From an uncultured Prevotellaceae bacterium (lineage in GTDB: Bacteria > Bacteroidota > Bacteroidia > Bacteroidales > Muribaculaceae): a stretch of DNA of 49,003 nucleotides. Each line of letters opens with the position of its first letter. Position 1 is the first letter of the stretch. This document shows, piece after piece, positions 1-49,003 of the stretch. Under the pieces are notes generated by a model. That model was not told the origin of the DNA. It did no database searches and saw nothing but the letters and a program-made list of their open reading frames with translations. The DNA lies in assembly GCA_900318645.1 (NCBI GenBank), contig ONLH01000029.1, positions 1 to 49,003 on the forward strand, read 5' to 3'. A program made the position numbers and the translations under genes.

Positions 1-129
1 GCCACAAACACCGTCAAGGTCCCCCTGCTTGAAGTGCACTTTTGAGCACAGCCGTCCGGATGGTTTCTTACACACCAGGGCGCCTTTTTCATTCAAGCGA
101 AGTTGATCTATGACAATGAACTGTTTCAT
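1..129 (-). CDS. Papain-like cysteine peptidase, N-terminal fragment (cut by window edge)
   Basis: Forty-three codons are visible from an ATG at 129, running off the left edge. The protein has no signal peptide and ends in QGDLDGVCG, which has the look of a papain-fold active site (an oxyanion Gln followed by the nucleophile Cys a few residues on). That suggests a small C39/papain-like cysteine peptidase of the kind common in Bacteroidales accessory regions. A good promoter (TTTG, 20 bp, TAACTTTG) lies just upstream at 177-208. The rest of the catalytic domain, including the His, is outside the window, so the assignment is tentative. Confidence 0.5.
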   Translation of the reverse strand, partial: MKQFIVIDQLRLNEKGALVCKKPSGRLCSKVHFKQGDLDGVCG

Positions 130-176
130 TTCGACACCCTGTTTGATTGTTTATACACACGGACTTATCTTGTTTG

Positions 177-208
177 CAAAGTTACAGTCAATTACTGAAT
201 CCAGCAAA
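177..208 (-). promoter_or_regulatory. Bacteroidetes-type promoter for the leftmost gene
   Basis: Read on the minus strand, TTTG (205-208) is followed after 20 bp by TAACTTTG (177-184). This matches the Bacteroidetes -33 TTTG / -7 TAnnTTTG consensus. The start codon follows about 47 bases downstream. Confidence 0.7.
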
Positions 209-298
209 TAATTGGAGCTCATTTCTCCTTTTGCAAACCATTGAATTTCAACCGTTTGAAAATAAAAAACTTCATTCTGGTTCATGCCTCTTGTTTTT

Positions 299-342
299 AC
301 CGCCAAAAACAAGTATTTTTACCGCCAAAAACAAGTATTTTT
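299..342 (+). repeat. Two perfect 22-bp tandem repeats at a promoter
   Basis: The 22-bp unit beginning ACCGCCAAAAACAAG occurs twice back to back (299-320 and 321-342). Each copy ends in TATTTTT. Only the second is followed by G, which makes TATTTTTG (336-343), a match to the -7 box, 26 bp ahead of the ATG at 370. The repeat may therefore have created or tuned the promoter of the next gene. No clear -33 TTG was seen. Confidence 0.7.
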
Positions 343-369
343 GCGGTTGAAGACAACAAAACAATCAAG

Positions 370-873
370 ATGAGAACAAGAATCGATATAAAGAGATTGG
401 TATTATACACGGTAAGGATATACTTTATATTCATATTCGTGTACGCTCTCGTTCTTTGCGTCCCAGCATTCATTCCTATTGGTCACTCTGATGATGACCC
501 GGGATTTGCGTTGGCTATCGGTTTTATGATAGGTTTTTATATCAGCCTATTCAACACATTGTTTGTTGTGTTTTTGTACTTGACAAAAATCAACGTCAAT
601 GTTTTAACGAAAGTCAAATCAGGCATTGTAGAGTGCATATTGTTTATCATACTACATGGTATTACAGACCTCATCATTGATGCAATACCTACGGATTTCA
701 AATACCACTACGAGAATATTACCGATGATGCAGGAAACATCATTTCAACTAATGCTTACGGTCTTAGATGGTGGGCTGACGTTGTGTATTTCAAGTATTA
801 TGTCTTTATTGTACTCACCATTATCTACATAATCGTTCGTTTCTCCAAAAGGAGAGCATCCAAAGTCTCATAG
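370..873 (+). CDS. Hypothetical four-helix membrane protein
   Basis: A 167-residue protein of unknown family. Four hydrophobic segments are visible at about residues 11-35, 45-72, 84-105 and 140-158, with a short charged tail (RFSKRRASK) expected in the cytoplasm. The ATG at 370 is chosen over an upstream in-frame ATG at 241, because the extra N-terminus would be encoded by the 22-bp tandem repeats and is not protein-like. The next gene starts 73 bases downstream on the same strand, so the two may be co-transcribed. No catalytic motif was found. Confidence 0.7.
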   Translation: MRTRIDIKRLVLYTVRIYFIFIFVYALVLCVPAFIPIGHSDDDPGFALAIGFMIGFYISLFNTLFVVFLYLTKINVNVLTKVKSGIVECILFIILHGITDLIIDAIPTDFKYHYENITDDAGNIISTNAYGLRWWADVVYFKYYVFIVLTIIYIIVRFSKRRASKVS

Positions 874-945
874 TGTGCTATTGGGTGGTACACTAAAAGA
901 CACGGTTTTACGTTATATTTCAAACAATAGACAGGACTTCACAAA

Positions 946-1779
946 ATGGGAAACGATAAGGATACACTCAAGAAAGTTGGTTTGACTAGTGGGCAACTAT
1001 TGCCTATGATTCTTGCAAGTATTATCATCATTACTCTTCTGAGGGTTGATGATGGACTTTTTGGGGTAGCATTAGTTTTGGGTTTGTTTTGGTGGCTCAT
1101 TCTACCTGTCACAATATGGGCATTGGTTGTTTTTGTCAGGTCAGTAAAGATGAGAACCAAATTGGAGAAAATCGTCTTTGCATGGGGTTGTGTTCTCCTT
1201 GTGTTGACGGGGATTTTAATCTTTTCTCCGTTCAATAAAGAGAAGCCCTGCAATCCTGACATCATGGCAGAATACTGCAATGAGCATGAGCAGGAAATGA
1301 GAGAACTGATCGCCTATGCTAACCAAAGCCTGGAACCTGGTAAAAGGATGGAACTAGAATTTGAAAAAGGCAAGGTTTCCAGATTTCACATATTCGCTAA
1401 TGATAAAGACTCTATTTGGTCTACCCATTGGGATCCAGCCAATACAGATTCTCTCATGCAGATCGTTGGACTTGATGAAGGCGAATTTGACAACATCCGT
1501 CAGCGACTCAAAGATATGGAATGTATTTCTATCGAAGCCCACACCACACATGAGGACTATGCGACCATTGGTTTTCGTCGAGTGGGTTTTGGCATGTACT
1601 CTTTTGTCATTTATAATCGCCCCATGACGCCTAAAGAAATCAAGAAATACACCGAAGATCTCATGTTTATCCCCTATAATGACCACGTAGTTTTCCAATT
1701 CGGTGGAGGCGTGTTCGGAATTCAGACATTCGTGCCTGACATGAAAGAGGATTTCATGAAACGGCATCCAGTCGAATGA
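946..1779 (+). CDS. Hypothetical membrane-anchored protein with C-terminal soluble domain
   Basis: A 277-residue protein with three hydrophobic segments (about 17-33, 38-65 and 75-94), followed by a roughly 180-residue soluble region rich in acidic and aromatic residues. The soluble part is not recognised. By the number of helices it probably lies outside the cytoplasmic membrane if the N-terminus is inside. The stop codon overlaps the next start (ATGA at 1776-1779), so the next small gene is probably translationally coupled. Confidence 0.75.
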   Translation: MGNDKDTLKKVGLTSGQLLPMILASIIIITLLRVDDGLFGVALVLGLFWWLILPVTIWALVVFVRSVKMRTKLEKIVFAWGCVLLVLTGILIFSPFNKEKPCNPDIMAEYCNEHEQEMRELIAYANQSLEPGKRMELEFEKGKVSRFHIFANDKDSIWSTHWDPANTDSLMQIVGLDEGEFDNIRQRLKDMECISIEAHTTHEDYATIGFRRVGFGMYSFVIYNRPMTPKEIKKYTEDLMFIPYNDHVVFQFGGGVFGIQTFVPDMKEDFMKRHPVE

Positions 1780-1985
1780 ATCATCTAAACAATATGTATT
1801 GCAAGTGTATAAGTATTGAGCGGATTGATAAAGCATTCATAGTTGGGAATCTCTATCAATACACTGTGAATGACATGGATTGGGTTACAGTCTATGATCC
1901 TTACACGAATATGTCGACTGGACTGATTGAACCCCATACAATCCCTGTCAATGACTTTGTGTTGTCTTTTCAAGCATTAGACTGA
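1776..1985 (+). CDS. Small hypothetical protein coupled to the preceding membrane protein
   Basis: A 69-residue protein whose ATG overlaps the preceding stop by four bases, the usual sign of translational coupling. The sequence has an even mix of charged, aromatic and aliphatic residues, with no signal peptide or membrane segment, and looks like a small beta-rich domain (for example GNLYQYTVNDMDWVTVYD). No family was recognised. It is kept because of the overlap and normal composition, and because the only other open frame here, on the opposite strand, looks less protein-like. Confidence 0.55.
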   Translation: MNHLNNMYCKCISIERIDKAFIVGNLYQYTVNDMDWVTVYDPYTNMSTGLIEPHTIPVNDFVLSFQALD

Positions 1986-2014
1986 AAACAGACATAGCTT
2001 TGGTCAAAAAAATA

Positions 2015-2037
2015 GCTCACCGAGGTCATCGGCGAGC
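2015..2037. terminator. Hairpin terminator between convergent genes
   Basis: GCTCACCGA (2015-2023) pairs with TCGGCGAGC (2029-2037) with one weak pair across a 5-base loop. On the minus strand the stem is followed by AGCTA-type bases only after it, while on the plus side it is preceded by seven A residues (2006-2012), which read as a T tract for the minus-strand gene ending at 2058. It probably serves both convergent genes. Confidence 0.6.
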
Positions 2038-2057
2038 CGTTAATCTTGGATATTTCT

Positions 2058-2438
2058 TTATTCTGTTTCCTTTGTTTGGAAAAGCAACTTAAAGAGGCGA
2101 TAGCACAGGTAACAATTTAACAACGCTATGACTATCAAGATGCCATCGATAATTATTTCGTCCAGTTGCACATCCATCGAATATTCTTCAGACAACAGAA
2201 ATGGGATGTCTAAGAAATAAAAAAGCGCTAATGTCATCAAGATAGAAGAAATCATAAGCGAAACACCAGCCCACTTCTTGTTACATACCAACCTTGGTAT
2301 GCACATAAGAATAATGCATATCGGTATGACGATGCCTGTTTGAAATGCTAAGCCATAAAGGGCACTTATCACCCCCAATACTAGGAAATAGATTCCAATG
2401 CGACGTATGCTTTTTTCTGTCTTTTCCATTGCTTTCAT
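2058..2438 (-). CDS. Hypothetical four-helix membrane protein
   Basis: A 126-residue integral membrane protein with hydrophobic stretches at about 12-31, 34-50, 56-77 and 93-116, a basic N-terminus and a charged C-terminus. No family was recognised. The ATG overlaps the stop of the upstream lipoprotein gene by four bases (2435-2438), so the two are probably made together and may work as an inner-membrane/lipoprotein pair. Starting at the internal Met4 would lose the coupling. Confidence 0.7.
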   Translation of the reverse strand: MKAMEKTEKSIRRIGIYFLVLGVISALYGLAFQTGIVIPICIILMCIPRLVCNKKWAGVSLMISSILMTLALFYFLDIPFLLSEEYSMDVQLDEIIIDGILIVIALLNCYLCYRLFKLLFQTKETE

Positions 2439-3154
2439 TTCAAATAATGATACTGCATCAGATCGTAACCGTTATATTGATAATAATATGTACTATCAGT
2501 ACACTTCTGATAAATGACAGATTCAAAGAATCCTTGCTCACCAACATTAGAATCAAACCGTCTATTCTTATATACAGAGCCAGCTATACAATCACCTTTT
2601 AAATGATTGAAATATAGCCGTTTTAACTCGTTAATCGCGGATTGATAACTTTCAAAACCAAAAGTTTTGAATTTAACAAATGGATAAAGACAAAGTGAGT
2701 CCGCTACTTGTTTACGAATTCCCACAAGCGCGTTGGCATCAAAATTTCTACCGTCTTCTCTTGATTTGAAACCATCAACTACTATAGTTTTTTTCTCGAT
2801 AACAAAGAAAACGAAACACTTTACTCCACTAGTATCATATATGATGGTATCAACTGTTACTTTTACATAATCAGAACTAGGAATAGGAGCTGATACATAA
2901 TAGTCTCTATCCCCATGGTAAAACTCCACATATGGCATATAGAAATTAGCTATATCCGTATATTGAATTGAATCACAATAATTAGTTCGGATATACTCTA
3001 TGTTCCTCATTATGCAATCCGCTACTTGACGCTTATCGCGCTCATAGATTTCGGGTGTAATCAATGGGCACTTTGGCAGCTTAATTTGCTTCGGATTGCA
3101 GGAAAAAAGAGTCAGCAAAAGCAGAACTATAATTGATACAGACTGTATTCTCAT
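2435..3154 (-). CDS. Lipoprotein of unknown function, copy 1 of a tandem duplication
   Basis: A 239-residue protein with a short hydrophobic signal ending in LTLFSC, a lipobox with Cys19 as the acylation site, so probably membrane-anchored. It is closely similar along its whole length to the gene at 3814-4542. The N-terminal 50 residues are almost identical, including PLITPEIYERDKRQVADCIM. The middle diverges, and the C-terminal GEQGF-ESV region and the DLMQYHY end are again shared. No function was recognised. It is coupled to the downstream membrane-protein gene by an ATGA overlap. Confidence 0.8.
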   Translation of the reverse strand: MRIQSVSIIVLLLLTLFSCNPKQIKLPKCPLITPEIYERDKRQVADCIMRNIEYIRTNYCDSIQYTDIANFYMPYVEFYHGDRDYYVSAPIPSSDYVKVTVDTIIYDTSGVKCFVFFVIEKKTIVVDGFKSREDGRNFDANALVGIRKQVADSLCLYPFVKFKTFGFESYQSAINELKRLYFNHLKGDCIAGSVYKNRRFDSNVGEQGFFESVIYQKCTDSTYYYQYNGYDLMQYHYLK

Positions 3155-3181
3155 TATCCGTTGCGATTAGAGTTTCTACGA

Positions 3182-3189
3182 CAAAGGTA
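3182..3189 (-). promoter_or_regulatory. -7 box upstream of lipoprotein copy 1
   Basis: On the minus strand TACCTTTG fits TAnnTTTG exactly, 28 bases before the ATG at 3154. The corresponding place before copy 2 (4570-4577) reads TTACTTTG, so the two copies may differ in promoter strength. Confidence 0.55.
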
Positions 3190-3210
3190 GCGATTTTTTC
3201 GCTAAACACT

Positions 3211-3326
3211 TCATTTTCTTTTAGATTTCGGTGATTTATTGTTCATGAGGCGCTGGTACTCGTCCTGCGCCTGCTTGACGAGCCTTTCTTAAGGGCGGCT
3301 TGCTGCCCGTTGATGGTGAGTATCAT
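3211..3326 (-). pseudogene. Gene remnant with internal frame break
   Basis: From an ATG at 3326 the minus strand reads MILTINGQQAALKKG and then falls out of frame. One frame over, it continues as RLVKQAQDEYQRLMNNK and ends SPKSKRK at a stop (3211-3213). Both parts look like real protein, one like the N-terminus of a phage- or element-type protein and the other like a helical C-terminus. The remnant is therefore either a frameshifted small gene or a deletion joining the ends of two genes. It ends exactly where the duplicated upstream region of lipoprotein copy 1 begins. Confidence 0.4.
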
Positions 3327-3334
3327 AAAGAATA

Positions 3335-3367
3335 GCGGTTGATTTGCCACAAAGGTAAATCAACCGC
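3335..3367 (-). terminator. Hairpin terminator
   Basis: GCGGTTGATTT (3335-3345) and AAATCAACCGC (3357-3367) form a perfect 11-bp stem with an 11-base loop. It lies 25 bases beyond the stop of the gene ending at 3393 and is followed on the minus strand by a T-rich stretch (TATTCTTTATG). Confidence 0.7.
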
Positions 3368-3392
3368 GTATGAATGGAAAAGACGGCAGATG

Positions 3393-3785
3393 TTAATCTT
3401 CTAATTGGTATATACGCTCAGAACTTATAAAATCTTTGTATGCAGCATCTGTTAGTAGGCTATCGGTAGAGAAAGTGATTTCAAGCCCGTAGCTATGCTC
3501 ATAGTCTATACCTGAGTACTCATCATAGAAGCCGTAAACGAGAACAATGTGGCCAATACTGTCATTTGTTACATCAGAATGAATATCACCCAATAGTTTT
3601 TTCACATCCTGATAGTGCATACCTGGTTTCAAATGGTTGTCAAGCACGTCTTTAACCATTTCTTTCCTGAAAGGGCTGGATTCTAAATCCCCAACCTCAT
3701 CCCACAACTGCCTGTTAAATGGTCTTTGCCAACTGCAAGAAACCATCATCACAGCTATCACTAATAACAACCTAAATACCCTCAT
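3393..3785 (-). CDS. Small lipoprotein with BamE/SmpA-like fold signature
   Basis: A 130-residue protein beginning MRVFRLLLVIAVMMVSC, a compact lipoprotein signal with Cys17 as the acylation site. The middle contains KPGMHYQDVKKLLGD, which resembles the helical turn of SmpA/OmlA (BamE-like) domains, followed by beta-strand-like sequence. BamE-like domains often act in envelope protein assembly or as small adaptors, but the match here is only to the general motif. An ATG at 3806 would add seven residues; 3785 is chosen because the signal peptide then has the normal layout. It lies 28 bases after the stop of the lipoprotein at 3814, so it is probably co-transcribed with it. Confidence 0.65.
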   Translation of the reverse strand: MRVFRLLLVIAVMMVSCSWQRPFNRQLWDEVGDLESSPFRKEMVKDVLDNHLKPGMHYQDVKKLLGDIHSDVTNDSIGHIVLVYGFYDEYSGIDYEHSYGLEITFSTDSLLTDAAYKDFISSERIYQLED

Positions 3786-3813
3786 AATCAAAATAGTATT
3801 GTGCAAAATTTCT

Positions 3814-4542
3814 TTATCTCATATAATGATACTGCATTAAATCGAAATAATTATATTGATAGAAGAAAGTACTATCGTTATAGTGTTGAAAAATTACCGA
3901 GTCAAAAAAGCCCTGCTCTCCAACATTCTTTTCAAAACTCCTGCCTGCATCCATATACACACTGGCCGAAAGGTAATCACCTTTTAAGCGGTTGAAGTAA
4001 AAATGCTTCAGAGTTTTCACCGCTGATTTATAGCTGGCCATACCAAATACATTATACTTAACAAAAGGATAAATAGTGATTGAATCATTAAGCTGTTCAC
4101 GTACACCAACAAATGATTTGGCATCAAAATTTTCTCCTTTTTTGACTGTACTATATTCTTGGCCTTCAATAGTTTTCTCTTCAAGAACGACAAAAATGAA
4201 ACACTTAAGCCCATCGTCGCTATAGATTATGGTATCAGTTGTCACTTTTAAATAATCATAAGCTGAGATAGGAAGCGGCAAATACCTTTCTTTCGTTTCA
4301 TTATAAAAGACTGTATATGGCTCATAAAAGTTAGCCACATCAGACGTTACAATTGAATTAACGTGATGATTTGCCCGAATGTATTCTATATTCCTCATGA
4401 TACAATCCGCAACTTGACGCTTATCGCGCTCATAGATTTCTGGTGTAATCAGTGGGCACTCTGGTTGCTTATTTTGCTTCGGATTGCAGGAAAGAAGAGT
4501 CAGCAAAAGCAGAACTATTATTGATATAGACTGTATTCTCAT
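3814..4542 (-). CDS. Lipoprotein of unknown function, copy 2 of a tandem duplication
   Basis: A 242-residue lipoprotein (lipobox ending LTLLSC, Cys19), clearly a paralogue of the gene at 2435-3154. It is near-identical at the N-terminus, more diverged in residues of about 55-170, and similar again at the C-terminus. The extended middle suggests selection on the exposed part of the protein while the anchor and end are kept. It is followed by the BamE-like lipoprotein gene, whereas copy 1 is followed by a membrane protein, so the copies have different partners. Confidence 0.8.
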   Translation of the reverse strand: MRIQSISIIVLLLLTLLSCNPKQNKQPECPLITPEIYERDKRQVADCIMRNIEYIRANHHVNSIVTSDVANFYEPYTVFYNETKERYLPLPISAYDYLKVTTDTIIYSDDGLKCFIFVVLEEKTIEGQEYSTVKKGENFDAKSFVGVREQLNDSITIYPFVKYNVFGMASYKSAVKTLKHFYFNRLKGDYLSASVYMDAGRSFEKNVGEQGFFDSVIFQHYNDSTFFYQYNYFDLMQYHYMR

Positions 4543-4544
4543 TA

Positions 4545-4658
4545 TCAGTTGCGATTAGAGTTTCTACGGCAAAGTAACAAATAATTCGCTAAACACTCAA
4601 GTGCTGCTAAACTACCAATGAAGTGGATTGCCATGATAAACAAAAACAATCGTTTCAT
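4545..4658 (-). pseudogene. Truncated secreted-protein start fused to copied upstream region
   Basis: An open frame of 37 codons starts MKRLFLFIMAIHFIGSLAA, a good signal peptide, and then runs into the duplicated upstream DNA of lipoprotein copy 2 and stops two bases before its ATG. The signal peptide lies 4 bases beyond the stop of the secreted-protein gene at 4663, as if it once began the next gene of that operon. It appears to be the cut 5' end of a gene lost when the duplication inserted. Confidence 0.4.
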
Positions 4659-4662
4659 AGCA

Positions 4663-5370
4663 TCAATTGGGATTAAAGAGATTCTGTTCTAACTGCAGGA
4701 TGCGTGTTGCGTCAAAGTGGATTTCCAGGCCTGTATATCGTGTTAAAGAATGAGGAGGCAATTTGAACATGTCATGGCCGTCCTTTGTCAATGACTGGTT
4801 CGTTGGGTGGGGCAAATCCAAACCTTGACTCATAAAGGTATACTCATCATCCACACATGTCACCTTGTAAGGATACTCCTGCGACCCGTTGCCGCTATAA
4901 TAAATGGCTTCCAGCAGCAGATTAAACCTCGCAATAGCAAGCTTCAGATTTTCGTCCTGCTGCATAGGTTGGTAATCAGCAATTTGTGGATTTTGGGTCA
5001 GGGCGCAAACGACATAGTAATAATTGTTGGACAGCGACAACGGATTGCGCTTTATAGCCTGTTCTATCAAGACCATTGCACTGTCGACCTTATTTTCGTT
5101 CAAAGCGGATCTAGCGTCGCGACTCTCGCTAAAAGGTGAAGCTCCGAAGTAAGATTTACCCATATAAGCCACCAGTAGCTCTTTTGTCCTCAAGGTGGTA
5201 TCGCCCAGTGCAGCACGATCTATCAAGGATTTAATGCTGTCAGGATTGTTTTCCACTAGGGCGCTGATTTCACTCCAAGTGATACGATAAGTCTCGTATT
5301 CTGCCTCATCAGTCGCATGCATCGCAAATGCGCCAAAGATGAGGGTTGCAAATAGAAGAATCTGTTTCAT
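4663..5370 (-). CDS. Secreted protein of unknown function (possibly DUF4919-like)
   Basis: A 235-residue protein with a signal peptide (MKQILLFATLIFGAFAMHA) and a mostly helical N-terminal half, including a TPR-like stretch around 75-110 where consecutive helices describe loads and members of a set. The C-terminal half contains SGNGSQEYPYKV and ends FDATRILQLE. The layout recalls the Bacteroidetes DUF4919 family, but this is from memory of the general pattern. It lies 36 bases after the stop of the upstream secreted-protein gene and so is probably in the same operon. It has no lipobox and is expected in the periplasm. Confidence 0.65.
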   Translation of the reverse strand: MKQILLFATLIFGAFAMHATDEAEYETYRITWSEISALVENNPDSIKSLIDRAALGDTTLRTKELLVAYMGKSYFGASPFSESRDARSALNENKVDSAMVLIEQAIKRNPLSLSNNYYYVVCALTQNPQIADYQPMQQDENLKLAIARFNLLLEAIYYSGNGSQEYPYKVTCVDDEYTFMSQGLDLPHPTNQSLTKDGHDMFKLPPHSLTRYTGLEIHFDATRILQLEQNLFNPN

Positions 5371-5406
5371 AGTGCAGTTTTGTTTACTTCTTTAATAATT
5401 GTAATG

Positions 5407-5979
5407 CTATCTCATTTTGCAGACAATCTTCATCTGTGTCAATTCATTGATCCAGTCATCTGTTTTATCATCGAGGGATTCCAAGAAGGGGTTGATGTCG
5501 TCACCATACGCCCTGCGCGTATAGAGATTGATCTGTATGGCTTTCTTCCCATTGACGATCACAGGTTTGCAGTGATTGATGTCTACCTCTGCAAAATTCA
5601 CCTTGCCGCCCGCTCTATCAAGCACCAAGAAATCAATGACATACTCTCCGTCTTTCTCATGGACGTAATAATAGGCGCAGTCAGTCTTCTTGCGTTTCTC
5701 AAGAATCTGGATCATGTTCTCGACATATTGAACAGTTCCTGCTTCTGAGAAGAACAGCGTTACCGACAACATCTGCCCATAATTATCAAACGTCTCACCC
5801 TCAGGCAGCCATTCCTGAAGATAAACAGCCTCATTTTGGTGTTGACACCACTTGAGTTCAAACTTCTTGCCTTGAAACTTGAGCGTTTTTCCAACTTGGA
5901 GATAGTCAACTACTTCTTCCTGTGCGAAAGCCATCACACAAGTCAGTATCATCATCAAGGATAATCCAATTCTTTTCAT
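5407..5979 (-). CDS. Secreted protein of unknown function
   Basis: A 190-residue protein with a clear signal peptide (cleavage after AFAQ or just before it) and no lipobox. The mature part is rich in beta-type sequence, with a Trp-Cys near the start (LKWCQHQNEAVYLQEW) and a Lys-rich middle (EKRKKTD). No family was recognised. It is the first gene of a two-gene operon with 4663-5370 and has its own promoter at 6047-6077. Confidence 0.7.
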   Translation of the reverse strand: MKRIGLSLMMILTCVMAFAQEEVVDYLQVGKTLKFQGKKFELKWCQHQNEAVYLQEWLPEGETFDNYGQMLSVTLFFSEAGTVQYVENMIQILEKRKKTDCAYYYVHEKDGEYVIDFLVLDRAGGKVNFAEVDINHCKPVIVNGKKAIQINLYTRRAYGDDINPFLESLDDKTDDWINELTQMKIVCKMR

Positions 5980-6046
5980 ATCAGTTCCAATTTCAGTTTC
6001 TTTATAGTATTTATGTTATCGATAGTTTTAGGTCTATGATTTGCTG

Positions 6047-6077
6047 CAAAGTTAGAGACAATTACCGAAACCTGCAA
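6047..6077 (-). promoter_or_regulatory. Promoter of the secreted-protein pair
   Basis: On the minus strand, TTG (6075-6077), a 20-bp spacer and TAACTTTG (6047-6054) match the Bacteroidetes consensus. The start codon at 5979 implies a leader of about 60 bases. Confidence 0.7.
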
Positions 6078-6079
6078 TA

Positions 6080-6533
6080 GATTGCAGGCTATTTTGAGTG
6101 TTGAAGATTACTATAATGAAGCGTTGTCGACAGGAGAGATGGTATTACAATTCGCGAATGGTGATGCCGAAGCCGCTGGAGCACACCATACGCGGCTTCA
6201 TGACGGTTTTGGCTGCCACTTTCTTGCAAGCGATGGCGAATAAAGATACGCTACTGTTTAAGTGTTATCCTATTGATTGTTGTCAAACTGTCGTTGAATT
6301 TAAATTTTTGCTTTCATTTTCTAATAAATCTTTGCAGAATATTTGTATATCTCAAGCAGGTTTCCGTACTTTGTAACTCAATAGCGAATCGTTAGGATGA
6401 TGGATTTTAACTGAAGCTCTACTAAACCTCTAAAAATCAGTCAGAAGTGTGGCTTTTGTTATTTTCTTTATTATCTGATTCAAGTATTATTACCTAATTT
6501 TTAAGTATTATTCATTCTAAACTTTTAAGCAAA
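6080..6533. other. Intergenic region with no confident gene
   Basis: About 450 bases between divergent genes. Two short frames read like protein. On the minus strand, ending at 6145, is KTVMKPRMVCSSGFGITIREL without a plausible start; on the plus strand is a helical-looking stretch ending near 6243. Neither has a start, length or context that supports a gene, so this may be the remnant of a lost gene. Positions 6300-6533 are A/T-rich and look like the untranslated leader of the next gene. Confidence 0.4.
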
Positions 6534-8675
6534 ATGGAAACTGTTTTTTTACATTTTAGATGGGCGCGTAAGTTTGTCCTATTCGTTTTAATGCTGAGTG
6601 TGGCTGGAGTATTTAATGTGTATGCTCAAGATGAGCCTGATCCCGATCCTTATCTGCTTTATCTGTTATTCAACGATTATCAGGCCTGTGAGGAAAAGGT
6701 GCCGCTGAGAGAGTGGAACGGAATTGATGATATCAGATGTCAGCAATTGCCCAAAAATGAGGCTTCAATGCAAGCGTCATGGTATTATCACAATTATGAG
6801 GATAGGACTGCTGGCTTTTTAGCCTTGGCCCAAAACGAGAAAGAGGGCTTCCATGTGTTCTACCGTGAACAGGAAAAAGAGCGCAATCTCAGGATTGAAA
6901 TCAGTCCGTTCACCAATTCCGAGAACGAGGTACTGCCGCATTCGATTTATTGGGAAGACTTCTTCTTTGCTCCAGGCGTTGGCATTCCCGATTCATTGGC
7001 CGAAGCCCTGGTTCCCTATGGCGGTGAAATCCAGAAGAGCATTGTTGGCCACAACAAGGTGTTTTATGTTGAATTGAATTCAACGATGAATCAGACTCCA
7101 GGAGTGTATTATTCAACCGTTTCGGCATTTGATGGAGATGAACTGATCGCATCACGAGCTGTTACCGTTAGGGTCTGGAACTTTGCCTTGCCTGAGAATC
7201 ACTATTCTGAGGTGCTCATGGGTCTCTACAACTGCAATTCGGGCTATCATGCCACCCGGAGCATCTTTGCCTTGAATGGTCTGGAAGTGGCAAGTAATGG
7301 TGACGTGGCCGAGGCCGACTTGCCTCGAGCCAAGGAAATCCTGGATGGCTATCAGGAGTGCTTGCTCGAGCATGGCGTTAGTACATACGAAATTCCTCGT
7401 TGGAAGATGGGCGATGACCGCAAGGCTGCCGAATTGGCCATGGCCGACCCGCGCCGCACGAATTTCACGGTACCGGTACACCGTGGCCACTTCAACATGA
7501 ACACTGGGGACTTCACCGACGCTGCCAAAGAGACCATCAGCCAATATAAAAGCATCGTCTATAATAATCCGTTCTTGAAGGACAAGGCCTTCTTCTACCT
7601 CATGGATGAGCCGACGGGCTCCGAAAGCGAGGTGGCATTGCTGGAGGCCATGTCTGAAAGACTGAATCAATTATGGCCCGGTTATCATGCCGTTGCTCCA
7701 TTCTATGGTAATTTTGAACAGACGACAGAATTGTTTAAGGGAAAGATTGATATCATCTGTCCCAATCAAGGTGCGTTTGACCCCCGCAACTCCAACTATG
7801 ATCTGAAACAAGCCAATTTCCTGAATTTCCAGGACCGTGAGAATCATCCTGAACGATTCCGTACATGGCGTTATCAGGGAGATGGCAAATGTGGTGGCAC
7901 ATACTTCTGGATTTTTAATATCTCACAGCTTGGTGTTATGCGTCGCGTTCCATTCTGGCAGCAGTGGTACATGAACAGTAACGGTTGGCTGCAATGGAAC
8001 TGCGCCTACTTGCCCGTCGATTGGGTGAAGAAAACACTTCCTGCTGCTGGAGGCATTCAGACAGGTAATGGTGACGGCATCCTGATTTACCCCGGAACAC
8101 TGTGGGGCCAGAGTGCCGAAAAGCCTATTACCTCCTTGCGCTTGAAACAAGTGAATGACGGTGTTGAAGACTACGATTACCTCCGTCTGTGTATGGAATT
8201 TGTTGATGAAGCCAGTATGAAATCTGCTGTTTCACGCTTCTTGTGGAATGATTATGCCAACACTTGTAAATCCATCAACAAGGAGTATGAATACTATGCA
8301 GCCTATACTTGCACTTTCCTGCAGCGTGCCCGATATGACTTGGGACAACTGCTGAGTGCCGCCAACACCGAACACAACTGGGGCGAATGGCGTGTCGCCG
8401 TATGGCCCGACATGACACATGATGGTCTGGAAATCCGCACCTGCGTGGACTGTGGAGCGCAAAGCAGTCGAGTTATGTTGTATGAAGGCGGCCTGCTGGG
8501 TGACGTGAATGCTGATCATATCGTTAATATCAGTGATGTTACCGCATTGATCAACGTCATCTTGGGTACTGGTATCAACCAGGCCGTTTCTCCGTATAGT
8601 GATGTGAATGGAGACGGAATGATCACAGTCCTTGATGTCGCAGCACTGATCAACATCATTCTTAGCTCGAATTAA
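6534..8675 (+). CDS. Exported GH123/DUF4091-like glycosidase with C-terminal dockerin-like domain
   Basis: A 713-residue protein with a signal peptide (to about residue 32), a beta-sandwich N-terminal part, a barrel-type catalytic part and a dockerin-like end. MDEP at 357-360 supplies adjacent Asp358-Glu359, matching the Asp-Glu catalytic pair of GH123 N-acetylgalactosaminidases. VNDGVEDYDYL (540-550) is the typical DUF4091 ending motif. Residues of about 620-650 hold a WGEW...CVDCGA module, and 660-713 hold two Ca-binding-type loops (DVNADHIVN and DVNGDGMIT). The likely role is removal of N-acetylhexosamine from host or dietary glycans at the cell surface. The substrate is inferred, not shown. 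Confidence 0.8.
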   Translation: METVFLHFRWARKFVLFVLMLSVAGVFNVYAQDEPDPDPYLLYLLFNDYQACEEKVPLREWNGIDDIRCQQLPKNEASMQASWYYHNYEDRTAGFLALAQNEKEGFHVFYREQEKERNLRIEISPFTNSENEVLPHSIYWEDFFFAPGVGIPDSLAEALVPYGGEIQKSIVGHNKVFYVELNSTMNQTPGVYYSTVSAFDGDELIASRAVTVRVWNFALPENHYSEVLMGLYNCNSGYHATRSIFALNGLEVASNGDVAEADLPRAKEILDGYQECLLEHGVSTYEIPRWKMGDDRKAAELAMADPRRTNFTVPVHRGHFNMNTGDFTDAAKETISQYKSIVYNNPFLKDKAFFYLMDEPTGSESEVALLEAMSERLNQLWPGYHAVAPFYGNFEQTTELFKGKIDIICPNQGAFDPRNSNYDLKQANFLNFQDRENHPERFRTWRYQGDGKCGGTYFWIFNISQLGVMRRVPFWQQWYMNSNGWLQWNCAYLPVDWVKKTLPAAGGIQTGNGDGILIYPGTLWGQSAEKPITSLRLKQVNDGVEDYDYLRLCMEFVDEASMKSAVSRFLWNDYANTCKSINKEYEYYAAYTCTFLQRARYDLGQLLSAANTEHNWGEWRVAVWPDMTHDGLEIRTCVDCGAQSSRVMLYEGGLLGDVNADHIVNISDVTALINVILGTGINQAVSPYSDVNGDGMITVLDVAALINIILSSN

Positions 8676-8709
8676 TCAGTCTGCTAAGAATCTAAGGATT
8701 ATTCAACAG

Positions 8710-8741
8710 TATCCCTCATGCCTTACAAAGCGTGAGGGATA
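8710..8741 (+). terminator. Rho-independent terminator after the GH123-like gene
   Basis: TATCCCTCA (8710-8718) pairs with TGAGGGATA (8733-8741). The stem extends three pairs inward with one G-T pair, and is followed by TCTTGTTAG and a later T run. Confidence 0.75.
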
Positions 8742-8852
8742 TCTTGTTAGAGCCTCTTTTTATGGTCAATGAATCAGTCATCATGGTTTCTCTTGATTAT
8801 TGCTATAGCTGAGTGTACAGATGGTGACATCGTTTTTCTCAGGAAAAAACAT

Positions 8853-8860
8853 TACCTTTG
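8853..8860 (+). promoter_or_regulatory. -7 box of the C69 dipeptidase gene
   Basis: TACCTTTG matches TAnnTTTG exactly, 19 bases before the ATG at 8880, so the leader would be very short. The -33 element is T-rich (around 8831-8836) without a clear TTG. Confidence 0.55.
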
Positions 8861-8879
8861 TGGGCAAACTGATTAAAGC

Positions 8880-10562
8880 ATGATACAGATGAAGCGATTT
8901 TGGATACTGTTGATGGTGCTGTGGCTGTGTCTGCCACAGGGTGAGGCCTGTACCAGCATTTTGGTGGGGAAGAAGGCGAGTGTTGACGGGGCGGTGATGT
9001 GTACCTACAACATCGACTCTTGGGGCGCATGCCACAAGATGTACCGTTACGAGGCGGGCAAGCATCCTGCAGAAACGATGCGCAAGATCTATGACCGCGA
9101 CTCGCGCGTCTATCACGGGGAGATTCCCGAGGCACCGGTGACCTATCTGGTCACGGGCAACATCAACGAGTGGCAGGTAGCTATCGGTGAAACGACCTTT
9201 GAGGGACGTGAAGAGCTGATTGACAGTGAAGGCATCATCGACTATGGCTCGCTCATGGACCTGGGGCTGCAGCGGGCTCGCACGGCTCGCGAAGCCATCA
9301 GTGTAATGACAAGCTTGGCCGAGGAATATGGCTTCTGCAGCTCGGGTGAATCGTTCACGGTGTGTGACCCCAATGAGGCGTGGATCCTTGAGATGTCGGG
9401 CTGTGGACCGGGCAGCAAGAGTGTGGTGTGGATTGCCGTACGCGTGCCCGACAATGCTGTGATGGCCCATGCCAACCAGAGCCGCATCCGCCGTGTGGAC
9501 CTGAAAGACAAAAAGAATGTGATGATTTCGCCCAACTGCATCAAGTTTGCCCGCGAGCGAGGCTATTTCAAGGGCAAAGACAGCGAGTTCAGCTTCTGTG
9601 ATGCCTACAATCCTCCCACCTTTGGTGGCCGACGGCTGGGCGACTCGCGCGTGTGGGCGATATACCGCCATCTGACCTCGGGGATGGACCGCTATTTGCC
9701 TTATGTGGAAGGCAAGTTGCCCATGAGCGAGGTGGAACCGCTGCCCATGTGGATTATCCCCGATAAGCCAGTCAGCGTGGGCGACGTCATCGAGTGCTTG
9801 CGTGACCGCTTTGAGGGTACCGAGTTTGCCATGGACGACGACCCTGGCGCTGGAATCTATGATAGCCCCTTCCGTCCGCAGCCGTCCCGTTATGACGACG
9901 ATGGCACGACCATGTTCCACGAGCGGTCGGTGGCGACTACGCATACCGCCTTCACTTGGGTTTGCCAGTTGCGCAGTTTCATGCCGCGCGAGGTGGGCGG
10001 CGTCATTTGGTGGGGCAACGACGACAGCGGCATGGTGGCCTATACGCCTGTCTATTGCTGTGCCGACCGTGTGCCGCACTGCTACAATGACCCCAAGGCC
10101 GATGCCTACACTTTCAGCGACGAGAGTGCCTACTGGGTATGCAACTGGGTCAGCAATATGGTTTATCCCCGCTGGAGCCTGCTCTATCCCGAGTTGCAGC
10201 AGGTGCGCGACTCGCTGCAGGCCAGCTACTTTGACCGCCAGGCAGCTATTGAGGCACGTGCCCTTGAATTGATGAATAGCGACCGCACCGCCGCCATCGC
10301 CTTACTGACCGACTACGGCTGCGAGATGGGCGACCAGATGGTCGCGCGATGGCGCCAGATGGCCTATCACATGATTGTGAAGTATAATGACGGTGTCATC
10401 CGTCAAGAGGAGAACGGCCAGTACTTACGCAACTCCAGCGGCTTCCGTCCACGCCTTACTCGTCCCGGCATGAGTGATAAGGTGCGCCGCCGCATTCACC
10501 AGTCCACCGGTACCCGCTACGAGGTTCCCCCAACCGACACACTCGACACCTCCTACATGTAG
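8880..10562 (+). CDS. Exported C69-family dipeptidase (N-terminal nucleophile type)
   Basis: A 560-residue protein in which a signal peptide ends at QGEA and the next residue, Cys24, starts the CTSILVGKKAS motif. In the C69/PepD family, Cys at the mature N-terminus is the nucleophile, and the SxDGAVM segment that follows (ASVDGAVM) is also typical. GETTFEGREEL and NEAWILEMSG are further family signatures. It probably removes dipeptides from peptides in the periplasm. The ATG at 8880 is used; an ATG three codons later is equally possible. Length is normal for the secreted Bacteroidetes branch. A long open frame exists antisense to it but is a shadow. Confidence 0.88.
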   Translation: MIQMKRFWILLMVLWLCLPQGEACTSILVGKKASVDGAVMCTYNIDSWGACHKMYRYEAGKHPAETMRKIYDRDSRVYHGEIPEAPVTYLVTGNINEWQVAIGETTFEGREELIDSEGIIDYGSLMDLGLQRARTAREAISVMTSLAEEYGFCSSGESFTVCDPNEAWILEMSGCGPGSKSVVWIAVRVPDNAVMAHANQSRIRRVDLKDKKNVMISPNCIKFARERGYFKGKDSEFSFCDAYNPPTFGGRRLGDSRVWAIYRHLTSGMDRYLPYVEGKLPMSEVEPLPMWIIPDKPVSVGDVIECLRDRFEGTEFAMDDDPGAGIYDSPFRPQPSRYDDDGTTMFHERSVATTHTAFTWVCQLRSFMPREVGGVIWWGNDDSGMVAYTPVYCCADRVPHCYNDPKADAYTFSDESAYWVCNWVSNMVYPRWSLLYPELQQVRDSLQASYFDRQAAIEARALELMNSDRTAAIALLTDYGCEMGDQMVARWRQMAYHMIVKYNDGVIRQEENGQYLRNSSGFRPRLTRPGMSDKVRRRIHQSTGTRYEVPPTDTLDTSYM

Positions 10563-10626
10563 GAACACTCATGACGGCAATGAATCAAAATGAAAACACG
10601 TTGAATCAATAAAGAAAGGATTATAT

Positions 10627-11007
10627 ATGGATGACGAGAAGAAATTAAAGGAACAATTAGGTCTAGAGCCTGATGAAGAGTACCTGTGCTTTTCTCACAT
10701 GGGCGGCGCTGGCACCATCAGGTGTAAGGAGTGCGGCCATCATGAGGACATCATCAGTTTCGTTCATGGTATGTCATCTTGTGATATAGGCAGGCAATGC
10801 CCTCATTGCCATGCTTTTGTGGTAGAGCATAACGAGGGCCAGGAGTATCATGCCTTCGGTGAAGCGACCGAGGACTTCGTCTGCCCCGAGTGCGGCACAG
10901 TCATCAGGAAGAAAGAAGAATCCTTCCTGAAAGGCAACGACGACCCACTGTTCTGCCCCAAGTGCCACAGCCCCCGATTGGTTTACGAACTCAGCTATCT
11001 CACCTAA
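10627..11007 (+). CDS. Zinc-ribbon protein with four CxxC pairs
   Basis: A 126-residue cytoplasmic protein with Cys pairs at 33/36, 58/61, 86/89 and 110/113, spaced as two four-Cys zinc ribbons (IRCKECGH, RQCPHC; FVCPECGT, FCPKC). The N-terminus is acidic and helical. Such proteins usually bind nucleic acid or other proteins, but no specific family was recognised. It lies 64 bases after the dipeptidase gene. A head-to-tail relationship is possible, but the spacer contains no clear promoter or terminator. Confidence 0.7.
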   Translation: MDDEKKLKEQLGLEPDEEYLCFSHMGGAGTIRCKECGHHEDIISFVHGMSSCDIGRQCPHCHAFVVEHNEGQEYHAFGEATEDFVCPECGTVIRKKEESFLKGNDDPLFCPKCHSPRLVYELSYLT

Positions 11008-11053
11008 AGCACTTAGCTCGCAATATCCTAACTCTCACGTGGTGGCGACAGTC

Positions 11054-11353
11054 TCAGTCGTCACTATCTTTTTCTTTGCGTTTGAACTTATTCTTGAGGC
11101 GCTTATAGCCCTCTACGCCCAGGATTGTCAGGCCTCCATATTGGCAAGTCTTTGCCAGGCCGAAGAGTATAGTCCATAATACTCCCTTGGCGGTAACGCT
11201 GATTGGCAGTAGCATTTGGGCAAAGGATAGGATATAGAACGGGATGCAACACAACAGCACGATGACTCCAGTCCTGAATGAGAGTGACTGTAGCGATGTT
11301 CTGAGCTTATGCCACAGGTTCGATATGAATTTTTTCAAAGAATGGAGCTTCAT
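11054..11353 (-). CDS. Small membrane protein with two helices
   Basis: A 99-residue protein with a basic N-terminus, hydrophobic segments at about 29-48 and 55-75, and a very basic, charged tail (KRLKNKFKRKEKDSDD). The two-helix pattern with GVEGYKRLK at the end loosely resembles small transporter-suffix-like domains, but this is not certain. Its ATG overlaps the stop of the upstream protease gene (ATGA at 11350-11353), so it is probably translated together with it and may be a partner. Confidence 0.6.
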   Translation of the reverse strand: MKLHSLKKFISNLWHKLRTSLQSLSFRTGVIVLLCCIPFYILSFAQMLLPISVTAKGVLWTILFGLAKTCQYGGLTILGVEGYKRLKNKFKRKEKDSDD

Positions 11354-12147
11354 CCTGTAGTTTCTCTTTTCTTTGTATTGATCAGTAGAAATCCCGCTAT
11401 GGACAAGACAATGCTGGCGATAATAAATTTGGCGTCAGTCAGAATGATCATCGGTGTTTTTGCCATCTGCAAGTCACCAAGACCTAGCCAGCAATAAACC
11501 GCAAGCAACGTTACTGTCAGATTGCAGCCAGCATGGAGAGCCACGCTATTCCAGATGTTTCTCGTCATGATGAATATCGACCCATAGAACAGGGCATCAA
11601 TAGAGGCTCCAAGGAAGTTACGCACGTGGAGCGCCCCAAACAACACTGCCATCACCACACAGACCACCATCTGTGCCCCTCGGCGTCGGAAAGGTGAAAT
11701 AGCCATTTGCCTGAAGCACAGTTCTTCGAGTATTGGGGCCAATAGCACGGCATGAACACTGGACAGCAGGTCCTCACGCAGCTCTGGAGTAGTGTAGGTG
11801 AGAGGCTCCATCTGCACAGGATGAACAAGCCACGTGAGACCGTACACGATATATTCTTTTGCTACAAACCATAGCGGAGCCACTAACAACAACCCCACAA
11901 TGACAAGGGGTGTTGGCGACTTGATCTGAAATTGTTTGGCAGTCGGGAATAATTTTGGCTCTATCCGTTGAACGAGAAATAATGTCAGCCCGATTCCCAC
12001 CAATGTGAGCAGCCACGACAGCAACTCGCCGCCAAACGCCTGCGAGTTACTGTCTATTGGCAATGCAGTGACATAGATGAGCGCGGTGCCATATGCCGCC
12101 GCGATAATCGGCATCAGTGGTTTGAGAAGGCTGGCAGTTTTGTTCAT
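11350..12147 (-). CDS. CPBP-family intramembrane metalloprotease
   Basis: A 265-residue multi-helix protein with the family motifs in order: EELCFR (Glu141-Glu142 and Arg146, the EExxxR motif), a Phe-Gly-x-x-His motif (GALH, His174) and HAGCN (His205-Asn209). These residues bind the metal and water in CAAX-type (CPBP/Abi) proteases of the membrane. Such enzymes in bacteria trim membrane peptides, give immunity to bacteriocins or act in secretion. The substrate is unknown here. The small two-helix protein downstream is coupled to it. Confidence 0.85.
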   Translation of the reverse strand: MNKTASLLKPLMPIIAAAYGTALIYVTALPIDSNSQAFGGELLSWLLTLVGIGLTLFLVQRIEPKLFPTAKQFQIKSPTPLVIVGLLLVAPLWFVAKEYIVYGLTWLVHPVQMEPLTYTTPELREDLLSSVHAVLLAPILEELCFRQMAISPFRRRGAQMVVCVVMAVLFGALHVRNFLGASIDALFYGSIFIMTRNIWNSVALHAGCNLTVTLLAVYCWLGLGDLQMAKTPMIILTDAKFIIASIVLSIAGFLLINTKKRETTG

Positions 12148-12181
12148 CCCAATTAATAACAGTTGTCTTGGATTGCAAATA

Positions 12182-12745
12182 TCACTTTAATTGAGCACCG
12201 TCAGCAAATGCTTTGCCTACCGTCTTACCCAATTGGATGTAGGTGTGATGAACGGGGTCAAAAGTGATGAGTTTCATTTTCTCCACATCGGGCTTGCCGT
12301 CAGCAGCCAGGAACTTCTCATCACAGAGGATGTTGACGATTTCTGCTACAAGGTAATAACCCGTTTCTTCCTCATCGATTTTCTCTTTCACTCTACATTC
12401 TAGGGTCATCGGGAAGTCTTTGAACACTGGGGCATTCACGTTGGGAGCCTTTTCGATGGACCAGCCTGTCTTTTCCATCTTGTCGGGCGTGTTTCGGCCA
12501 CTCACGATACCCACGTAGTCTGCTGCCACCATTGTCTCCACGGTGGCGAAAGCGACGGTGAGTTCATCATTGTCCTTGAGGTTATCGGTCGTGGCATGAG
12601 AACCCAGGGAAATCATGATTTCGTTCATGTCCCACTGGCCGCCCCATGCAGCGTTCATCGCGTTGGGTTTACCGTCTTTGTCGTAGGTGCCGATAATCAA
12701 CACGGGTTGTGGAAGCATCCACGCACTTGATTTGAAACTTTTCAT
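12182..12745 (-). CDS. Flavin reductase family protein (FMN-binding split barrel)
   Basis: A 187-residue protein starting MKSFKSSAWMLPQPVLIIGTYDKDGKPNAMNAAW. The pattern of a Pro before strand one, 'KPNAMNAAW' and a C-terminal 'D-HHTY--LG--VGKAF' is the usual layout of the DIM6/NTAB flavin reductase family. These proteins bind FMN and reduce it or use it with NADH. It lies 10 bases after the GPx-nitroreductase gene in the same orientation and may supply reduced flavin to it, or share regulation with it. The cofactor preference is not visible from sequence. Confidence 0.85.
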   Translation of the reverse strand: MKSFKSSAWMLPQPVLIIGTYDKDGKPNAMNAAWGGQWDMNEIMISLGSHATTDNLKDNDELTVAFATVETMVAADYVGIVSGRNTPDKMEKTGWSIEKAPNVNAPVFKDFPMTLECRVKEKIDEEETGYYLVAEIVNILCDEKFLAADGKPDVEKMKLITFDPVHHTYIQLGKTVGKAFADGAQLK

Positions 12746-12755
12746 GTCTTTATGA

Positions 12756-13895
12756 TTATTTGATATACTTCACTTTAGACGCATCGCGAGGCTTGGCGTC
12801 GGGCTGCTCGTCAGGGTAGCCGATGGCGAGGATGTAGTTCAGCTTATAACCTTCGGGGATGTCGAGACGGTCAAGGAAGAACTTGGCGTCAGCATTCGAG
12901 TTGAGGAAGCGGACGGGACCGCCCAGGCAGCAGGTGCCGAGTCCCATGGACTGGGCTGCCAGCATCATGTTTTCGCCCAGCAGACCAGCATCGAGAGCAC
13001 CGCCCCCTTCGGCAGGCGTGCAGACGCAGATGAGGTTGGGCGCATTGCGGAACATGTTCTTGAAATCCTTGTCGCGATTCACCTGCTCGGGATTATTGCG
13101 CTTGTAAACCTCGGTCACATCAGCGATCAGCTTTTGGTCTTCTACCACGCGGATGATCCACGGCTGGCGGTTCATGCCGCTCGGCGCATTGATGCCGGCA
13201 CGGACGATCACCTCTAGTTTCTCGTGCTCTACTGGTTTGTCAAGATACTTGCGTATAGAGCGACGCGCCATCATATTGCTCAGCACAGGATTCACTTCCA
13301 ACTGAATATCAATATCGACGTCAGACATCTTGTCCGTGGGCTCGTAGCGCTTCACGACGCGGCCATCGCGAGAAACGAGGAACTTGGTGAAGTTCCACTT
13401 GATGTCGCTCTTCTTGTCATAGTTGGCGTCCTGCTTGCGGAGCATCTCGTCCATGAACTTGCCCCTCTGGTCGTTGAGGTCAAAGCCACCGAAGCCCTTC
13501 TGGGCCTTCAGATAGGTAAAGAGGGGCGACTCGTTGGCTCCGTTTACATCAATTTTGTCGAATTGCGGGAACTTGATGTTGAAGTTGGCCGTGCAGAACT
13601 GGTGAATCTCCTTGATGGTGCCAGGTGCTTGCTCTCCGAACTGGTTGCAGGGGAAGTCCAGTATCTCAAGCCCGTCGGCATGGTACTTTTCGTAAAGCGC
13701 TTCCAGCTCATCATATTGGGGCGTGAAGCCGCAACGTGTGGCGGTGTTCACAATCAGCAAGACCTTGCCCTTGTAGTCAGCGAGTGACACGTCTTTACCC
13801 AAATCATCCTTAACGGAGAAGTCATATATACCCTGTGCCGATACCCCCAGCACACTAGCAACTGCCAATAGGCAGATAGTCATCATTTTCTTCAT
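12756..13895 (-). CDS. Exported glutathione peroxidase-nitroreductase fusion protein
   Basis: A 379-residue protein in two parts. Residues 1-20 are a signal peptide (SVLGVSAQG). Residues of about 22-195 are a glutathione peroxidase-type thiol peroxidase with Cys55 (TATRCGFTPQ), CNQFGEQ (Gln85) and WNFTKFL (Trp167-Asn168). Residues of about 205-379 are a nitroreductase domain (MARRSIRKYLDKPVEHEKLE, then NAPSGMNRQPWIIRVV and GLGTCCLG). The peroxidase uses Cys, not selenocysteine. The join is continuous in frame with no intervening stop or start. It would combine peroxide removal with an FMN enzyme outside the cytoplasm. It follows the small protein at 13986 after a 90-base gap. Confidence 0.85.
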   Translation of the reverse strand: MKKMMTICLLAVASVLGVSAQGIYDFSVKDDLGKDVSLADYKGKVLLIVNTATRCGFTPQYDELEALYEKYHADGLEILDFPCNQFGEQAPGTIKEIHQFCTANFNIKFPQFDKIDVNGANESPLFTYLKAQKGFGGFDLNDQRGKFMDEMLRKQDANYDKKSDIKWNFTKFLVSRDGRVVKRYEPTDKMSDVDIDIQLEVNPVLSNMMARRSIRKYLDKPVEHEKLEVIVRAGINAPSGMNRQPWIIRVVEDQKLIADVTEVYKRNNPEQVNRDKDFKNMFRNAPNLICVCTPAEGGGALDAGLLGENMMLAAQSMGLGTCCLGGPVRFLNSNADAKFFLDRLDIPEGYKLNYILAIGYPDEQPDAKPRDASKVKYIK

Positions 13896-13985
13896 AAGAC
13901 TTATTTCATTTTATGATTAATAAACAGATTATTGCAGTAACTCCTGCCGCCTGTTGACCACAGTGCGATACGTACTTTATGCCGT

Positions 13986-14180
13986 TCAGCTCTTGGGCTG
14001 GTATTTCGTGAACTGATACTTGTCGCGCAAGGCCTGCTGCTGATCAGCTGGGAGGGAAGTGAAATATCCTTTCCAACCTGGGCAGAAGTTGATGTGCCAA
14101 CGCCAGAAACGTCCCATCAGGGAGTTCGGCTTCTTGTCATAATGCGCGCGAAATTTGCAATTTTCGCATTGATGTGCCAT
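13986..14180 (-). CDS. Small Cys/Trp-rich conserved-type protein
   Basis: A 64-residue protein with an N-terminal CENC pair (Cys5 and Cys8) and a third Cys in WHINFCPGWK, with many aromatic residues and no signal peptide. The combination 'CxxC ... RFWRWHINxCPGWK' looks like a conserved family found next to peroxidase genes in Bacteroidetes, but no function is known to me. It could bind zinc or an Fe-S cluster. It lies 5 bases after the OhrR-like gene, so it is almost certainly in the same operon. Confidence 0.7.
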   Translation of the reverse strand: MAHQCENCKFRAHYDKKPNSLMGRFWRWHINFCPGWKGYFTSLPADQQQALRDKYQFTKYQPKS

Positions 14181-14185
14181 ATCCT

Positions 14186-14626
14186 TTATTTTTTAAATGT
14201 GTTAATAAGAGCGTCTAATTCTTGTGCAAGCAGTTGGTAGTCTTCGAGCTTCAGCGGACAAGCTGTGAGCTGCTTACCCATGCCTGGAGGGATGACCTCA
14301 AGGGCCTTTTCCTCCAGTTGCTTGCCTTTTTCGGTCAGGCTGACAAGTTGCTGGCGCTTGTCCTGTTTCCCCTTCATGCGGCTGACAATGCCGAGTTTCT
14401 CCATGCGTTGGAGTAGGGGAGTGACGGTATTCGTTTCCAGCAACAAACGATGGGCAATGTCGTTCACGGGTTGGCAGTCCTTTTCCCAGAGCACCATCAG
14501 CACCAGGTACTGCGGATAGGTAATGCCCAGTTCCGTCAGCATCGGTGTATAGGCCTGAGTGACCAGCCTCGCCGCGGTGTAGAGACGGAAGCAGATCTGA
14601 TTGTCTATTTGTAATTCTGCGTACAT
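14186..14626 (-). CDS. OhrR-like MarR-family transcriptional repressor
   Basis: A 146-residue winged-helix protein. It starts with ELQIDNQICFRLYTAARLVT, the hallmark N-terminal helix of OhrR, whose single Cys near the start is the peroxide-sensing residue. A MarR helix-turn-helix (PVNDIAHRLLLETNTVTPLLQRM) and a wing with KGKQDKRQ follow. The ATG at 14626 is used; an in-frame TTG at 14635 would place the Cys at position 15, as in B. subtilis OhrR. The gene lies 10 bases after glutathione peroxidase and likely represses its own operon through the operators at 15254-15316. Confidence 0.85.
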   Translation of the reverse strand: MYAELQIDNQICFRLYTAARLVTQAYTPMLTELGITYPQYLVLMVLWEKDCQPVNDIAHRLLLETNTVTPLLQRMEKLGIVSRMKGKQDKRQQLVSLTEKGKQLEEKALEVIPPGMGKQLTACPLKLEDYQLLAQELDALINTFKK

Positions 14627-14635
14627 AATTCTCAA

Positions 14636-15181
14636 CTAGGCGAGCATGGCTTCCACGTCCTTCTCAAAGTCTTTGGGCTCGGTAGTGGGGGCGTAACGCT
14701 TGATGGTCTGGCCGTCCTTCGAAATCAGGAACTTTGTGAAGTTCCACTTGATGTCGCTGTCCTTCTCCACGCTGTTGCTGATTGTCTTGAAAAGCAGAGC
14801 GGCGCCCTTGGCCTTGATGCCGTGGTACTCCTCGGTAGGAGCCTGAGCCTTCAGGTATTCAAAGATGGGCTCTGCTGCGGGACCGTTCACATCGGTCTTT
14901 TTCATGATCTGGAACGTCACGCCGTAGTTTATCTGGCAGAATTCTTCAATTTCTCCGTCTGTGCCGGGGTCCTGCTCCTTAAACTGGTTGCAGGGGAAGC
15001 CGATGATGACCAATCCTTTGTCCTTGTATTTCTGGTTCAGTTCCTCCAGTCCGGCAAATTGGGGAGTAAAACCGCACTTGCTGGCAGTGTTCACAATCAG
15101 CAGAACTTTACCCTTAAATTCCGAAAAATCAATCTCTTTACTCTTGCTCGACAGAGCCTTGAAATCATAAATAGTTTCCAT
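14636..15181 (-). CDS. Glutathione peroxidase (Cys-type, probably thioredoxin-dependent)
   Basis: A 181-residue cytoplasmic protein with the complete glutathione peroxidase motifs: Cys36 in NTASKCGFTPQ, Cys64-Asn-Gln66 in FPCNQFKEQ and WNFTKFL (Trp146-Asn147). Cys64 is positioned as a possible resolving Cys, which in bacterial enzymes usually means thioredoxin rather than glutathione supplies the electrons. It is the first gene of the peroxide operon and is preceded by a strong promoter with two operators. It is not exported, unlike the fused paralogue at 12756. Confidence 0.9.
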   Translation of the reverse strand: METIYDFKALSSKSKEIDFSEFKGKVLLIVNTASKCGFTPQFAGLEELNQKYKDKGLVIIGFPCNQFKEQDPGTDGEIEEFCQINYGVTFQIMKKTDVNGPAAEPIFEYLKAQAPTEEYHGIKAKGAALLFKTISNSVEKDSDIKWNFTKFLISKDGQTIKRYAPTTEPKDFEKDVEAMLA

Positions 15182-15233
15182 ACCTTATTTTTTATATATG
15201 CGTTATTAAATGTTGTTTCTATCGTTCACGATG

Positions 15234-15241
15234 CAAAGGTA
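15234..15241 (-). promoter_or_regulatory. -7 box of the peroxide operon
   Basis: TACCTTTG on the minus strand is a perfect TAnnTTTG box, about 53 bases before the gpx start. The -33 position (about 15260-15265) falls inside operator 1, so a repressor bound there would block the polymerase. Confidence 0.7.
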
Positions 15242-15253
15242 CAGCATTTATTT

Positions 15254-15271
15254 TATATCGCAAGCGATATA
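15254..15271. promoter_or_regulatory. Palindromic operator 1, probable OhrR-like site
   Basis: TATATCGCAAGCGATATA is an inverted repeat with 7-bp arms (TATATCG/CGATATA) around CAAG. It covers the presumed -33 region of the gpx promoter. Confidence 0.75.
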
Positions 15272-15296
15272 TCTAATCATTTAAGCATATTTAACA

Positions 15297-15316
15297 TTAT
15301 ATCGCACACGATATAA
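15297..15316. promoter_or_regulatory. Palindromic operator 2, same motif as operator 1
   Basis: TTATATCGCACACGATATAA has perfect 8-bp arms around CACA and shares TATATCGCA..CGATATA with operator 1. The two centres are 44 bp apart, close to four helical turns, so two dimers could bind the same face. Confidence 0.75.
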
Positions 15317-15475
15317 TAAAAACCACAACAGTGCCAACAAAAAACAATCGGCACCCGCTAATCCATCGTTTAGCAGCCACCGATCGTTAAACATTTATAC
15401 TACTCGATTCTTCTCTTGTTTTTTAACCGTCCAAACGGTCGAGAAGCAAAATACATTTAAGGATTAAATAGATTC

Positions 15476-16561
15476 TTATAATAGCTTCTCGTAGAGTGAC
15501 TGGATGTCAGCCTTCAGCTGGTCGAATCCATCAGTCTTTTCAAGCGTCTGTTCATTCATGTAAAGGCATTTGTTCACCTCTATCATGAGAGAATGGTATT
15601 CTATTGGTACCTCAAAAGTTTTGCATTTTGAGAATGGTGTGTTGATAGCAACTTTGTAGCCACAGGAATTGAAATGCTGCTTGATATTACCAATGACAAC
15701 TTTGTTCGGGCAAGTAGCATCGTCATTAAACCCGATGCAGATGTCAATATCAGGCGGATTGCTGCACAGCAGGTTGGGCTGGCTTGAGAAACTGTGGCAA
15801 TCTATCAGTAATGTGCCTTTTCCCAAATGGAGCAATTTCTTAGACATTGACGAATGGTGTTCCACATATAGCCTGAACGCTTCTTCCTTTTTGCTGAAAG
15901 ATCTGAGGGGGAATACATGCTCCGGAGAATTCCAAAGAAATCTGCTATAACAAAAACCAAGCCCTTTCTCTTCTAAAGGGTCATTTATCAATCTCTCCAC
16001 ATCGCAATACAAGCGGCAATATGGGAACACAACACTATAGATATGTTCAGTCACCTCTTCTGGGGAGAACAGTTCATTGGTGTAGTAATCTACAAGTAGT
16101 CCCTCATCACCATCTAGGTCGCAGAACGAGTGGTCGCTGCTCTCGGGGAATTGCGTTGAAGCATGGGGTATGTGAAGGACAATGTTTTTATAGTTCCTTC
16201 GGGTGTCAGTCTTTATCCTGAAAGTATTCCAAACGGCGTTCACAAATTGCTTGGAGTCACCAAAGATGCCATGTCTCTCGAAGATGCGTTCAATCGGTTG
16301 AATGAATTCTAAACTGGCCATTCCCCCAAGCCCTGGCACAGGTCGGAAATTGCAGACTTTTTTGAAAATGTCGATAAACAATGCGTCTGTAATCTCAAAG
16401 CCTAGTTCTTCTTCCAATTGAAATTTCAATGACCTTAAGGCGATGGCAGTCGGCGTGTTGCCAAGCGAAGCAATCTCTTCAAATCTTTTTAAGCCTTCTT
16501 TGCGGTCATACCTAAACCAGAATTCATGACCTTCCCATCTTGATTTTCTTTCTTGTTCCAT
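15476..16561 (-). CDS. N-formylglutamate amidohydrolase-like protein with extra N-terminal domain
   Basis: A 361-residue protein. The C-terminal 215 residues carry N-formylglutamate amidohydrolase signatures (IVLHIPHASTQFP, CDVERLINDP, LLIDCHSFSSQP and EYHSLMIEVNKCLYM), which hold the metal-binding His, Asp and Glu. The enzyme family hydrolyses an N-acyl amino acid amide using zinc. The N-terminal part of about 130 residues is not recognised and is mostly helical. It has a long leader (promoter at 16932) that contains a repeat element. The substrate of this version need not be N-formylglutamate, because no other histidine-degradation gene is nearby. Confidence 0.8.
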   Translation of the reverse strand: MEQERKSRWEGHEFWFRYDRKEGLKRFEEIASLGNTPTAIALRSLKFQLEEELGFEITDALFIDIFKKVCNFRPVPGLGGMASLEFIQPIERIFERHGIFGDSKQFVNAVWNTFRIKTDTRRNYKNIVLHIPHASTQFPESSDHSFCDLDGDEGLLVDYYTNELFSPEEVTEHIYSVVFPYCRLYCDVERLINDPLEEKGLGFCYSRFLWNSPEHVFPLRSFSKKEEAFRLYVEHHSSMSKKLLHLGKGTLLIDCHSFSSQPNLLCSNPPDIDICIGFNDDATCPNKVVIGNIKQHFNSCGYKVAINTPFSKCKTFEVPIEYHSLMIEVNKCLYMNEQTLEKTDGFDQLKADIQSLYEKLL

Positions 16562-16746
16562 TGTGGTGTTGTTATTAAATCGTTAAACAAATACGGTTTT
16601 GTCATCCTTTCGGGTGGATTTAACGACAAGCAACAACACTTGCTGAAGGAGAATGAAAAATCCCTATATGCCTTTGTCTCGACACATAAGGAAATCTAAC
16701 ATCTCTGAGCTATATGAGTTTTTGGCGTTAAGCCCACATCTGCTTT

Positions 16747-16872
16747 TCAGCTCGCCACCGTGGCTCTTCGAGATGCTCTATCCTCTGGAACTCGGTTGGC
16801 ACGCATTTCTGCGTTCTTGATGTAAATTTCCATAAATCGCTTACGCTCGACCATTTGCAAGCAAGCTTGCAT
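16747..16872 (-). other. Small open frame inside the repeat element
   Basis: A 41-codon frame (MQACLQMVERKRFMEIYIK... to ...RRATVAS) starts at 16872 and ends at 16747, entirely within the intergenic repeat. The composition is protein-like but Arg-rich and Met-rich. Peptides of this kind are typical of repeated elements copied around Bacteroidetes genomes, so coding is uncertain. It may simply reflect a fixed palindromic repeat. Confidence 0.3.
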
Positions 16873-16893
16873 GGTTCTCGCTCAATGCGATTT
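16834..16893. repeat. Long imperfect palindrome
   Basis: AAATCGC (16834-16840) and GCGATTT (16887-16893) frame an imperfect 60-bp hairpin. Its core, GCAAGCAAGCTTGC flanked by CCAT/ATGG, is nearly perfect. The rest of the 480-base gap (16562-17043) holds the leader of the downstream gene, no other gene, and a -7 box. Confidence 0.6.
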
Positions 16894-16931
16894 TCCGAAT
16901 GCTCAAATCATTGAGTTCTTCTATTCGTCTG

Positions 16932-16939
16932 CAAAGTTA
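16932..16939 (-). promoter_or_regulatory. -7 box upstream of the N-formylglutamate amidohydrolase-like gene
   Basis: TAACTTTG on the minus strand fits TAnnTTTG exactly. The start codon is 370 bases further on, so the transcript would carry a long leader containing the palindrome. No convincing -33 TTG was found at the usual distance. Confidence 0.5.
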
Positions 16940-17043
16940 CGAGTTTTATTTCATTTTGTCTATTATTCTCATGAATAATTCACGTCACATTTTTCTTCTA
17001 AATCTGGTGACGATTATTTTTTCCAGTCTGCGAGTTTCAATAG

Positions 17044-18192
17044 TTACGGTATTAGGCTTGGGCTATCCTTCTCAAAGTCATAATGTAGCATAACCATGTC
17101 GAACAAGATAGAATCTAATGCTTCGGTTGTGATACTGCTCACCTCGGGCCGGAATGAGTCAATCTTCTTATTAAAGTACTCATCCCAATGTCGAGCATAT
17201 TCCACCAAAGCATCATCAACAACCGTAATGTCGCATTCTTTCTCACCTTTTTTAATTAGTATCAGTTCCTCTATCTTGGACTTGATTGCCTCGTCTTCCA
17301 CGGTCGCATCCATAAGTTCTTTGAACGGTATTGGTGGAAGAGACATTTTTTGCTCAATCCACTTGCAAGCCAAAATACCTCGTAGATAATAAAGGAAACG
17401 TTTCATGGGATAACCTTCCTGTTGAAGGTATCGTTCATTGTGCTTATTATAGATATGATTATAATGATACATCAACTTGATGGGATTGAAGTAATTATCA
17501 GCCACACTATTAATCCGTTTGGCGAAATACTCATCCTGACGATAGACTATAGGTGAGTTGAGCCATTCAAGCACTGAAGGATTGCTCTTATAAAGCAACG
17601 ACAACGCTTTCCTCAAATCCCAACCAACCATGTCCAATCGATCATTATACACATATTCAATGGTATCTCGCTGTTCCTCGACCCTGAAGTACCATTCAGG
17701 CTTATGGATATAGATGAAACGCACATCCCAGTCACTATTTTTCGACTCGAATCCCCAAGCACGGCTACCAGACTCAACAGCAAACAAAATCTTTATATTG
17801 TTTTCTTGTTCAAGTTTCCTTAAATGCTCTGGAATTTCATATCTAGCGGTGTGACCCTCGACAAACAGAGGATTTCGTTCCTCACATATCCATCTATGTT
17901 TCGGAGCCCAGAACCTAAGGTCATGAATATATGCCTTGTCAAGAGAAACCCCGTTCTCAAATATCTCAAAGCACCCAGCAAGATACTCTTTTTCAAGTCC
18001 AAATTCTGATAGCAGAATGTAGGAAGCGGATTTCTGCACACTGATGTGGGTCACATGGTATGTCTTCCCGATTTCAAGTTCAGGGTATTCTCCTTTCAGC
18101 CATGAAATATTAGAACGACAAACAGCGGTAAGCGAATTTACCTCGTTATAATAGTCTTTAAGAAGCTTTTCTCTCATATTATTCATAACCAA
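17044..18192 (-). CDS. RlaP/YcgL-type nucleotidyltransferase with unknown N-terminal domain
   Basis: A 382-residue protein. From about residue 128 it matches the RlaP/YcgL nucleotidyltransferase family (PF10127): GSRAWGF (Gly142-Ser143), then DWD (Asp154 and Asp156), the usual GS-x10-DxD metal site of Pol-beta-type transferases, followed by VRFIYIHKPEWYF. The family has been linked by comparative genomics to RNA repair. The first 125 residues form an unrecognised region. The start at 18192 is used, though Met3 (18186) and Met6 (18177) are also plausible. Neighbouring genes point the same way: a DEDDh exonuclease and a HAD of the RNA-repair type. Confidence 0.85.
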   Translation of the reverse strand: MVMNNMREKLLKDYYNEVNSLTAVCRSNISWLKGEYPELEIGKTYHVTHISVQKSASYILLSEFGLEKEYLAGCFEIFENGVSLDKAYIHDLRFWAPKHRWICEERNPLFVEGHTARYEIPEHLRKLEQENNIKILFAVESGSRAWGFESKNSDWDVRFIYIHKPEWYFRVEEQRDTIEYVYNDRLDMVGWDLRKALSLLYKSNPSVLEWLNSPIVYRQDEYFAKRINSVADNYFNPIKLMYHYNHIYNKHNERYLQQEGYPMKRFLYYLRGILACKWIEQKMSLPPIPFKELMDATVEDEAIKSKIEELILIKKGEKECDITVVDDALVEYARHWDEYFNKKIDSFRPEVSSITTEALDSILFDMVMLHYDFEKDSPSLIP

Positions 18193-18239
18193 GAGTTTAG
18201 AAGTTCTTGATTTTTTGTCTTTACTTATAAAAGTGTATT

Positions 18240-20066
18240 CTAAATAATAACGTTAGTAATATCAATTATATCGTCGTCTAATAATTTGAAAAAACAATCT
18301 TTTGTGGCCTTAACATCAGCAAAAGAATCATGTGCATTTTCAAAATTGCGATTGAATAATTTGAAATAAAGCTCTTGAAGTCCTGGATACCTGTATTTAT
18401 TGCGAAAACTTACAATCTTGCAATAATCTACAGTGTTCTTCATTGTACAATATGAAGGGATATTCTTTAAAATATTAGATCTCCCTAACCTCATGAGTTC
18501 TGCAATTATCACATTTTTATCAAAGTCGACATTATGTCCAATGATTAGATCAGCGTGATTAACAGCGTCCTTAAATAAACTAAGTATATATAATAAATCA
18601 TAACCTTTTTCAGTTGCAGATTCATTAGTGATACCATGAATTTTAGTAGCATCTTCTGGTATCCGAAAACCATTAGGCTTAATAACGTAGTCTCCTTCTG
18701 ATTTGATGTTACCACTAAAGTCAGTTAAAACCCAACTGAGCTGAACAATTCTTGGCCAATTATCAACATTATTGATAGTCACGAACTGATCAACAGCAAG
18801 TCCTGTCGTCTCAGTATCAATGAATAATATATTTTTCGATATTGGCAACTGATAACCCAAGTTGCTTTCAATTAGATTAATGTGACTTTTGATGTTATCT
18901 ATATCAAGTCTTCTGCATAAGTTAAATATAGTCTTTTTTTCTGCTTTGTATAAACCGACACTATACAAACTAATTAAATTAAATGCACTCGATTGAGTAT
19001 TTGATTTCTTTAATAGTCTTATGGCTTGTATGGAATTACGTTCAACGCCTTTACCCATTAAATACCTGATGGCAAGCGAATTTAAGGCCTCACCTTCATT
19101 TACGGATTCAAGCCAAGGAATGGGATCATTCTCACAATAGATAGAAGGGCGACCATCGCATTCAAGAAAAAGATGAATCTTTTTTGTTTCGGTTAATTCA
19201 AAATCACGATGCGGCTCTTTTGTGTTATATGATGAGAATTGCCGGCGACTACAATATTTCGAAAACAACCTATCGAGATTAAGAATATTGAGTTTATATG
19301 GTTCAGATTTTGGAATCTTTTGCCCTCTAAAATGTGGTGATTTCTCTGGATCATTTGAGGTGGGCAGAGCAACACAATCAGCAAAATGCAAAATAATCTT
19401 CTTTGATTCCAAACCAGCATCACGCAAATCGATATTCTCCTCAGGACCATATATTTCAATACTATCGTATTCAGAATGTTCTTTATGTAAATTATAAAAT
19501 TTCAGAATTTCCTCACTTCTGAATAGAAGAACAAAATTGCTGCTACAATTGTTATTCAAGATAACCCATTCATAGTCAGATGGAAGGTCAAGCGTCGTAA
19601 GCAAATCGCTTATAGCAACTGTGATTCCATCAAATTCTAATGCGATGTAATCTTTATTGCCAAGGGCAACGCCAACGCCAATTCCACTATATTTATTCCA
19701 ATTATACTCAATAATAGCTTCAATAGAGTCAAGTTGATTGACCGTTTGCATCAAAGAATTAACTGAATTTAGTGGTACTCCGAGCATATTATATACTGAT
19801 GAATAGAATACCAATTCATTTATGCGAAATCTTGATTGAAAAAACTTTTTTAATCTATCAAGGATTTCAAAAATCTTTTGTTCAGAATCGACCTCATACG
19901 AATCAAAAAGCGACTCAAGATCTTTTTTTAAATTATCTTCTGCCAATTCATTTCCAACAAAGTCTAAAACGTTATGCCTCCACGCATAATACATGTCAAC
20001 ATCGTCATCTTGTTTATAATCATTTCCTAGCTCAATGAGCTCATCGATACGTTCAATAATATCCAT
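18240..20066 (-). CDS. DEDDh exonuclease with a novel N-terminal region
   Basis: A 608-residue protein in which the C-terminal quarter is a DnaQ-like DEDDh 3'-5' exonuclease: DTETTG at 417-422 (Asp417, Glu419), GHNVDFDKN for the second Asp, and AHDSFADVKAT for the His and last Asp. Residues of about 322-375 look like two Sel1-type repeats (ALNSLAIRYLMGKGVERN). Residues of about 120-255 resemble an archaeo-eukaryotic primase-polymerase fold, but the metal-binding Asp-x-Asp is altered (IALEFDG), so that part is probably inactive. The ATG at 20066 is chosen over an upstream one at 20105. The gene is strikingly A/T-rich beside its neighbours. Confidence 0.75.
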   Translation of the reverse strand: MDIIERIDELIELGNDYKQDDDVDMYYAWRHNVLDFVGNELAEDNLKKDLESLFDSYEVDSEQKIFEILDRLKKFFQSRFRINELVFYSSVYNMLGVPLNSVNSLMQTVNQLDSIEAIIEYNWNKYSGIGVGVALGNKDYIALEFDGITVAISDLLTTLDLPSDYEWVILNNNCSSNFVLLFRSEEILKFYNLHKEHSEYDSIEIYGPEENIDLRDAGLESKKIILHFADCVALPTSNDPEKSPHFRGQKIPKSEPYKLNILNLDRLFSKYCSRRQFSSYNTKEPHRDFELTETKKIHLFLECDGRPSIYCENDPIPWLESVNEGEALNSLAIRYLMGKGVERNSIQAIRLLKKSNTQSSAFNLISLYSVGLYKAEKKTIFNLCRRLDIDNIKSHINLIESNLGYQLPISKNILFIDTETTGLAVDQFVTINNVDNWPRIVQLSWVLTDFSGNIKSEGDYVIKPNGFRIPEDATKIHGITNESATEKGYDLLYILSLFKDAVNHADLIIGHNVDFDKNVIIAELMRLGRSNILKNIPSYCTMKNTVDYCKIVSFRNKYRYPGLQELYFKLFNRNFENAHDSFADVKATKDCFFKLLDDDIIDITNVII

Positions 20067-20124
20067 AAAGTAAAAAGTATTTTGTGCTGTTTTATTATGA
20101 TGCAAAATTACTGGTTTTAAATCA

Positions 20125-20646
20125 TTAAAGCAAATCTTCTAATCCTTTTAGTATGTAAATGATTCTCTTTGCATCTTCTTCAGTAATGCCAACTCTTGGG
20201 TCAGTTTGGACGAAATGAGACTCCTGTTCGGGTAGTATGTCAGGCACGTCGTCAAGGATGGCGTAGTGGGTCACTTCGCTTCCTTTATTGTTGAGCCATT
20301 CCTTGATTTCGCTGCCTTTTACAGCTGGAATATCCATATAGTTGAGATCAATGCTCAACAGCATCTCGTCGCTCTCTGTGTTAGGAGTTATGTCAATAAC
20401 TTTGCCAGGCAGACCCCTTCGGATCCACATCCGTTGCATGGCATCGAGTCCCCAAAGTTTCCATGACGAGGAAATCACGATGTCGGCACCAGTTTCCTCC
20501 AAGATTCTCTTTAGGTTGGTGACAGCTTCAGGGTCGAAGGCATAGCCGAACCCGTCAACTGGGGAAATTTCTTCGTTGACGCAGCGGTCGTGCTGCCGTT
20601 CAGTATTCAACACACCGTCAATATCCAAGAATAAGATTTTCTTCAT
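20125..20646 (-). CDS. HAD-fold phosphatase of the RNA-repair type
   Basis: A 173-residue protein starting MKKILFLDIDGVLNTE, a HAD motif I with Asp7 and Asp9. It has SSSWK as motif II and YAILDDVPD as the final acidic motif. The pattern closely resembles the HAD domain of Swiss Army Knife RNA repair proteins (PF18143), which remove 2'/3' or 5' phosphates at damaged RNA ends. It lies 58 bases upstream of the exonuclease gene and 98 bases downstream of the next gene's stop, all on one strand, which supports a joint role. It has no fused kinase or ligase. Confidence 0.75.
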   Translation of the reverse strand: MKKILFLDIDGVLNTERQHDRCVNEEISPVDGFGYAFDPEAVTNLKRILEETGADIVISSSWKLWGLDAMQRMWIRRGLPGKVIDITPNTESDEMLLSIDLNYMDIPAVKGSEIKEWLNNKGSEVTHYAILDDVPDILPEQESHFVQTDPRVGITEEDAKRIIYILKGLEDLL

Positions 20647-20670
20647 TGAGCCAAATGCTTTAAGTTATAC

Positions 20671-21243
20671 TTATTTGAGTAGTTCGGAGTCATGCAGGTC
20701 ACTTGGGGCTACCACCAGCTGATTTTTGTCGATGCCGCGTTTGGTGAGGACTTTATCCAGCCCACTGATGACATAGTCGCTGACGGGGCGAGGCTTGCAG
20801 AGTTCCACGCCGAGTTGCCGCTTGTAGATGTCATAGACAAGTTCCGAGCAATACCACTTGCCGTTATTGAACTTGAACGCAAGGTCGTAGGGTTTGCCCA
20901 GGTATTTGGAGTACTTGATTTTGATGGGCTCCTCGGTGTAGCGTTTCACGCTGACACGTTTACCTCGGCCTCTCTCCATCCATTGCTGATAAGGAGTAAG
21001 ACTTACTGTGGAAATAGCCTCAAGGACGTACAGACCATCGGGTTTCTCGATGATGATGCCACAATGGGACCACTGTGACTTGGTAGCCAGAATGATATAT
21101 TTCGACTGTGGTGACTTGGACGTCTGGAAGACGATATCACCTTCCTTCAACGCACTGGCAACTGGAGCAGGCTGATGTTTGAACGACTGAACGCCCACTA
21201 ACACCAATAGCAGTAGAGATGTAAATTCAATGATCCTTTTCAT
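20671..21243 (-). CDS. YiiX-like exported papain-fold cysteine hydrolase
   Basis: A 190-residue protein with an uncleaved-or-cleavable signal (about 1-28) and the permuted NlpC/P60-like motifs of the YiiX/YebB family: SHCGIII (His60), EAIS, and KWYCSELVYD with catalytic Cys132. The family hydrolyses amide or thioester bonds in the envelope. It sits at the end of the run of small membrane proteins (21280-22241) and just upstream of the HAD gene, so it may belong to the same transcript. The substrate is unknown. Confidence 0.8.
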   Translation of the reverse strand: MKRIIEFTSLLLLVLVGVQSFKHQPAPVASALKEGDIVFQTSKSPQSKYIILATKSQWSHCGIIIEKPDGLYVLEAISTVSLTPYQQWMERGRGKRVSVKRYTEEPIKIKYSKYLGKPYDLAFKFNNGKWYCSELVYDIYKRQLGVELCKPRPVSDYVISGLDKVLTKRGIDKNQLVVAPSDLHDSELLK

Positions 21244-21279
21244 GATGATTGTTTGGGGAAAGGGAATAAGGGTAAAAGA

Positions 21280-21525
21280 TCATACCACAGGCGATTGATT
21301 TTCATCTTGCCGGGAACGGCGTTTCTTATGATAACATTCAATGATATACTCAGCTAGCCAGACAAATCCAGATATTAATGTTATAAGCACTGAAACTAAT
21401 CCAATCATGTAGGCGATCAATATAGATGGGCAGCAGCCATACGAGCTATCATCTATCAGTAGAAGCATCAGGCAAAATAGGCTTATCATCAGAGACACAA
21501 CAAATGGATTTTTAGCTGTACTCAT
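21280..21525 (-). CDS. Small membrane protein with two helices
   Basis: An 81-residue protein with hydrophobic segments at about 8-25 and 35-62 and a highly basic tail (YHKKRRSRQDENQ). No family was recognised. It starts 3 bases after the stop of the 177-residue membrane protein, within a tight minus-strand run, and so is presumably co-translated with it. Confidence 0.6.
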   Translation of the reverse strand: MSTAKNPFVVSLMISLFCLMLLLIDDSSYGCCPSILIAYMIGLVSVLITLISGFVWLAEYIIECYHKKRRSRQDENQSPVV

Positions 21526-21528
21526 TTA

Positions 21529-22062
21529 TTAGGTCGTTATATATTTCTTGGATAGCCACAAGCGATTAAGAATCCACTTGCGGGGGATGGTAATTTCAAA
21601 CCAGATCCACATTACGAGGGCAATAGCTAGGAACAAGTAGCAATAGACCCATAGATTGACTTCTGCATAGGTCATACCGAGCTCGTTAGCCATTATCTTC
21701 AGGTCTTGGGCACAAGCAATGAATTTGTCATGAACAGTATCAAGCATGATAATAGTTCCTGAATCATGCCCCGAAATCCGATAGCTGTAGAACTGATAGA
21801 AGAGTTTTGCAAAGATGCTGAAGACTATGGTCGCCCCAGTGGAAAGCGCCAGGTTGATGGTATTCCACAAGGTTAGCTTCTTTATCCAGTTATACAGAGC
21901 AACCAGTGCAATTACCGTTGGCATCGCAACACAGAGTGCCGGCCATACGTAGATGCAGATATACACGCTGGTTTCCTCGTAGGTAAAGCCGAAAATCAAG
22001 CCGAACAGATAGAGCATTACACAAAGGAATCCGAAAATGAGATATGAGAAAGTGGTCATCAT
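21529..22062 (-). CDS. Membrane protein with about four helices
   Basis: A 177-residue integral membrane protein with hydrophobic segments at about 5-28, 34-58, 66-88 and 138-155, and a hydrophilic loop (about 90-130) before the last helix. No family or motif was recognised. Its ATG overlaps the stop of the upstream 60-residue gene (ATGA at 22059-22062). With the neighbouring small membrane proteins it may form a small membrane complex expressed with the archaemetzincin-like lipoprotein upstream. Confidence 0.65.
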   Translation of the reverse strand: MMTTFSYLIFGFLCVMLYLFGLIFGFTYEETSVYICIYVWPALCVAMPTVIALVALYNWIKKLTLWNTINLALSTGATIVFSIFAKLFYQFYSYRISGHDSGTIIMLDTVHDKFIACAQDLKIMANELGMTYAEVNLWVYCYLFLAIALVMWIWFEITIPRKWILNRLWLSKKYITT

Positions 22063-22241
22063 TTTTTTAGAGCTTTAATTGTGAGTGATACGATCCAGCG
22101 GATGGCTGAGATGAAAAGAACCAAAATAATAGCATAAAAGCTTAGAGTGAATGCGACGAGTTCAATGTCATCGTCAAGGTGAAACGTGGCATGTTCGGCC
22201 ATCGTTATCATTGATTGTGCGACTTCAAATAATGTTTCCAT
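22059..22241 (-). CDS. Short single-helix membrane protein
   Basis: A 60-residue protein with one strong hydrophobic segment (about 26-54) after a charged N-terminus and a short Lys-rich end. It overlaps the next gene by four bases, so it is translated with it. It starts 54 bases after the stop of the archaemetzincin-like lipoprotein, close enough for one transcript. No family was recognised. Confidence 0.55.
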   Translation of the reverse strand: METLFEVAQSMITMAEHATFHLDDDIELVAFTLSFYAIILVLFISAIRWIVSLTIKALKK

Positions 22242-22295
22242 TGTTGTTGTTTTTTTTAGTTTGTAATTTCTAAGTGCAGCATAGCGACATGGGTG

Positions 22296-22964
22296 TTAGT
22301 TTGGGATTTGGCGAGAGCAGGTTTCGCAGAAGTGGCGCTGTGGCATGAGGTTAGGTTTGCCATTGGCATCCACCATGAAGCAACTGCTGTCGTTGTTGGG
22401 ACAGTGGGGAAGTCCCAGGAAGCCATGACCGAACTCATGCAGGACAACCTTCCAGAACTGTGATTTGTCCTTCACCCTGAAAGTGGAAATCACACAGTTA
22501 GATTTTTTGAGATAGGATAGTCCCAAGATACCCCAATCACTATACCCGTGAATCGATGTTGAGATGTCCTCATTGGTCAGCCCGATGACAACGTCACCAG
22601 GCTGCTTGATCATGCCTTGCTGCTGATCGAGGATTTTGCTGGCACGATAGCGAGTCTTAGCGTCGTTCATCAGTTCTACAGTCAGTGTCTTGTTTGGAAG
22701 GACTTTGACCTGGGTCACAGCAAGCCCCTTCATGTGCTCGTTTAGAGCACCTTCCAGTTGCTTAGACGCCTCCAATGCCTTGGCTTGTGAAAAGTCATTA
22801 TAAGGCTGAATAATTATCGTGCAATGCGGGCAAGTGCATTCTGCCACCTCTGTACTGTCCGATATGAGTTTGACATTTTTTATTCGTTTAGCATTGTTGC
22901 TGCAACTCCAGGTAGCACAGCCAATCAACAGAGCGAATGATAGTATAATCAGATGTTTGTACAT
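22296..22964 (-). CDS. Archaemetzincin-like zinc protease lipoprotein
   Basis: A 222-residue protein with a lipobox (FALLIGC, Cys16) and the active-site signature VLHEFGHGFLGLPHC: HExxHxxGxxHC with three zinc His and the trailing Cys. It then has SSCFM, and further on FCETC. These make the four-Cys set of archaemetzincins (family M54), but here the first two spacings differ slightly (6 residues between HC and the next Cys, and about 15 before CxxC). An outer-membrane or periplasmic protease is expected. It has its own ECF-type promoter at 23001-23030 and precedes the membrane-protein run at 22241-21280. Confidence 0.8.
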   Translation of the reverse strand: MYKHLIILSFALLIGCATWSCSNNAKRIKNVKLISDSTEVAECTCPHCTIIIQPYNDFSQAKALEASKQLEGALNEHMKGLAVTQVKVLPNKTLTVELMNDAKTRYRASKILDQQQGMIKQPGDVVIGLTNEDISTSIHGYSDWGILGLSYLKKSNCVISTFRVKDKSQFWKVVLHEFGHGFLGLPHCPNNDSSCFMVDANGKPNLMPQRHFCETCSRQIPN

Positions 22965-23000
22965 AATTTAAGTTGATGGTTTAGTTTTGTCATTTTATTC

Positions 23001-23030
23001 TTTATGTCAGTCAAGGGAAAAAGGTAAACA
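23001..23030 (-). promoter_or_regulatory. ECF-type promoter motif, site 1
   Basis: On the minus strand: TGTTTACCTTTT, an 11-base spacer ending in G, then ACATAAA. The same 30-base layout occurs at 23536-23565 and 25109-25138. It lies 36 bases upstream of the archaemetzincin-like gene. Confidence 0.7.
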
Positions 23031-23071
23031 GATGTAACTGCCTTTTTCTTGGGAAAGAGTATAAATCGGTT

Positions 23072-23503
23072 TTACGCAGTTTGCCGCTCCGATTTCTTGA
23101 CGTAGATGTACTTGGGGTAGCGTCCAAGGACGAAAAGGGTAACAGGGCAGAGCCAAATTTCACGTTCAAACCCTGGCAGATTGGTTACGGTATAAATTGA
23201 TCCTCCAGTGAGAGAGTGCTCGCCCTGGACCAAGCAGGCATACTCTGGCATCTCGAGTCGCTTGTTGCTGGGAACCACATTAACGAAGGCATAACAGTCG
23301 TCATCGCTGAGGAAGGCACACAGCTTGTCGGCGCCTGCCACCATCATCAGATTATGATGGTCAAATGGCCATCCGGGGAAATCCACATACCAGAAACCAT
23401 CTTCTTCATGGTTAAACTGGAGATTGTACTCACGACGACGTCCGAAAACGCTGCTTGCCATCACTTGTGCTCCGTGGAGCAAATCATTAACATTGTAATT
23501 CAT
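23072..23503 (-). CDS. Small cytoplasmic protein, possibly DUF6717-like
   Basis: A 143-residue protein with no signal peptide or membrane segment. The pattern DGFWYVDFPGWPFDHHNLMMVAGADKL recalls DUF6717-type domains, in which a Trp and a short acidic turn are followed by FVxGxD-like sequence; a later WLCPVTLFVLG supports a common fold. This is recognition of a pattern only. It has its own copy of the shared promoter at 23536-23565, so it belongs to the same regulon as the sigma factor and the protease. Confidence 0.6.
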   Translation of the reverse strand: MNYNVNDLLHGAQVMASSVFGRRREYNLQFNHEEDGFWYVDFPGWPFDHHNLMMVAGADKLCAFLSDDDCYAFVNVVPSNKRLEMPEYACLVQGEHSLTGGSIYTVTNLPGFEREIWLCPVTLFVLGRYPKYIYVKKSERQTA

Positions 23504-23535
23504 AATCGATGTATTTAAAAGATTGGTGTTATTTC

Positions 23536-23565
23536 TTTATGTCAAAATGGGGCAAAAGGTAAACA
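23536..23565 (-). promoter_or_regulatory. ECF-type promoter motif, site 2
   Basis: On the minus strand: TGTTTACCTTTT, an 11-base spacer ending in G, then ACATAAA. It starts 33 bases upstream of the start codon at 23503. The match to site 1 is complete in both conserved blocks. Confidence 0.75.
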
Positions 23566-23597
23566 TCAATAATGCTATTTGCTTGATAATAAACGGA

Positions 23598-23635
23598 TTG
23601 CCTGCCTGGCCAGGATTTGGTGGCTCAGCAGGCAA
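23598..23635 (-). terminator. Hairpin after the anti-sigma gene
   Basis: TTGCCTGC (23598-23605) pairs with GCAGGCAA (23628-23635) across a loop that itself contains CTGGCCAG. It lies 27 bases beyond the anti-sigma stop and separates the sigma/anti-sigma transcript from the next promoter. Confidence 0.6.
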
Positions 23636-23661
23636 AACCTTAAAAATCTAGTTATGTGAGA

Positions 23662-24462
23662 CTACTGTTTGAGTTTCTGGAGCAGGGTGGTTGCGCGTTC
23701 TACCAAGTCGCTATTTTGGCCATCCGCTATCAACTCATTCAATTCTTTGATGGCATTCTCCTTATCATTGGCTTTGAGGTAAGCCAGTGCTTTATACCAA
23801 TGGGTGCAATCGTTGAAATTGTCAGTGGTATTCTTGATTTCTTCTTCATTATCATCAGCTCCCTTGGGGCCATGTTTAGCCGTTGGCCATTCAAGGTTAT
23901 CAATATCACTTAATACAGCCATCATGTCCTTGCTGCGGCCCTTCTTGATCTGTTGCCTGATTGAGACGAATTCATCAGGTTCGCTGCTAAAAGGTTTGTT
24001 GTATTCATCGGCAAGGCTAGCCAATGTGGGTTTTGTCGGCATTTTGGTCACCTTCTGTTCTTTCGACGCTTCCTTTGCCAATTCAGTGTGTTTGGAATTT
24101 TGTACAGAAACAGAGGGCATGTACAAGTATAGGCTATAAGCAACGATGGCGACAGCAGCGATTCCTGATGCCCATTTCATGAAAGACCACATCGGGGTAT
24201 TATTCTTTTTGGCTCGTGTCGCTTGGATGAACTCTTCACGATTCATCTGCTTGATAGCGTCGAGTTGAGCCTGGCCTTCTCGCTGCATACCGGCTTGAGC
24301 TATCCCTTTAACGACAATGGCTGTGGCTACGAGTCGTTCTCGTAGTTCTTGATTATTATCAACGTCCTGTTCAAATGCAGTACGTTCGCTCACATCCATT
24401 TGGTTGCGAAGGTAGCGGTCAATCCGCTCGTCATATTCAATATATCTTTCTTCTCGCGTCAT
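23662..24462 (-). CDS. Probable membrane-anchored anti-sigma factor with helical-repeat C-terminus
   Basis: A 266-residue protein. Residues of about 5-45 are an acidic helical segment (YDERIDRYLRNQMDVSERTAFEQ) of the type at the N-terminus of Bacteroidetes anti-sigma proteins. A single membrane helix runs at about 95-117. After it is a Lys-rich linker and a C-terminal helical part (about 205-265) that resembles TPR repeats (WYKALAYLKANDKENAIKELNELIA). The start at 24462 overlaps the sigma factor stop by four bases (ATGA), typical of a sigma/anti-sigma pair. It likely holds the sigma factor at the membrane until a signal from outside releases it. Confidence 0.75.
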   Translation of the reverse strand: MTREERYIEYDERIDRYLRNQMDVSERTAFEQDVDNNQELRERLVATAIVVKGIAQAGMQREGQAQLDAIKQMNREEFIQATRAKKNNTPMWSFMKWASGIAAVAIVAYSLYLYMPSVSVQNSKHTELAKEASKEQKVTKMPTKPTLASLADEYNKPFSSEPDEFVSIRQQIKKGRSKDMMAVLSDIDNLEWPTAKHGPKGADDNEEEIKNTTDNFNDCTHWYKALAYLKANDKENAIKELNELIADGQNSDLVERATTLLQKLKQ

Positions 24463-25052
24463 GATCTCATATTTTTGAGGAATTCCTCCATTGCGGTTTT
24501 TACTTTGGTCATACAACGGCTTTTTTGCGTTGTAGCTACACGGGCATTGTTGTAGTTCATCACGGCGGCAATCTCCGTCATGTTGTTGCCTTCCCAATAA
24601 TAAGCCCACAAGATGGTCTTGCATGGTTCAGTCATATTAGTGACGATATCATAAACGGCACTTTGTAACTCACCTTGCTCTTCCATGCTATCTATATTCA
24701 GCCAACGGTCAATTGCTTCTTGAGCAGTGCCGATATCTACAGGGTCAATAACATCATCAGCGCTTTGACCTGACTGATTAGGGACGGTGGCAAACTTTGA
24801 TTTGTCCCTATGTGCTTCTAATCCTTTCTTTTTTAATATACCGATCACGTATGTCTTCAGACTACTAGTTAATCTGGTCAAAGTCCCATCATGGACTTTC
24901 TCAAACGTGACCAACATAGCCTCCTGAGTCAAATCCTCGGGAGACAATTTTGATGAGCCAAAACGCTTGCGTGCCTCTTGCAACACAGCCAGACGGACAT
25001 CTTCAAGGAATCTTCTATCGGTTTTAAATGGAGCTTCTGGCATTGATATCAT
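24459..25052 (-). CDS. ECF-type RNA polymerase sigma factor
   Basis: A 197-residue protein of the ECF layout. Region 2 is at about 20-90 (SPEDLTQEAMLVTFEKV), with a linker and region 4 at about 132-185 with a helix-turn-helix (MTEIAAVMNYNNARVATTQKSRCMTKV) for binding the -35 box. It is followed with a 4-base overlap by the probable anti-sigma gene. It is preceded at 25109-25138 by the same bipartite motif as two downstream genes, so it probably activates itself. The Met at 25052 is used; Met4 at 25043 is also possible. Confidence 0.85.
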   Translation of the reverse strand: MISMPEAPFKTDRRFLEDVRLAVLQEARKRFGSSKLSPEDLTQEAMLVTFEKVHDGTLTRLTSSLKTYVIGILKKKGLEAHRDKSKFATVPNQSGQSADDVIDPVDIGTAQEAIDRWLNIDSMEEQGELQSAVYDIVTNMTEPCKTILWAYYWEGNNMTEIAAVMNYNNARVATTQKSRCMTKVKTAMEEFLKNMRS

Positions 25053-25108
25053 TTTTTATCAATAGCAAAAGTAGCATTTTTTTCTTAAAATCAGGATTCA
25101 TACACTCA

Positions 25109-25138
25109 TTTATGACAATATATATCAAAAGGTAAACA
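25109..25138 (-). promoter_or_regulatory. ECF-type promoter motif, site 3 (sigma gene)
   Basis: On the minus strand: TGTTTACCTTTT, an 11-base spacer ending in G, then TCATAAA. This differs from sites 1 and 2 only in the first base of the last block. It lies 57 bases upstream of the sigma gene start. Confidence 0.75.
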
Positions 25139-25195
25139 TTAAATCCCGACAAAATTTATTCACTAGAGCAAAAAATGCACAAAGGGCAATAAAGT

Positions 25196-25223
25196 ACACG
25201 GTCTCGCACTGGCGAGACCGTGT
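25196..25223 (-). terminator. Strong hairpin terminator after asd
   Basis: ACACGGTCTCGC (25196-25207) and GCGAGACCGTGT (25212-25223) form a perfect 12-bp stem with a 4-base loop. On the minus strand it follows the asd stop by 27 bases and leads into ACTTTATT. It isolates asd from the sigma-regulon promoter. Confidence 0.85.
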
Positions 25224-25250
25224 CATATCAACCCATATATGATAATGTCG

Positions 25251-26261
25251 TTATTTTTTCTTGTGGGCGATGAGGTATTGGCCGATTTGGACGGCGTTGA
25301 GGGCGGCGCCTTTCTTGATTTGGTCGCCACAGAGCCAGAAGGTCAGGCCGTTGTCGCTGCTGGTGTCCTCGCGGATGCGGCCAACATAGACGGGATCCTT
25401 GCCGGAGCAGTCAATGGGCATCGGGTAGCGGTTGTTGCGCGGGTCGTCAACAACGACGATGCCGGGAGCCAGTTGTAGGGCGGCGCGAGCCTCCTCGGGG
25501 GTGATGGGATTCTCGCACTCGATCCATACGGCCTCGCTATGGGCACGCATGACGGGCACGCGCACGCATGTGGCACTCACGCGGATGTCGCTGTGCATGA
25601 TCTTGCAGGTCTCCTTGACCATCTTCATCTCCTCACGGGTGTAGTCGTTGTCCTGGAAGATGTCAATGTGGGGGATGACGTTATAGGCTAGCTCGTGCTG
25701 GAAGTGGCGCACGGTCAGTTCCTCCTTGCCCACGGCGATTTCGCTGGTCTGCAGGGCGAGTTCATACATCGCCTCCATACCGGCACCGCTGGCGGCCTGA
25801 TAGGTAGCCACCTGCACATTCTTGATGTGCGAGAGGTTGTCAAGCGGTTTGAGGGCAACGACCATGATGATGGTTGAGCAGTTGGGGTTGGCGATGATGT
25901 TGCGCGGAGTGTTCAGGGCGTCCTCGCCGTTGACCTCGGGCACCACCAGGGGCACGTCCTCGTCCATGCGGAAGGCGCTGCTGTTGTCAATCATGATGCA
26001 GCCGTGCTTGGTGATGGTCGGGGCAAACTCACGTGCTGGTCCAGCTCCCATGGCCACAAAGGCGATGTCGATATCCTTGAAGTCATCGTTGTGCTGCAGG
26101 AGTTTCACCACATAGTCCTTGCCACGGAACGTGAAAATGCGTCCGGCACTGCGTTCCGACCCGAAGAGGACAAGTTCAGTTACGGGAAAATTCTGTTCAT
26201 CGAGGACACGCATGAATTCCTGTCCCACTGCGCCGCTGGCGCCAACAATAGCAACTTTCAT
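25251..26261 (-). CDS. asd: Aspartate-semialdehyde dehydrogenase
   Basis: A 336-residue cytoplasmic enzyme with [16 protein letters not shown] at the start (NADP-binding), active-site Cys in NPNCSTI, and HxDIFQDN. It makes aspartate semialdehyde for lysine/diaminopimelate, threonine and methionine. The length and motifs are normal. It lies 76 bases after argB in the same orientation, but the spacer shows no overlap, so separate expression is possible. Confidence 0.95.
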
Positions 26262-26337
26262 TGAGTTTAAAGTATAGAGTTTTAGTGTTTAAAGTAGTTC
26301 TTACTTGGTGTTGCAAATCCCGTGCCAACACCGTAGG

Positions 26338-27108
26338 TCAGCTCTGGATGTGTGTTCCCTTGCTGGGATCTCCCAGTTGGGAAGGACAGGTGATATAGAC
26401 GTCCTTCACGCCGTGCTCGAGCGCGGTGAAGGCGTTGTCCAGCTTGTTGACAAACCAGTCCTTGATGAGTTCCATGTCGCGCATGGCTTTGTATTGAGAG
26501 CGGCGCAGGTTAGCAACAACGCTGTCAGGGTCGTAGTGATTGAGCAGCACGCCTTTCTCCTTGAAGCAATAGATGAGTGTGATGTCATAACGCAGTGCAA
26601 GGGCGCGTGCTATTTCGGCTGCCAGGGCGTCTGTTTCGTTGAATAGCAGGTTGCCTCGACCGTCATGCGTGATAGGGGCCAGCACGGGAACGATGCCGAT
26701 GTCCAGCAGGCGTGCAATGCCCTCGGTATTGACGTGGCGCACCTGCCCCGTATCGCCCAACGGGCTGTTGGGGAGCTTAGCGCTGGTGATGAGGTTCATG
26801 TCGGCACCGGTGACGCCCAGGGCATTGACTTTGTTGCCCTGCAGTAGCGAGACGAACAGTCGGCTCACCAGTCCTCCATAGACCATGGTGAGCAGTTTGA
26901 GCGTGCCGGCATCGACGACGGGACGGTCATCGATGAGCTTGGTCTTGATACCCATCTTGTTGCCGATCTCTTGGGCCATCATATTGCCACTGAAGATGAG
27001 CATCTTTTTCCCTTTGATGGCTGCGAAGGCCTTGACAAAGGTGCGCAGCTCGTCGGCTTTTTCGACAATCTTGCCGCTGACTTTAACGATGGTGAATTTC
27101 TCGTTCAT
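26338..27108 (-). CDS. argB: N-acetyl- (or N-succinyl-) glutamate kinase, ArgB
   Basis: A 256-residue protein of the amino acid kinase family that phosphorylates an N-acylglutamate in arginine synthesis. A Lys near the N-terminus (VKVSGKI) and DDRPVVDAGTLK, GVTGADMN and LFNETDALAAEIA are conserved segments. The classical Gly-rich loop is reduced (FSGNMMA), as in other Bacteroidetes. In Bacteroides the pathway is known to use succinylated intermediates, so the acyl group may be succinyl here. It lies 88 bases downstream of prfB. Confidence 0.88.
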   Translation of the reverse strand: MNEKFTIVKVSGKIVEKADELRTFVKAFAAIKGKKMLIFSGNMMAQEIGNKMGIKTKLIDDRPVVDAGTLKLLTMVYGGLVSRLFVSLLQGNKVNALGVTGADMNLITSAKLPNSPLGDTGQVRHVNTEGIARLLDIGIVPVLAPITHDGRGNLLFNETDALAAEIARALALRYDITLIYCFKEKGVLLNHYDPDSVVANLRRSQYKAMRDMELIKDWFVNKLDNAFTALEHGVKDVYITCPSQLGDPSKGTHIQS

Positions 27109-27196
27109 AATCTTTGAAAGAAGTAAACCTTAAATCTTAAATTTATACTTAACACCTTAGCGTAAGGCCATGAGCGCTGATGCTAAAACCTAAAGC

Positions 27197-28306
27197 CTAA
27201 CTCTCGGCAAACTCCATCAGGTAGGCCTTGATGAAGTCGTCTAGGTCGCCATCCATCACGCCACCCACGTCGCTGGTCTGATGGTTGGTGCGGTGGTCTT
27301 TCACGCGGCGGTCGTCAAAGACATAGCTGCGTATCTGGCTGCCCCATTCAATCTTTTTCTTGCTATCCTCGACTTTGCGCTGTTCCTCCTGGCGGTGCTG
27401 CAACTCCTTGTTGTAGAGGATGGAGCGCAGGTTGCGAAGGGCGTTCTCGCGGTTCTTGGGCTGATCGCGTGTTTCGGTGTTCTCGACGAGAATTTCTTCC
27501 TCCTCGCCTGTGTAGGGATCCTTATACTGGTAGCGTACACGCACACCCGATTCCACCTTGTTCACGTTCTGGCCACCGGCACCGCCGCTGCGGAAGGTGT
27601 CCCACGAGATCCTAGCCGGGTCAAGGGTGATTTCGATGGTGTCATCGACCAACGGTGTCACAAATACCGAGGCGAACGAAGTCATTCGCTTGCCCTGGGC
27701 GTTATAGGGCGACACGCGCACCAGGCGGTGCACGCCGTTCTCGCTCTTGAGGTAGCCGTAGGCAAAGTCACCCTCGATGCTGATAGTCACACTCTTGATG
27801 CCCGCTTCGTCACCGTCGATGAGGTGCTCGATAGCGGTCTTATAGCCGTGGCGCTCACACCAGCGCAGGTACATGCGCATCAGCATCGATGCCCAGTCCT
27901 GGCTCTCGGTGCCTCCTGCGCCCGAGTTGATCTTTAATATCGCGTCCATCTTGTCCTCGTCGTGGCGCAGCATGTTGCGCAGCTCAAGTTTCTCGAGCAT
28001 CGCCATCGCCTTGCTGTAGAGGGCGTCAAGTTCATTTTCCTCGACAAGCCCTTCCTTGACGAAGTCAAACCCTGTGGCAACCTCGTCAACAGCCAGTTCC
28101 ACTTCCTCGCAGCCGTTAATCCAGTTGCGTAGTGACTTGATTTTCTTCATCTGTGCCTCGGCTGCCTTTTGGTCTTGCCAGAAGTCAGGCACGTGGGTTC
28201 GCAATTCCTCTTCTTCGACCTCGATTTTCTTGCCGTCGATGTCAAGATAGCGTTTGAGGTCATCTTTACGTTGTTGCAGTTCCTTGAGTTGTTCTTGTGT
28301 AATCAT
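27197..28306 (-). CDS. prfB: Peptide chain release factor 2
   Basis: A 369-residue protein with the peptide-release motif GGAGGQNVNK (about 245) and the decoding tripeptide at 199-201, here Ser-Pro-Tyr rather than the usual Ser-Pro-Phe. It terminates translation at UGA and UAA. The usual prfB programmed frameshift near codon 25 is absent: the equivalent sequence reads TAT CTT GAC straight through (Tyr20-Leu-Asp). The ATG at 28306 gives a normal N-terminal helix. Expression would therefore not be feedback-controlled through frameshifting. Confidence 0.95.
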   Translation of the reverse strand: MITQEQLKELQQRKDDLKRYLDIDGKKIEVEEEELRTHVPDFWQDQKAAEAQMKKIKSLRNWINGCEEVELAVDEVATGFDFVKEGLVEENELDALYSKAMAMLEKLELRNMLRHDEDKMDAILKINSGAGGTESQDWASMLMRMYLRWCERHGYKTAIEHLIDGDEAGIKSVTISIEGDFAYGYLKSENGVHRLVRVSPYNAQGKRMTSFASVFVTPLVDDTIEITLDPARISWDTFRSGGAGGQNVNKVESGVRVRYQYKDPYTGEEEEILVENTETRDQPKNRENALRNLRSILYNKELQHRQEEQRKVEDSKKKIEWGSQIRSYVFDDRRVKDHRTNHQTSDVGGVMDGDLDDFIKAYLMEFAES

Positions 28307-28371
28307 TTGTTATGTTAATGTCCAGCTCACGTCAGACAATTTGAAATCTCTTTTATCTCTATTATAAATCT

Positions 28372-30231
28372 CTATTCATCAGTCGATTTATCGGCTGATT
28401 TGTTCTTCTTGCGAAAGTCGGCAGCATACATCGCGTCAATCAGCGGTCGGTAGCGTTTGCTGATGACGGCACGCTTGATCTTCAACGTGTTAGTCAGCTC
28501 GCCGCTCTCCATGGTGAATGCCTTGGGCAGCAGCACGAAGCGTTTGATCTGCTCATAGCTGGCAAGATCTTTCTGATAGTCGTTGATGCGGTCTTCCATC
28601 ATTTTGTGGATCTCGGGACTGTTCACCAGTTCCTCGATGGAATGGTACTCAATATGCTTCTTGTCGGCGTATGCCTTCAGCTCTTCAAAGTCAGGAACGA
28701 TGAGAGCCGACACATATTTGCGGCCATCGCCGATGATGGTCACCTGCTCGATGAACTTGTCCTGACCCAGCAGGGTCTCGAGCACTTGCGGTGCGATGTA
28801 CTTGCCGTTGCTGGTCTTGAAAAGGTCCTTGAGACGTTCGGTGAGGATGAGTTCGCCAGTCGGAGCTATCTCTCCGCAGTCACCGGTGTGGAACCACCCA
28901 TCGGCATCGATGGCTTCGGCGGTCTCTTCGGGCTTATTGTAGTAGCCTTTCATCACCGTGGGACCTTTGACAAGAATTTCGTTCTTGTCGCCGATTTTCA
29001 CTTCGATACTCGAAATCGGCATACCGATGGTTCCCAGCGTCCATTCACCGGGCTTGAAAAAGCTCACCGACGCGTTCGTCTCACTCAGGCCGTAGCCGAT
29101 GGTGATGTTGATGCCCACGGCATGCATGAACTCAGTGATGTTATCGCTCAACATCGCACCCGCAGTGGGGAACATCTTGCCGTCGGTCACGCCGATGGCA
29201 CCGCGCAGCTTTTTAAAGACCTTCTTTTCGAAGTATTGGTACTGGCGCTCGATGATGGCAGGTGCTTTTTTGCCCACACGGGTATATTTCATGTTCCTTG
29301 TCTTGCCTATGCGGATAGCCTGCTTTACCATCATGCGTACTACTGGTTTGGCACTGGCAAGGTTGTCGTTGATGGCCGTATAGACTTTTTCCCAGAAGCG
29401 CGGTACGCTGCACATGTAGTTGGGCTGCACCTCCTTGACGGCGCGCTGGATTTCCTTGGGATTGTAGTTGATGGCCACACGGATACCGCTGGTCAGGCAC
29501 ACCATGGTCCATCCCAGCTCAAACACATGGCTGAAGGGCAGAAAACTCAACGAGACGTCGGTCCTGTCATCGATAATGGGCTCAAAGCGCTCGATGTGGG
29601 CATCCATCGCCGCATTCATGTTGCTGTGCATGAGCATCACGCCCTTGGGGATTCCTGTCGTGCCTGATGTGTAAATCAGGTACATGATGTCGCTTTCTTC
29701 GCCTGCCTGCTTGCGGGCTTCCAACTTATTAAGCACTTCCTTTCCCAGTTTGTCGCCCGTCTTGAGGAACTCCTCCCAAGTCAGCGTGGACTTGTCGTCT
29801 GATTGGCGTACAACACTGGGATGCAGCGTGACGATGAATTTGAGGGTAGGGCAGTCACCGATGATTTGCCGTGCAATGTCATACTGGCCCTGGTCTCCTG
29901 TAAACAGGATGGTGACACCCGAGTCATTGACGATATAGGCGGCCTCGTCTTTGCTGCTCGTGGCGTAGATGGGCACAGGGATGGCACGGTTGTAGAATGC
30001 TCCGAAGTGGGTGATTAAGACTTCAGGGCAGTTCTGGGTGAACAGGCACACGCGTCCTTGCTCTTCCACACCGTTGACGAGCAGAGCACCTGCTGCACGG
30101 TCAATCTGTTCACTAAAGCCTTTCCATGTAATGGAAGACCATACTTGTGTCTCATAATCACGGAAGCGAAGGGCCTCGCGCTCACCATATTTGGCGCTTT
30201 GCTTGGGAATCAGTTCGACGAATTTATTCAT
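28372..30231 (-). CDS. Long-chain acyl-CoA ligase (AMP-forming)
   Basis: A 619-residue enzyme of the ANL superfamily. The AMP-binding motif is YTSGTTGIPKGV (about 188-199), YGLSET is the second core motif, and GWFHTGDCG, then ERLKDLFKTSNGKY, complete the family set. It activates fatty acids with ATP and CoA. Full length and uninterrupted. A plus-strand open frame of 353 codons overlaps it in antisense but is a shadow. A -7-like TAACTTTG lies at 30286-30293 on the minus strand ahead of the gene. Confidence 0.93.
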   Translation of the reverse strand: MNKFVELIPKQSAKYGEREALRFRDYETQVWSSITWKGFSEQIDRAAGALLVNGVEEQGRVCLFTQNCPEVLITHFGAFYNRAIPVPIYATSSKDEAAYIVNDSGVTILFTGDQGQYDIARQIIGDCPTLKFIVTLHPSVVRQSDDKSTLTWEEFLKTGDKLGKEVLNKLEARKQAGEESDIMYLIYTSGTTGIPKGVMLMHSNMNAAMDAHIERFEPIIDDRTDVSLSFLPFSHVFELGWTMVCLTSGIRVAINYNPKEIQRAVKEVQPNYMCSVPRFWEKVYTAINDNLASAKPVVRMMVKQAIRIGKTRNMKYTRVGKKAPAIIERQYQYFEKKVFKKLRGAIGVTDGKMFPTAGAMLSDNITEFMHAVGINITIGYGLSETNASVSFFKPGEWTLGTIGMPISSIEVKIGDKNEILVKGPTVMKGYYNKPEETAEAIDADGWFHTGDCGEIAPTGELILTERLKDLFKTSNGKYIAPQVLETLLGQDKFIEQVTIIGDGRKYVSALIVPDFEELKAYADKKHIEYHSIEELVNSPEIHKMMEDRINDYQKDLASYEQIKRFVLLPKAFTMESGELTNTLKIKRAVISKRYRPLIDAMYAADFRKKNKSADKSTDE

Positions 30232-30285
30232 AGAGCCAACATGATTAAATCTTCAAGTCCAGGACCTGAATTTGTTACTTTGTCG

Positions 30286-30293
30286 CAAAGTTA
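30286..30293 (-). promoter_or_regulatory. -7 box of the acyl-CoA ligase gene
   Basis: TAACTTTG on the minus strand, 54 bases before the start codon. No clear -33 TTG at 19-20 bp. The opposite strand has a similar TTACTTTG nearby, so this is a symmetrical sequence. Confidence 0.45.
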
Positions 30294-30332
30294 CAAAAAA
30301 TAACGACAACAGTCACCGAAAACCTCAAAAAA

Positions 30333-30363
30333 TTGCCCATAAGAACGAAAAACCTTACCTTTG
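30333..30363 (+). promoter_or_regulatory. Promoter of recR
   Basis: TTG (30333-30335), a 20-bp spacer and TACCTTTG (30356-30363) match the Bacteroidetes consensus. The leader of about 90 bases contains the AACTGACAAC-type repeat. Confidence 0.75.
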
Positions 30364-30418
30364 CCGTTCGAATTATGCATTAGTCTTCATGTTTCAGTTT
30401 TATGCGACCATCCGCTTT

Positions 30419-30455
30419 GGACTGACAACAGAAAACTGACAACAGAAAACTGGAA
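30419..30455 (+). repeat. AACTGACAAC-type tandem repeat in the recR leader
   Basis: The motif ACTGACAACAGAAA occurs twice head to tail here. Its reverse complement family, TCAGTTGTCAGTT/TTTCAGTTG, appears many times at 46825-46892. It is a short repeat common near start codons in Bacteroidales; its role is unknown. Confidence 0.6.
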
Positions 30456-31085
30456 ATGGAACAGGAATTTGCTTCACGGTTGTTGGAGTCGGCGGTCAGC
30501 GAGTTTGCTAAGCTGCCGGGCATCGGGCGCAAGACTGCGCTCCGCCTTGTGTTGCACTTGCTGAAACAAGATGAGCAAGAGGCGGTTAACTTCGGCGAGG
30601 CCATCATTAAGATGCGCCGCGAGATACGCTATTGCACAGTGTGTCACAACATCAGTGAGACCGAGGTATGTCCCATCTGCGGCAATCCCTCGCGCGATGC
30701 CTCCACCATCTGTGTGGTCGAGAATGTCAAGGATGTGATGAGCATCGAGAACACCAACCAGCACCATGGCTTATATCATGTGCTGGGCGGCTTGATCTCT
30801 CCTATGGACGGCATCGGTCCCGGCGATATCGAGATCGATAGCCTTGAAGAACGCGTTAAGGCCGGTGGTATCAAGGAAATCATTCTCGCCCTAAGCGCTA
30901 CAATGGAGGGAGATACGACAAATTTCTACATCTTCCGCCGCCTGGCACCATACCCTGATGTGAAAATCACCATCCTTGCTCGTGGCGTGAGCGTCGGCAA
31001 CGAGATCGAATACACCGACGAGTTGACCCTGGGCCGCTCCATCATGAACCGCACCCTCTTCAGTGACACCTTCCACAAGGAATAA
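30456..31085 (+). CDS. recR: Recombination mediator RecR
   Basis: A 209-residue protein with an N-terminal helix-hairpin-helix ([11 protein letters not shown]), a four-Cys zinc finger (Cys60, 63, 72, 75: [16 protein letters not shown]), a Toprim domain beginning [10 protein letters not shown], and the conserved C-terminal ARGVSVG. With RecF/RecO it loads RecA onto gapped DNA. Full length and normal. Its own promoter lies at 30333. Confidence 0.95.
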
Positions 31086-31126
31086 TGCTTTCTTAAAAAC
31101 TTTTTGATAAGAATATCAGAGAGAAC

Positions 31127-31157
31127 TTTGTTTATTCAAAAGTTTGTACTAATTTTG
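31127..31157 (+). promoter_or_regulatory. Promoter of the toxin-antitoxin operon
   Basis: TTTG (31127-31130), a 19-bp spacer and TAATTTTG (31150-31157) give a clean Bacteroidetes promoter. The -7 box lies inside the 11-bp repeat array that begins at 31143. Confidence 0.75.
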
Positions 31158-31186
31158 TACAAAATTTGTAAGTCTTTTGCACAAAA
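31143..31186. promoter_or_regulatory. Four 11-bp operator repeats before the antitoxin
   Basis: TTTGTA (or TTTGCA) recurs at 31143, 31154, 31165 and 31176, exactly 11 bp apart, in units of 11 bases. Units 2 and 4 are palindromic (TTTTGTACAAAA, 31153-31164, and TTTTGCACAAAA, 31175-31186), and 31151-31166 is a perfect 16-bp palindrome. The ATG follows two bases later. Confidence 0.75.
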
Positions 31187-31187
31187 T

Positions 31188-31442
31188 ATGGATACGATAG
31201 AATTAACAACAACAGAATTCCGCCAGAATCAAAAGAAATTTTTGGATTTGGCAGCTCAGGGTGTATCGATTCTTATTTGCCGTGGCAAGGAATTGTTTTT
31301 GCTGAATAGAGTGTCGATAGAGAGCCGTTTGGACGATGAGACCCAAAGGAAAATCAATCAAGCCCGAGAAGAGTTCAAAACAGGCGAGACGGCAACAATC
31401 AATAACCCCGCAGAATTGAAAACATTCTTAGAATCTCTATAG
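31188..31442 (+). CDS. Phd/YefM-type antitoxin
   Basis: An 84-residue protein. MDTIELTTTEFRQNQKKFLDLA is the DNA-binding fold of Phd/YefM antitoxins, and the C-terminal half (REEFKTGETATINNPAELK) is charged and probably wraps the toxin. The start at 31188 is used: a longer frame from 31104 adds 28 residues that are encoded by the operator. The toxin starts 7 bases after the stop. It should repress the operon by binding the repeat array upstream, more strongly when bound to the toxin. Confidence 0.85.
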   Translation: MDTIELTTTEFRQNQKKFLDLAAQGVSILICRGKELFLLNRVSIESRLDDETQRKINQAREEFKTGETATINNPAELKTFLESL

Positions 31443-31449
31443 TGGGACC

Positions 31450-31722
31450 ATGTATATACTTGAGATTTCCAAAGTGGCCCAAAAGGAGATAGCCCAGTTT
31501 AAGAAATCCAATCCAGCTGCCTTCACAAAAGTAGCGAAGATGTTGGGTGAGTTGCAAGTGCACCCAAGGGAAGGCACTGGTCATCCCGAACCACTACAGA
31601 GCGGGAATAACATTACATACTCAAGACGCATCACAAAGAAGGATCGCTTGATTTATGATGTGTTTGATGATGTTGTAAAGGTACTTGTTTTAACAGCAAA
31701 GGGACATTACCGAGATAAATAA
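31450..31722 (+). CDS. yoeB: YoeB-type ribosome-dependent mRNA interferase toxin
   Basis: A 90-residue protein of the RelE/YoeB family. GHPEPLQSG (Glu47), RRITKKDRLIY (Arg66) and the C-terminal GHYRDK (His86, Tyr87) match the E. coli YoeB active-site layout. It cleaves mRNA at the ribosomal A site when free of its antitoxin. Length is normal (E. coli 84). Together with the antitoxin it forms a complete type II module. Confidence 0.9.
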   Translation: MYILEISKVAQKEIAQFKKSNPAAFTKVAKMLGELQVHPREGTGHPEPLQSGNNITYSRRITKKDRLIYDVFDDVVKVLVLTAKGHYRDK

Positions 31723-31730
31723 AGTCATCT

Positions 31731-31862
31731 ATGGCTGACAACGATTTCGCATACCGTCAAGAGGACGCCGAGAAGCGCCGACGCCGCCGTGAGGCCGAGC
31801 GTCAACGTCGCCTCCGCCACGCCCGTGAAGAATACCTAAAAAAGAAAAAAGAATCCAAGTAG
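31731..31862 (+). CDS. Small Arg/Lys/Glu-rich protein
   Basis: A 43-residue protein (MADNDFAYRQEDAEKRRRRR... to ...KKKKESK) starting 9 bases after the toxin stop. It is extremely rich in Arg, Lys and Glu and is predicted to be one long charged helix. It has no known family that I recognise. It may be a nucleic acid- or ribosome-binding small protein, or only a small ORF in the leader of the terminator that follows. Confidence 0.45.
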   Translation: MADNDFAYRQEDAEKRRRRREAERQRRLRHAREEYLKKKKESK

Positions 31863-31884
31863 ATTCCCTCTCAAGACGAGCATC

Positions 31885-31944
31885 AACCCCGTTATGTTTT
31901 CGAAATGCTGCAAAAATACTGCATTTTGGAAACATAACGGGGTT
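31885..31944. terminator. Long hairpin terminator between convergent genes
   Basis: AACCCCGTTATGTTT (31885-31899) and AAACATAACGGGGTT (31930-31944) pair perfectly over 15 bp, with an inner stem AAATGC/GCATTT (31903-31908/31921-31926). It lies between the toxin module and miaA, probably serving both. Confidence 0.8.
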
Positions 31945-31956
31945 ATCAGAGTCGTC

Positions 31957-32904
31957 TTATTTTTGGTTGTCTTTGTTGTTTGAGAGGGTAGTGGCTAAGG
32001 TGATGACTTGCTGGGTGAAGTCGTCGGGAGGAAGATAGCTGGAGAGCCAGTGGATGGGAGTGCCGCGTTTTTCCATGCCCCGGAACCAGGTCATCTGGCG
32101 CTTAGCGAACTGGTGGATGGCGATTTCCAGCTGGCGGAACATTTCTTCTTCGCTCAGTTGGCCGATGACGTATTGGGTGACGAATTTATATTCCAGGCCG
32201 TAGTAGATGAGGTCTTCGGGGTCAATGCCTTCCTCGTTGATGAGTCGGCGAACTTCATCAACCATGCCTTCATCGAGGCGGGCCCGCAGGCGGCGGCTAA
32301 TGCGTTCGCGCCGCGTTTCGCGGTCCACCTCCACGCCGATGACCAACGCGTTCTCCATGGGGTGGGGCTCGGTGAGGGCTTTCAGCTCGGGATGCAGCTC
32401 GTAGTAGCGGCAGATTTCGATGGCGCGCGTGGCGCGTGCCACCGTATCGATGTCGCTGTTGTTGCGCAGGGTTTTCATCGTCTTGAGCAATGCGGTCAGT
32501 TCCTCCAGCGACTTGCCCGCCAGCTCAGCCCGCAGTTCCTCGTTGCGTGGCACCGGTGGCAGCTTGATGCCCTTGACGACTGTCTCCACATACATCCCCG
32601 TGCCGCCACACATGATGATGGGTTTGCCCCGCCCGCGGATGTCGTCATAGACGCGTTCAAAGTCCTCCAGGAACTCGTAGAGGCTATAGCGATATCCAGC
32701 AGGGCGGATGTCAATGAGGTGATAGGGCACTCCGTCGTACTCGGCCAGGTCCTTGCCCGTACCGATGTCCATGCCACGGTAAATCTGCCTTGAGTCGGCG
32801 CTGATGATTTCACCGCCGATAGCCTTGGCAAGATGCACCGCCCGCGCCGTCTTCCCGGTCGCTGTCGGTCCCGTTATGACAAAGAAAACATCCCTATAAT
32901 CCAT
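31957..32904 (-). CDS. miaA: tRNA dimethylallyltransferase MiaA
   Basis: A 315-residue protein with the P-loop GPTATGKT (residues 11-18), ISADSRQIYRGMDIGT and GGTGMYVE. It adds a dimethylallyl group to A37 of tRNAs reading UNN codons. Full length. The start at 32904 is clear. Confidence 0.95.
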   Translation of the reverse strand: MDYRDVFFVITGPTATGKTARAVHLAKAIGGEIISADSRQIYRGMDIGTGKDLAEYDGVPYHLIDIRPAGYRYSLYEFLEDFERVYDDIRGRGKPIIMCGGTGMYVETVVKGIKLPPVPRNEELRAELAGKSLEELTALLKTMKTLRNNSDIDTVARATRAIEICRYYELHPELKALTEPHPMENALVIGVEVDRETRRERISRRLRARLDEGMVDEVRRLINEEGIDPEDLIYYGLEYKFVTQYVIGQLSEEEMFRQLEIAIHQFAKRQMTWFRGMEKRGTPIHWLSSYLPPDDFTQQVITLATTLSNNKDNQK

Positions 32905-32964
32905 TTCATTTTCTTGTAGCTCTAGATGCTCTAGAATCTCTAAGGAATCTAGAGTTTGTAGATA

Positions 32965-35133
32965 TTATTTTAGGTACTGGTCGTAGAACTCGAGGGCACG
33001 CTTGTAAACCACGTAGCGGGCCGAGCAGTCGCGGATGCTGTGGTTCATGTTGGGGAACACCATCATGTCGCAGGTGCGGTTCATGTCCACCAACTTGGAA
33101 ACATACTGCATCGAGTTGACAATGTGCACGTTGTCATCGGCACTACCGAACATGATGAGTACACGGCCGTTCAGGTTCTCGGCACGATTCAGAGGGAAGT
33201 TGCTGTAGCCCTCAGGGTTCTCTTGGGGGGTACGCATGTAGCGTTCGGTGTAGATGCTGTCATAGAAACGCCACGTTGTCACCGGCGCGATGCTCACACC
33301 GCAAGCGTAGTTGCTACCTGGTTCACTCATTGCCATCAGCGTCTGGAAACCACCGTAGCTCCAGCCCATGATGCCGATATGGTCGCCATCCACCCAGGGC
33401 TGTTCGGCCATATACTTTGCGGCTGCCACAGCATCTTCAGTCTCATATTTTCCCAGGTTCAGGTAGGTCACCGATTCAAATGCCTTGCCACGGAAGCCTG
33501 TGCCACGGCTATCGACCTCACACACGATATAACCCTCGCTGGCAAAATACTGCTCCCACCCCATACGCCACTTGTTGAGCACCTCCTGTGAGCCGGGGCC
33601 GTTGTAATGTTCCATGATGACAGGGTATTTTTTGCTGGGGTCAAAATCTACGGGCTTGATCATGTAGCCGTTCAGGGTGTAGCCGTCATGCTCCATTGTG
33701 AAGAACTCCTTCTTGGGGACATCAACGGCAGTATAGCGGCGTGCATATTCTTCATTCAACTGCAGGTCGCGCACGCGTTTGCCCTTGCGGTCATAGATGC
33801 GGTATTGGTCGGGCGTCGAGGCGTCGCTGTAGCGGCCTACGTAGTAGGAGAAATCACCGTTGAAGATGGCCGATGCTGTGCCTTGGCCGTCAACGGTCGA
33901 GGGTGCGAGACGGGTCACCTTGCCCTTGGCATCGACGTACTCGACAACGCGGTTCAGCGGACCGCACGAGGCTTGGTAATAGAAACGCTTGGTCGCCTTG
34001 TCATAGCCGTAGAATTGCGAGATGATGCGGTCGTTGTTGTTGGTCAGCTGGCGCATCAGGTTACCATCCAGGTCATATTGGTAAAGCTGCATGTAGCCCG
34101 AACGTTCGCTGGGGATGACAAAGAATTTGTCCTCATACTGCACTTGTTGTGACGTCTCAGCGTCCACCCAAGTGTCTGATGTCTCATGATAGACCTGCTT
34201 GGCATCACCCGTCATGGGGTTGACGGCATAGATACGCAGGTCATTCTGATGACGGTTCAGACGTTGCACCATCAGGCGTTGAGGATCAGGGCTGAAGGTG
34301 ATGTGGCAGACGTAGTCTTCCTCGTCCAGCGGCACATTGAGCTTCTTGAATGTGCCGTCCACTACGTCATAGCAATGGACGCTCACGATGGAATTCTTCT
34401 CGCCTGCAACAGGGTACTTGAAGTCGTAGCGGCCAGGGTAGAGCGCATACTCGTCTTTGGGGTTGCAGGTTCCCTGATAGATGACCATCGACGCCATTTT
34501 TACCTGGCTCTCGTCCCAGCGCAGGAAGGCCAGCGAGCGGCTGTCGCTTGACCAGTTGAGCGTGTTGAGCATGCCCAGCTCCTCCTGATATACCCAGTCG
34601 GGCACACCGTAGATGATGTTGTTCTTTTTGCCGTCGTGGGTCACCTGCACGGTAGTGCCGTCAGCTAGGTTGCGCACGAACACGTTGTTATCCTTGACGT
34701 AGGCGACGCGCTTGCCATCGGGCGACAGGGTGGCGATTTCTTCACCGCCGCCGTCACTCAGGGATTTCATCGTCTTGTTCTTCAGGTCATAGACGTAGTA
34801 GTCGGCACTGAAGCTGTAGCGGTAGATCTCTTGAGAATTGTTCCACAGCAGCACGTAGGCACCGTCAGCGGTAACTTCAAAGTCGTCCCAGCCGGTCACC
34901 AATTCATTGCTTGTGTCAAGCAGTACACTCTCGTCACCCTTGGCATAGCTGATGCGGTTGATGGCGTTGCCATCATCGCTCAGTCGGTAAAAATAACGGC
35001 CGTCGCTCTTGGAAGGCTGCATCGCACCGATACCATAGGGAGAATTGCCGCGCAGCACGCATTCCTCAAGCGTCAATGCATTGGCACCCATAGCAATAGC
35101 CATTAAGGCAAAAAACAATAATATCTTTTTCAT
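32965..35133 (-). CDS. Dipeptidyl peptidase IV (S9B)
   Basis: A 722-residue exported protein with a signal peptide, an N-terminal beta-propeller region and a C-terminal alpha/beta hydrolase. Ser592 lies in MGWSYGGF, the Asp in GSADDNVH, and the His in NMNHSIRD, in the S, D, H order of S9 peptidases. It removes X-Pro dipeptides from peptides, important in proteolytic Bacteroidales. The start at 35133 has a normal signal peptide. Neighbouring bcp lies 58 bases upstream and miaA follows after 60. Confidence 0.93.
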   Translation of the reverse strand: MKKILLFFALMAIAMGANALTLEECVLRGNSPYGIGAMQPSKSDGRYFYRLSDDGNAINRISYAKGDESVLLDTSNELVTGWDDFEVTADGAYVLLWNNSQEIYRYSFSADYYVYDLKNKTMKSLSDGGGEEIATLSPDGKRVAYVKDNNVFVRNLADGTTVQVTHDGKKNNIIYGVPDWVYQEELGMLNTLNWSSDSRSLAFLRWDESQVKMASMVIYQGTCNPKDEYALYPGRYDFKYPVAGEKNSIVSVHCYDVVDGTFKKLNVPLDEEDYVCHITFSPDPQRLMVQRLNRHQNDLRIYAVNPMTGDAKQVYHETSDTWVDAETSQQVQYEDKFFVIPSERSGYMQLYQYDLDGNLMRQLTNNNDRIISQFYGYDKATKRFYYQASCGPLNRVVEYVDAKGKVTRLAPSTVDGQGTASAIFNGDFSYYVGRYSDASTPDQYRIYDRKGKRVRDLQLNEEYARRYTAVDVPKKEFFTMEHDGYTLNGYMIKPVDFDPSKKYPVIMEHYNGPGSQEVLNKWRMGWEQYFASEGYIVCEVDSRGTGFRGKAFESVTYLNLGKYETEDAVAAAKYMAEQPWVDGDHIGIMGWSYGGFQTLMAMSEPGSNYACGVSIAPVTTWRFYDSIYTERYMRTPQENPEGYSNFPLNRAENLNGRVLIMFGSADDNVHIVNSMQYVSKLVDMNRTCDMMVFPNMNHSIRDCSARYVVYKRALEFYDQYLK

Positions 35134-35191
35134 CTTCTTATAGCTCTATTATGTGGTCTTGTTAGTGTATTGCAAAGTTCCGCTTTGCATC

Positions 35192-35644
35192 TCATAGTCC
35201 GAGTTCAAGAATTTGATTTGCACTGTCTTTGGTGTTCACTTTCTCGATGATGTGTTTGACGATGCCCTGCTCATCGATGATGAAAGTGGTGCGTACGGTG
35301 CCCATATAGGTGCGGCCCGCCATTTTCTTCTCGCGCCATACCCCGAAGGCTTGGTTCAGTGTCGTGTCCACGTCGGCGATCAGCGGGAAGGGCAGACTGT
35401 ATTTGTCGGCAAACTTCTGATGGCTTGCCGCGCTGTCTTTGCTCACGCCCAGCAGGGCATAACCGGCACGCTTCAGCGCTCCATAGCCCTCGGACAAGCT
35501 GCAGGCCTCGGCTGTACAGCCGGGGGTATTGTCCTTCGGGTAAAAATAAATGATCAGTTTCTTGCCTGCAAAGTCGCTGGCTTTTACTTCATTGCCATTC
35601 TGGTCTAATCCTAAGAATTCAGGAATCTTATCTCCAATCTTCAT
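35192..35644 (-). CDS. bcp: Thioredoxin-dependent thiol peroxidase (BCP-type peroxiredoxin)
   Basis: A 150-residue peroxiredoxin with FYPKDNTPGCTAEACSL: Cys43 is peroxidatic and Cys48 is placed to be the resolving Cys of the atypical 2-Cys BCP class. It reduces alkyl hydroperoxides and peroxide with thioredoxin. A -7 box (TATATTTG, 35679-35686 on the minus strand) lies 35 bases upstream. Confidence 0.95.
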   Translation of the reverse strand: MKIGDKIPEFLGLDQNGNEVKASDFAGKKLIIYFYPKDNTPGCTAEACSLSEGYGALKRAGYALLGVSKDSAASHQKFADKYSLPFPLIADVDTTLNQAFGVWREKKMAGRTYMGTVRTTFIIDEQGIVKHIIEKVNTKDSANQILELGL

Positions 35645-35678
35645 AATATGATTCAGTTTTTAAAGTTCATTTAACCCA

Positions 35679-35686
35679 CAAATATA
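35679..35686 (-). promoter_or_regulatory. -7 box of bcp
   Basis: TATATTTG on the minus strand fits TAnnTTTG, 35 bases before the bcp start. No convincing -33 TTG. Confidence 0.5.
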
Positions 35687-35778
35687 GTACTTTTTCCTCT
35701 AATGCCTGTCATGATGCCGCATTTTTCCATCATGTCCGTTAAATTTTGCGAAATAATTCAGGGAAATACGTTCAATAG

Positions 35779-35809
35779 TTGTACATATTAGAAAAAAAGA
35801 GTAATTTTG
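35779..35809 (+). promoter_or_regulatory. Promoter of bamD-rpoZ
   Basis: TTG (35779-35781), a 20-bp spacer and TAATTTTG (35802-35809) match the Bacteroidetes consensus, 31 bases before the bamD start. Confidence 0.8.
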
Positions 35810-35840
35810 CGGGCTAATTGTGCAGAAACGAGTTTTGTTC

Positions 35841-36647
35841 ATGATAAAAAGATTGACGATCATATTGGCGATGGCCTGTGTGCTGGCATCTTGCGGCGAG
35901 TACAACAAGGTGATGAAGAGCAGTGACCTTGAGTACAAATATGCCTATGCCAAAAAGGCGTTTGAGAACAAGCGTTATGCTCAGGCCTATACCATCCTAA
36001 CCGATTTGGTCCCTGTATTCCGTGGTACACCTCATGCCGAGGAGTCTCTCTATTTGTTGGCATTGAGCTACTATGAGAATAAGGACTACATCAGTTCAGG
36101 TTCTTATTTCAAGCAGTATTATCAGCGCTATCCGCGTGGACAGTATGCCGAGTTGGCGCGTTTTTATGCGGGCTATGGTTTCTATCTCGACTCTCCTGAC
36201 TCCCAATTGGACCAGACCGAGACAATCCGCGCCATGGAGGAATTGCAGGCTTTTCTTGACTATTTCCCCAAGAGTGATAAGGCCTCAATCGCTCAGAGTG
36301 CCGTCTTTGAGCTGCAAGACAAGCTGGTGTTGAAGGAGTTGCAGAACGCAACCCTCTATTACAACCTGGGCAACTATATGGGCAACAACTACGAGAGTGC
36401 TGTCATCACGGCACAAAACGCTATCAAGTCCTATCCTTACAGTAAATATAAGGAAGACCTCGAGATGCTCGTCCTCAAAGCCCGTTACCGCGAGGCCGTC
36501 GAGAGTGTAGAGGAAAAGAAGATAGAGCGTTTCCGCACGGTAATCGATGAATATTACTCCTTTATCAACGATTATCCCGAGAGCAAGTCGCGCAAGGAAG
36601 CCGACAACATCTTCAAGATTGCCAATCGCTATGTCAATGGCAATTGA
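35841..36647 (+). CDS. bamD: Outer membrane assembly lipoprotein BamD
   Basis: A 268-residue lipoprotein with lipobox VLASC (Cys18) and several TPR-type helical repeats, the layout of BamD, which with BamA inserts beta-barrel proteins into the outer membrane. The start is at 35841 (MIKRL), giving a normal signal; an upstream ATG-like codon at 35820 would lengthen it unnaturally. It is followed by rpoZ after a 46-base gap, a common Bacteroidetes arrangement. Confidence 0.92.
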   Translation: MIKRLTIILAMACVLASCGEYNKVMKSSDLEYKYAYAKKAFENKRYAQAYTILTDLVPVFRGTPHAEESLYLLALSYYENKDYISSGSYFKQYYQRYPRGQYAELARFYAGYGFYLDSPDSQLDQTETIRAMEELQAFLDYFPKSDKASIAQSAVFELQDKLVLKELQNATLYYNLGNYMGNNYESAVITAQNAIKSYPYSKYKEDLEMLVLKARYREAVESVEEKKIERFRTVIDEYYSFINDYPESKSRKEADNIFKIANRYVNGN

Positions 36648-36693
36648 TAGTAGATAGAATAAATAACGACACATTAAAATATTTAGTAGTACA

Positions 36694-37026
36694 ATGGATT
36701 ACAAGAAGACTAACGCACCACTCACCACCACGGTACATGACATCATTGAGATGGCAGAACCCACGGGCAACATCTATGAGACCGTTTGCATCATCAGCAA
36801 GCGTGCTAACCAGATTGCCGCCGAGATGAAGTCCGACCTTGAGAAGAAGCTTCAGGAGTTTGCCACGCTCAACGATACCCTTGAGGAAATCAGCGAGAAC
36901 CGTGAGCAGATTGAAATCTCGAAGTATTACGAGAAACTTCCCAAGCCCACCCTTATTGCCACCCAAGAGTACTTGGAAGATAAGTTGGCTTACCGCAACT
37001 TGGCTAAGGAGAAAGAAGAGTTCTAA
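36694..37026 (+). CDS. rpoZ: RNA polymerase omega subunit (RpoZ/RPB6-type)
   Basis: A 110-residue protein with GNIYETVCIISKRANQIA, the conserved core of the Bacteroidetes omega subunit, which aids folding of the beta-prime subunit. Its place directly after bamD supports the call. The C-terminus is Glu/Lys rich. Confidence 0.88.
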   Translation: MDYKKTNAPLTTTVHDIIEMAEPTGNIYETVCIISKRANQIAAEMKSDLEKKLQEFATLNDTLEEISENREQIEISKYYEKLPKPTLIATQEYLEDKLAYRNLAKEKEEF

Positions 37027-37047
37027 AAAGGAAGAGTACTAGAATAG

Positions 37048-37081
37048 ATTAACGGCGCCTCATCTTAGGGGCGCCGTTAAT
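37048..37081 (+). terminator. Terminator after rpoZ
   Basis: ATTAACGGCGCC (37048-37059) pairs with GGCGCCGTTAAT (37070-37081) in a perfect 12-bp stem, followed by TGTTTATAAC. Confidence 0.85.
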
Positions 37082-37123
37082 TGTTTATAACGGTGGAATC
37101 CTCAGTGAGGTAGTAATATGTGT

Positions 37124-37834
37124 CTATTCAAGACGTGCAGCAGCAAGCGTGAACAGTGAAACGGTCGTGCCTGGAATCGATTTCAGCAGTGCAGCGCACA
37201 CGGTAAGGGTAGATCCCGTGGTGATGACGTCATCGACGAGCAGGATGTGCTTGCCTGCCAACAGGCTGGCGACTTTTTCATTCAGGGCGTAGTTACCCTG
37301 AATGTTCTGCCAGCGCTCCATGGCCCCCTTGTGGGTTTGTGTAGAGTGGGGGCGAACAGCCTTCAATGCTTCTATATAGTTGATATCGAGAGCATCGGCT
37401 ATGCCACGGGCAAGATATTCACTCTGGTTATATCCACGATGTGCAAGTTTGCTGCGGTGCAGTGGTACTGCGGTCACCACCTCAATGCCGTCAAAGAAGT
37501 GGCTGCTGCTCATGTCTTTCACGGCGCGGGCGGTGAGCCAGCGGCCCATGAGTGGCGTGCTGCGGTACTTGATGTCGTGCAGGATGTTGGAGTAGGGTGC
37601 ACCTTTCTCGTAGAAGAAGTAAGCCGTGGCGCGCTCAATGGGCACCTTGCCGGCAAAGTGCTGTTCCATGGTGTTGAAATCCACTTCCTCATAGCGGGTA
37701 CGGGGTAGGGCGGCGAGGCAGCTGCGGCATAGCCACTGCTCATCTCCGTCAAGTGCCTGTCCGCACACGGGGCACACGCGCGGCAATGCGACATCGGCAG
37801 CAGCGCCCAACCACTGTTTAATCGTCTTCCACAT
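37124..37834 (-). CDS. ComF-family phosphoribosyltransferase-like protein
   Basis: A 236-residue protein with an N-terminal zinc finger (CPVCGQ...LCRSC) and a C-terminal PRTase fold with LLVDDVITTGST. ComF-type proteins assist natural transformation or DNA handling. It overlaps the recX gene by 17 bases, so both are probably translated from one message (with the patatin gene upstream of recX). Confidence 0.88.
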   Translation of the reverse strand: MWKTIKQWLGAAADVALPRVCPVCGQALDGDEQWLCRSCLAALPRTRYEEVDFNTMEQHFAGKVPIERATAYFFYEKGAPYSNILHDIKYRSTPLMGRWLTARAVKDMSSSHFFDGIEVVTAVPLHRSKLAHRGYNQSEYLARGIADALDINYIEALKAVRPHSTQTHKGAMERWQNIQGNYALNEKVASLLAGKHILLVDDVITTGSTLTVCAALLKSIPGTTVSLFTLAAARLE

Positions 37835-38312
37835 CGAGTCGGGTCACTTGCTTGACACATTCGCCGGCCATAGAACTCTCAAAGCCGCGGGATGCGGCAA
37901 ACCGCATCATAGCTGACCAAGCGGCACGTGGCTCTCGCCCCTGGACAGTGCGCCACTTGGCGCGCAACAGCTCAATGAGCCGCTGGCGGTAGGCTTCATC
38001 GTCAATGGATGTTATCGCTTTTTCTATGACTTCGCTTGGGATACCTTTCTGTCTCAGCTGGTGTGCTATCTTGATGCGTCCCCAGCCGTTGAAGGTAAAT
38101 TTATCTTTGACAAAAGCCTTGGCAAATCGTTCTTCGTTGATAAAACCCAGCTCAGTGAGCTGCCGCAGCACTTGGGTGGCATTGGTAGAGGAAAGCCCCC
38201 ATTTGAACAGTTTATCCCGTACGTCACCAGGTGCCTGCTCGCAACGGGCACATAGGGCGGCAGCACGGTTCATGGCCTGCTCAGGGGTGAGGGGCTGCTT
38301 GGCGTTATTCAT
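37818..38312 (-). CDS. recX: Regulatory protein RecX
   Basis: A 164-residue protein with three-helix repeats of the RecX type (VLRQLTELGFINEERFAKAFVKDK, then GRIKIAHQLRQKGI). It limits RecA filament growth. The ATG at 38312 is used: it overlaps the patatin stop at 38305 by 8 bases, while the earlier ATG at 38351 is inside that gene. Confidence 0.88.
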   Translation of the reverse strand: MNNAKQPLTPEQAMNRAAALCARCEQAPGDVRDKLFKWGLSSTNATQVLRQLTELGFINEERFAKAFVKDKFTFNGWGRIKIAHQLRQKGIPSEVIEKAITSIDDEAYRQRLIELLRAKWRTVQGREPRAAWSAMMRFAASRGFESSMAGECVKQVTRLDVEDD

Positions 38313-39198
38313 TGGAAGTGGGAGCAGAGGCTTTCTTGTCCTCACCGGCAAGGAAACGTTTCAACTCGTCAAGTCGTTGCAGGGCTTCTTCGCGTCCTTG
38401 TTGATAGACGCGGTTCATCTCGGCTGCATCATGAGTCGTCCGACTCACATTCAACGGTTTCAACGGTCGGAAAACAAAGGCGTTGCCTGCGCGTTCTTCT
38501 TCACGCACCTTTTGCAACTGCATGTTGTAGTGTGCAGGGCGTTTCTGTAGAGCCTCGATGACCTTGGGCCACTTGCGCAACAACGGTTTCATCAGCCACA
38601 TGCCGCGTTCTGCTGTTTTGCGGTAGCCTTCCTCACGGGTAAGGATGACGATGTTGCGGTTGTAGCCTTTGTTCATCATGAACTCCAGTGGAATGGAGTC
38701 AGCCAGGCCGCCGTCAAGCAACTGGCGCCCGCCCACCGCTACGGGCTGTGCCACCACGGGCATAGATGCCGAGGCACGTATCCATTCAAAGAAATCGTCG
38801 TCCACACGGGTGAGTCGCTGATAGACTCCTGCGCCACTTTTCACATCAAAGCACACGGCGTAACATTCCATCGGTGAGTCTTCAAACACGTTGGAGTCAA
38901 ACACGTCATAATGTGTCGGCACCAGTTTGTAGGCGAAGTCAGCGTTATAGTAGTTGCCGGTCTTCAACAGCGAGATGATGCCGCTGTAGCGCTTGTCTTT
39001 GGCAAAGCGCACGTTATAACGCAGTGCTCGACCTGCCTGGCGTGACTTGTAATTGCAACCGAAGGCAATGCCTGCCGACACCCCCACCATGCCGTCAACA
39101 TAGATGTGATTCTCCATGAGCACGTCAAGGATGCCGCAGGTGTACATCCCGCGCATACCGCCGCCTTCCAGAACGATGCCCGTTTTCACAGTTTCCAT
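38305..39198 (-). CDS. Patatin-like phospholipase
   Basis: A 297-residue protein with the oxyanion motif EGGGMRG, the GVSAG nucleophile elbow (Ser about 42) and DGG for the catalytic Asp (DGGLADSIPLEF). It is likely a cytoplasmic or membrane-bound lipid acyl hydrolase of the RssA-type subgroup. The next gene, recX, overlaps by 8 bases. A -7-like TATATTTG lies at 39226-39233 on the minus strand. Confidence 0.9.
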   Translation of the reverse strand: METVKTGIVLEGGGMRGMYTCGILDVLMENHIYVDGMVGVSAGIAFGCNYKSRQAGRALRYNVRFAKDKRYSGIISLLKTGNYYNADFAYKLVPTHYDVFDSNVFEDSPMECYAVCFDVKSGAGVYQRLTRVDDDFFEWIRASASMPVVAQPVAVGGRQLLDGGLADSIPLEFMMNKGYNRNIVILTREEGYRKTAERGMWLMKPLLRKWPKVIEALQKRPAHYNMQLQKVREEERAGNAFVFRPLKPLNVSRTTHDAAEMNRVYQQGREEALQRLDELKRFLAGEDKKASAPTSNE

Positions 39199-39225
39199 AT
39201 TAGGTATTTAGTTTGTTTTCTCTTG

Positions 39226-39233
39226 CAAATATA
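39226..39233 (-). promoter_or_regulatory. -7 box of the patatin-recX-comF operon
   Basis: TATATTTG on the minus strand fits TAnnTTTG, 28 bases before the start. The -33 position shows no clear TTG. Confidence 0.45.
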
Positions 39234-39377
39234 CATCTTTTTCTTGAATATGTTCTACTTTTAGCTACATCAAGATGCCTTGTGTGCTGTTTTAACAAGT
39301 TTTTTGACAAATTATTGAACGATTTAGCGGTAAACCGCAAGAAATTTGCTAATTTCGCCCGTCTATTTAACCTTTTA

Positions 39378-40040
39378 ATGAAAAAAATGAAGAAATTAGA
39401 TACACTTCTTGCAAGCAAACTGGTGCAAATCAGTGCTATAAAGTTACAACCCGATAGCCCCTTCACCTGGGCAACAGGATGGCTTTCGCCCATCTATACT
39501 GACCTCAGGATGTCATTGTCTTATCCCGAAGTGCGTAACCTCATCAAGGTGGAGATGGCGAGGCTCATCATGGAGAACTTTGGCGAGGCCGATGTCATTG
39601 CCGGTATTGCCACGGGTGCTATCGCCCACGGTGCACTGGTTGCCGATTCGCTCGCTATGCCCTTCGTCTATGTGCGTTCTACACCTAAGGACCATGGCCT
39701 TGAGAACCTTATCGAGGGTGACATCAAGCCGGGGCAGAAGGTCGTCCTCATTGAGGATCAGCTTTCCACGGGCAACAACTGCATGAAGTGTCTCAACACG
39801 GTGCGCGATGCCGGTGGCATAGTTCTGGGTGTCGTCGTGATCTTCAACTATCAGTTCTCGATGGCGGCCAAGGCCTTGCGACGTGCAAAACTCCCCATCG
39901 TTACCTTGACCAATTTTGAAACGATGCTCGACGTGGCTACCGATAACGAGGTGATTTCAGATGCCGACGCCGAGGCCCTGCGTCAATGGCATAGTGATCC
40001 CGAGAATTGGACCCCAACAGGCATCAATGCCGTCGATTAA
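39378..40040 (+). CDS. pyrE: Orotate phosphoribosyltransferase
   Basis: A 220-residue protein with the PRPP-binding loop VVLIEDQLSTGNNC and YVRSTPKDHGLEN. It makes OMP from orotate in pyrimidine synthesis. The start at 39378 (MKKMKKLDTLL) is used rather than the upstream ATG at 39213, which would add a stretch not typical of the enzyme. The SRPBCC protein follows after 82 bases. Confidence 0.95.
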   Translation: MKKMKKLDTLLASKLVQISAIKLQPDSPFTWATGWLSPIYTDLRMSLSYPEVRNLIKVEMARLIMENFGEADVIAGIATGAIAHGALVADSLAMPFVYVRSTPKDHGLENLIEGDIKPGQKVVLIEDQLSTGNNCMKCLNTVRDAGGIVLGVVVIFNYQFSMAAKALRRAKLPIVTLTNFETMLDVATDNEVISDADAEALRQWHSDPENWTPTGINAVD

Positions 40041-40122
40041 GTACAACCGTCACGTGGTGTTAAGTATTGCAAGGTAACACCTTGCACAACACAATCAACA
40101 AGAAACTAACAAACAGTAACAA

Positions 40123-40566
40123 ATGGAATCTTTCAAGAGCGCTCCCCACGCCATCGCTTGCAGCGCAGCGACCATCTATAGCAAATTGACCAACCCCTCC
40201 CTTATCAAGAACCTTATCGATGAGCATGCCGATAAGATTGAGGGTGAGGCCCGTCAGCACCTTGATACCGTAAAGTTCAGCGAGGATGCGATTTCTATCC
40301 AATCCCCGATGGGCGAGGTGTCGCTTTCTCTCGACCGTGAGCAGAGCATAGACGGCCAGCGCGTTGTCTATACCGCTTCACAATCTCCCGTCCCCATCAA
40401 CATGGTCATTATTCTGGAGCCGCAGCCCGATGACACTACTATGAGCACTGCCGAGCTTCAACTCCAGCTTCCCTTCTTCTTACGCAAGATGGTAGAGGGG
40501 CAGTTGCAGGAAGGTGCCAACCGTTTCGGCGACCTCCTTGCCCGCATCCCCTTCGACCGCCTCTAA
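40123..40566 (+). CDS. SRPBCC-fold protein of unknown function
   Basis: A 147-residue protein with the alternating strand pattern and C-terminal helix of the START/SRPBCC superfamily (VEGQLQEGANRFGDLLARI at the end), often annotated as polyketide cyclase-like. Small members near pyrE occur in Bacteroidales. The ligand is unknown. It is followed by a terminator that overlaps the next promoter. Confidence 0.75.
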   Translation: MESFKSAPHAIACSAATIYSKLTNPSLIKNLIDEHADKIEGEARQHLDTVKFSEDAISIQSPMGEVSLSLDREQSIDGQRVVYTASQSPVPINMVIILEPQPDDTTMSTAELQLQLPFFLRKMVEGQLQEGANRFGDLLARIPFDRL

Positions 40567-40685
40567 TTGACTGGGACTTCCCCTCTCTAGCAAGGTTTCC
40601 TGTGCCGCGACTCCCGTCGCAGCCCCCGCTGTCTGTCAGTGTTAAGCGATGTCCCCCATCAGGGCCGTTCATGTGTTAAATAAAG

Positions 40686-40713
40686 GCGCAATCGCTTGTC
40701 ATTGCGCTTTTTT
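40686..40713 (+). terminator. Terminator after the pyrE-SRPBCC pair
   Basis: GCGCAAT (40686-40692) pairs with ATTGCGC (40701-40707), followed by six T residues. The -33 TTG of the next gene lies in the loop. The rest of 40567-40685 has no gene. Confidence 0.75.
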
Positions 40714-40725
40714 GTGTTAACTTTG
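40696..40725 (+). promoter_or_regulatory. Promoter of the GHL10 gene, nested in a terminator
   Basis: TTG (40696-40698), a 19-bp spacer and TAACTTTG (40718-40725) match the consensus, 45 bases before the start at 40771. The -33 lies in the loop of the hairpin at 40686-40707. Confidence 0.75.
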
Positions 40726-40770
40726 CAGCAGATAAACGATTTTTAAGAATTAACTACAAATCTTTAGGAT

Positions 40771-43329
40771 ATGAAACGATTTTTCTTTACCCTGATGGCC
40801 GCGTTATTGTTATCAGGCATGATGGTACAGGCATGGGCCTACGGTCAGCCCAAACGTGAATTCCGTTCGGCTTGGATTGCCACCGTCTGGTGCCTTGACT
40901 GGCCTTCCCAAGGTGCCGGTGCCACTAGGCAGAAGGCTGAGATGGACCGTCTGCTTGACTCGCTACAGGTCAACCGCTTCAATGCGGTCAACTTTCAGGT
41001 ACGCTCGATGTGCGATGCGATGTATCAGTCCAGCATCGAGCCCTGGTCCAGCTACTTGACGGGCACACGTGGTGCTGATCCGGGCTTTGACCCCTTGCAG
41101 TACGTCGTTGAGGGCTGCCACAAGCGCGGCATGGAGTGCCACGCTTGGGTGAATCCTTACCGTTGGAGCACGGGTTCCAACTGGAATACGCCCTACGACC
41201 AGGAACTTAAGGAGGACGGCTGGTTGCTCACTTATGGCGCCACCGTTATCCTTGACCCGGGGCAGCAACGCACCATCGACCGCATCGTTGCCGTCTGCAA
41301 GGAAATTATCACCAACTATGACGTGGACGGTATCCTCTATGATGACTATTTCTATCCCAGCGGTATCCCCGCCGATGCCACTGCCCAGGATTACGATGAG
41401 TGGCAGGCATCGGGCACGCCGCTCTCTTTTGCCGACTGGCGTCGCGACAACGTCAACCGCATGGTAAAGGCAGTCTATGACATGATTCAGGAAACGCGTC
41501 CCGATGTGCGCTACGGTATTTCGCCGGCAGGTGTTGCCGCTTCGAGTTCGGCGGTAGCCGGCAAGTATGGCGTGGAGCCTTGTCCCGCTGGCAGTGACTG
41601 GCAATACAGTAGCATCTTCAGCGACCCGTTGGCATGGTACGCAGCACAGAGCATTGATTACATGTCGCCGCAGGTTTATTGGCCCTTCGGCCACAGCACC
41701 AATGACTACGGTCTGATCACGGAGTGGTGGGGCAAGATGGCTGCTCACTTTGGACGTCAGGTCTTTATCTCTTCGTCTATTTCAGGCTTGACTAGCTCGT
41801 CTGGTCCGGTGCAATACAAGGAGTATGCCGATGAGGTGGAGTTCAACCGTACGACTTCTCTAGACGATGCTCCTGGTGCCATCTTTTACTCTTGCAAGTA
41901 CCTGTATGCCCTCAACAGCAATCCATTAGGGCACTACTTGAAGAATACCGTTTTCACCCGTCCGGCTCTGCCGCCTGCCATGCCCTGGAAAGAAGGTTAC
42001 AACCCTGGCGAGGTGGAGAATTTGGAACGCCTGAGCGACCAGCTACAGTGGGACGGATATGACAATGTGCGCTACACTGTCTATGCCTTCCCCATCACGA
42101 TGAACAAGAACACGTTCACCGGCCAGATTGAATACCTGCTGGGCATGACCTATGAGCCCTCGTTTGACATTCCCGAGCAGTACCGCCAGGGCTACCAGTT
42201 CGCCGTGAGTGTCCTTGATCGTGTGGGCAACGAGTGGTCACCCGCTTTCCTGACCGTGGAGCTTGACCAGCTCGATAACCCCGTGCTTATCAGCCCCGAG
42301 GAAGCTGACAGATGTGATGCACCGTTCAAGTTCATGTGGCACAAGGTAGACGGCGCTCAACGTTACGTCGTTGAACTGGGCAACTCACGTGAGTTCTCCC
42401 ATGTGTTGGAGCGCGTCACCGTGACCGATACCGTTGCCAGCGCGTTGCTGTTCAGCAAGCTCACTCATGGCGAGCCACAGTATTGGCGTGTTCAGTCGTG
42501 TGCCGACAGTTGCTACAGCGGCGTGAGCGAGGTGCGTGCTTTCTGCCCCATGCTGCTCACCATAACTGCTCCAGCCAGTGGCAGCCAGGACTTGGATGTC
42601 CCTGTGACCGCCACATGGTACACCTGTGGCAGCAGCGAGGAGGCAACGCTTGAGGTCGCAACCGATGATGTGTTCGCTTCTGTGATTTATACAGGCAAGT
42701 CGGCAACGGGCTCATTGGAGATTCCTGAAGACTTGCTGGAGCCGGGCAATACCTATTTCCTGCGCGTTATCCTCACTGTTGATGGTGAGACGATGACCAG
42801 TAACACTGTGTTCTTCTCGGTGGCTCATGCTGCAGCCCGATTTGTCGTGCCCGTTGACGGCGGTGTGCTCTACAAGGGCCAGCATGTGACGCTCAGGCCT
42901 CAGGAGTGGGCCACGTCCTATGTCGTTGAGATTTCCAACAGCGCAACGACCTGGGGACGTGCCCGTTTCATCGAGACGCTGAAGAACGGCCAGTATGAAA
43001 CCACACTGCCCGCCGAGGAAATCAAGGTCAACAGCAAACTCCTGCAAGACGGCACCACCTATTATGCTCGCAGCAAGACCAGTTACCTTGATTTTGACGG
43101 TAATAGCCGCACCACGGCCTATGGCCCCATCATCTCATTCGTCTATCGCGAAACCGCCACAGCATTAGGCGACGTCAATGCCGACGGCGAGGTGAACATT
43201 GCTGACGTGAACGCCGTCATTGATATGATTCTGACGGGTATCGCCTTGCCTGCAGGAGATGTCAATGCCGATGGCGAGGTGAACATCGCCGACGTCAACG
43301 CCCTGCTTTACCTCATCCTCATCGGCTGA
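40771..43329 (+). CDS. Exported GHL10-family glycosidase with C-terminal dockerin-like repeats
   Basis: An 852-residue protein: signal peptide (to about QAWA, residue 23), a GHL10 (PF02638) catalytic barrel at about 28-390 (KREFRSAWIATVWCLDWPS, VDGILYDDYFYPSG with candidate acid residues, YMSPQVYWPFGH), then two or three beta-sandwich/FnIII-like modules (about 430-790), and a pair of dockerin-type loops at about 800-852 (GDVNADGEVNIADVNAV; GDVNADGEVNIADVNAL). GHL10 enzymes act on glucans or related polymers. The start at 40771 gives a good signal peptide. It is convergent with the C10 protease. Confidence 0.88.
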   Translation: MKRFFFTLMAALLLSGMMVQAWAYGQPKREFRSAWIATVWCLDWPSQGAGATRQKAEMDRLLDSLQVNRFNAVNFQVRSMCDAMYQSSIEPWSSYLTGTRGADPGFDPLQYVVEGCHKRGMECHAWVNPYRWSTGSNWNTPYDQELKEDGWLLTYGATVILDPGQQRTIDRIVAVCKEIITNYDVDGILYDDYFYPSGIPADATAQDYDEWQASGTPLSFADWRRDNVNRMVKAVYDMIQETRPDVRYGISPAGVAASSSAVAGKYGVEPCPAGSDWQYSSIFSDPLAWYAAQSIDYMSPQVYWPFGHSTNDYGLITEWWGKMAAHFGRQVFISSSISGLTSSSGPVQYKEYADEVEFNRTTSLDDAPGAIFYSCKYLYALNSNPLGHYLKNTVFTRPALPPAMPWKEGYNPGEVENLERLSDQLQWDGYDNVRYTVYAFPITMNKNTFTGQIEYLLGMTYEPSFDIPEQYRQGYQFAVSVLDRVGNEWSPAFLTVELDQLDNPVLISPEEADRCDAPFKFMWHKVDGAQRYVVELGNSREFSHVLERVTVTDTVASALLFSKLTHGEPQYWRVQSCADSCYSGVSEVRAFCPMLLTITAPASGSQDLDVPVTATWYTCGSSEEATLEVATDDVFASVIYTGKSATGSLEIPEDLLEPGNTYFLRVILTVDGETMTSNTVFFSVAHAAARFVVPVDGGVLYKGQHVTLRPQEWATSYVVEISNSATTWGRARFIETLKNGQYETTLPAEEIKVNSKLLQDGTTYYARSKTSYLDFDGNSRTTAYGPIISFVYRETATALGDVNADGEVNIADVNAVIDMILTGIALPAGDVNADGEVNIADVNALLYLILIG

Positions 43330-43343
43330 CGTCAAACCCAATA

Positions 43344-43397
43344 AGATAAAAAATTAGCAAAATGATTGATGCTTCATTTTGCTAATTATTTTTATCT
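43344..43397. terminator. Large bidirectional terminator hairpin
   Basis: AATTAGCAAAATGA (43352-43365) and TCATTTTGCTAATT (43374-43387) form a perfect 14-bp stem, extended outward by AGATAAAAA/TTTTTATCT. It lies between convergent enzyme genes. Confidence 0.8.
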
Positions 43398-43404
43398 GAA
43401 AACT

Positions 43405-43429
43405 TGCCTGATTTCTCGACCGTCAGGCA
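43405..43429 (-). terminator. Second hairpin, serving the C10 protease gene
   Basis: TGCCTGA (43405-43411) pairs with TCAGGCA (43423-43429). On the minus strand it leads into AGTTTTC and then the larger hairpin. It lies 25 bases beyond the protease stop. Confidence 0.6.
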
Positions 43430-43453
43430 GGTCATACGTTGGGCCCTGTTAGG

Positions 43454-45781
43454 TTACTTTGCCAGGATCAAGTCGATTAGGGCATTGACGTCGGCAATGT
43501 TGACTTCGCCGTCGCCGTTGATGTCGCTCGCGCTGACGGTGATATCAAGGGTCTGATGGGTGATGACGTCGATGATGGCATTAACATCAGCAATATTCAC
43601 TTCGTAGTCACGGTTCACGTCACCTGGCCTCCAATCGAGGTTAACAAACATGCGGTTGCTCCATTGCGAGACGCTGCCATCGGTATAAACGGCTTGGACA
43701 CGCAGTCCGTAGAACCCCGGATTTATGTCGGCAAGTTGGTAGGACAGATTGGTGATGCCTTCTTTGTAAGACATCCTGCTCAAGTCGATAGGCGTATAGT
43801 CGTCGCCCGCAAGCACCTCAAGCCCGCTCACGAGTACGCGCTTGCCCGAGAGGCTGTTCTCGAGGCGCACTGTGGCTGCGGCACTTGCCGGGCAAGGCAT
43901 CAACACGACTTGTTCAGTATTCTCGTTGTACACGATGATGGTGGTGTCGCTGTCACCGCAGTGAATTTTGAGGGGCACGGCAATCTCGCTGCTCGTGCTC
44001 ATAGCCGAAACCTTGACGGTCACCAGATTGTTGTTGCCGCGCATGTCCAAAGTCGGCGTTTCAATCCACCCCCTTTTAGTCGCACTGCCCAGGATGAGGT
44101 AACCGTTGCTGCGATATACCTTGTAGCCATTCCATCCTGCCACGTCGGTGATTTCGTCAAGGCGTGAAGACCAGTCGGTGTTGCTGTTCCCGCTGTATTC
44201 CTTATTAAAGTCTTGCTTGATGCGCGTCTCGTGGAAGGGGACAAGTCCCACCTCTATGCGATAGTTCGTCACATTGAGTGACGGGGTATTGTCTTCCCAT
44301 TGAAGGTTGATGGACGAGTTGCCGGCATTTTCGGCTACGGTCATGACGGGGTCATAGGTCTCCAGCACGCCATTGCCGTCGAGGTAGATGGTCACGTCCT
44401 CGGCTCCATTGCTGCTAAGGGTGATGGTTGCGTCTTGGAAGTCGGCCACATGGTCGGGCTGGAACGTCACGGCGACTTGTTTGCCCTGAATGAGTTCGCT
44501 CTTGCTGATCTGGCTCACGTTCAGCCTGTAGGCTCCTGTCGGGTCGTTAAGGGTGAGCGTGACATCGTCATTGAGCAGTTTACCCTTCAAGGTGAAGTAG
44601 GCGGTCATGGCCTTGTCCACAAAGGTGGTCATACTCAATCGGCGGCGATTAGATCTGATGGTGGGTTTTGTGGCAGGTGGTTCTAGCCCGATGATCATCT
44701 GCTGATCGTTTTTGTAGGTCGCGTTGCCACCCCTGAAGGCGTTGAGCGAGAAATAGCCGTTGCCTGATCCGCCCCATCCCCAGTTGATATGATATTGGTT
44801 ATTGACTGCATCATAGCCGTCAACATTGAAGGCATGCCCCGACATGCCACCGTAGGCGCAGAACTCGATGGGCCTTGACGACTGCAGTTCTGTCTGCAGC
44901 AACTCTGCCCACTGCTGGTCGGTGTAGCTGCTCTTGTATACATATTTGGCATCGCTGTCGTATCCGAACAGTTGTACCGCTTGCATGATGTTCCAGCCAT
45001 AGGTGCCGCTGCTGCCAGTGCCGTAGTCCATGCTTTCGGCTTGACCCACATAGCGCATCAGCCAAGCCATGGCATTGATCTGCTGCGAGTTGGGGTTGCC
45101 GCGATAGCTGTCCAGCATGTTGTCCCAGTCAAAGGTGATGGGCTGCAACTCGCCGAGATGCATATGCAGGGTTCTGGTCGTATAGGCCGGAATGGTGGGC
45201 GTGGGCTCGGTGGGATATTTCCAATAGTAAAATATCATCGACAGCGATGTGGCGGCACAACCGGTCAGGCAGCGTGCTCCCATGCTGACGGGGCATTGGT
45301 TGTAGTAAGGGTATTCTTGGTTCCACTTGGCAGTGAGCAACGGCTCGACGTTGGCCGAGGGACGGGGCGCTGCCTTGTGCAGCGGGCGTTCCACCTCTAG
45401 CTCGGGATGCGCCTGCAGGTATTCCATATCCTGCTTGTAACAGTCGAGCCAATAGCGCATGTTGCTGGGCAGGTCGGTCATGTCAATCGGGCCGTCACCG
45501 TAAGCAAGCACTTCCTCGGCACGGTCGTCACCGGCAATGATGACGTAGGTGTCGCGGGTGTTAAAGATATAGTAAACGGCTTGATTGGCGTTGGCTGAAT
45601 TGGCTTCGGCGTGAACCAGATGGATGCCGCTAGGCGAGGCAGGAGCTGAACGTCGTCCCATGCTGGCCACGCTGTTGAGGAACCGCATGGCTGCCGATTG
45701 GGCGGTGGACGCATTGACATCGCTTGCTGTCGCCTGCATAGCGGTAAACAGCATTACAGTGAAAAACAGAATCTTTTTCAT
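43454..45781 (-). CDS. Exported C10-family (streptopain-like) cysteine protease with dockerin-like end
   Basis: A 775-residue protein: signal peptide (to about 19), a Spi-type inhibitory propeptide (about 21-140), then the protease with Cys175 in GCAATSLSM, His316 in SGHAFNVDGYD and the INWGWGGSGNGYF segment. These match streptopain (SpeB)-type C10 peptidases. The later half has Ig-like beta modules (about 370-700) and ends in two dockerin-type loops (GDVNRDYEVNIADVNAI; DINGDGEVNIADVNALI). It likely degrades host or dietary proteins after self-activation. The start at 45781 is chosen by signal peptide. Confidence 0.88.
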   Translation of the reverse strand: MKKILFFTVMLFTAMQATASDVNASTAQSAAMRFLNSVASMGRRSAPASPSGIHLVHAEANSANANQAVYYIFNTRDTYVIIAGDDRAEEVLAYGDGPIDMTDLPSNMRYWLDCYKQDMEYLQAHPELEVERPLHKAAPRPSANVEPLLTAKWNQEYPYYNQCPVSMGARCLTGCAATSLSMIFYYWKYPTEPTPTIPAYTTRTLHMHLGELQPITFDWDNMLDSYRGNPNSQQINAMAWLMRYVGQAESMDYGTGSSGTYGWNIMQAVQLFGYDSDAKYVYKSSYTDQQWAELLQTELQSSRPIEFCAYGGMSGHAFNVDGYDAVNNQYHINWGWGGSGNGYFSLNAFRGGNATYKNDQQMIIGLEPPATKPTIRSNRRRLSMTTFVDKAMTAYFTLKGKLLNDDVTLTLNDPTGAYRLNVSQISKSELIQGKQVAVTFQPDHVADFQDATITLSSNGAEDVTIYLDGNGVLETYDPVMTVAENAGNSSINLQWEDNTPSLNVTNYRIEVGLVPFHETRIKQDFNKEYSGNSNTDWSSRLDEITDVAGWNGYKVYRSNGYLILGSATKRGWIETPTLDMRGNNNLVTVKVSAMSTSSEIAVPLKIHCGDSDTTIIVYNENTEQVVLMPCPASAAATVRLENSLSGKRVLVSGLEVLAGDDYTPIDLSRMSYKEGITNLSYQLADINPGFYGLRVQAVYTDGSVSQWSNRMFVNLDWRPGDVNRDYEVNIADVNAIIDVITHQTLDITVSASDINGDGEVNIADVNALIDLILAK

Positions 45782-45903
45782 GAATGTGTCGATGTATTTG
45801 GGTGATACTTGAATAATGCCAGTATTGAATTATTGATAGGCTAATTAATTGATTTCTAGATGGCTGTAATTAAATGATTACACAGATTACTGAAAATCGG
45901 TTG

Positions 45904-45911
45904 CAAATATA
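45904..45911 (-). promoter_or_regulatory. -7 box of the C10 protease gene
   Basis: TATATTTG on the minus strand fits TAnnTTTG, 123 bases before the start. A TTG (45934-45936) lies 22 bp upstream, slightly more than usual. Confidence 0.5.
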
Positions 45912-46000
45912 CTCAATCATTTCGGTTATACATCAATTTCTTAACTTAAAAACTCTAAATTGTGTGCTTTTTAAACCCGTGCTAACAAGGGCCCGATAAA

Positions 46001-46089
46001 GCCTTTGTAGAGACACAAAATCTTGCGTCTCAAGGGGAGCATCTTGGCAATGCCTAACGGAGACGCAAGATTTTGCGTCTCTACAAGGC
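46001..46089. repeat. GTAGAGACGC palindromic repeat element
   Basis: GTAGAGAC.CAAAATCTTGCGTCTC on one side is the reverse complement of GAGACGCAAGATTTTGCGTCTCTAC on the other, with one mismatch, around a 29-base unpaired middle. This is a well-known repeat motif in many Bacteroidetes and some cyanobacteria. The element lies after the downstream end of the deoxynucleoside kinase gene and outside any gene. Confidence 0.75.
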
Positions 46090-46175
46090 GGATGAATAGG
46101 ATATCTTCATTATAAAAACAAGTGGCCAATGGAACAGAAGTGATCTGCTCCATTGGCCAGCGGTTTTCACTTGGC

Positions 46176-46808
46176 TTATCGTTGCTGGTTGAAGGGTGAG
46201 AAGATGCCAAACAGGTTGGCATCAATCTTGTCGCACACGAGCTGGAACGCCTCGGGGTTGTCGCCGAACTTCACCTCGTCGCCGTTGATGATCACCAGGT
46301 TGCCCTTGTAGTCGGCAATCCAGTCTTCATAGCGCTTGTTCAGGCCCTCCAGGTAGTCCAGGCGCATGGTCTGCTCATAATCGCGACCGCGTTTCTGGAT
46401 CTGCTGCACCAGGTTGGGGATGGTCGAGCGGATGTAGATCATCAGGTCGGGCATCTTCACCAGCGACATCATCAGTTCAAACAGGTCCTTGTAGTTGTTG
46501 AAGTCGCGGTCGCTCATGAGGCCCTGGCCGTGCAGGTTGGGCGCAAAGATGCACGCGTCCTCATAGATGGTGCGGTCCTGGATGATGTCGATGTCGCTCT
46601 TGGAAATCTCCACCACTTCCTTGAAGCGTTTGTTCAGGAAGTAAATCTGCAGGTTGAATGACCAGCGAGCCATGTCGGCATAGAAATCCTCCAGATACGG
46701 GTTGTTGTCCACGGGCTCAAACCGCGGGCTCCAACCGTAGTGTTTGGCGAGCAGCTTGGTCAAGGTCGTCTTGCCGCTGCCGATGTTTCCTGCTACTGCT
46801 ATATGCAT
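46176..46808 (-). CDS. Deoxynucleoside kinase, paralogue 1
   Basis: A 210-residue protein with the P-loop VAGNIGSGKTT at the start, DRTIYEDA and the Arg-rich RGRDYEQTMR. It phosphorylates a deoxynucleoside for salvage; the base preference (dA/dG or other) is not clear. Paralogous over its whole length to 46980-47606. The ATG at 46808 starts MHIAVAGNIG, directly before the P-loop, as in other family members. Confidence 0.92.
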   Translation of the reverse strand: MHIAVAGNIGSGKTTLTKLLAKHYGWSPRFEPVDNNPYLEDFYADMARWSFNLQIYFLNKRFKEVVEISKSDIDIIQDRTIYEDACIFAPNLHGQGLMSDRDFNNYKDLFELMMSLVKMPDLMIYIRSTIPNLVQQIQKRGRDYEQTMRLDYLEGLNKRYEDWIADYKGNLVIINGDEVKFGDNPEAFQLVCDKIDANLFGIFSPFNQQR

Positions 46809-46979
46809 ATCTTTAGTTTTAAGTTGTTAGTTCTCAGTTGTCAGTTGTCAGTTTTCAGTTGCCAGTTTTCAGTTTTCAGTTGCCAGCTGATTGCGGATGC
46901 CAACTATTATCTATTAACTGTTATCTATTAACTATTAACTATTAACTATTATCTATTAACTGTTATCTATTATCTAAGT
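46809..46979. repeat. Short-repeat block between the two kinases
   Basis: TCAGTTGTCAGTT/TTTCAGTTGCC-type units at about 46825-46892 and TATTAACTATTATC/TATTAACTGTTATC-type units at about 46906-46976 fill the gap between the kinase genes. No gene was seen. They are low-complexity repeats like those near recR. Confidence 0.65.
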
Positions 46980-47606
46980 CTAGTCCAGCGGTCCGAAGAT
47001 GCCGAACATCGTCGCGTCAATCTTATCGACGATGGCGGCAAAGTCCTCAGGGCGGTTCTTGTAGTCTATGTTATCGACGTCAATGACGAGTTTGCGGCCC
47101 TTGTAGGTCTTCATCACAAACTCCTCATAGCGGTCGTTGAGGTTGGATAAGTATTGCAACGGCATGGTCTGCTCGTAGTCGCGGCCGCGCTTGTGGATGT
47201 TATCCACCAGATGGGGCACGCTGGAGCGCAGATAGATCATCAGGTCAGGCAGGCGCACGATGGTCATCATCTGCTCAAACAGTTCCATGTAAGTCTCAAA
47301 GTCGCGGTCATCCATGTTGCCCATGTCATGGTTGTTGGCGGTGAAGATATATACGCCCTCAAAGATGCTGCGGTCCTGGATGATGGTCTTGTCGCTGGCA
47401 TTGATGCCCAGGATGTCCTTGAAGCGCTGCTTCAGGAAGAATACCTCAAGGGCAAACGACCAGCGCTTGATGTCCTTGTAATAGTCGCTCAGGTAGGGGT
47501 TGTCCACAACAGGCTCCATAAAGGGTTCCCAGCCGTAATGCTTGGCTAGCATCTCGGCCAGAGTGGATTTTCCGCTACCAATATTTCCTGCTATGACGAT
47601 GTGCAC
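46980..47606 (-). CDS. Deoxynucleoside kinase, paralogue 2 (GTG start)
   Basis: A 208-residue protein with IAGNIGSGKST, DRSIFEGVYIF and RGRDYEQTM. The start is set by alignment to the paralogue: no ATG exists upstream in frame, and GTG CAC ATC at 47606 matches the ATG CAT ATA of the neighbour. A TTG at 47642 would add 12 residues. The pair probably arose by tandem duplication and may have different substrates (for example dA and dG), forming a hetero-pair. Confidence 0.85.
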   Translation of the reverse strand: MHIVIAGNIGSGKSTLAEMLAKHYGWEPFMEPVVDNPYLSDYYKDIKRWSFALEVFFLKQRFKDILGINASDKTIIQDRSIFEGVYIFTANNHDMGNMDDRDFETYMELFEQMMTIVRLPDLMIYLRSSVPHLVDNIHKRGRDYEQTMPLQYLSNLNDRYEEFVMKTYKGRKLVIDVDNIDYKNRPEDFAAIVDKIDATMFGIFGPLD

Positions 47607-47753
47607 GGTTCGGTCAATGATGGGTTGTTTTACAAACCACAAAATTAAGCAATTTCCAGCCCTTGTCCACCATACTCGACAAGAAAGTTATTAACAGTCA
47701 AGAAACTGCTGAAATTTTTCCCTAAAAACTCCTGTGTTAAGGAAAAAATACCT

Positions 47754-47761
47754 ACTTTTGC
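47754..47761 (+). promoter_or_regulatory. -7 box of the flavin reductase gene
   Basis: TACTTTTG fits TAnnTTTG, 21 bases before the start at 47783. The -33 has no clear TTG. Confidence 0.5.
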
Positions 47762-47782
47762 ACCTTGAATTGAGACTGTAGC

Positions 47783-48361
47783 ATGAAACAGAACTGGAGA
47801 CCTGGAACCATGATATACCCGCTGCCCGCACTGCTGGTCAGTTGTGGGGCGTCGCCCGAGGAATATAACGTCTTCACGGTGGCATGGACGGGAACCATCT
47901 GCAGCGATCCTGCCCTGTGTTATGTGTCAATCCGGCCCGAGCGTCACAGCCACGGCATCGTGGAGCGCAACATGGCCTTCACACTCAACCTCACCAACCG
48001 GGCGATGGCACGAGCCACCGACTGGTGTGGTGTGCGTTCTGGCCGTGACTACGACAAGTGGCGCGAGATGCACCTCACGCCCGTCAAGGGCGAGACCGTC
48101 GCCGCCCCCTACATCGAGGAGGCTCCCGTCAGCATCGAGTGCCGCGTGCGCGACATCGTGCGCCTGGGCACCCACGACATGTTCATCGGCGAGGTGATGA
48201 ACGTCATTGCCGACGACCGCTACATCGACCCCGAGACCGGAGCCCTTGACCTCAAGGCTGCCGACCTGATTACCTACTGCCACGGCCACTACTACGCCCT
48301 GGGCGAGGAACTGGGACACTTCGGCTGGTCAGTCCGCAAGAAACCGAAAACAAAAGACTGA
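47783..48361 (+). CDS. Flavin reductase family protein
   Basis: A 192-residue protein with the FMN-binding split-barrel pattern (MIYPLPALLVSCG, FTVAWTGTICSDPALCYVSI, RSGRDYDKW). Different from the paralogous-type protein at 12182: Cys-rich N-terminal half and a different end. Probably a cytoplasmic flavin reductase or FMN-binding protein. The 52-base gap before glyA could allow one transcript. Confidence 0.88.
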   Translation: MKQNWRPGTMIYPLPALLVSCGASPEEYNVFTVAWTGTICSDPALCYVSIRPERHSHGIVERNMAFTLNLTNRAMARATDWCGVRSGRDYDKWREMHLTPVKGETVAAPYIEEAPVSIECRVRDIVRLGTHDMFIGEVMNVIADDRYIDPETGALDLKAADLITYCHGHYYALGEELGHFGWSVRKKPKTKD

Positions 48362-48412
48362 AATATCTTTAAACATTAAACTTTAACCATTAACCATTTA
48401 ACAAAAAAATCA

Positions 48413-49003
48413 ATGGAAAGAGACAAAGTGATTTTTGACATCATCGAGCGTGAACATCAGCGTCAGCAACACGGCATTGAGCTCATCGCAAGTGAGAACT
48501 TCGTGAGCGACCAGGTCATGCAGGCCATGGGCAGCTGCCTCACCAACAAGTATGCCGAGGGTTATCCCGGCCACCGCTACTACGGCGGTTGCCAGTGCGT
48601 TGACGAGAGCGAGAACGTCGCTATCGAGCGTCTGAAACAGATCTTCGATGCCGAGTACGTTAACGTACAGCCCCACTCGGGTGCTCAGGCCAACATGGCA
48701 GTCTTCATGGCTTGCCTCAAGCCCGGCGACAAGTTCATGGGTCTGAACCTGGCTCATGGCGGTCACCTCTCACACGGTAGCCCCGTTAACTTCTCTGGCT
48801 TGATGTTCCAGGCTTGTGAATATAACGTAACCCCCGACACCAACCTGGTAGACTATGACCAGATGGAAGAGGTGGCACAGCGCGAGCGTCCCAAGCTCAT
48901 CGTCGGTGGCGCCAGCGCCTACAGCCGCGAGTGGGACTACGAGCGCATGCGCAAGATTGCCGACAGCGTGGGCGCACTGCTCATGATCGACATGGCACAC
49001 CCC
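48413..49003 (+). CDS. glyA: Serine hydroxymethyltransferase, N-terminal part (cut by window edge)
   Basis: 197 codons to the window edge, with [26 protein letters not shown] and [16 protein letters not shown], all hallmark SHMT segments; the PLP Lys is further downstream, outside the window. It interconverts serine and glycine with tetrahydrofolate. The start (MERDKVIFD) follows an A/T-rich leader with TTAACCATTAACCATTTAAC-type repeats. Frame is intact to the end. Confidence 0.95.

Follow-up and report, generated by a model that had tools for sequence, protein, structure and literature searches.

An ECF-type sigma factor and putative membrane anti-sigma factor with a promoter-like element confined to their own locus in an uncultured Bacteroidales bacterium

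The window (the whole stretch of DNA analysed, 49,003 nucleotides) carries on its minus strand two overlapping regulatory genes and a series of further genes, here called cargo. Proteins were considered as ECF sigma factors if they contained sigma-70 regions 2 and 4 within about 160-200 amino acids and no region 3. The 197-aa product of 24459..25052 has these regions and this size according to TIGR02937 (54.7 bits, above the cut-off of 42.9, residues 13-187) and to its alignment with relatives; against Pfam it scored 19.1 bits for Sigma70_r2, below the cut-off of 24, with no match to region 4. Comparison with relatives suggests that its start codon could be the ATG at 25043. Its stop codon is overlapped (ATGA) by the gene of a putative anti-sigma factor of 266 aa (23662..24462). 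Transmembrane anti-sigma factors were defined as co-encoded proteins with one transmembrane (TM) helix between a cytoplasmic sigma-binding domain and an outer domain, and the 266-aa protein has N-terminal helices, one TM-like stretch at about residues 100-118 (hydropathy) and a C-terminal helical, TPR-like domain. The N-terminal half of its AlphaFold2 model is of low confidence; from residue 151, ten of twelve 10-residue blocks have pLDDT values of 73-93 and two of 54-55. TPR matches were weak in profile searches and in the fold search, which returned nothing at E <=0.001. The anti-sigma role is putative; it was assigned from the order and overlap of the two genes, the topology of the protein and its weak match to NF052375 (E 0.026).

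The cargo begins with a gene at 23072..23503 (minus strand, as are all those below) for a 143-aa DUF6717 protein (PF20475, E 6.8e-21), which is devoid of TM-like stretches by hydropathy and whose structure model (mean pLDDT 35.5) was too poor for use. It is followed by an archaemetzincin-like lipoprotein of 222 aa (22296..22964; HEFGHGFLGLPHC), with a lipobox LIGC recognised by inspection. The best match of this protein is NF033823 (E 7.3e-22, 78.1 bits, below the model cut-off of 145); it scores 23.7 bits against Pfam M54, slightly below the cut-off of 24.4, and matches archaemetzincins of known structure (peptidase family M54; PDB 4axq and 3zvs) with E about 5.5e-5, being alignable with them over residues 82-219, including HE..H and the Cys-rich tail. 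It differs from them by its lipoprotein signal and by a zinc site one residue longer, HEXXHXXXGXXHC for HEXXHXXGXXHC, in 4/4 copies, the C-terminal cysteines being present. Further downstream, hydropathy predicts one TM-like stretch in a 60-aa protein (22059..22241), three in a 177-aa protein with homologues in relatives (21529..22062) and two in an 81-aa protein (21280..21525). The last gene, 20671..21243, encodes a YiiX-type permuted papain-like amidase/peptidase with an N-terminal signal-like stretch, whose C92 domain is recognised by PF05708 (E 1.5e-22, 80.8 bits, cut-off 27) and which also matches PRK10030 (E 1e-42, below cut-off).

Three 30-bp elements of the form TGTTTACCTTTT-N11-[AT]CATAAA, with identical spacing, are located on the minus strand at 25109..25138, 23536..23565 and 23001..23030, exactly as originally predicted, and the base ahead of [AT]CATAAA is G at 3/3 sites, again as predicted. 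They are predicted ECF-type promoters of, respectively, the sigma/anti-sigma operon (exact motif TGTTTACCTTTT...GTCATAAA, with an equivalent in 8/8 clade genomes), the DUF6717 gene and the metzincin operon, and stand 56, 32 and 36 bases before the corresponding gene starts; the placement claimed for them thus holds, except that the gene at 23072, described as an orphan, belongs to DUF6717. Between the first element and the sigma start lies TACTTTTG (25066..25073, minus), which agrees with TAnnTTTG, a consensus that we take to be the housekeeping -7 element, and is therefore a candidate for such an element. No further match to the motif occurs in the window at <=3 mismatches, and 100 dinucleotide shuffles of the window gave a mean of 0.01 matches. 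The genome of origin (3,604,421 bases in 75 contigs, 91% complete) contains no other site at 0, 1 or 2 mismatches in the 18 fixed bases; at 3 mismatches it has seven further sites (three for the reversed control), and inspection found the GTTTACC core broken in all seven. The reduced motif GTTTACC-N14-GNCATWAA, restricted to positions invariant among relatives, matches this genome exactly at the same three sites only; allowing 1 mismatch adds one site, compared with five when the motif is reversed.

Conservation was assessed in a sample of 101 genomes of the genus, with close sigma relatives defined by E below 1e-50 and one mismatch tolerated in the motif. A close relative of the window sigma is encoded in eight genomes, all of which carry the motif; in total the motif was found in 10/101 genomes (one site for the reversed control) and was absent from 91 of the 93 without a close sigma. 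The reduced motif occurs 20 times in nine loci of the eight clade genomes, against 0 reversed sites and a mean of 0.1 in 20 shuffles, and when the spacing was left free between 6 and 26, the two blocks paired 20 times at 14 and never at another value. As expected at sequence level for ECF autoregulation, these two conserved blocks at one spacing precede the sigma operon in 8/8 clade genomes, a small ORF separating promoter from sigma in G058, G059 and G060. Twelve of these sites stand before cargo or a cargo remnant. Of the 20 sites found across the genus, three (one in G060:C4, two in G097) are not close to a clade sigma gene. The motif is not frequent at unrelated genes of this genome or of the genus; such frequency would, according to the original prediction, have refuted it.

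The cargo genes of the clade loci vary. Because the metzincin is present in 4/8 and DUF6717 in 3/8 of these loci, the zinc protease is only one of several exchangeable cargo genes and does not define the system. DUF6717 was also tried and rejected as a marker: it occurs in 30/101 genus genomes, mostly distant from the sigma gene and free of the motif, and the regions upstream of it have at best 4-8 mismatches to the motif at 29 places off the promoter cluster, as against 0-1 at the three places in sigma loci.

In the wider subfamily, genes for a caspase, for TPR-CHAT proteins and for an anti-sigma-like membrane protein often accompany the sigma gene: among 40 sigma loci, a caspase gene lies within 6 kb in 15 and a CHAT gene in 16. 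Ten caspase-linked loci outside the clade of the window, chosen by rank of sigma score, contained 14 motif sites at <=3 mismatches in 7/10 loci (controls: 2 reversed, 0.2 shuffled), mostly in the form TGTTAACC. No such site was found in the other three, two of which are cut by contig ends; loci L111 and L114 have none at <=3 mismatches. At order level, four caspase loci gave 3 sites against 2 reversed, and sixteen other loci 1 against 2. The CHAT protein of a relative had no match among PDB sequences at E 0.01. A by-eye reading of L042:7267-7806 as transglutaminase-like was discarded, being without Pfam support.

The locus is very probably an ECF-type sigma/membrane anti-sigma signalling cassette, with a regulon limited to its own neighbourhood. 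Its computed properties are the motif, the uniqueness of the motif in the genome, its fixed spacing, its conservation, its co-occurrence with the sigma factor and its position before swapped cargo; promoter function, anti-sigma function, signal and output are what we infer. At rest, the anti-sigma factor, with one TM helix and its TPR-like domain outside the cytoplasm, would retain the sigma factor. A signal from outside the cytoplasm would inactivate it, probably via proteolysis, and the released sigma would guide RNA polymerase to GTTTACCTTTT-N10-GNCATWAA, raising its own operon (autoregulation), which may have an additional weak housekeeping promoter. It would also switch on the DUF6717 gene and the operon that runs from the metzincin-like lipoprotein through the small membrane proteins to the YiiX-type amidase; the products of this operon have predicted functions at the cell envelope. 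The original prediction of a sigma factor activating itself, its regulator, a zinc protease and a membrane-protein set is borne out in part, at the level of sequence (ECF-type sigma, anti-sigma-like membrane protein with overlapping start and stop, locus-only promoter-like element, autoregulation, downstream operon with a zinc protease and membrane proteins), with the correction that this gene set is not fixed.

In the pairs RpoE-RseA and SigW-RsiW, the sigma and membrane anti-sigma factors are encoded in one operon, with autoregulation and regulated proteolysis. The window resembles them by its one-operon sigma and putative membrane anti-sigma and its predicted autoregulation, and differs by a locus-confined regulon, the C-terminal TPR-like domain and protease-type cargo. 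Both are named as ECF sigma/anti-sigma pairs in PMC10028731, which describes CASP-sigma of a type III-E CRISPR system, an ECF sigma linked to a protease with strong targets in its own locus, where three motif matches occur and one target is a predicted membrane protein. CASP-sigma/Csx30/Csx29 is the nearest described parallel, sharing an ECF sigma, an inhibitor encoded nearby and three own-locus motif matches, and the TPR-CHAT proteins beside caspase-linked relatives of the window sigma add to the likeness. This likeness is one of circuit layout; in the window the putative inhibitor combines one TM-like stretch with a TPR-like domain, and the window's clade is without CHAT near the sigma gene. 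The caspase-bearing relatives recall, by their caspase-sigma gene linkage, the sigma-70 genes reported in metacaspase operons (PMC3501461) and the ECF sigma and TPR protein of EACC2-caspase neighbourhoods (PMC8195603); the compared parts of these two papers contain neither the subfamily promoter, nor an anti-sigma with CHAT, nor a metzincin/YiiX/DUF6717 variant.

That the three copies arose by recent duplication, or represent a mobile repeat of no regulatory meaning, is scarcely credible. Three exact 18-base matches do lie within 2.1 kb, but each pair agrees at only 3-5 of 10 spacer and 10-14 of 40 flanking bases, and recent duplication was rejected because the sites differ outside the fixed blocks, in line with the unrelated spacers first noted; moreover, the sites are kept in diverged relatives ahead of different genes, and the element is not scattered through the genome. 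It is also improbable that the repeats bind a different transcription factor or represent variants of a housekeeping promoter, the adjacent sigma being incidental. The link between sigma and motif is here drawn from sequence, and in 5/8 sigma-operon leaders the motif is followed by the candidate -7 element, yet this element is missing from 12/12 cargo leaders (counts without a shuffle control). Against this explanation stand also the presence of the motif in every genome with a close sigma and its near absence from the others, the two-block -35/-10 layout at a single spacing, and the related motif form found with more distant sigma homologues.

A CASP-sigma-like immune or programmed-death system, in which an invasion-sensing protease would cut the anti-sigma and free the sigma, the cargo being effectors, is unlikely, though less so. 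The caspase and CHAT genes near many subfamily sigmas speak for it, as does the TPR-CHAT protease Csx29 of CASP, which cuts the ECF sigma inhibitor Csx30 (PMC10028731). However, the available DNA up to 6 kb around the sigma gene contains neither a caspase nor a CHAT gene in any of the eight clade loci (the contig of G016 ending 943 bases away), the genome of origin, 91% complete, has no CHAT match and a single caspase, on another contig and in a different gene setting, and six locus proteins (sigma, anti-sigma, DUF6717, metzincin, 177-aa protein and YiiX) have no PADLOC match at E 0.01.

The sequence evidence speaks strongly for an ECF sigma whose regulon does not extend beyond its own locus. 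The promoter and regulator predicted here, together with a small number of genes, form one testable unit. In a literature collection covering a minority of subscription papers and no bioRxiv preprints, no paper was found on the gene set of the window, on DUF6717, on archaemetzincin together with a sigma factor, or, in searches combining caspase, CHAT or ECF sigma, on this sigma subfamily. The claim that no system of this make-up is described accordingly stands for the gene set, and falls for the general design: a protease-linked ECF sigma with its strong targets in its own locus is already on record (PMC10028731), as are metacaspase operons that include sigma-70 genes (PMC3501461). The sigma subfamily is tied to caspase and CHAT proteases, and its branches with and without caspase offer a natural comparison of proteases placed upstream (anti-sigma cutting) or downstream (output). 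We tentatively raise the possibility, doubtful as it is, of Bacteroidales-wide, CRISPR-free sigma cassettes in which a caspase and TPR-CHAT cleave a membrane anti-sigma, freeing an ECF sigma for GTTWACCTT...CATWAA and exchangeable cargo, the window being a derivative in which other protease-like cargo took the place of the caspase/CHAT module; if so, CASP-sigma would represent one CRISPR-coupled form of a more widespread kind of circuit. The host is a gut-type Bacteroidales bacterium, and its sigma seems to activate nothing beyond its own gene and a few neighbours, including predicted cell-surface enzymes.

The three 30-bp promoter-like elements, located on the minus strand before the sigma operon (25109-25138), the DUF6717 gene (23536-23565) and the metzincin gene (23001-23030), were recovered exactly where the original prediction had placed them, as the sole window matches at up to 3 mismatches (mean of 0.01 motif matches in 100 shuffles of the window). 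They are also the only sites at 0-2 mismatches in the source assembly (3.6 Mb, 91% complete). Allowing 3 mismatches added seven sites versus three for the reversed pattern, and by inspection the GTTTACC core is broken in all seven; a pattern of the positions invariant in relatives returned the same three exact sites and, at 1 mismatch, one extra site versus five reversed. Agreement among the elements is weak at most in the spacers (3-5 of 10 bases) and the flanks (10-14 of 40), which makes recent duplication an unlikely source of the match, as had been argued.

The motif search in genome and relatives that had been proposed was extended to the 101 genomes of the genus. A close sigma (E < 1e-50) was found in 8 of them, considered here as the window clade, and a sigma match with E between 1e-20 and 1e-18 in a further three. 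The motif at up to 1 mismatch was found at 20 sites in 10 of the 101 genomes, including all 8 with a close sigma (reversed control: 1 site). Sixteen of these sites are at a sigma locus; this count takes in two in G016, on a contig that probably adjoins the sigma contig at its end. A further site, in G072, is about 13 kb from the more distant sigma of that genome, and three are away from any clade sigma: G060:C4 and an identical pair in G097. The G097 pair (5988-6017 and 6797-6826 of locus L054, 1 mismatch) are near RtcB and LRR genes, and the sigma search of the 101 genomes returned no close sigma there.

A second site list (up to 3 mismatches, original spacing) was drawn from nine loci of the 8 clade genomes; it differs from the genus list and also comprises 20 sites, versus 0 reversed and a shuffled mean of 0.1 (20 shuffles). 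GTTTACC, G, CAT and AA are invariant in these sites, position 28 being A in 16 of them and T in the other 4, and when the spacing was freed (6 to 26), GTTTACC/GNCATWAA pairs were found 20 times at 14 bases and at no other distance. The sigma operon is preceded by eight sites, one in each genome (with a small ORF between site and sigma in G058, G059 and G060), and the remaining twelve stand before cargo genes or a cargo remnant. TAnnTTTG, a possible housekeeping promoter element, lies between the motif and the start of the sigma gene in 5 of 8 leaders, and none of the 12 cargo leaders has it (counts without shuffle control), a pattern that suggests a regulator with a basal promoter and a cargo that would be under sigma control alone.

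DUF6717, present in 30 of the 101 genus genomes, was used as a control. The 28 DUF6717 loci that the search gave at a distance from the promoter cluster have 0 motif sites at up to 3 mismatches, their best upstream match having 4-8 (11-13 bases allowed between the blocks), and one more place, 12 kb off on the G016 sigma contig, has 6; the three DUF6717 genes at sigma loci have 0-1. In G622, a genome of another family with three sigma homologues, three dispersed DUF6717 genes (loci L165, L167 and L168) are each preceded by a TGTTTACC-like element (1-3 mismatches, 11 or 13 bases rather than 12). Pattern searches at up to 3 mismatches gave 7 sites versus 1 reversed in G622 and 6 versus 2 in its relative G766; these genomes hint at a dispersed form of the DUF6717-promoter link, and possibly at a dispersed regulon.

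In the window locus, the sigma scores 54.7 bits against TIGR02937, the NCBIfam model of the ECF superfamily, whose cut-off is 42.9; in Pfam, region 2 alone was matched, under cut-off. Its gene overlaps (ATGA) that of a 266-aa protein, called here a putative anti-sigma factor, with one TM-like stretch (hydropathy) and, in an AlphaFold2 model, a helical, TPR-like C-terminal domain (from residue 151, pLDDT 73-93 in ten of twelve 10-residue blocks and 54-55 in two) behind a poorly modelled N-terminal half; its TPR matches and its family match (NF052375, E 0.026) are weak. The protein at 23072, previously considered as an orphan, belongs to DUF6717 (E 6.8e-21). The metzincin is similar to archaemetzincins (NF033823, E 7.3e-22, under the model cut-off; PDB 4axq, E 5.5e-5), but in its zinc motif, HEFGHGFLGLPHC, the canonical spacing is exceeded by one residue, as in the other three metzincin copies found. 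Next come three proteins whose TM-like stretches number 1, 3 and 2 in this order (hydropathy), and then a YiiX-type C92 protein (PF05708, E 1.5e-22).

Cargo has been swapped among window-clade loci behind an unchanging promoter. Four of the 8 loci (G000, G015, G016 and G069) have the metzincin and 5 have YiiX, with a truncated YiiX frame in G069 besides; DUF6717 is found in 3 of 8, plus a remnant in G069 (by eye); in G058 and G059 the promoter is followed by a membrane protein of a different family. Near 9596 of locus L050 (G084), the leader of a YiiX-type protein is of the lipoprotein kind and very like the metzincin leader (...IWSCGNNAKRIKHVEF), which most simply suggests a deletion fusion with the promoter kept. 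Locus L049 (G069) has two promoter copies at 9131-9308, with starts 148 bases apart and the DUF6717 remnant between them (by eye). Extra cargo with weak CHAP-domain similarity, under the Pfam cut-off, was seen in L047 (10150-10623, E 0.003) and L042 (8511-8990, E 0.01).

In the whole family (397 genomes, genus included), the sigma search gave a match at E 1e-20 or better in 31 genomes, and the exact pattern TGTTWACCTT-N14-CATWAA was found at 33 sites in 17 genomes (reversed control: 5 sites); 12 of these genomes also have a sigma match. Among the others, G401 and G268 have short contigs on which the sites adjoin CHAT-cluster genes, no sigma or CHAT-cluster link was seen at the sites of G264 and G258, and G054 is the third remaining genome. 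In relatives the genes are ordered caspase - sigma - anti-sigma - CHAT, and motifs precede CHAT operons as well as additional cargo. Pfam confirmed CHAT in G046, G072 and G073 and Peptidase_C14 in G072; the remaining caspase and CHAT labels rest on profiles built in this analysis from these same clusters. Loci L103, L104 and L105 are large CHAT-bearing clusters with several motif-preceded runs of small uncharacterised proteins, and caspase and sigma are present in the first two. Among 40 fetched sigma loci (the best-scoring genus, family and order-level matches, not all), a caspase was found within 6 kb in 15 and CHAT in 16; within the same distance neither was found at the 8 window-clade loci (that of G016 being cut by a contig end). 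The source assembly (91% complete) gave no CHAT match and one caspase, on another contig and in a different gene setting.

With the window motif (up to 3 mismatches), 14 sites were found in 7 of 10 caspase-linked family loci (2 reversed, 0.2 shuffled), and 4 versus 0 in two loci found through the motif itself. Neither L111, which lacks a caspase, nor L114, with a caspase and a remote sigma, belongs to the 10-locus group, and neither gave a site. Four order-level caspase loci gave 3 sites (2 reversed, 0.05 shuffled) and sixteen other order-level loci 1 (2 reversed, 1.1 shuffled). By these counts, the promoter is kept in the near subfamily; for the most distant homologues they do not demonstrate it. 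In the sigma tree the 8 window-clade sequences group together (support 95/99), 11 caspase-linked rows are in the same half and four more in the other; with a root set at the midpoint only, this fits a window lineage that may have lost or replaced the caspase/CHAT module.

A small ECF regulon bound to its locus is strongly supported. In the best supported mechanism, a signal arising outside the cytoplasm would inactivate the anti-sigma factor, and the sigma thus released would transcribe from GTTTACCTTTT-N10-GNCATWAA, in a positive feedback loop on itself, and would induce a set of genes directed at the envelope. Comparative evidence is strong for the predicted promoter and regulon steps; signal, release and output are inferred. 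The original regulon reading was largely right, although the system has precedents. As published for type III-E CRISPR, Csx29 (TPR-CHAT) cleaves Csx30, which inhibits the ECF sigma CASP-sigma; this sigma has three strong motif matches inside the locus that encodes it, one of them upstream of a gene for a predicted membrane protein (PMC10028731). Metacaspase operons with sigma-70 genes (PMC3501461) and EACC2-caspase neighbourhoods with ECF sigma (PMC8195603) have also been described. The sigma subfamily is alike in outline to the type III-E system, but membership is not claimed: the window clade is without CHAT near its sigma. No description of the window's gene set was found in the literature searched.

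Past the YiiX gene by about 25 bases and on the same (minus) strand, an RNA-repair-like trio starts (17044-20646: RlaP, an RNase T/DEDDh exonuclease-domain protein and HAD_SAK_2), into which read-through from the metzincin operon might occur.
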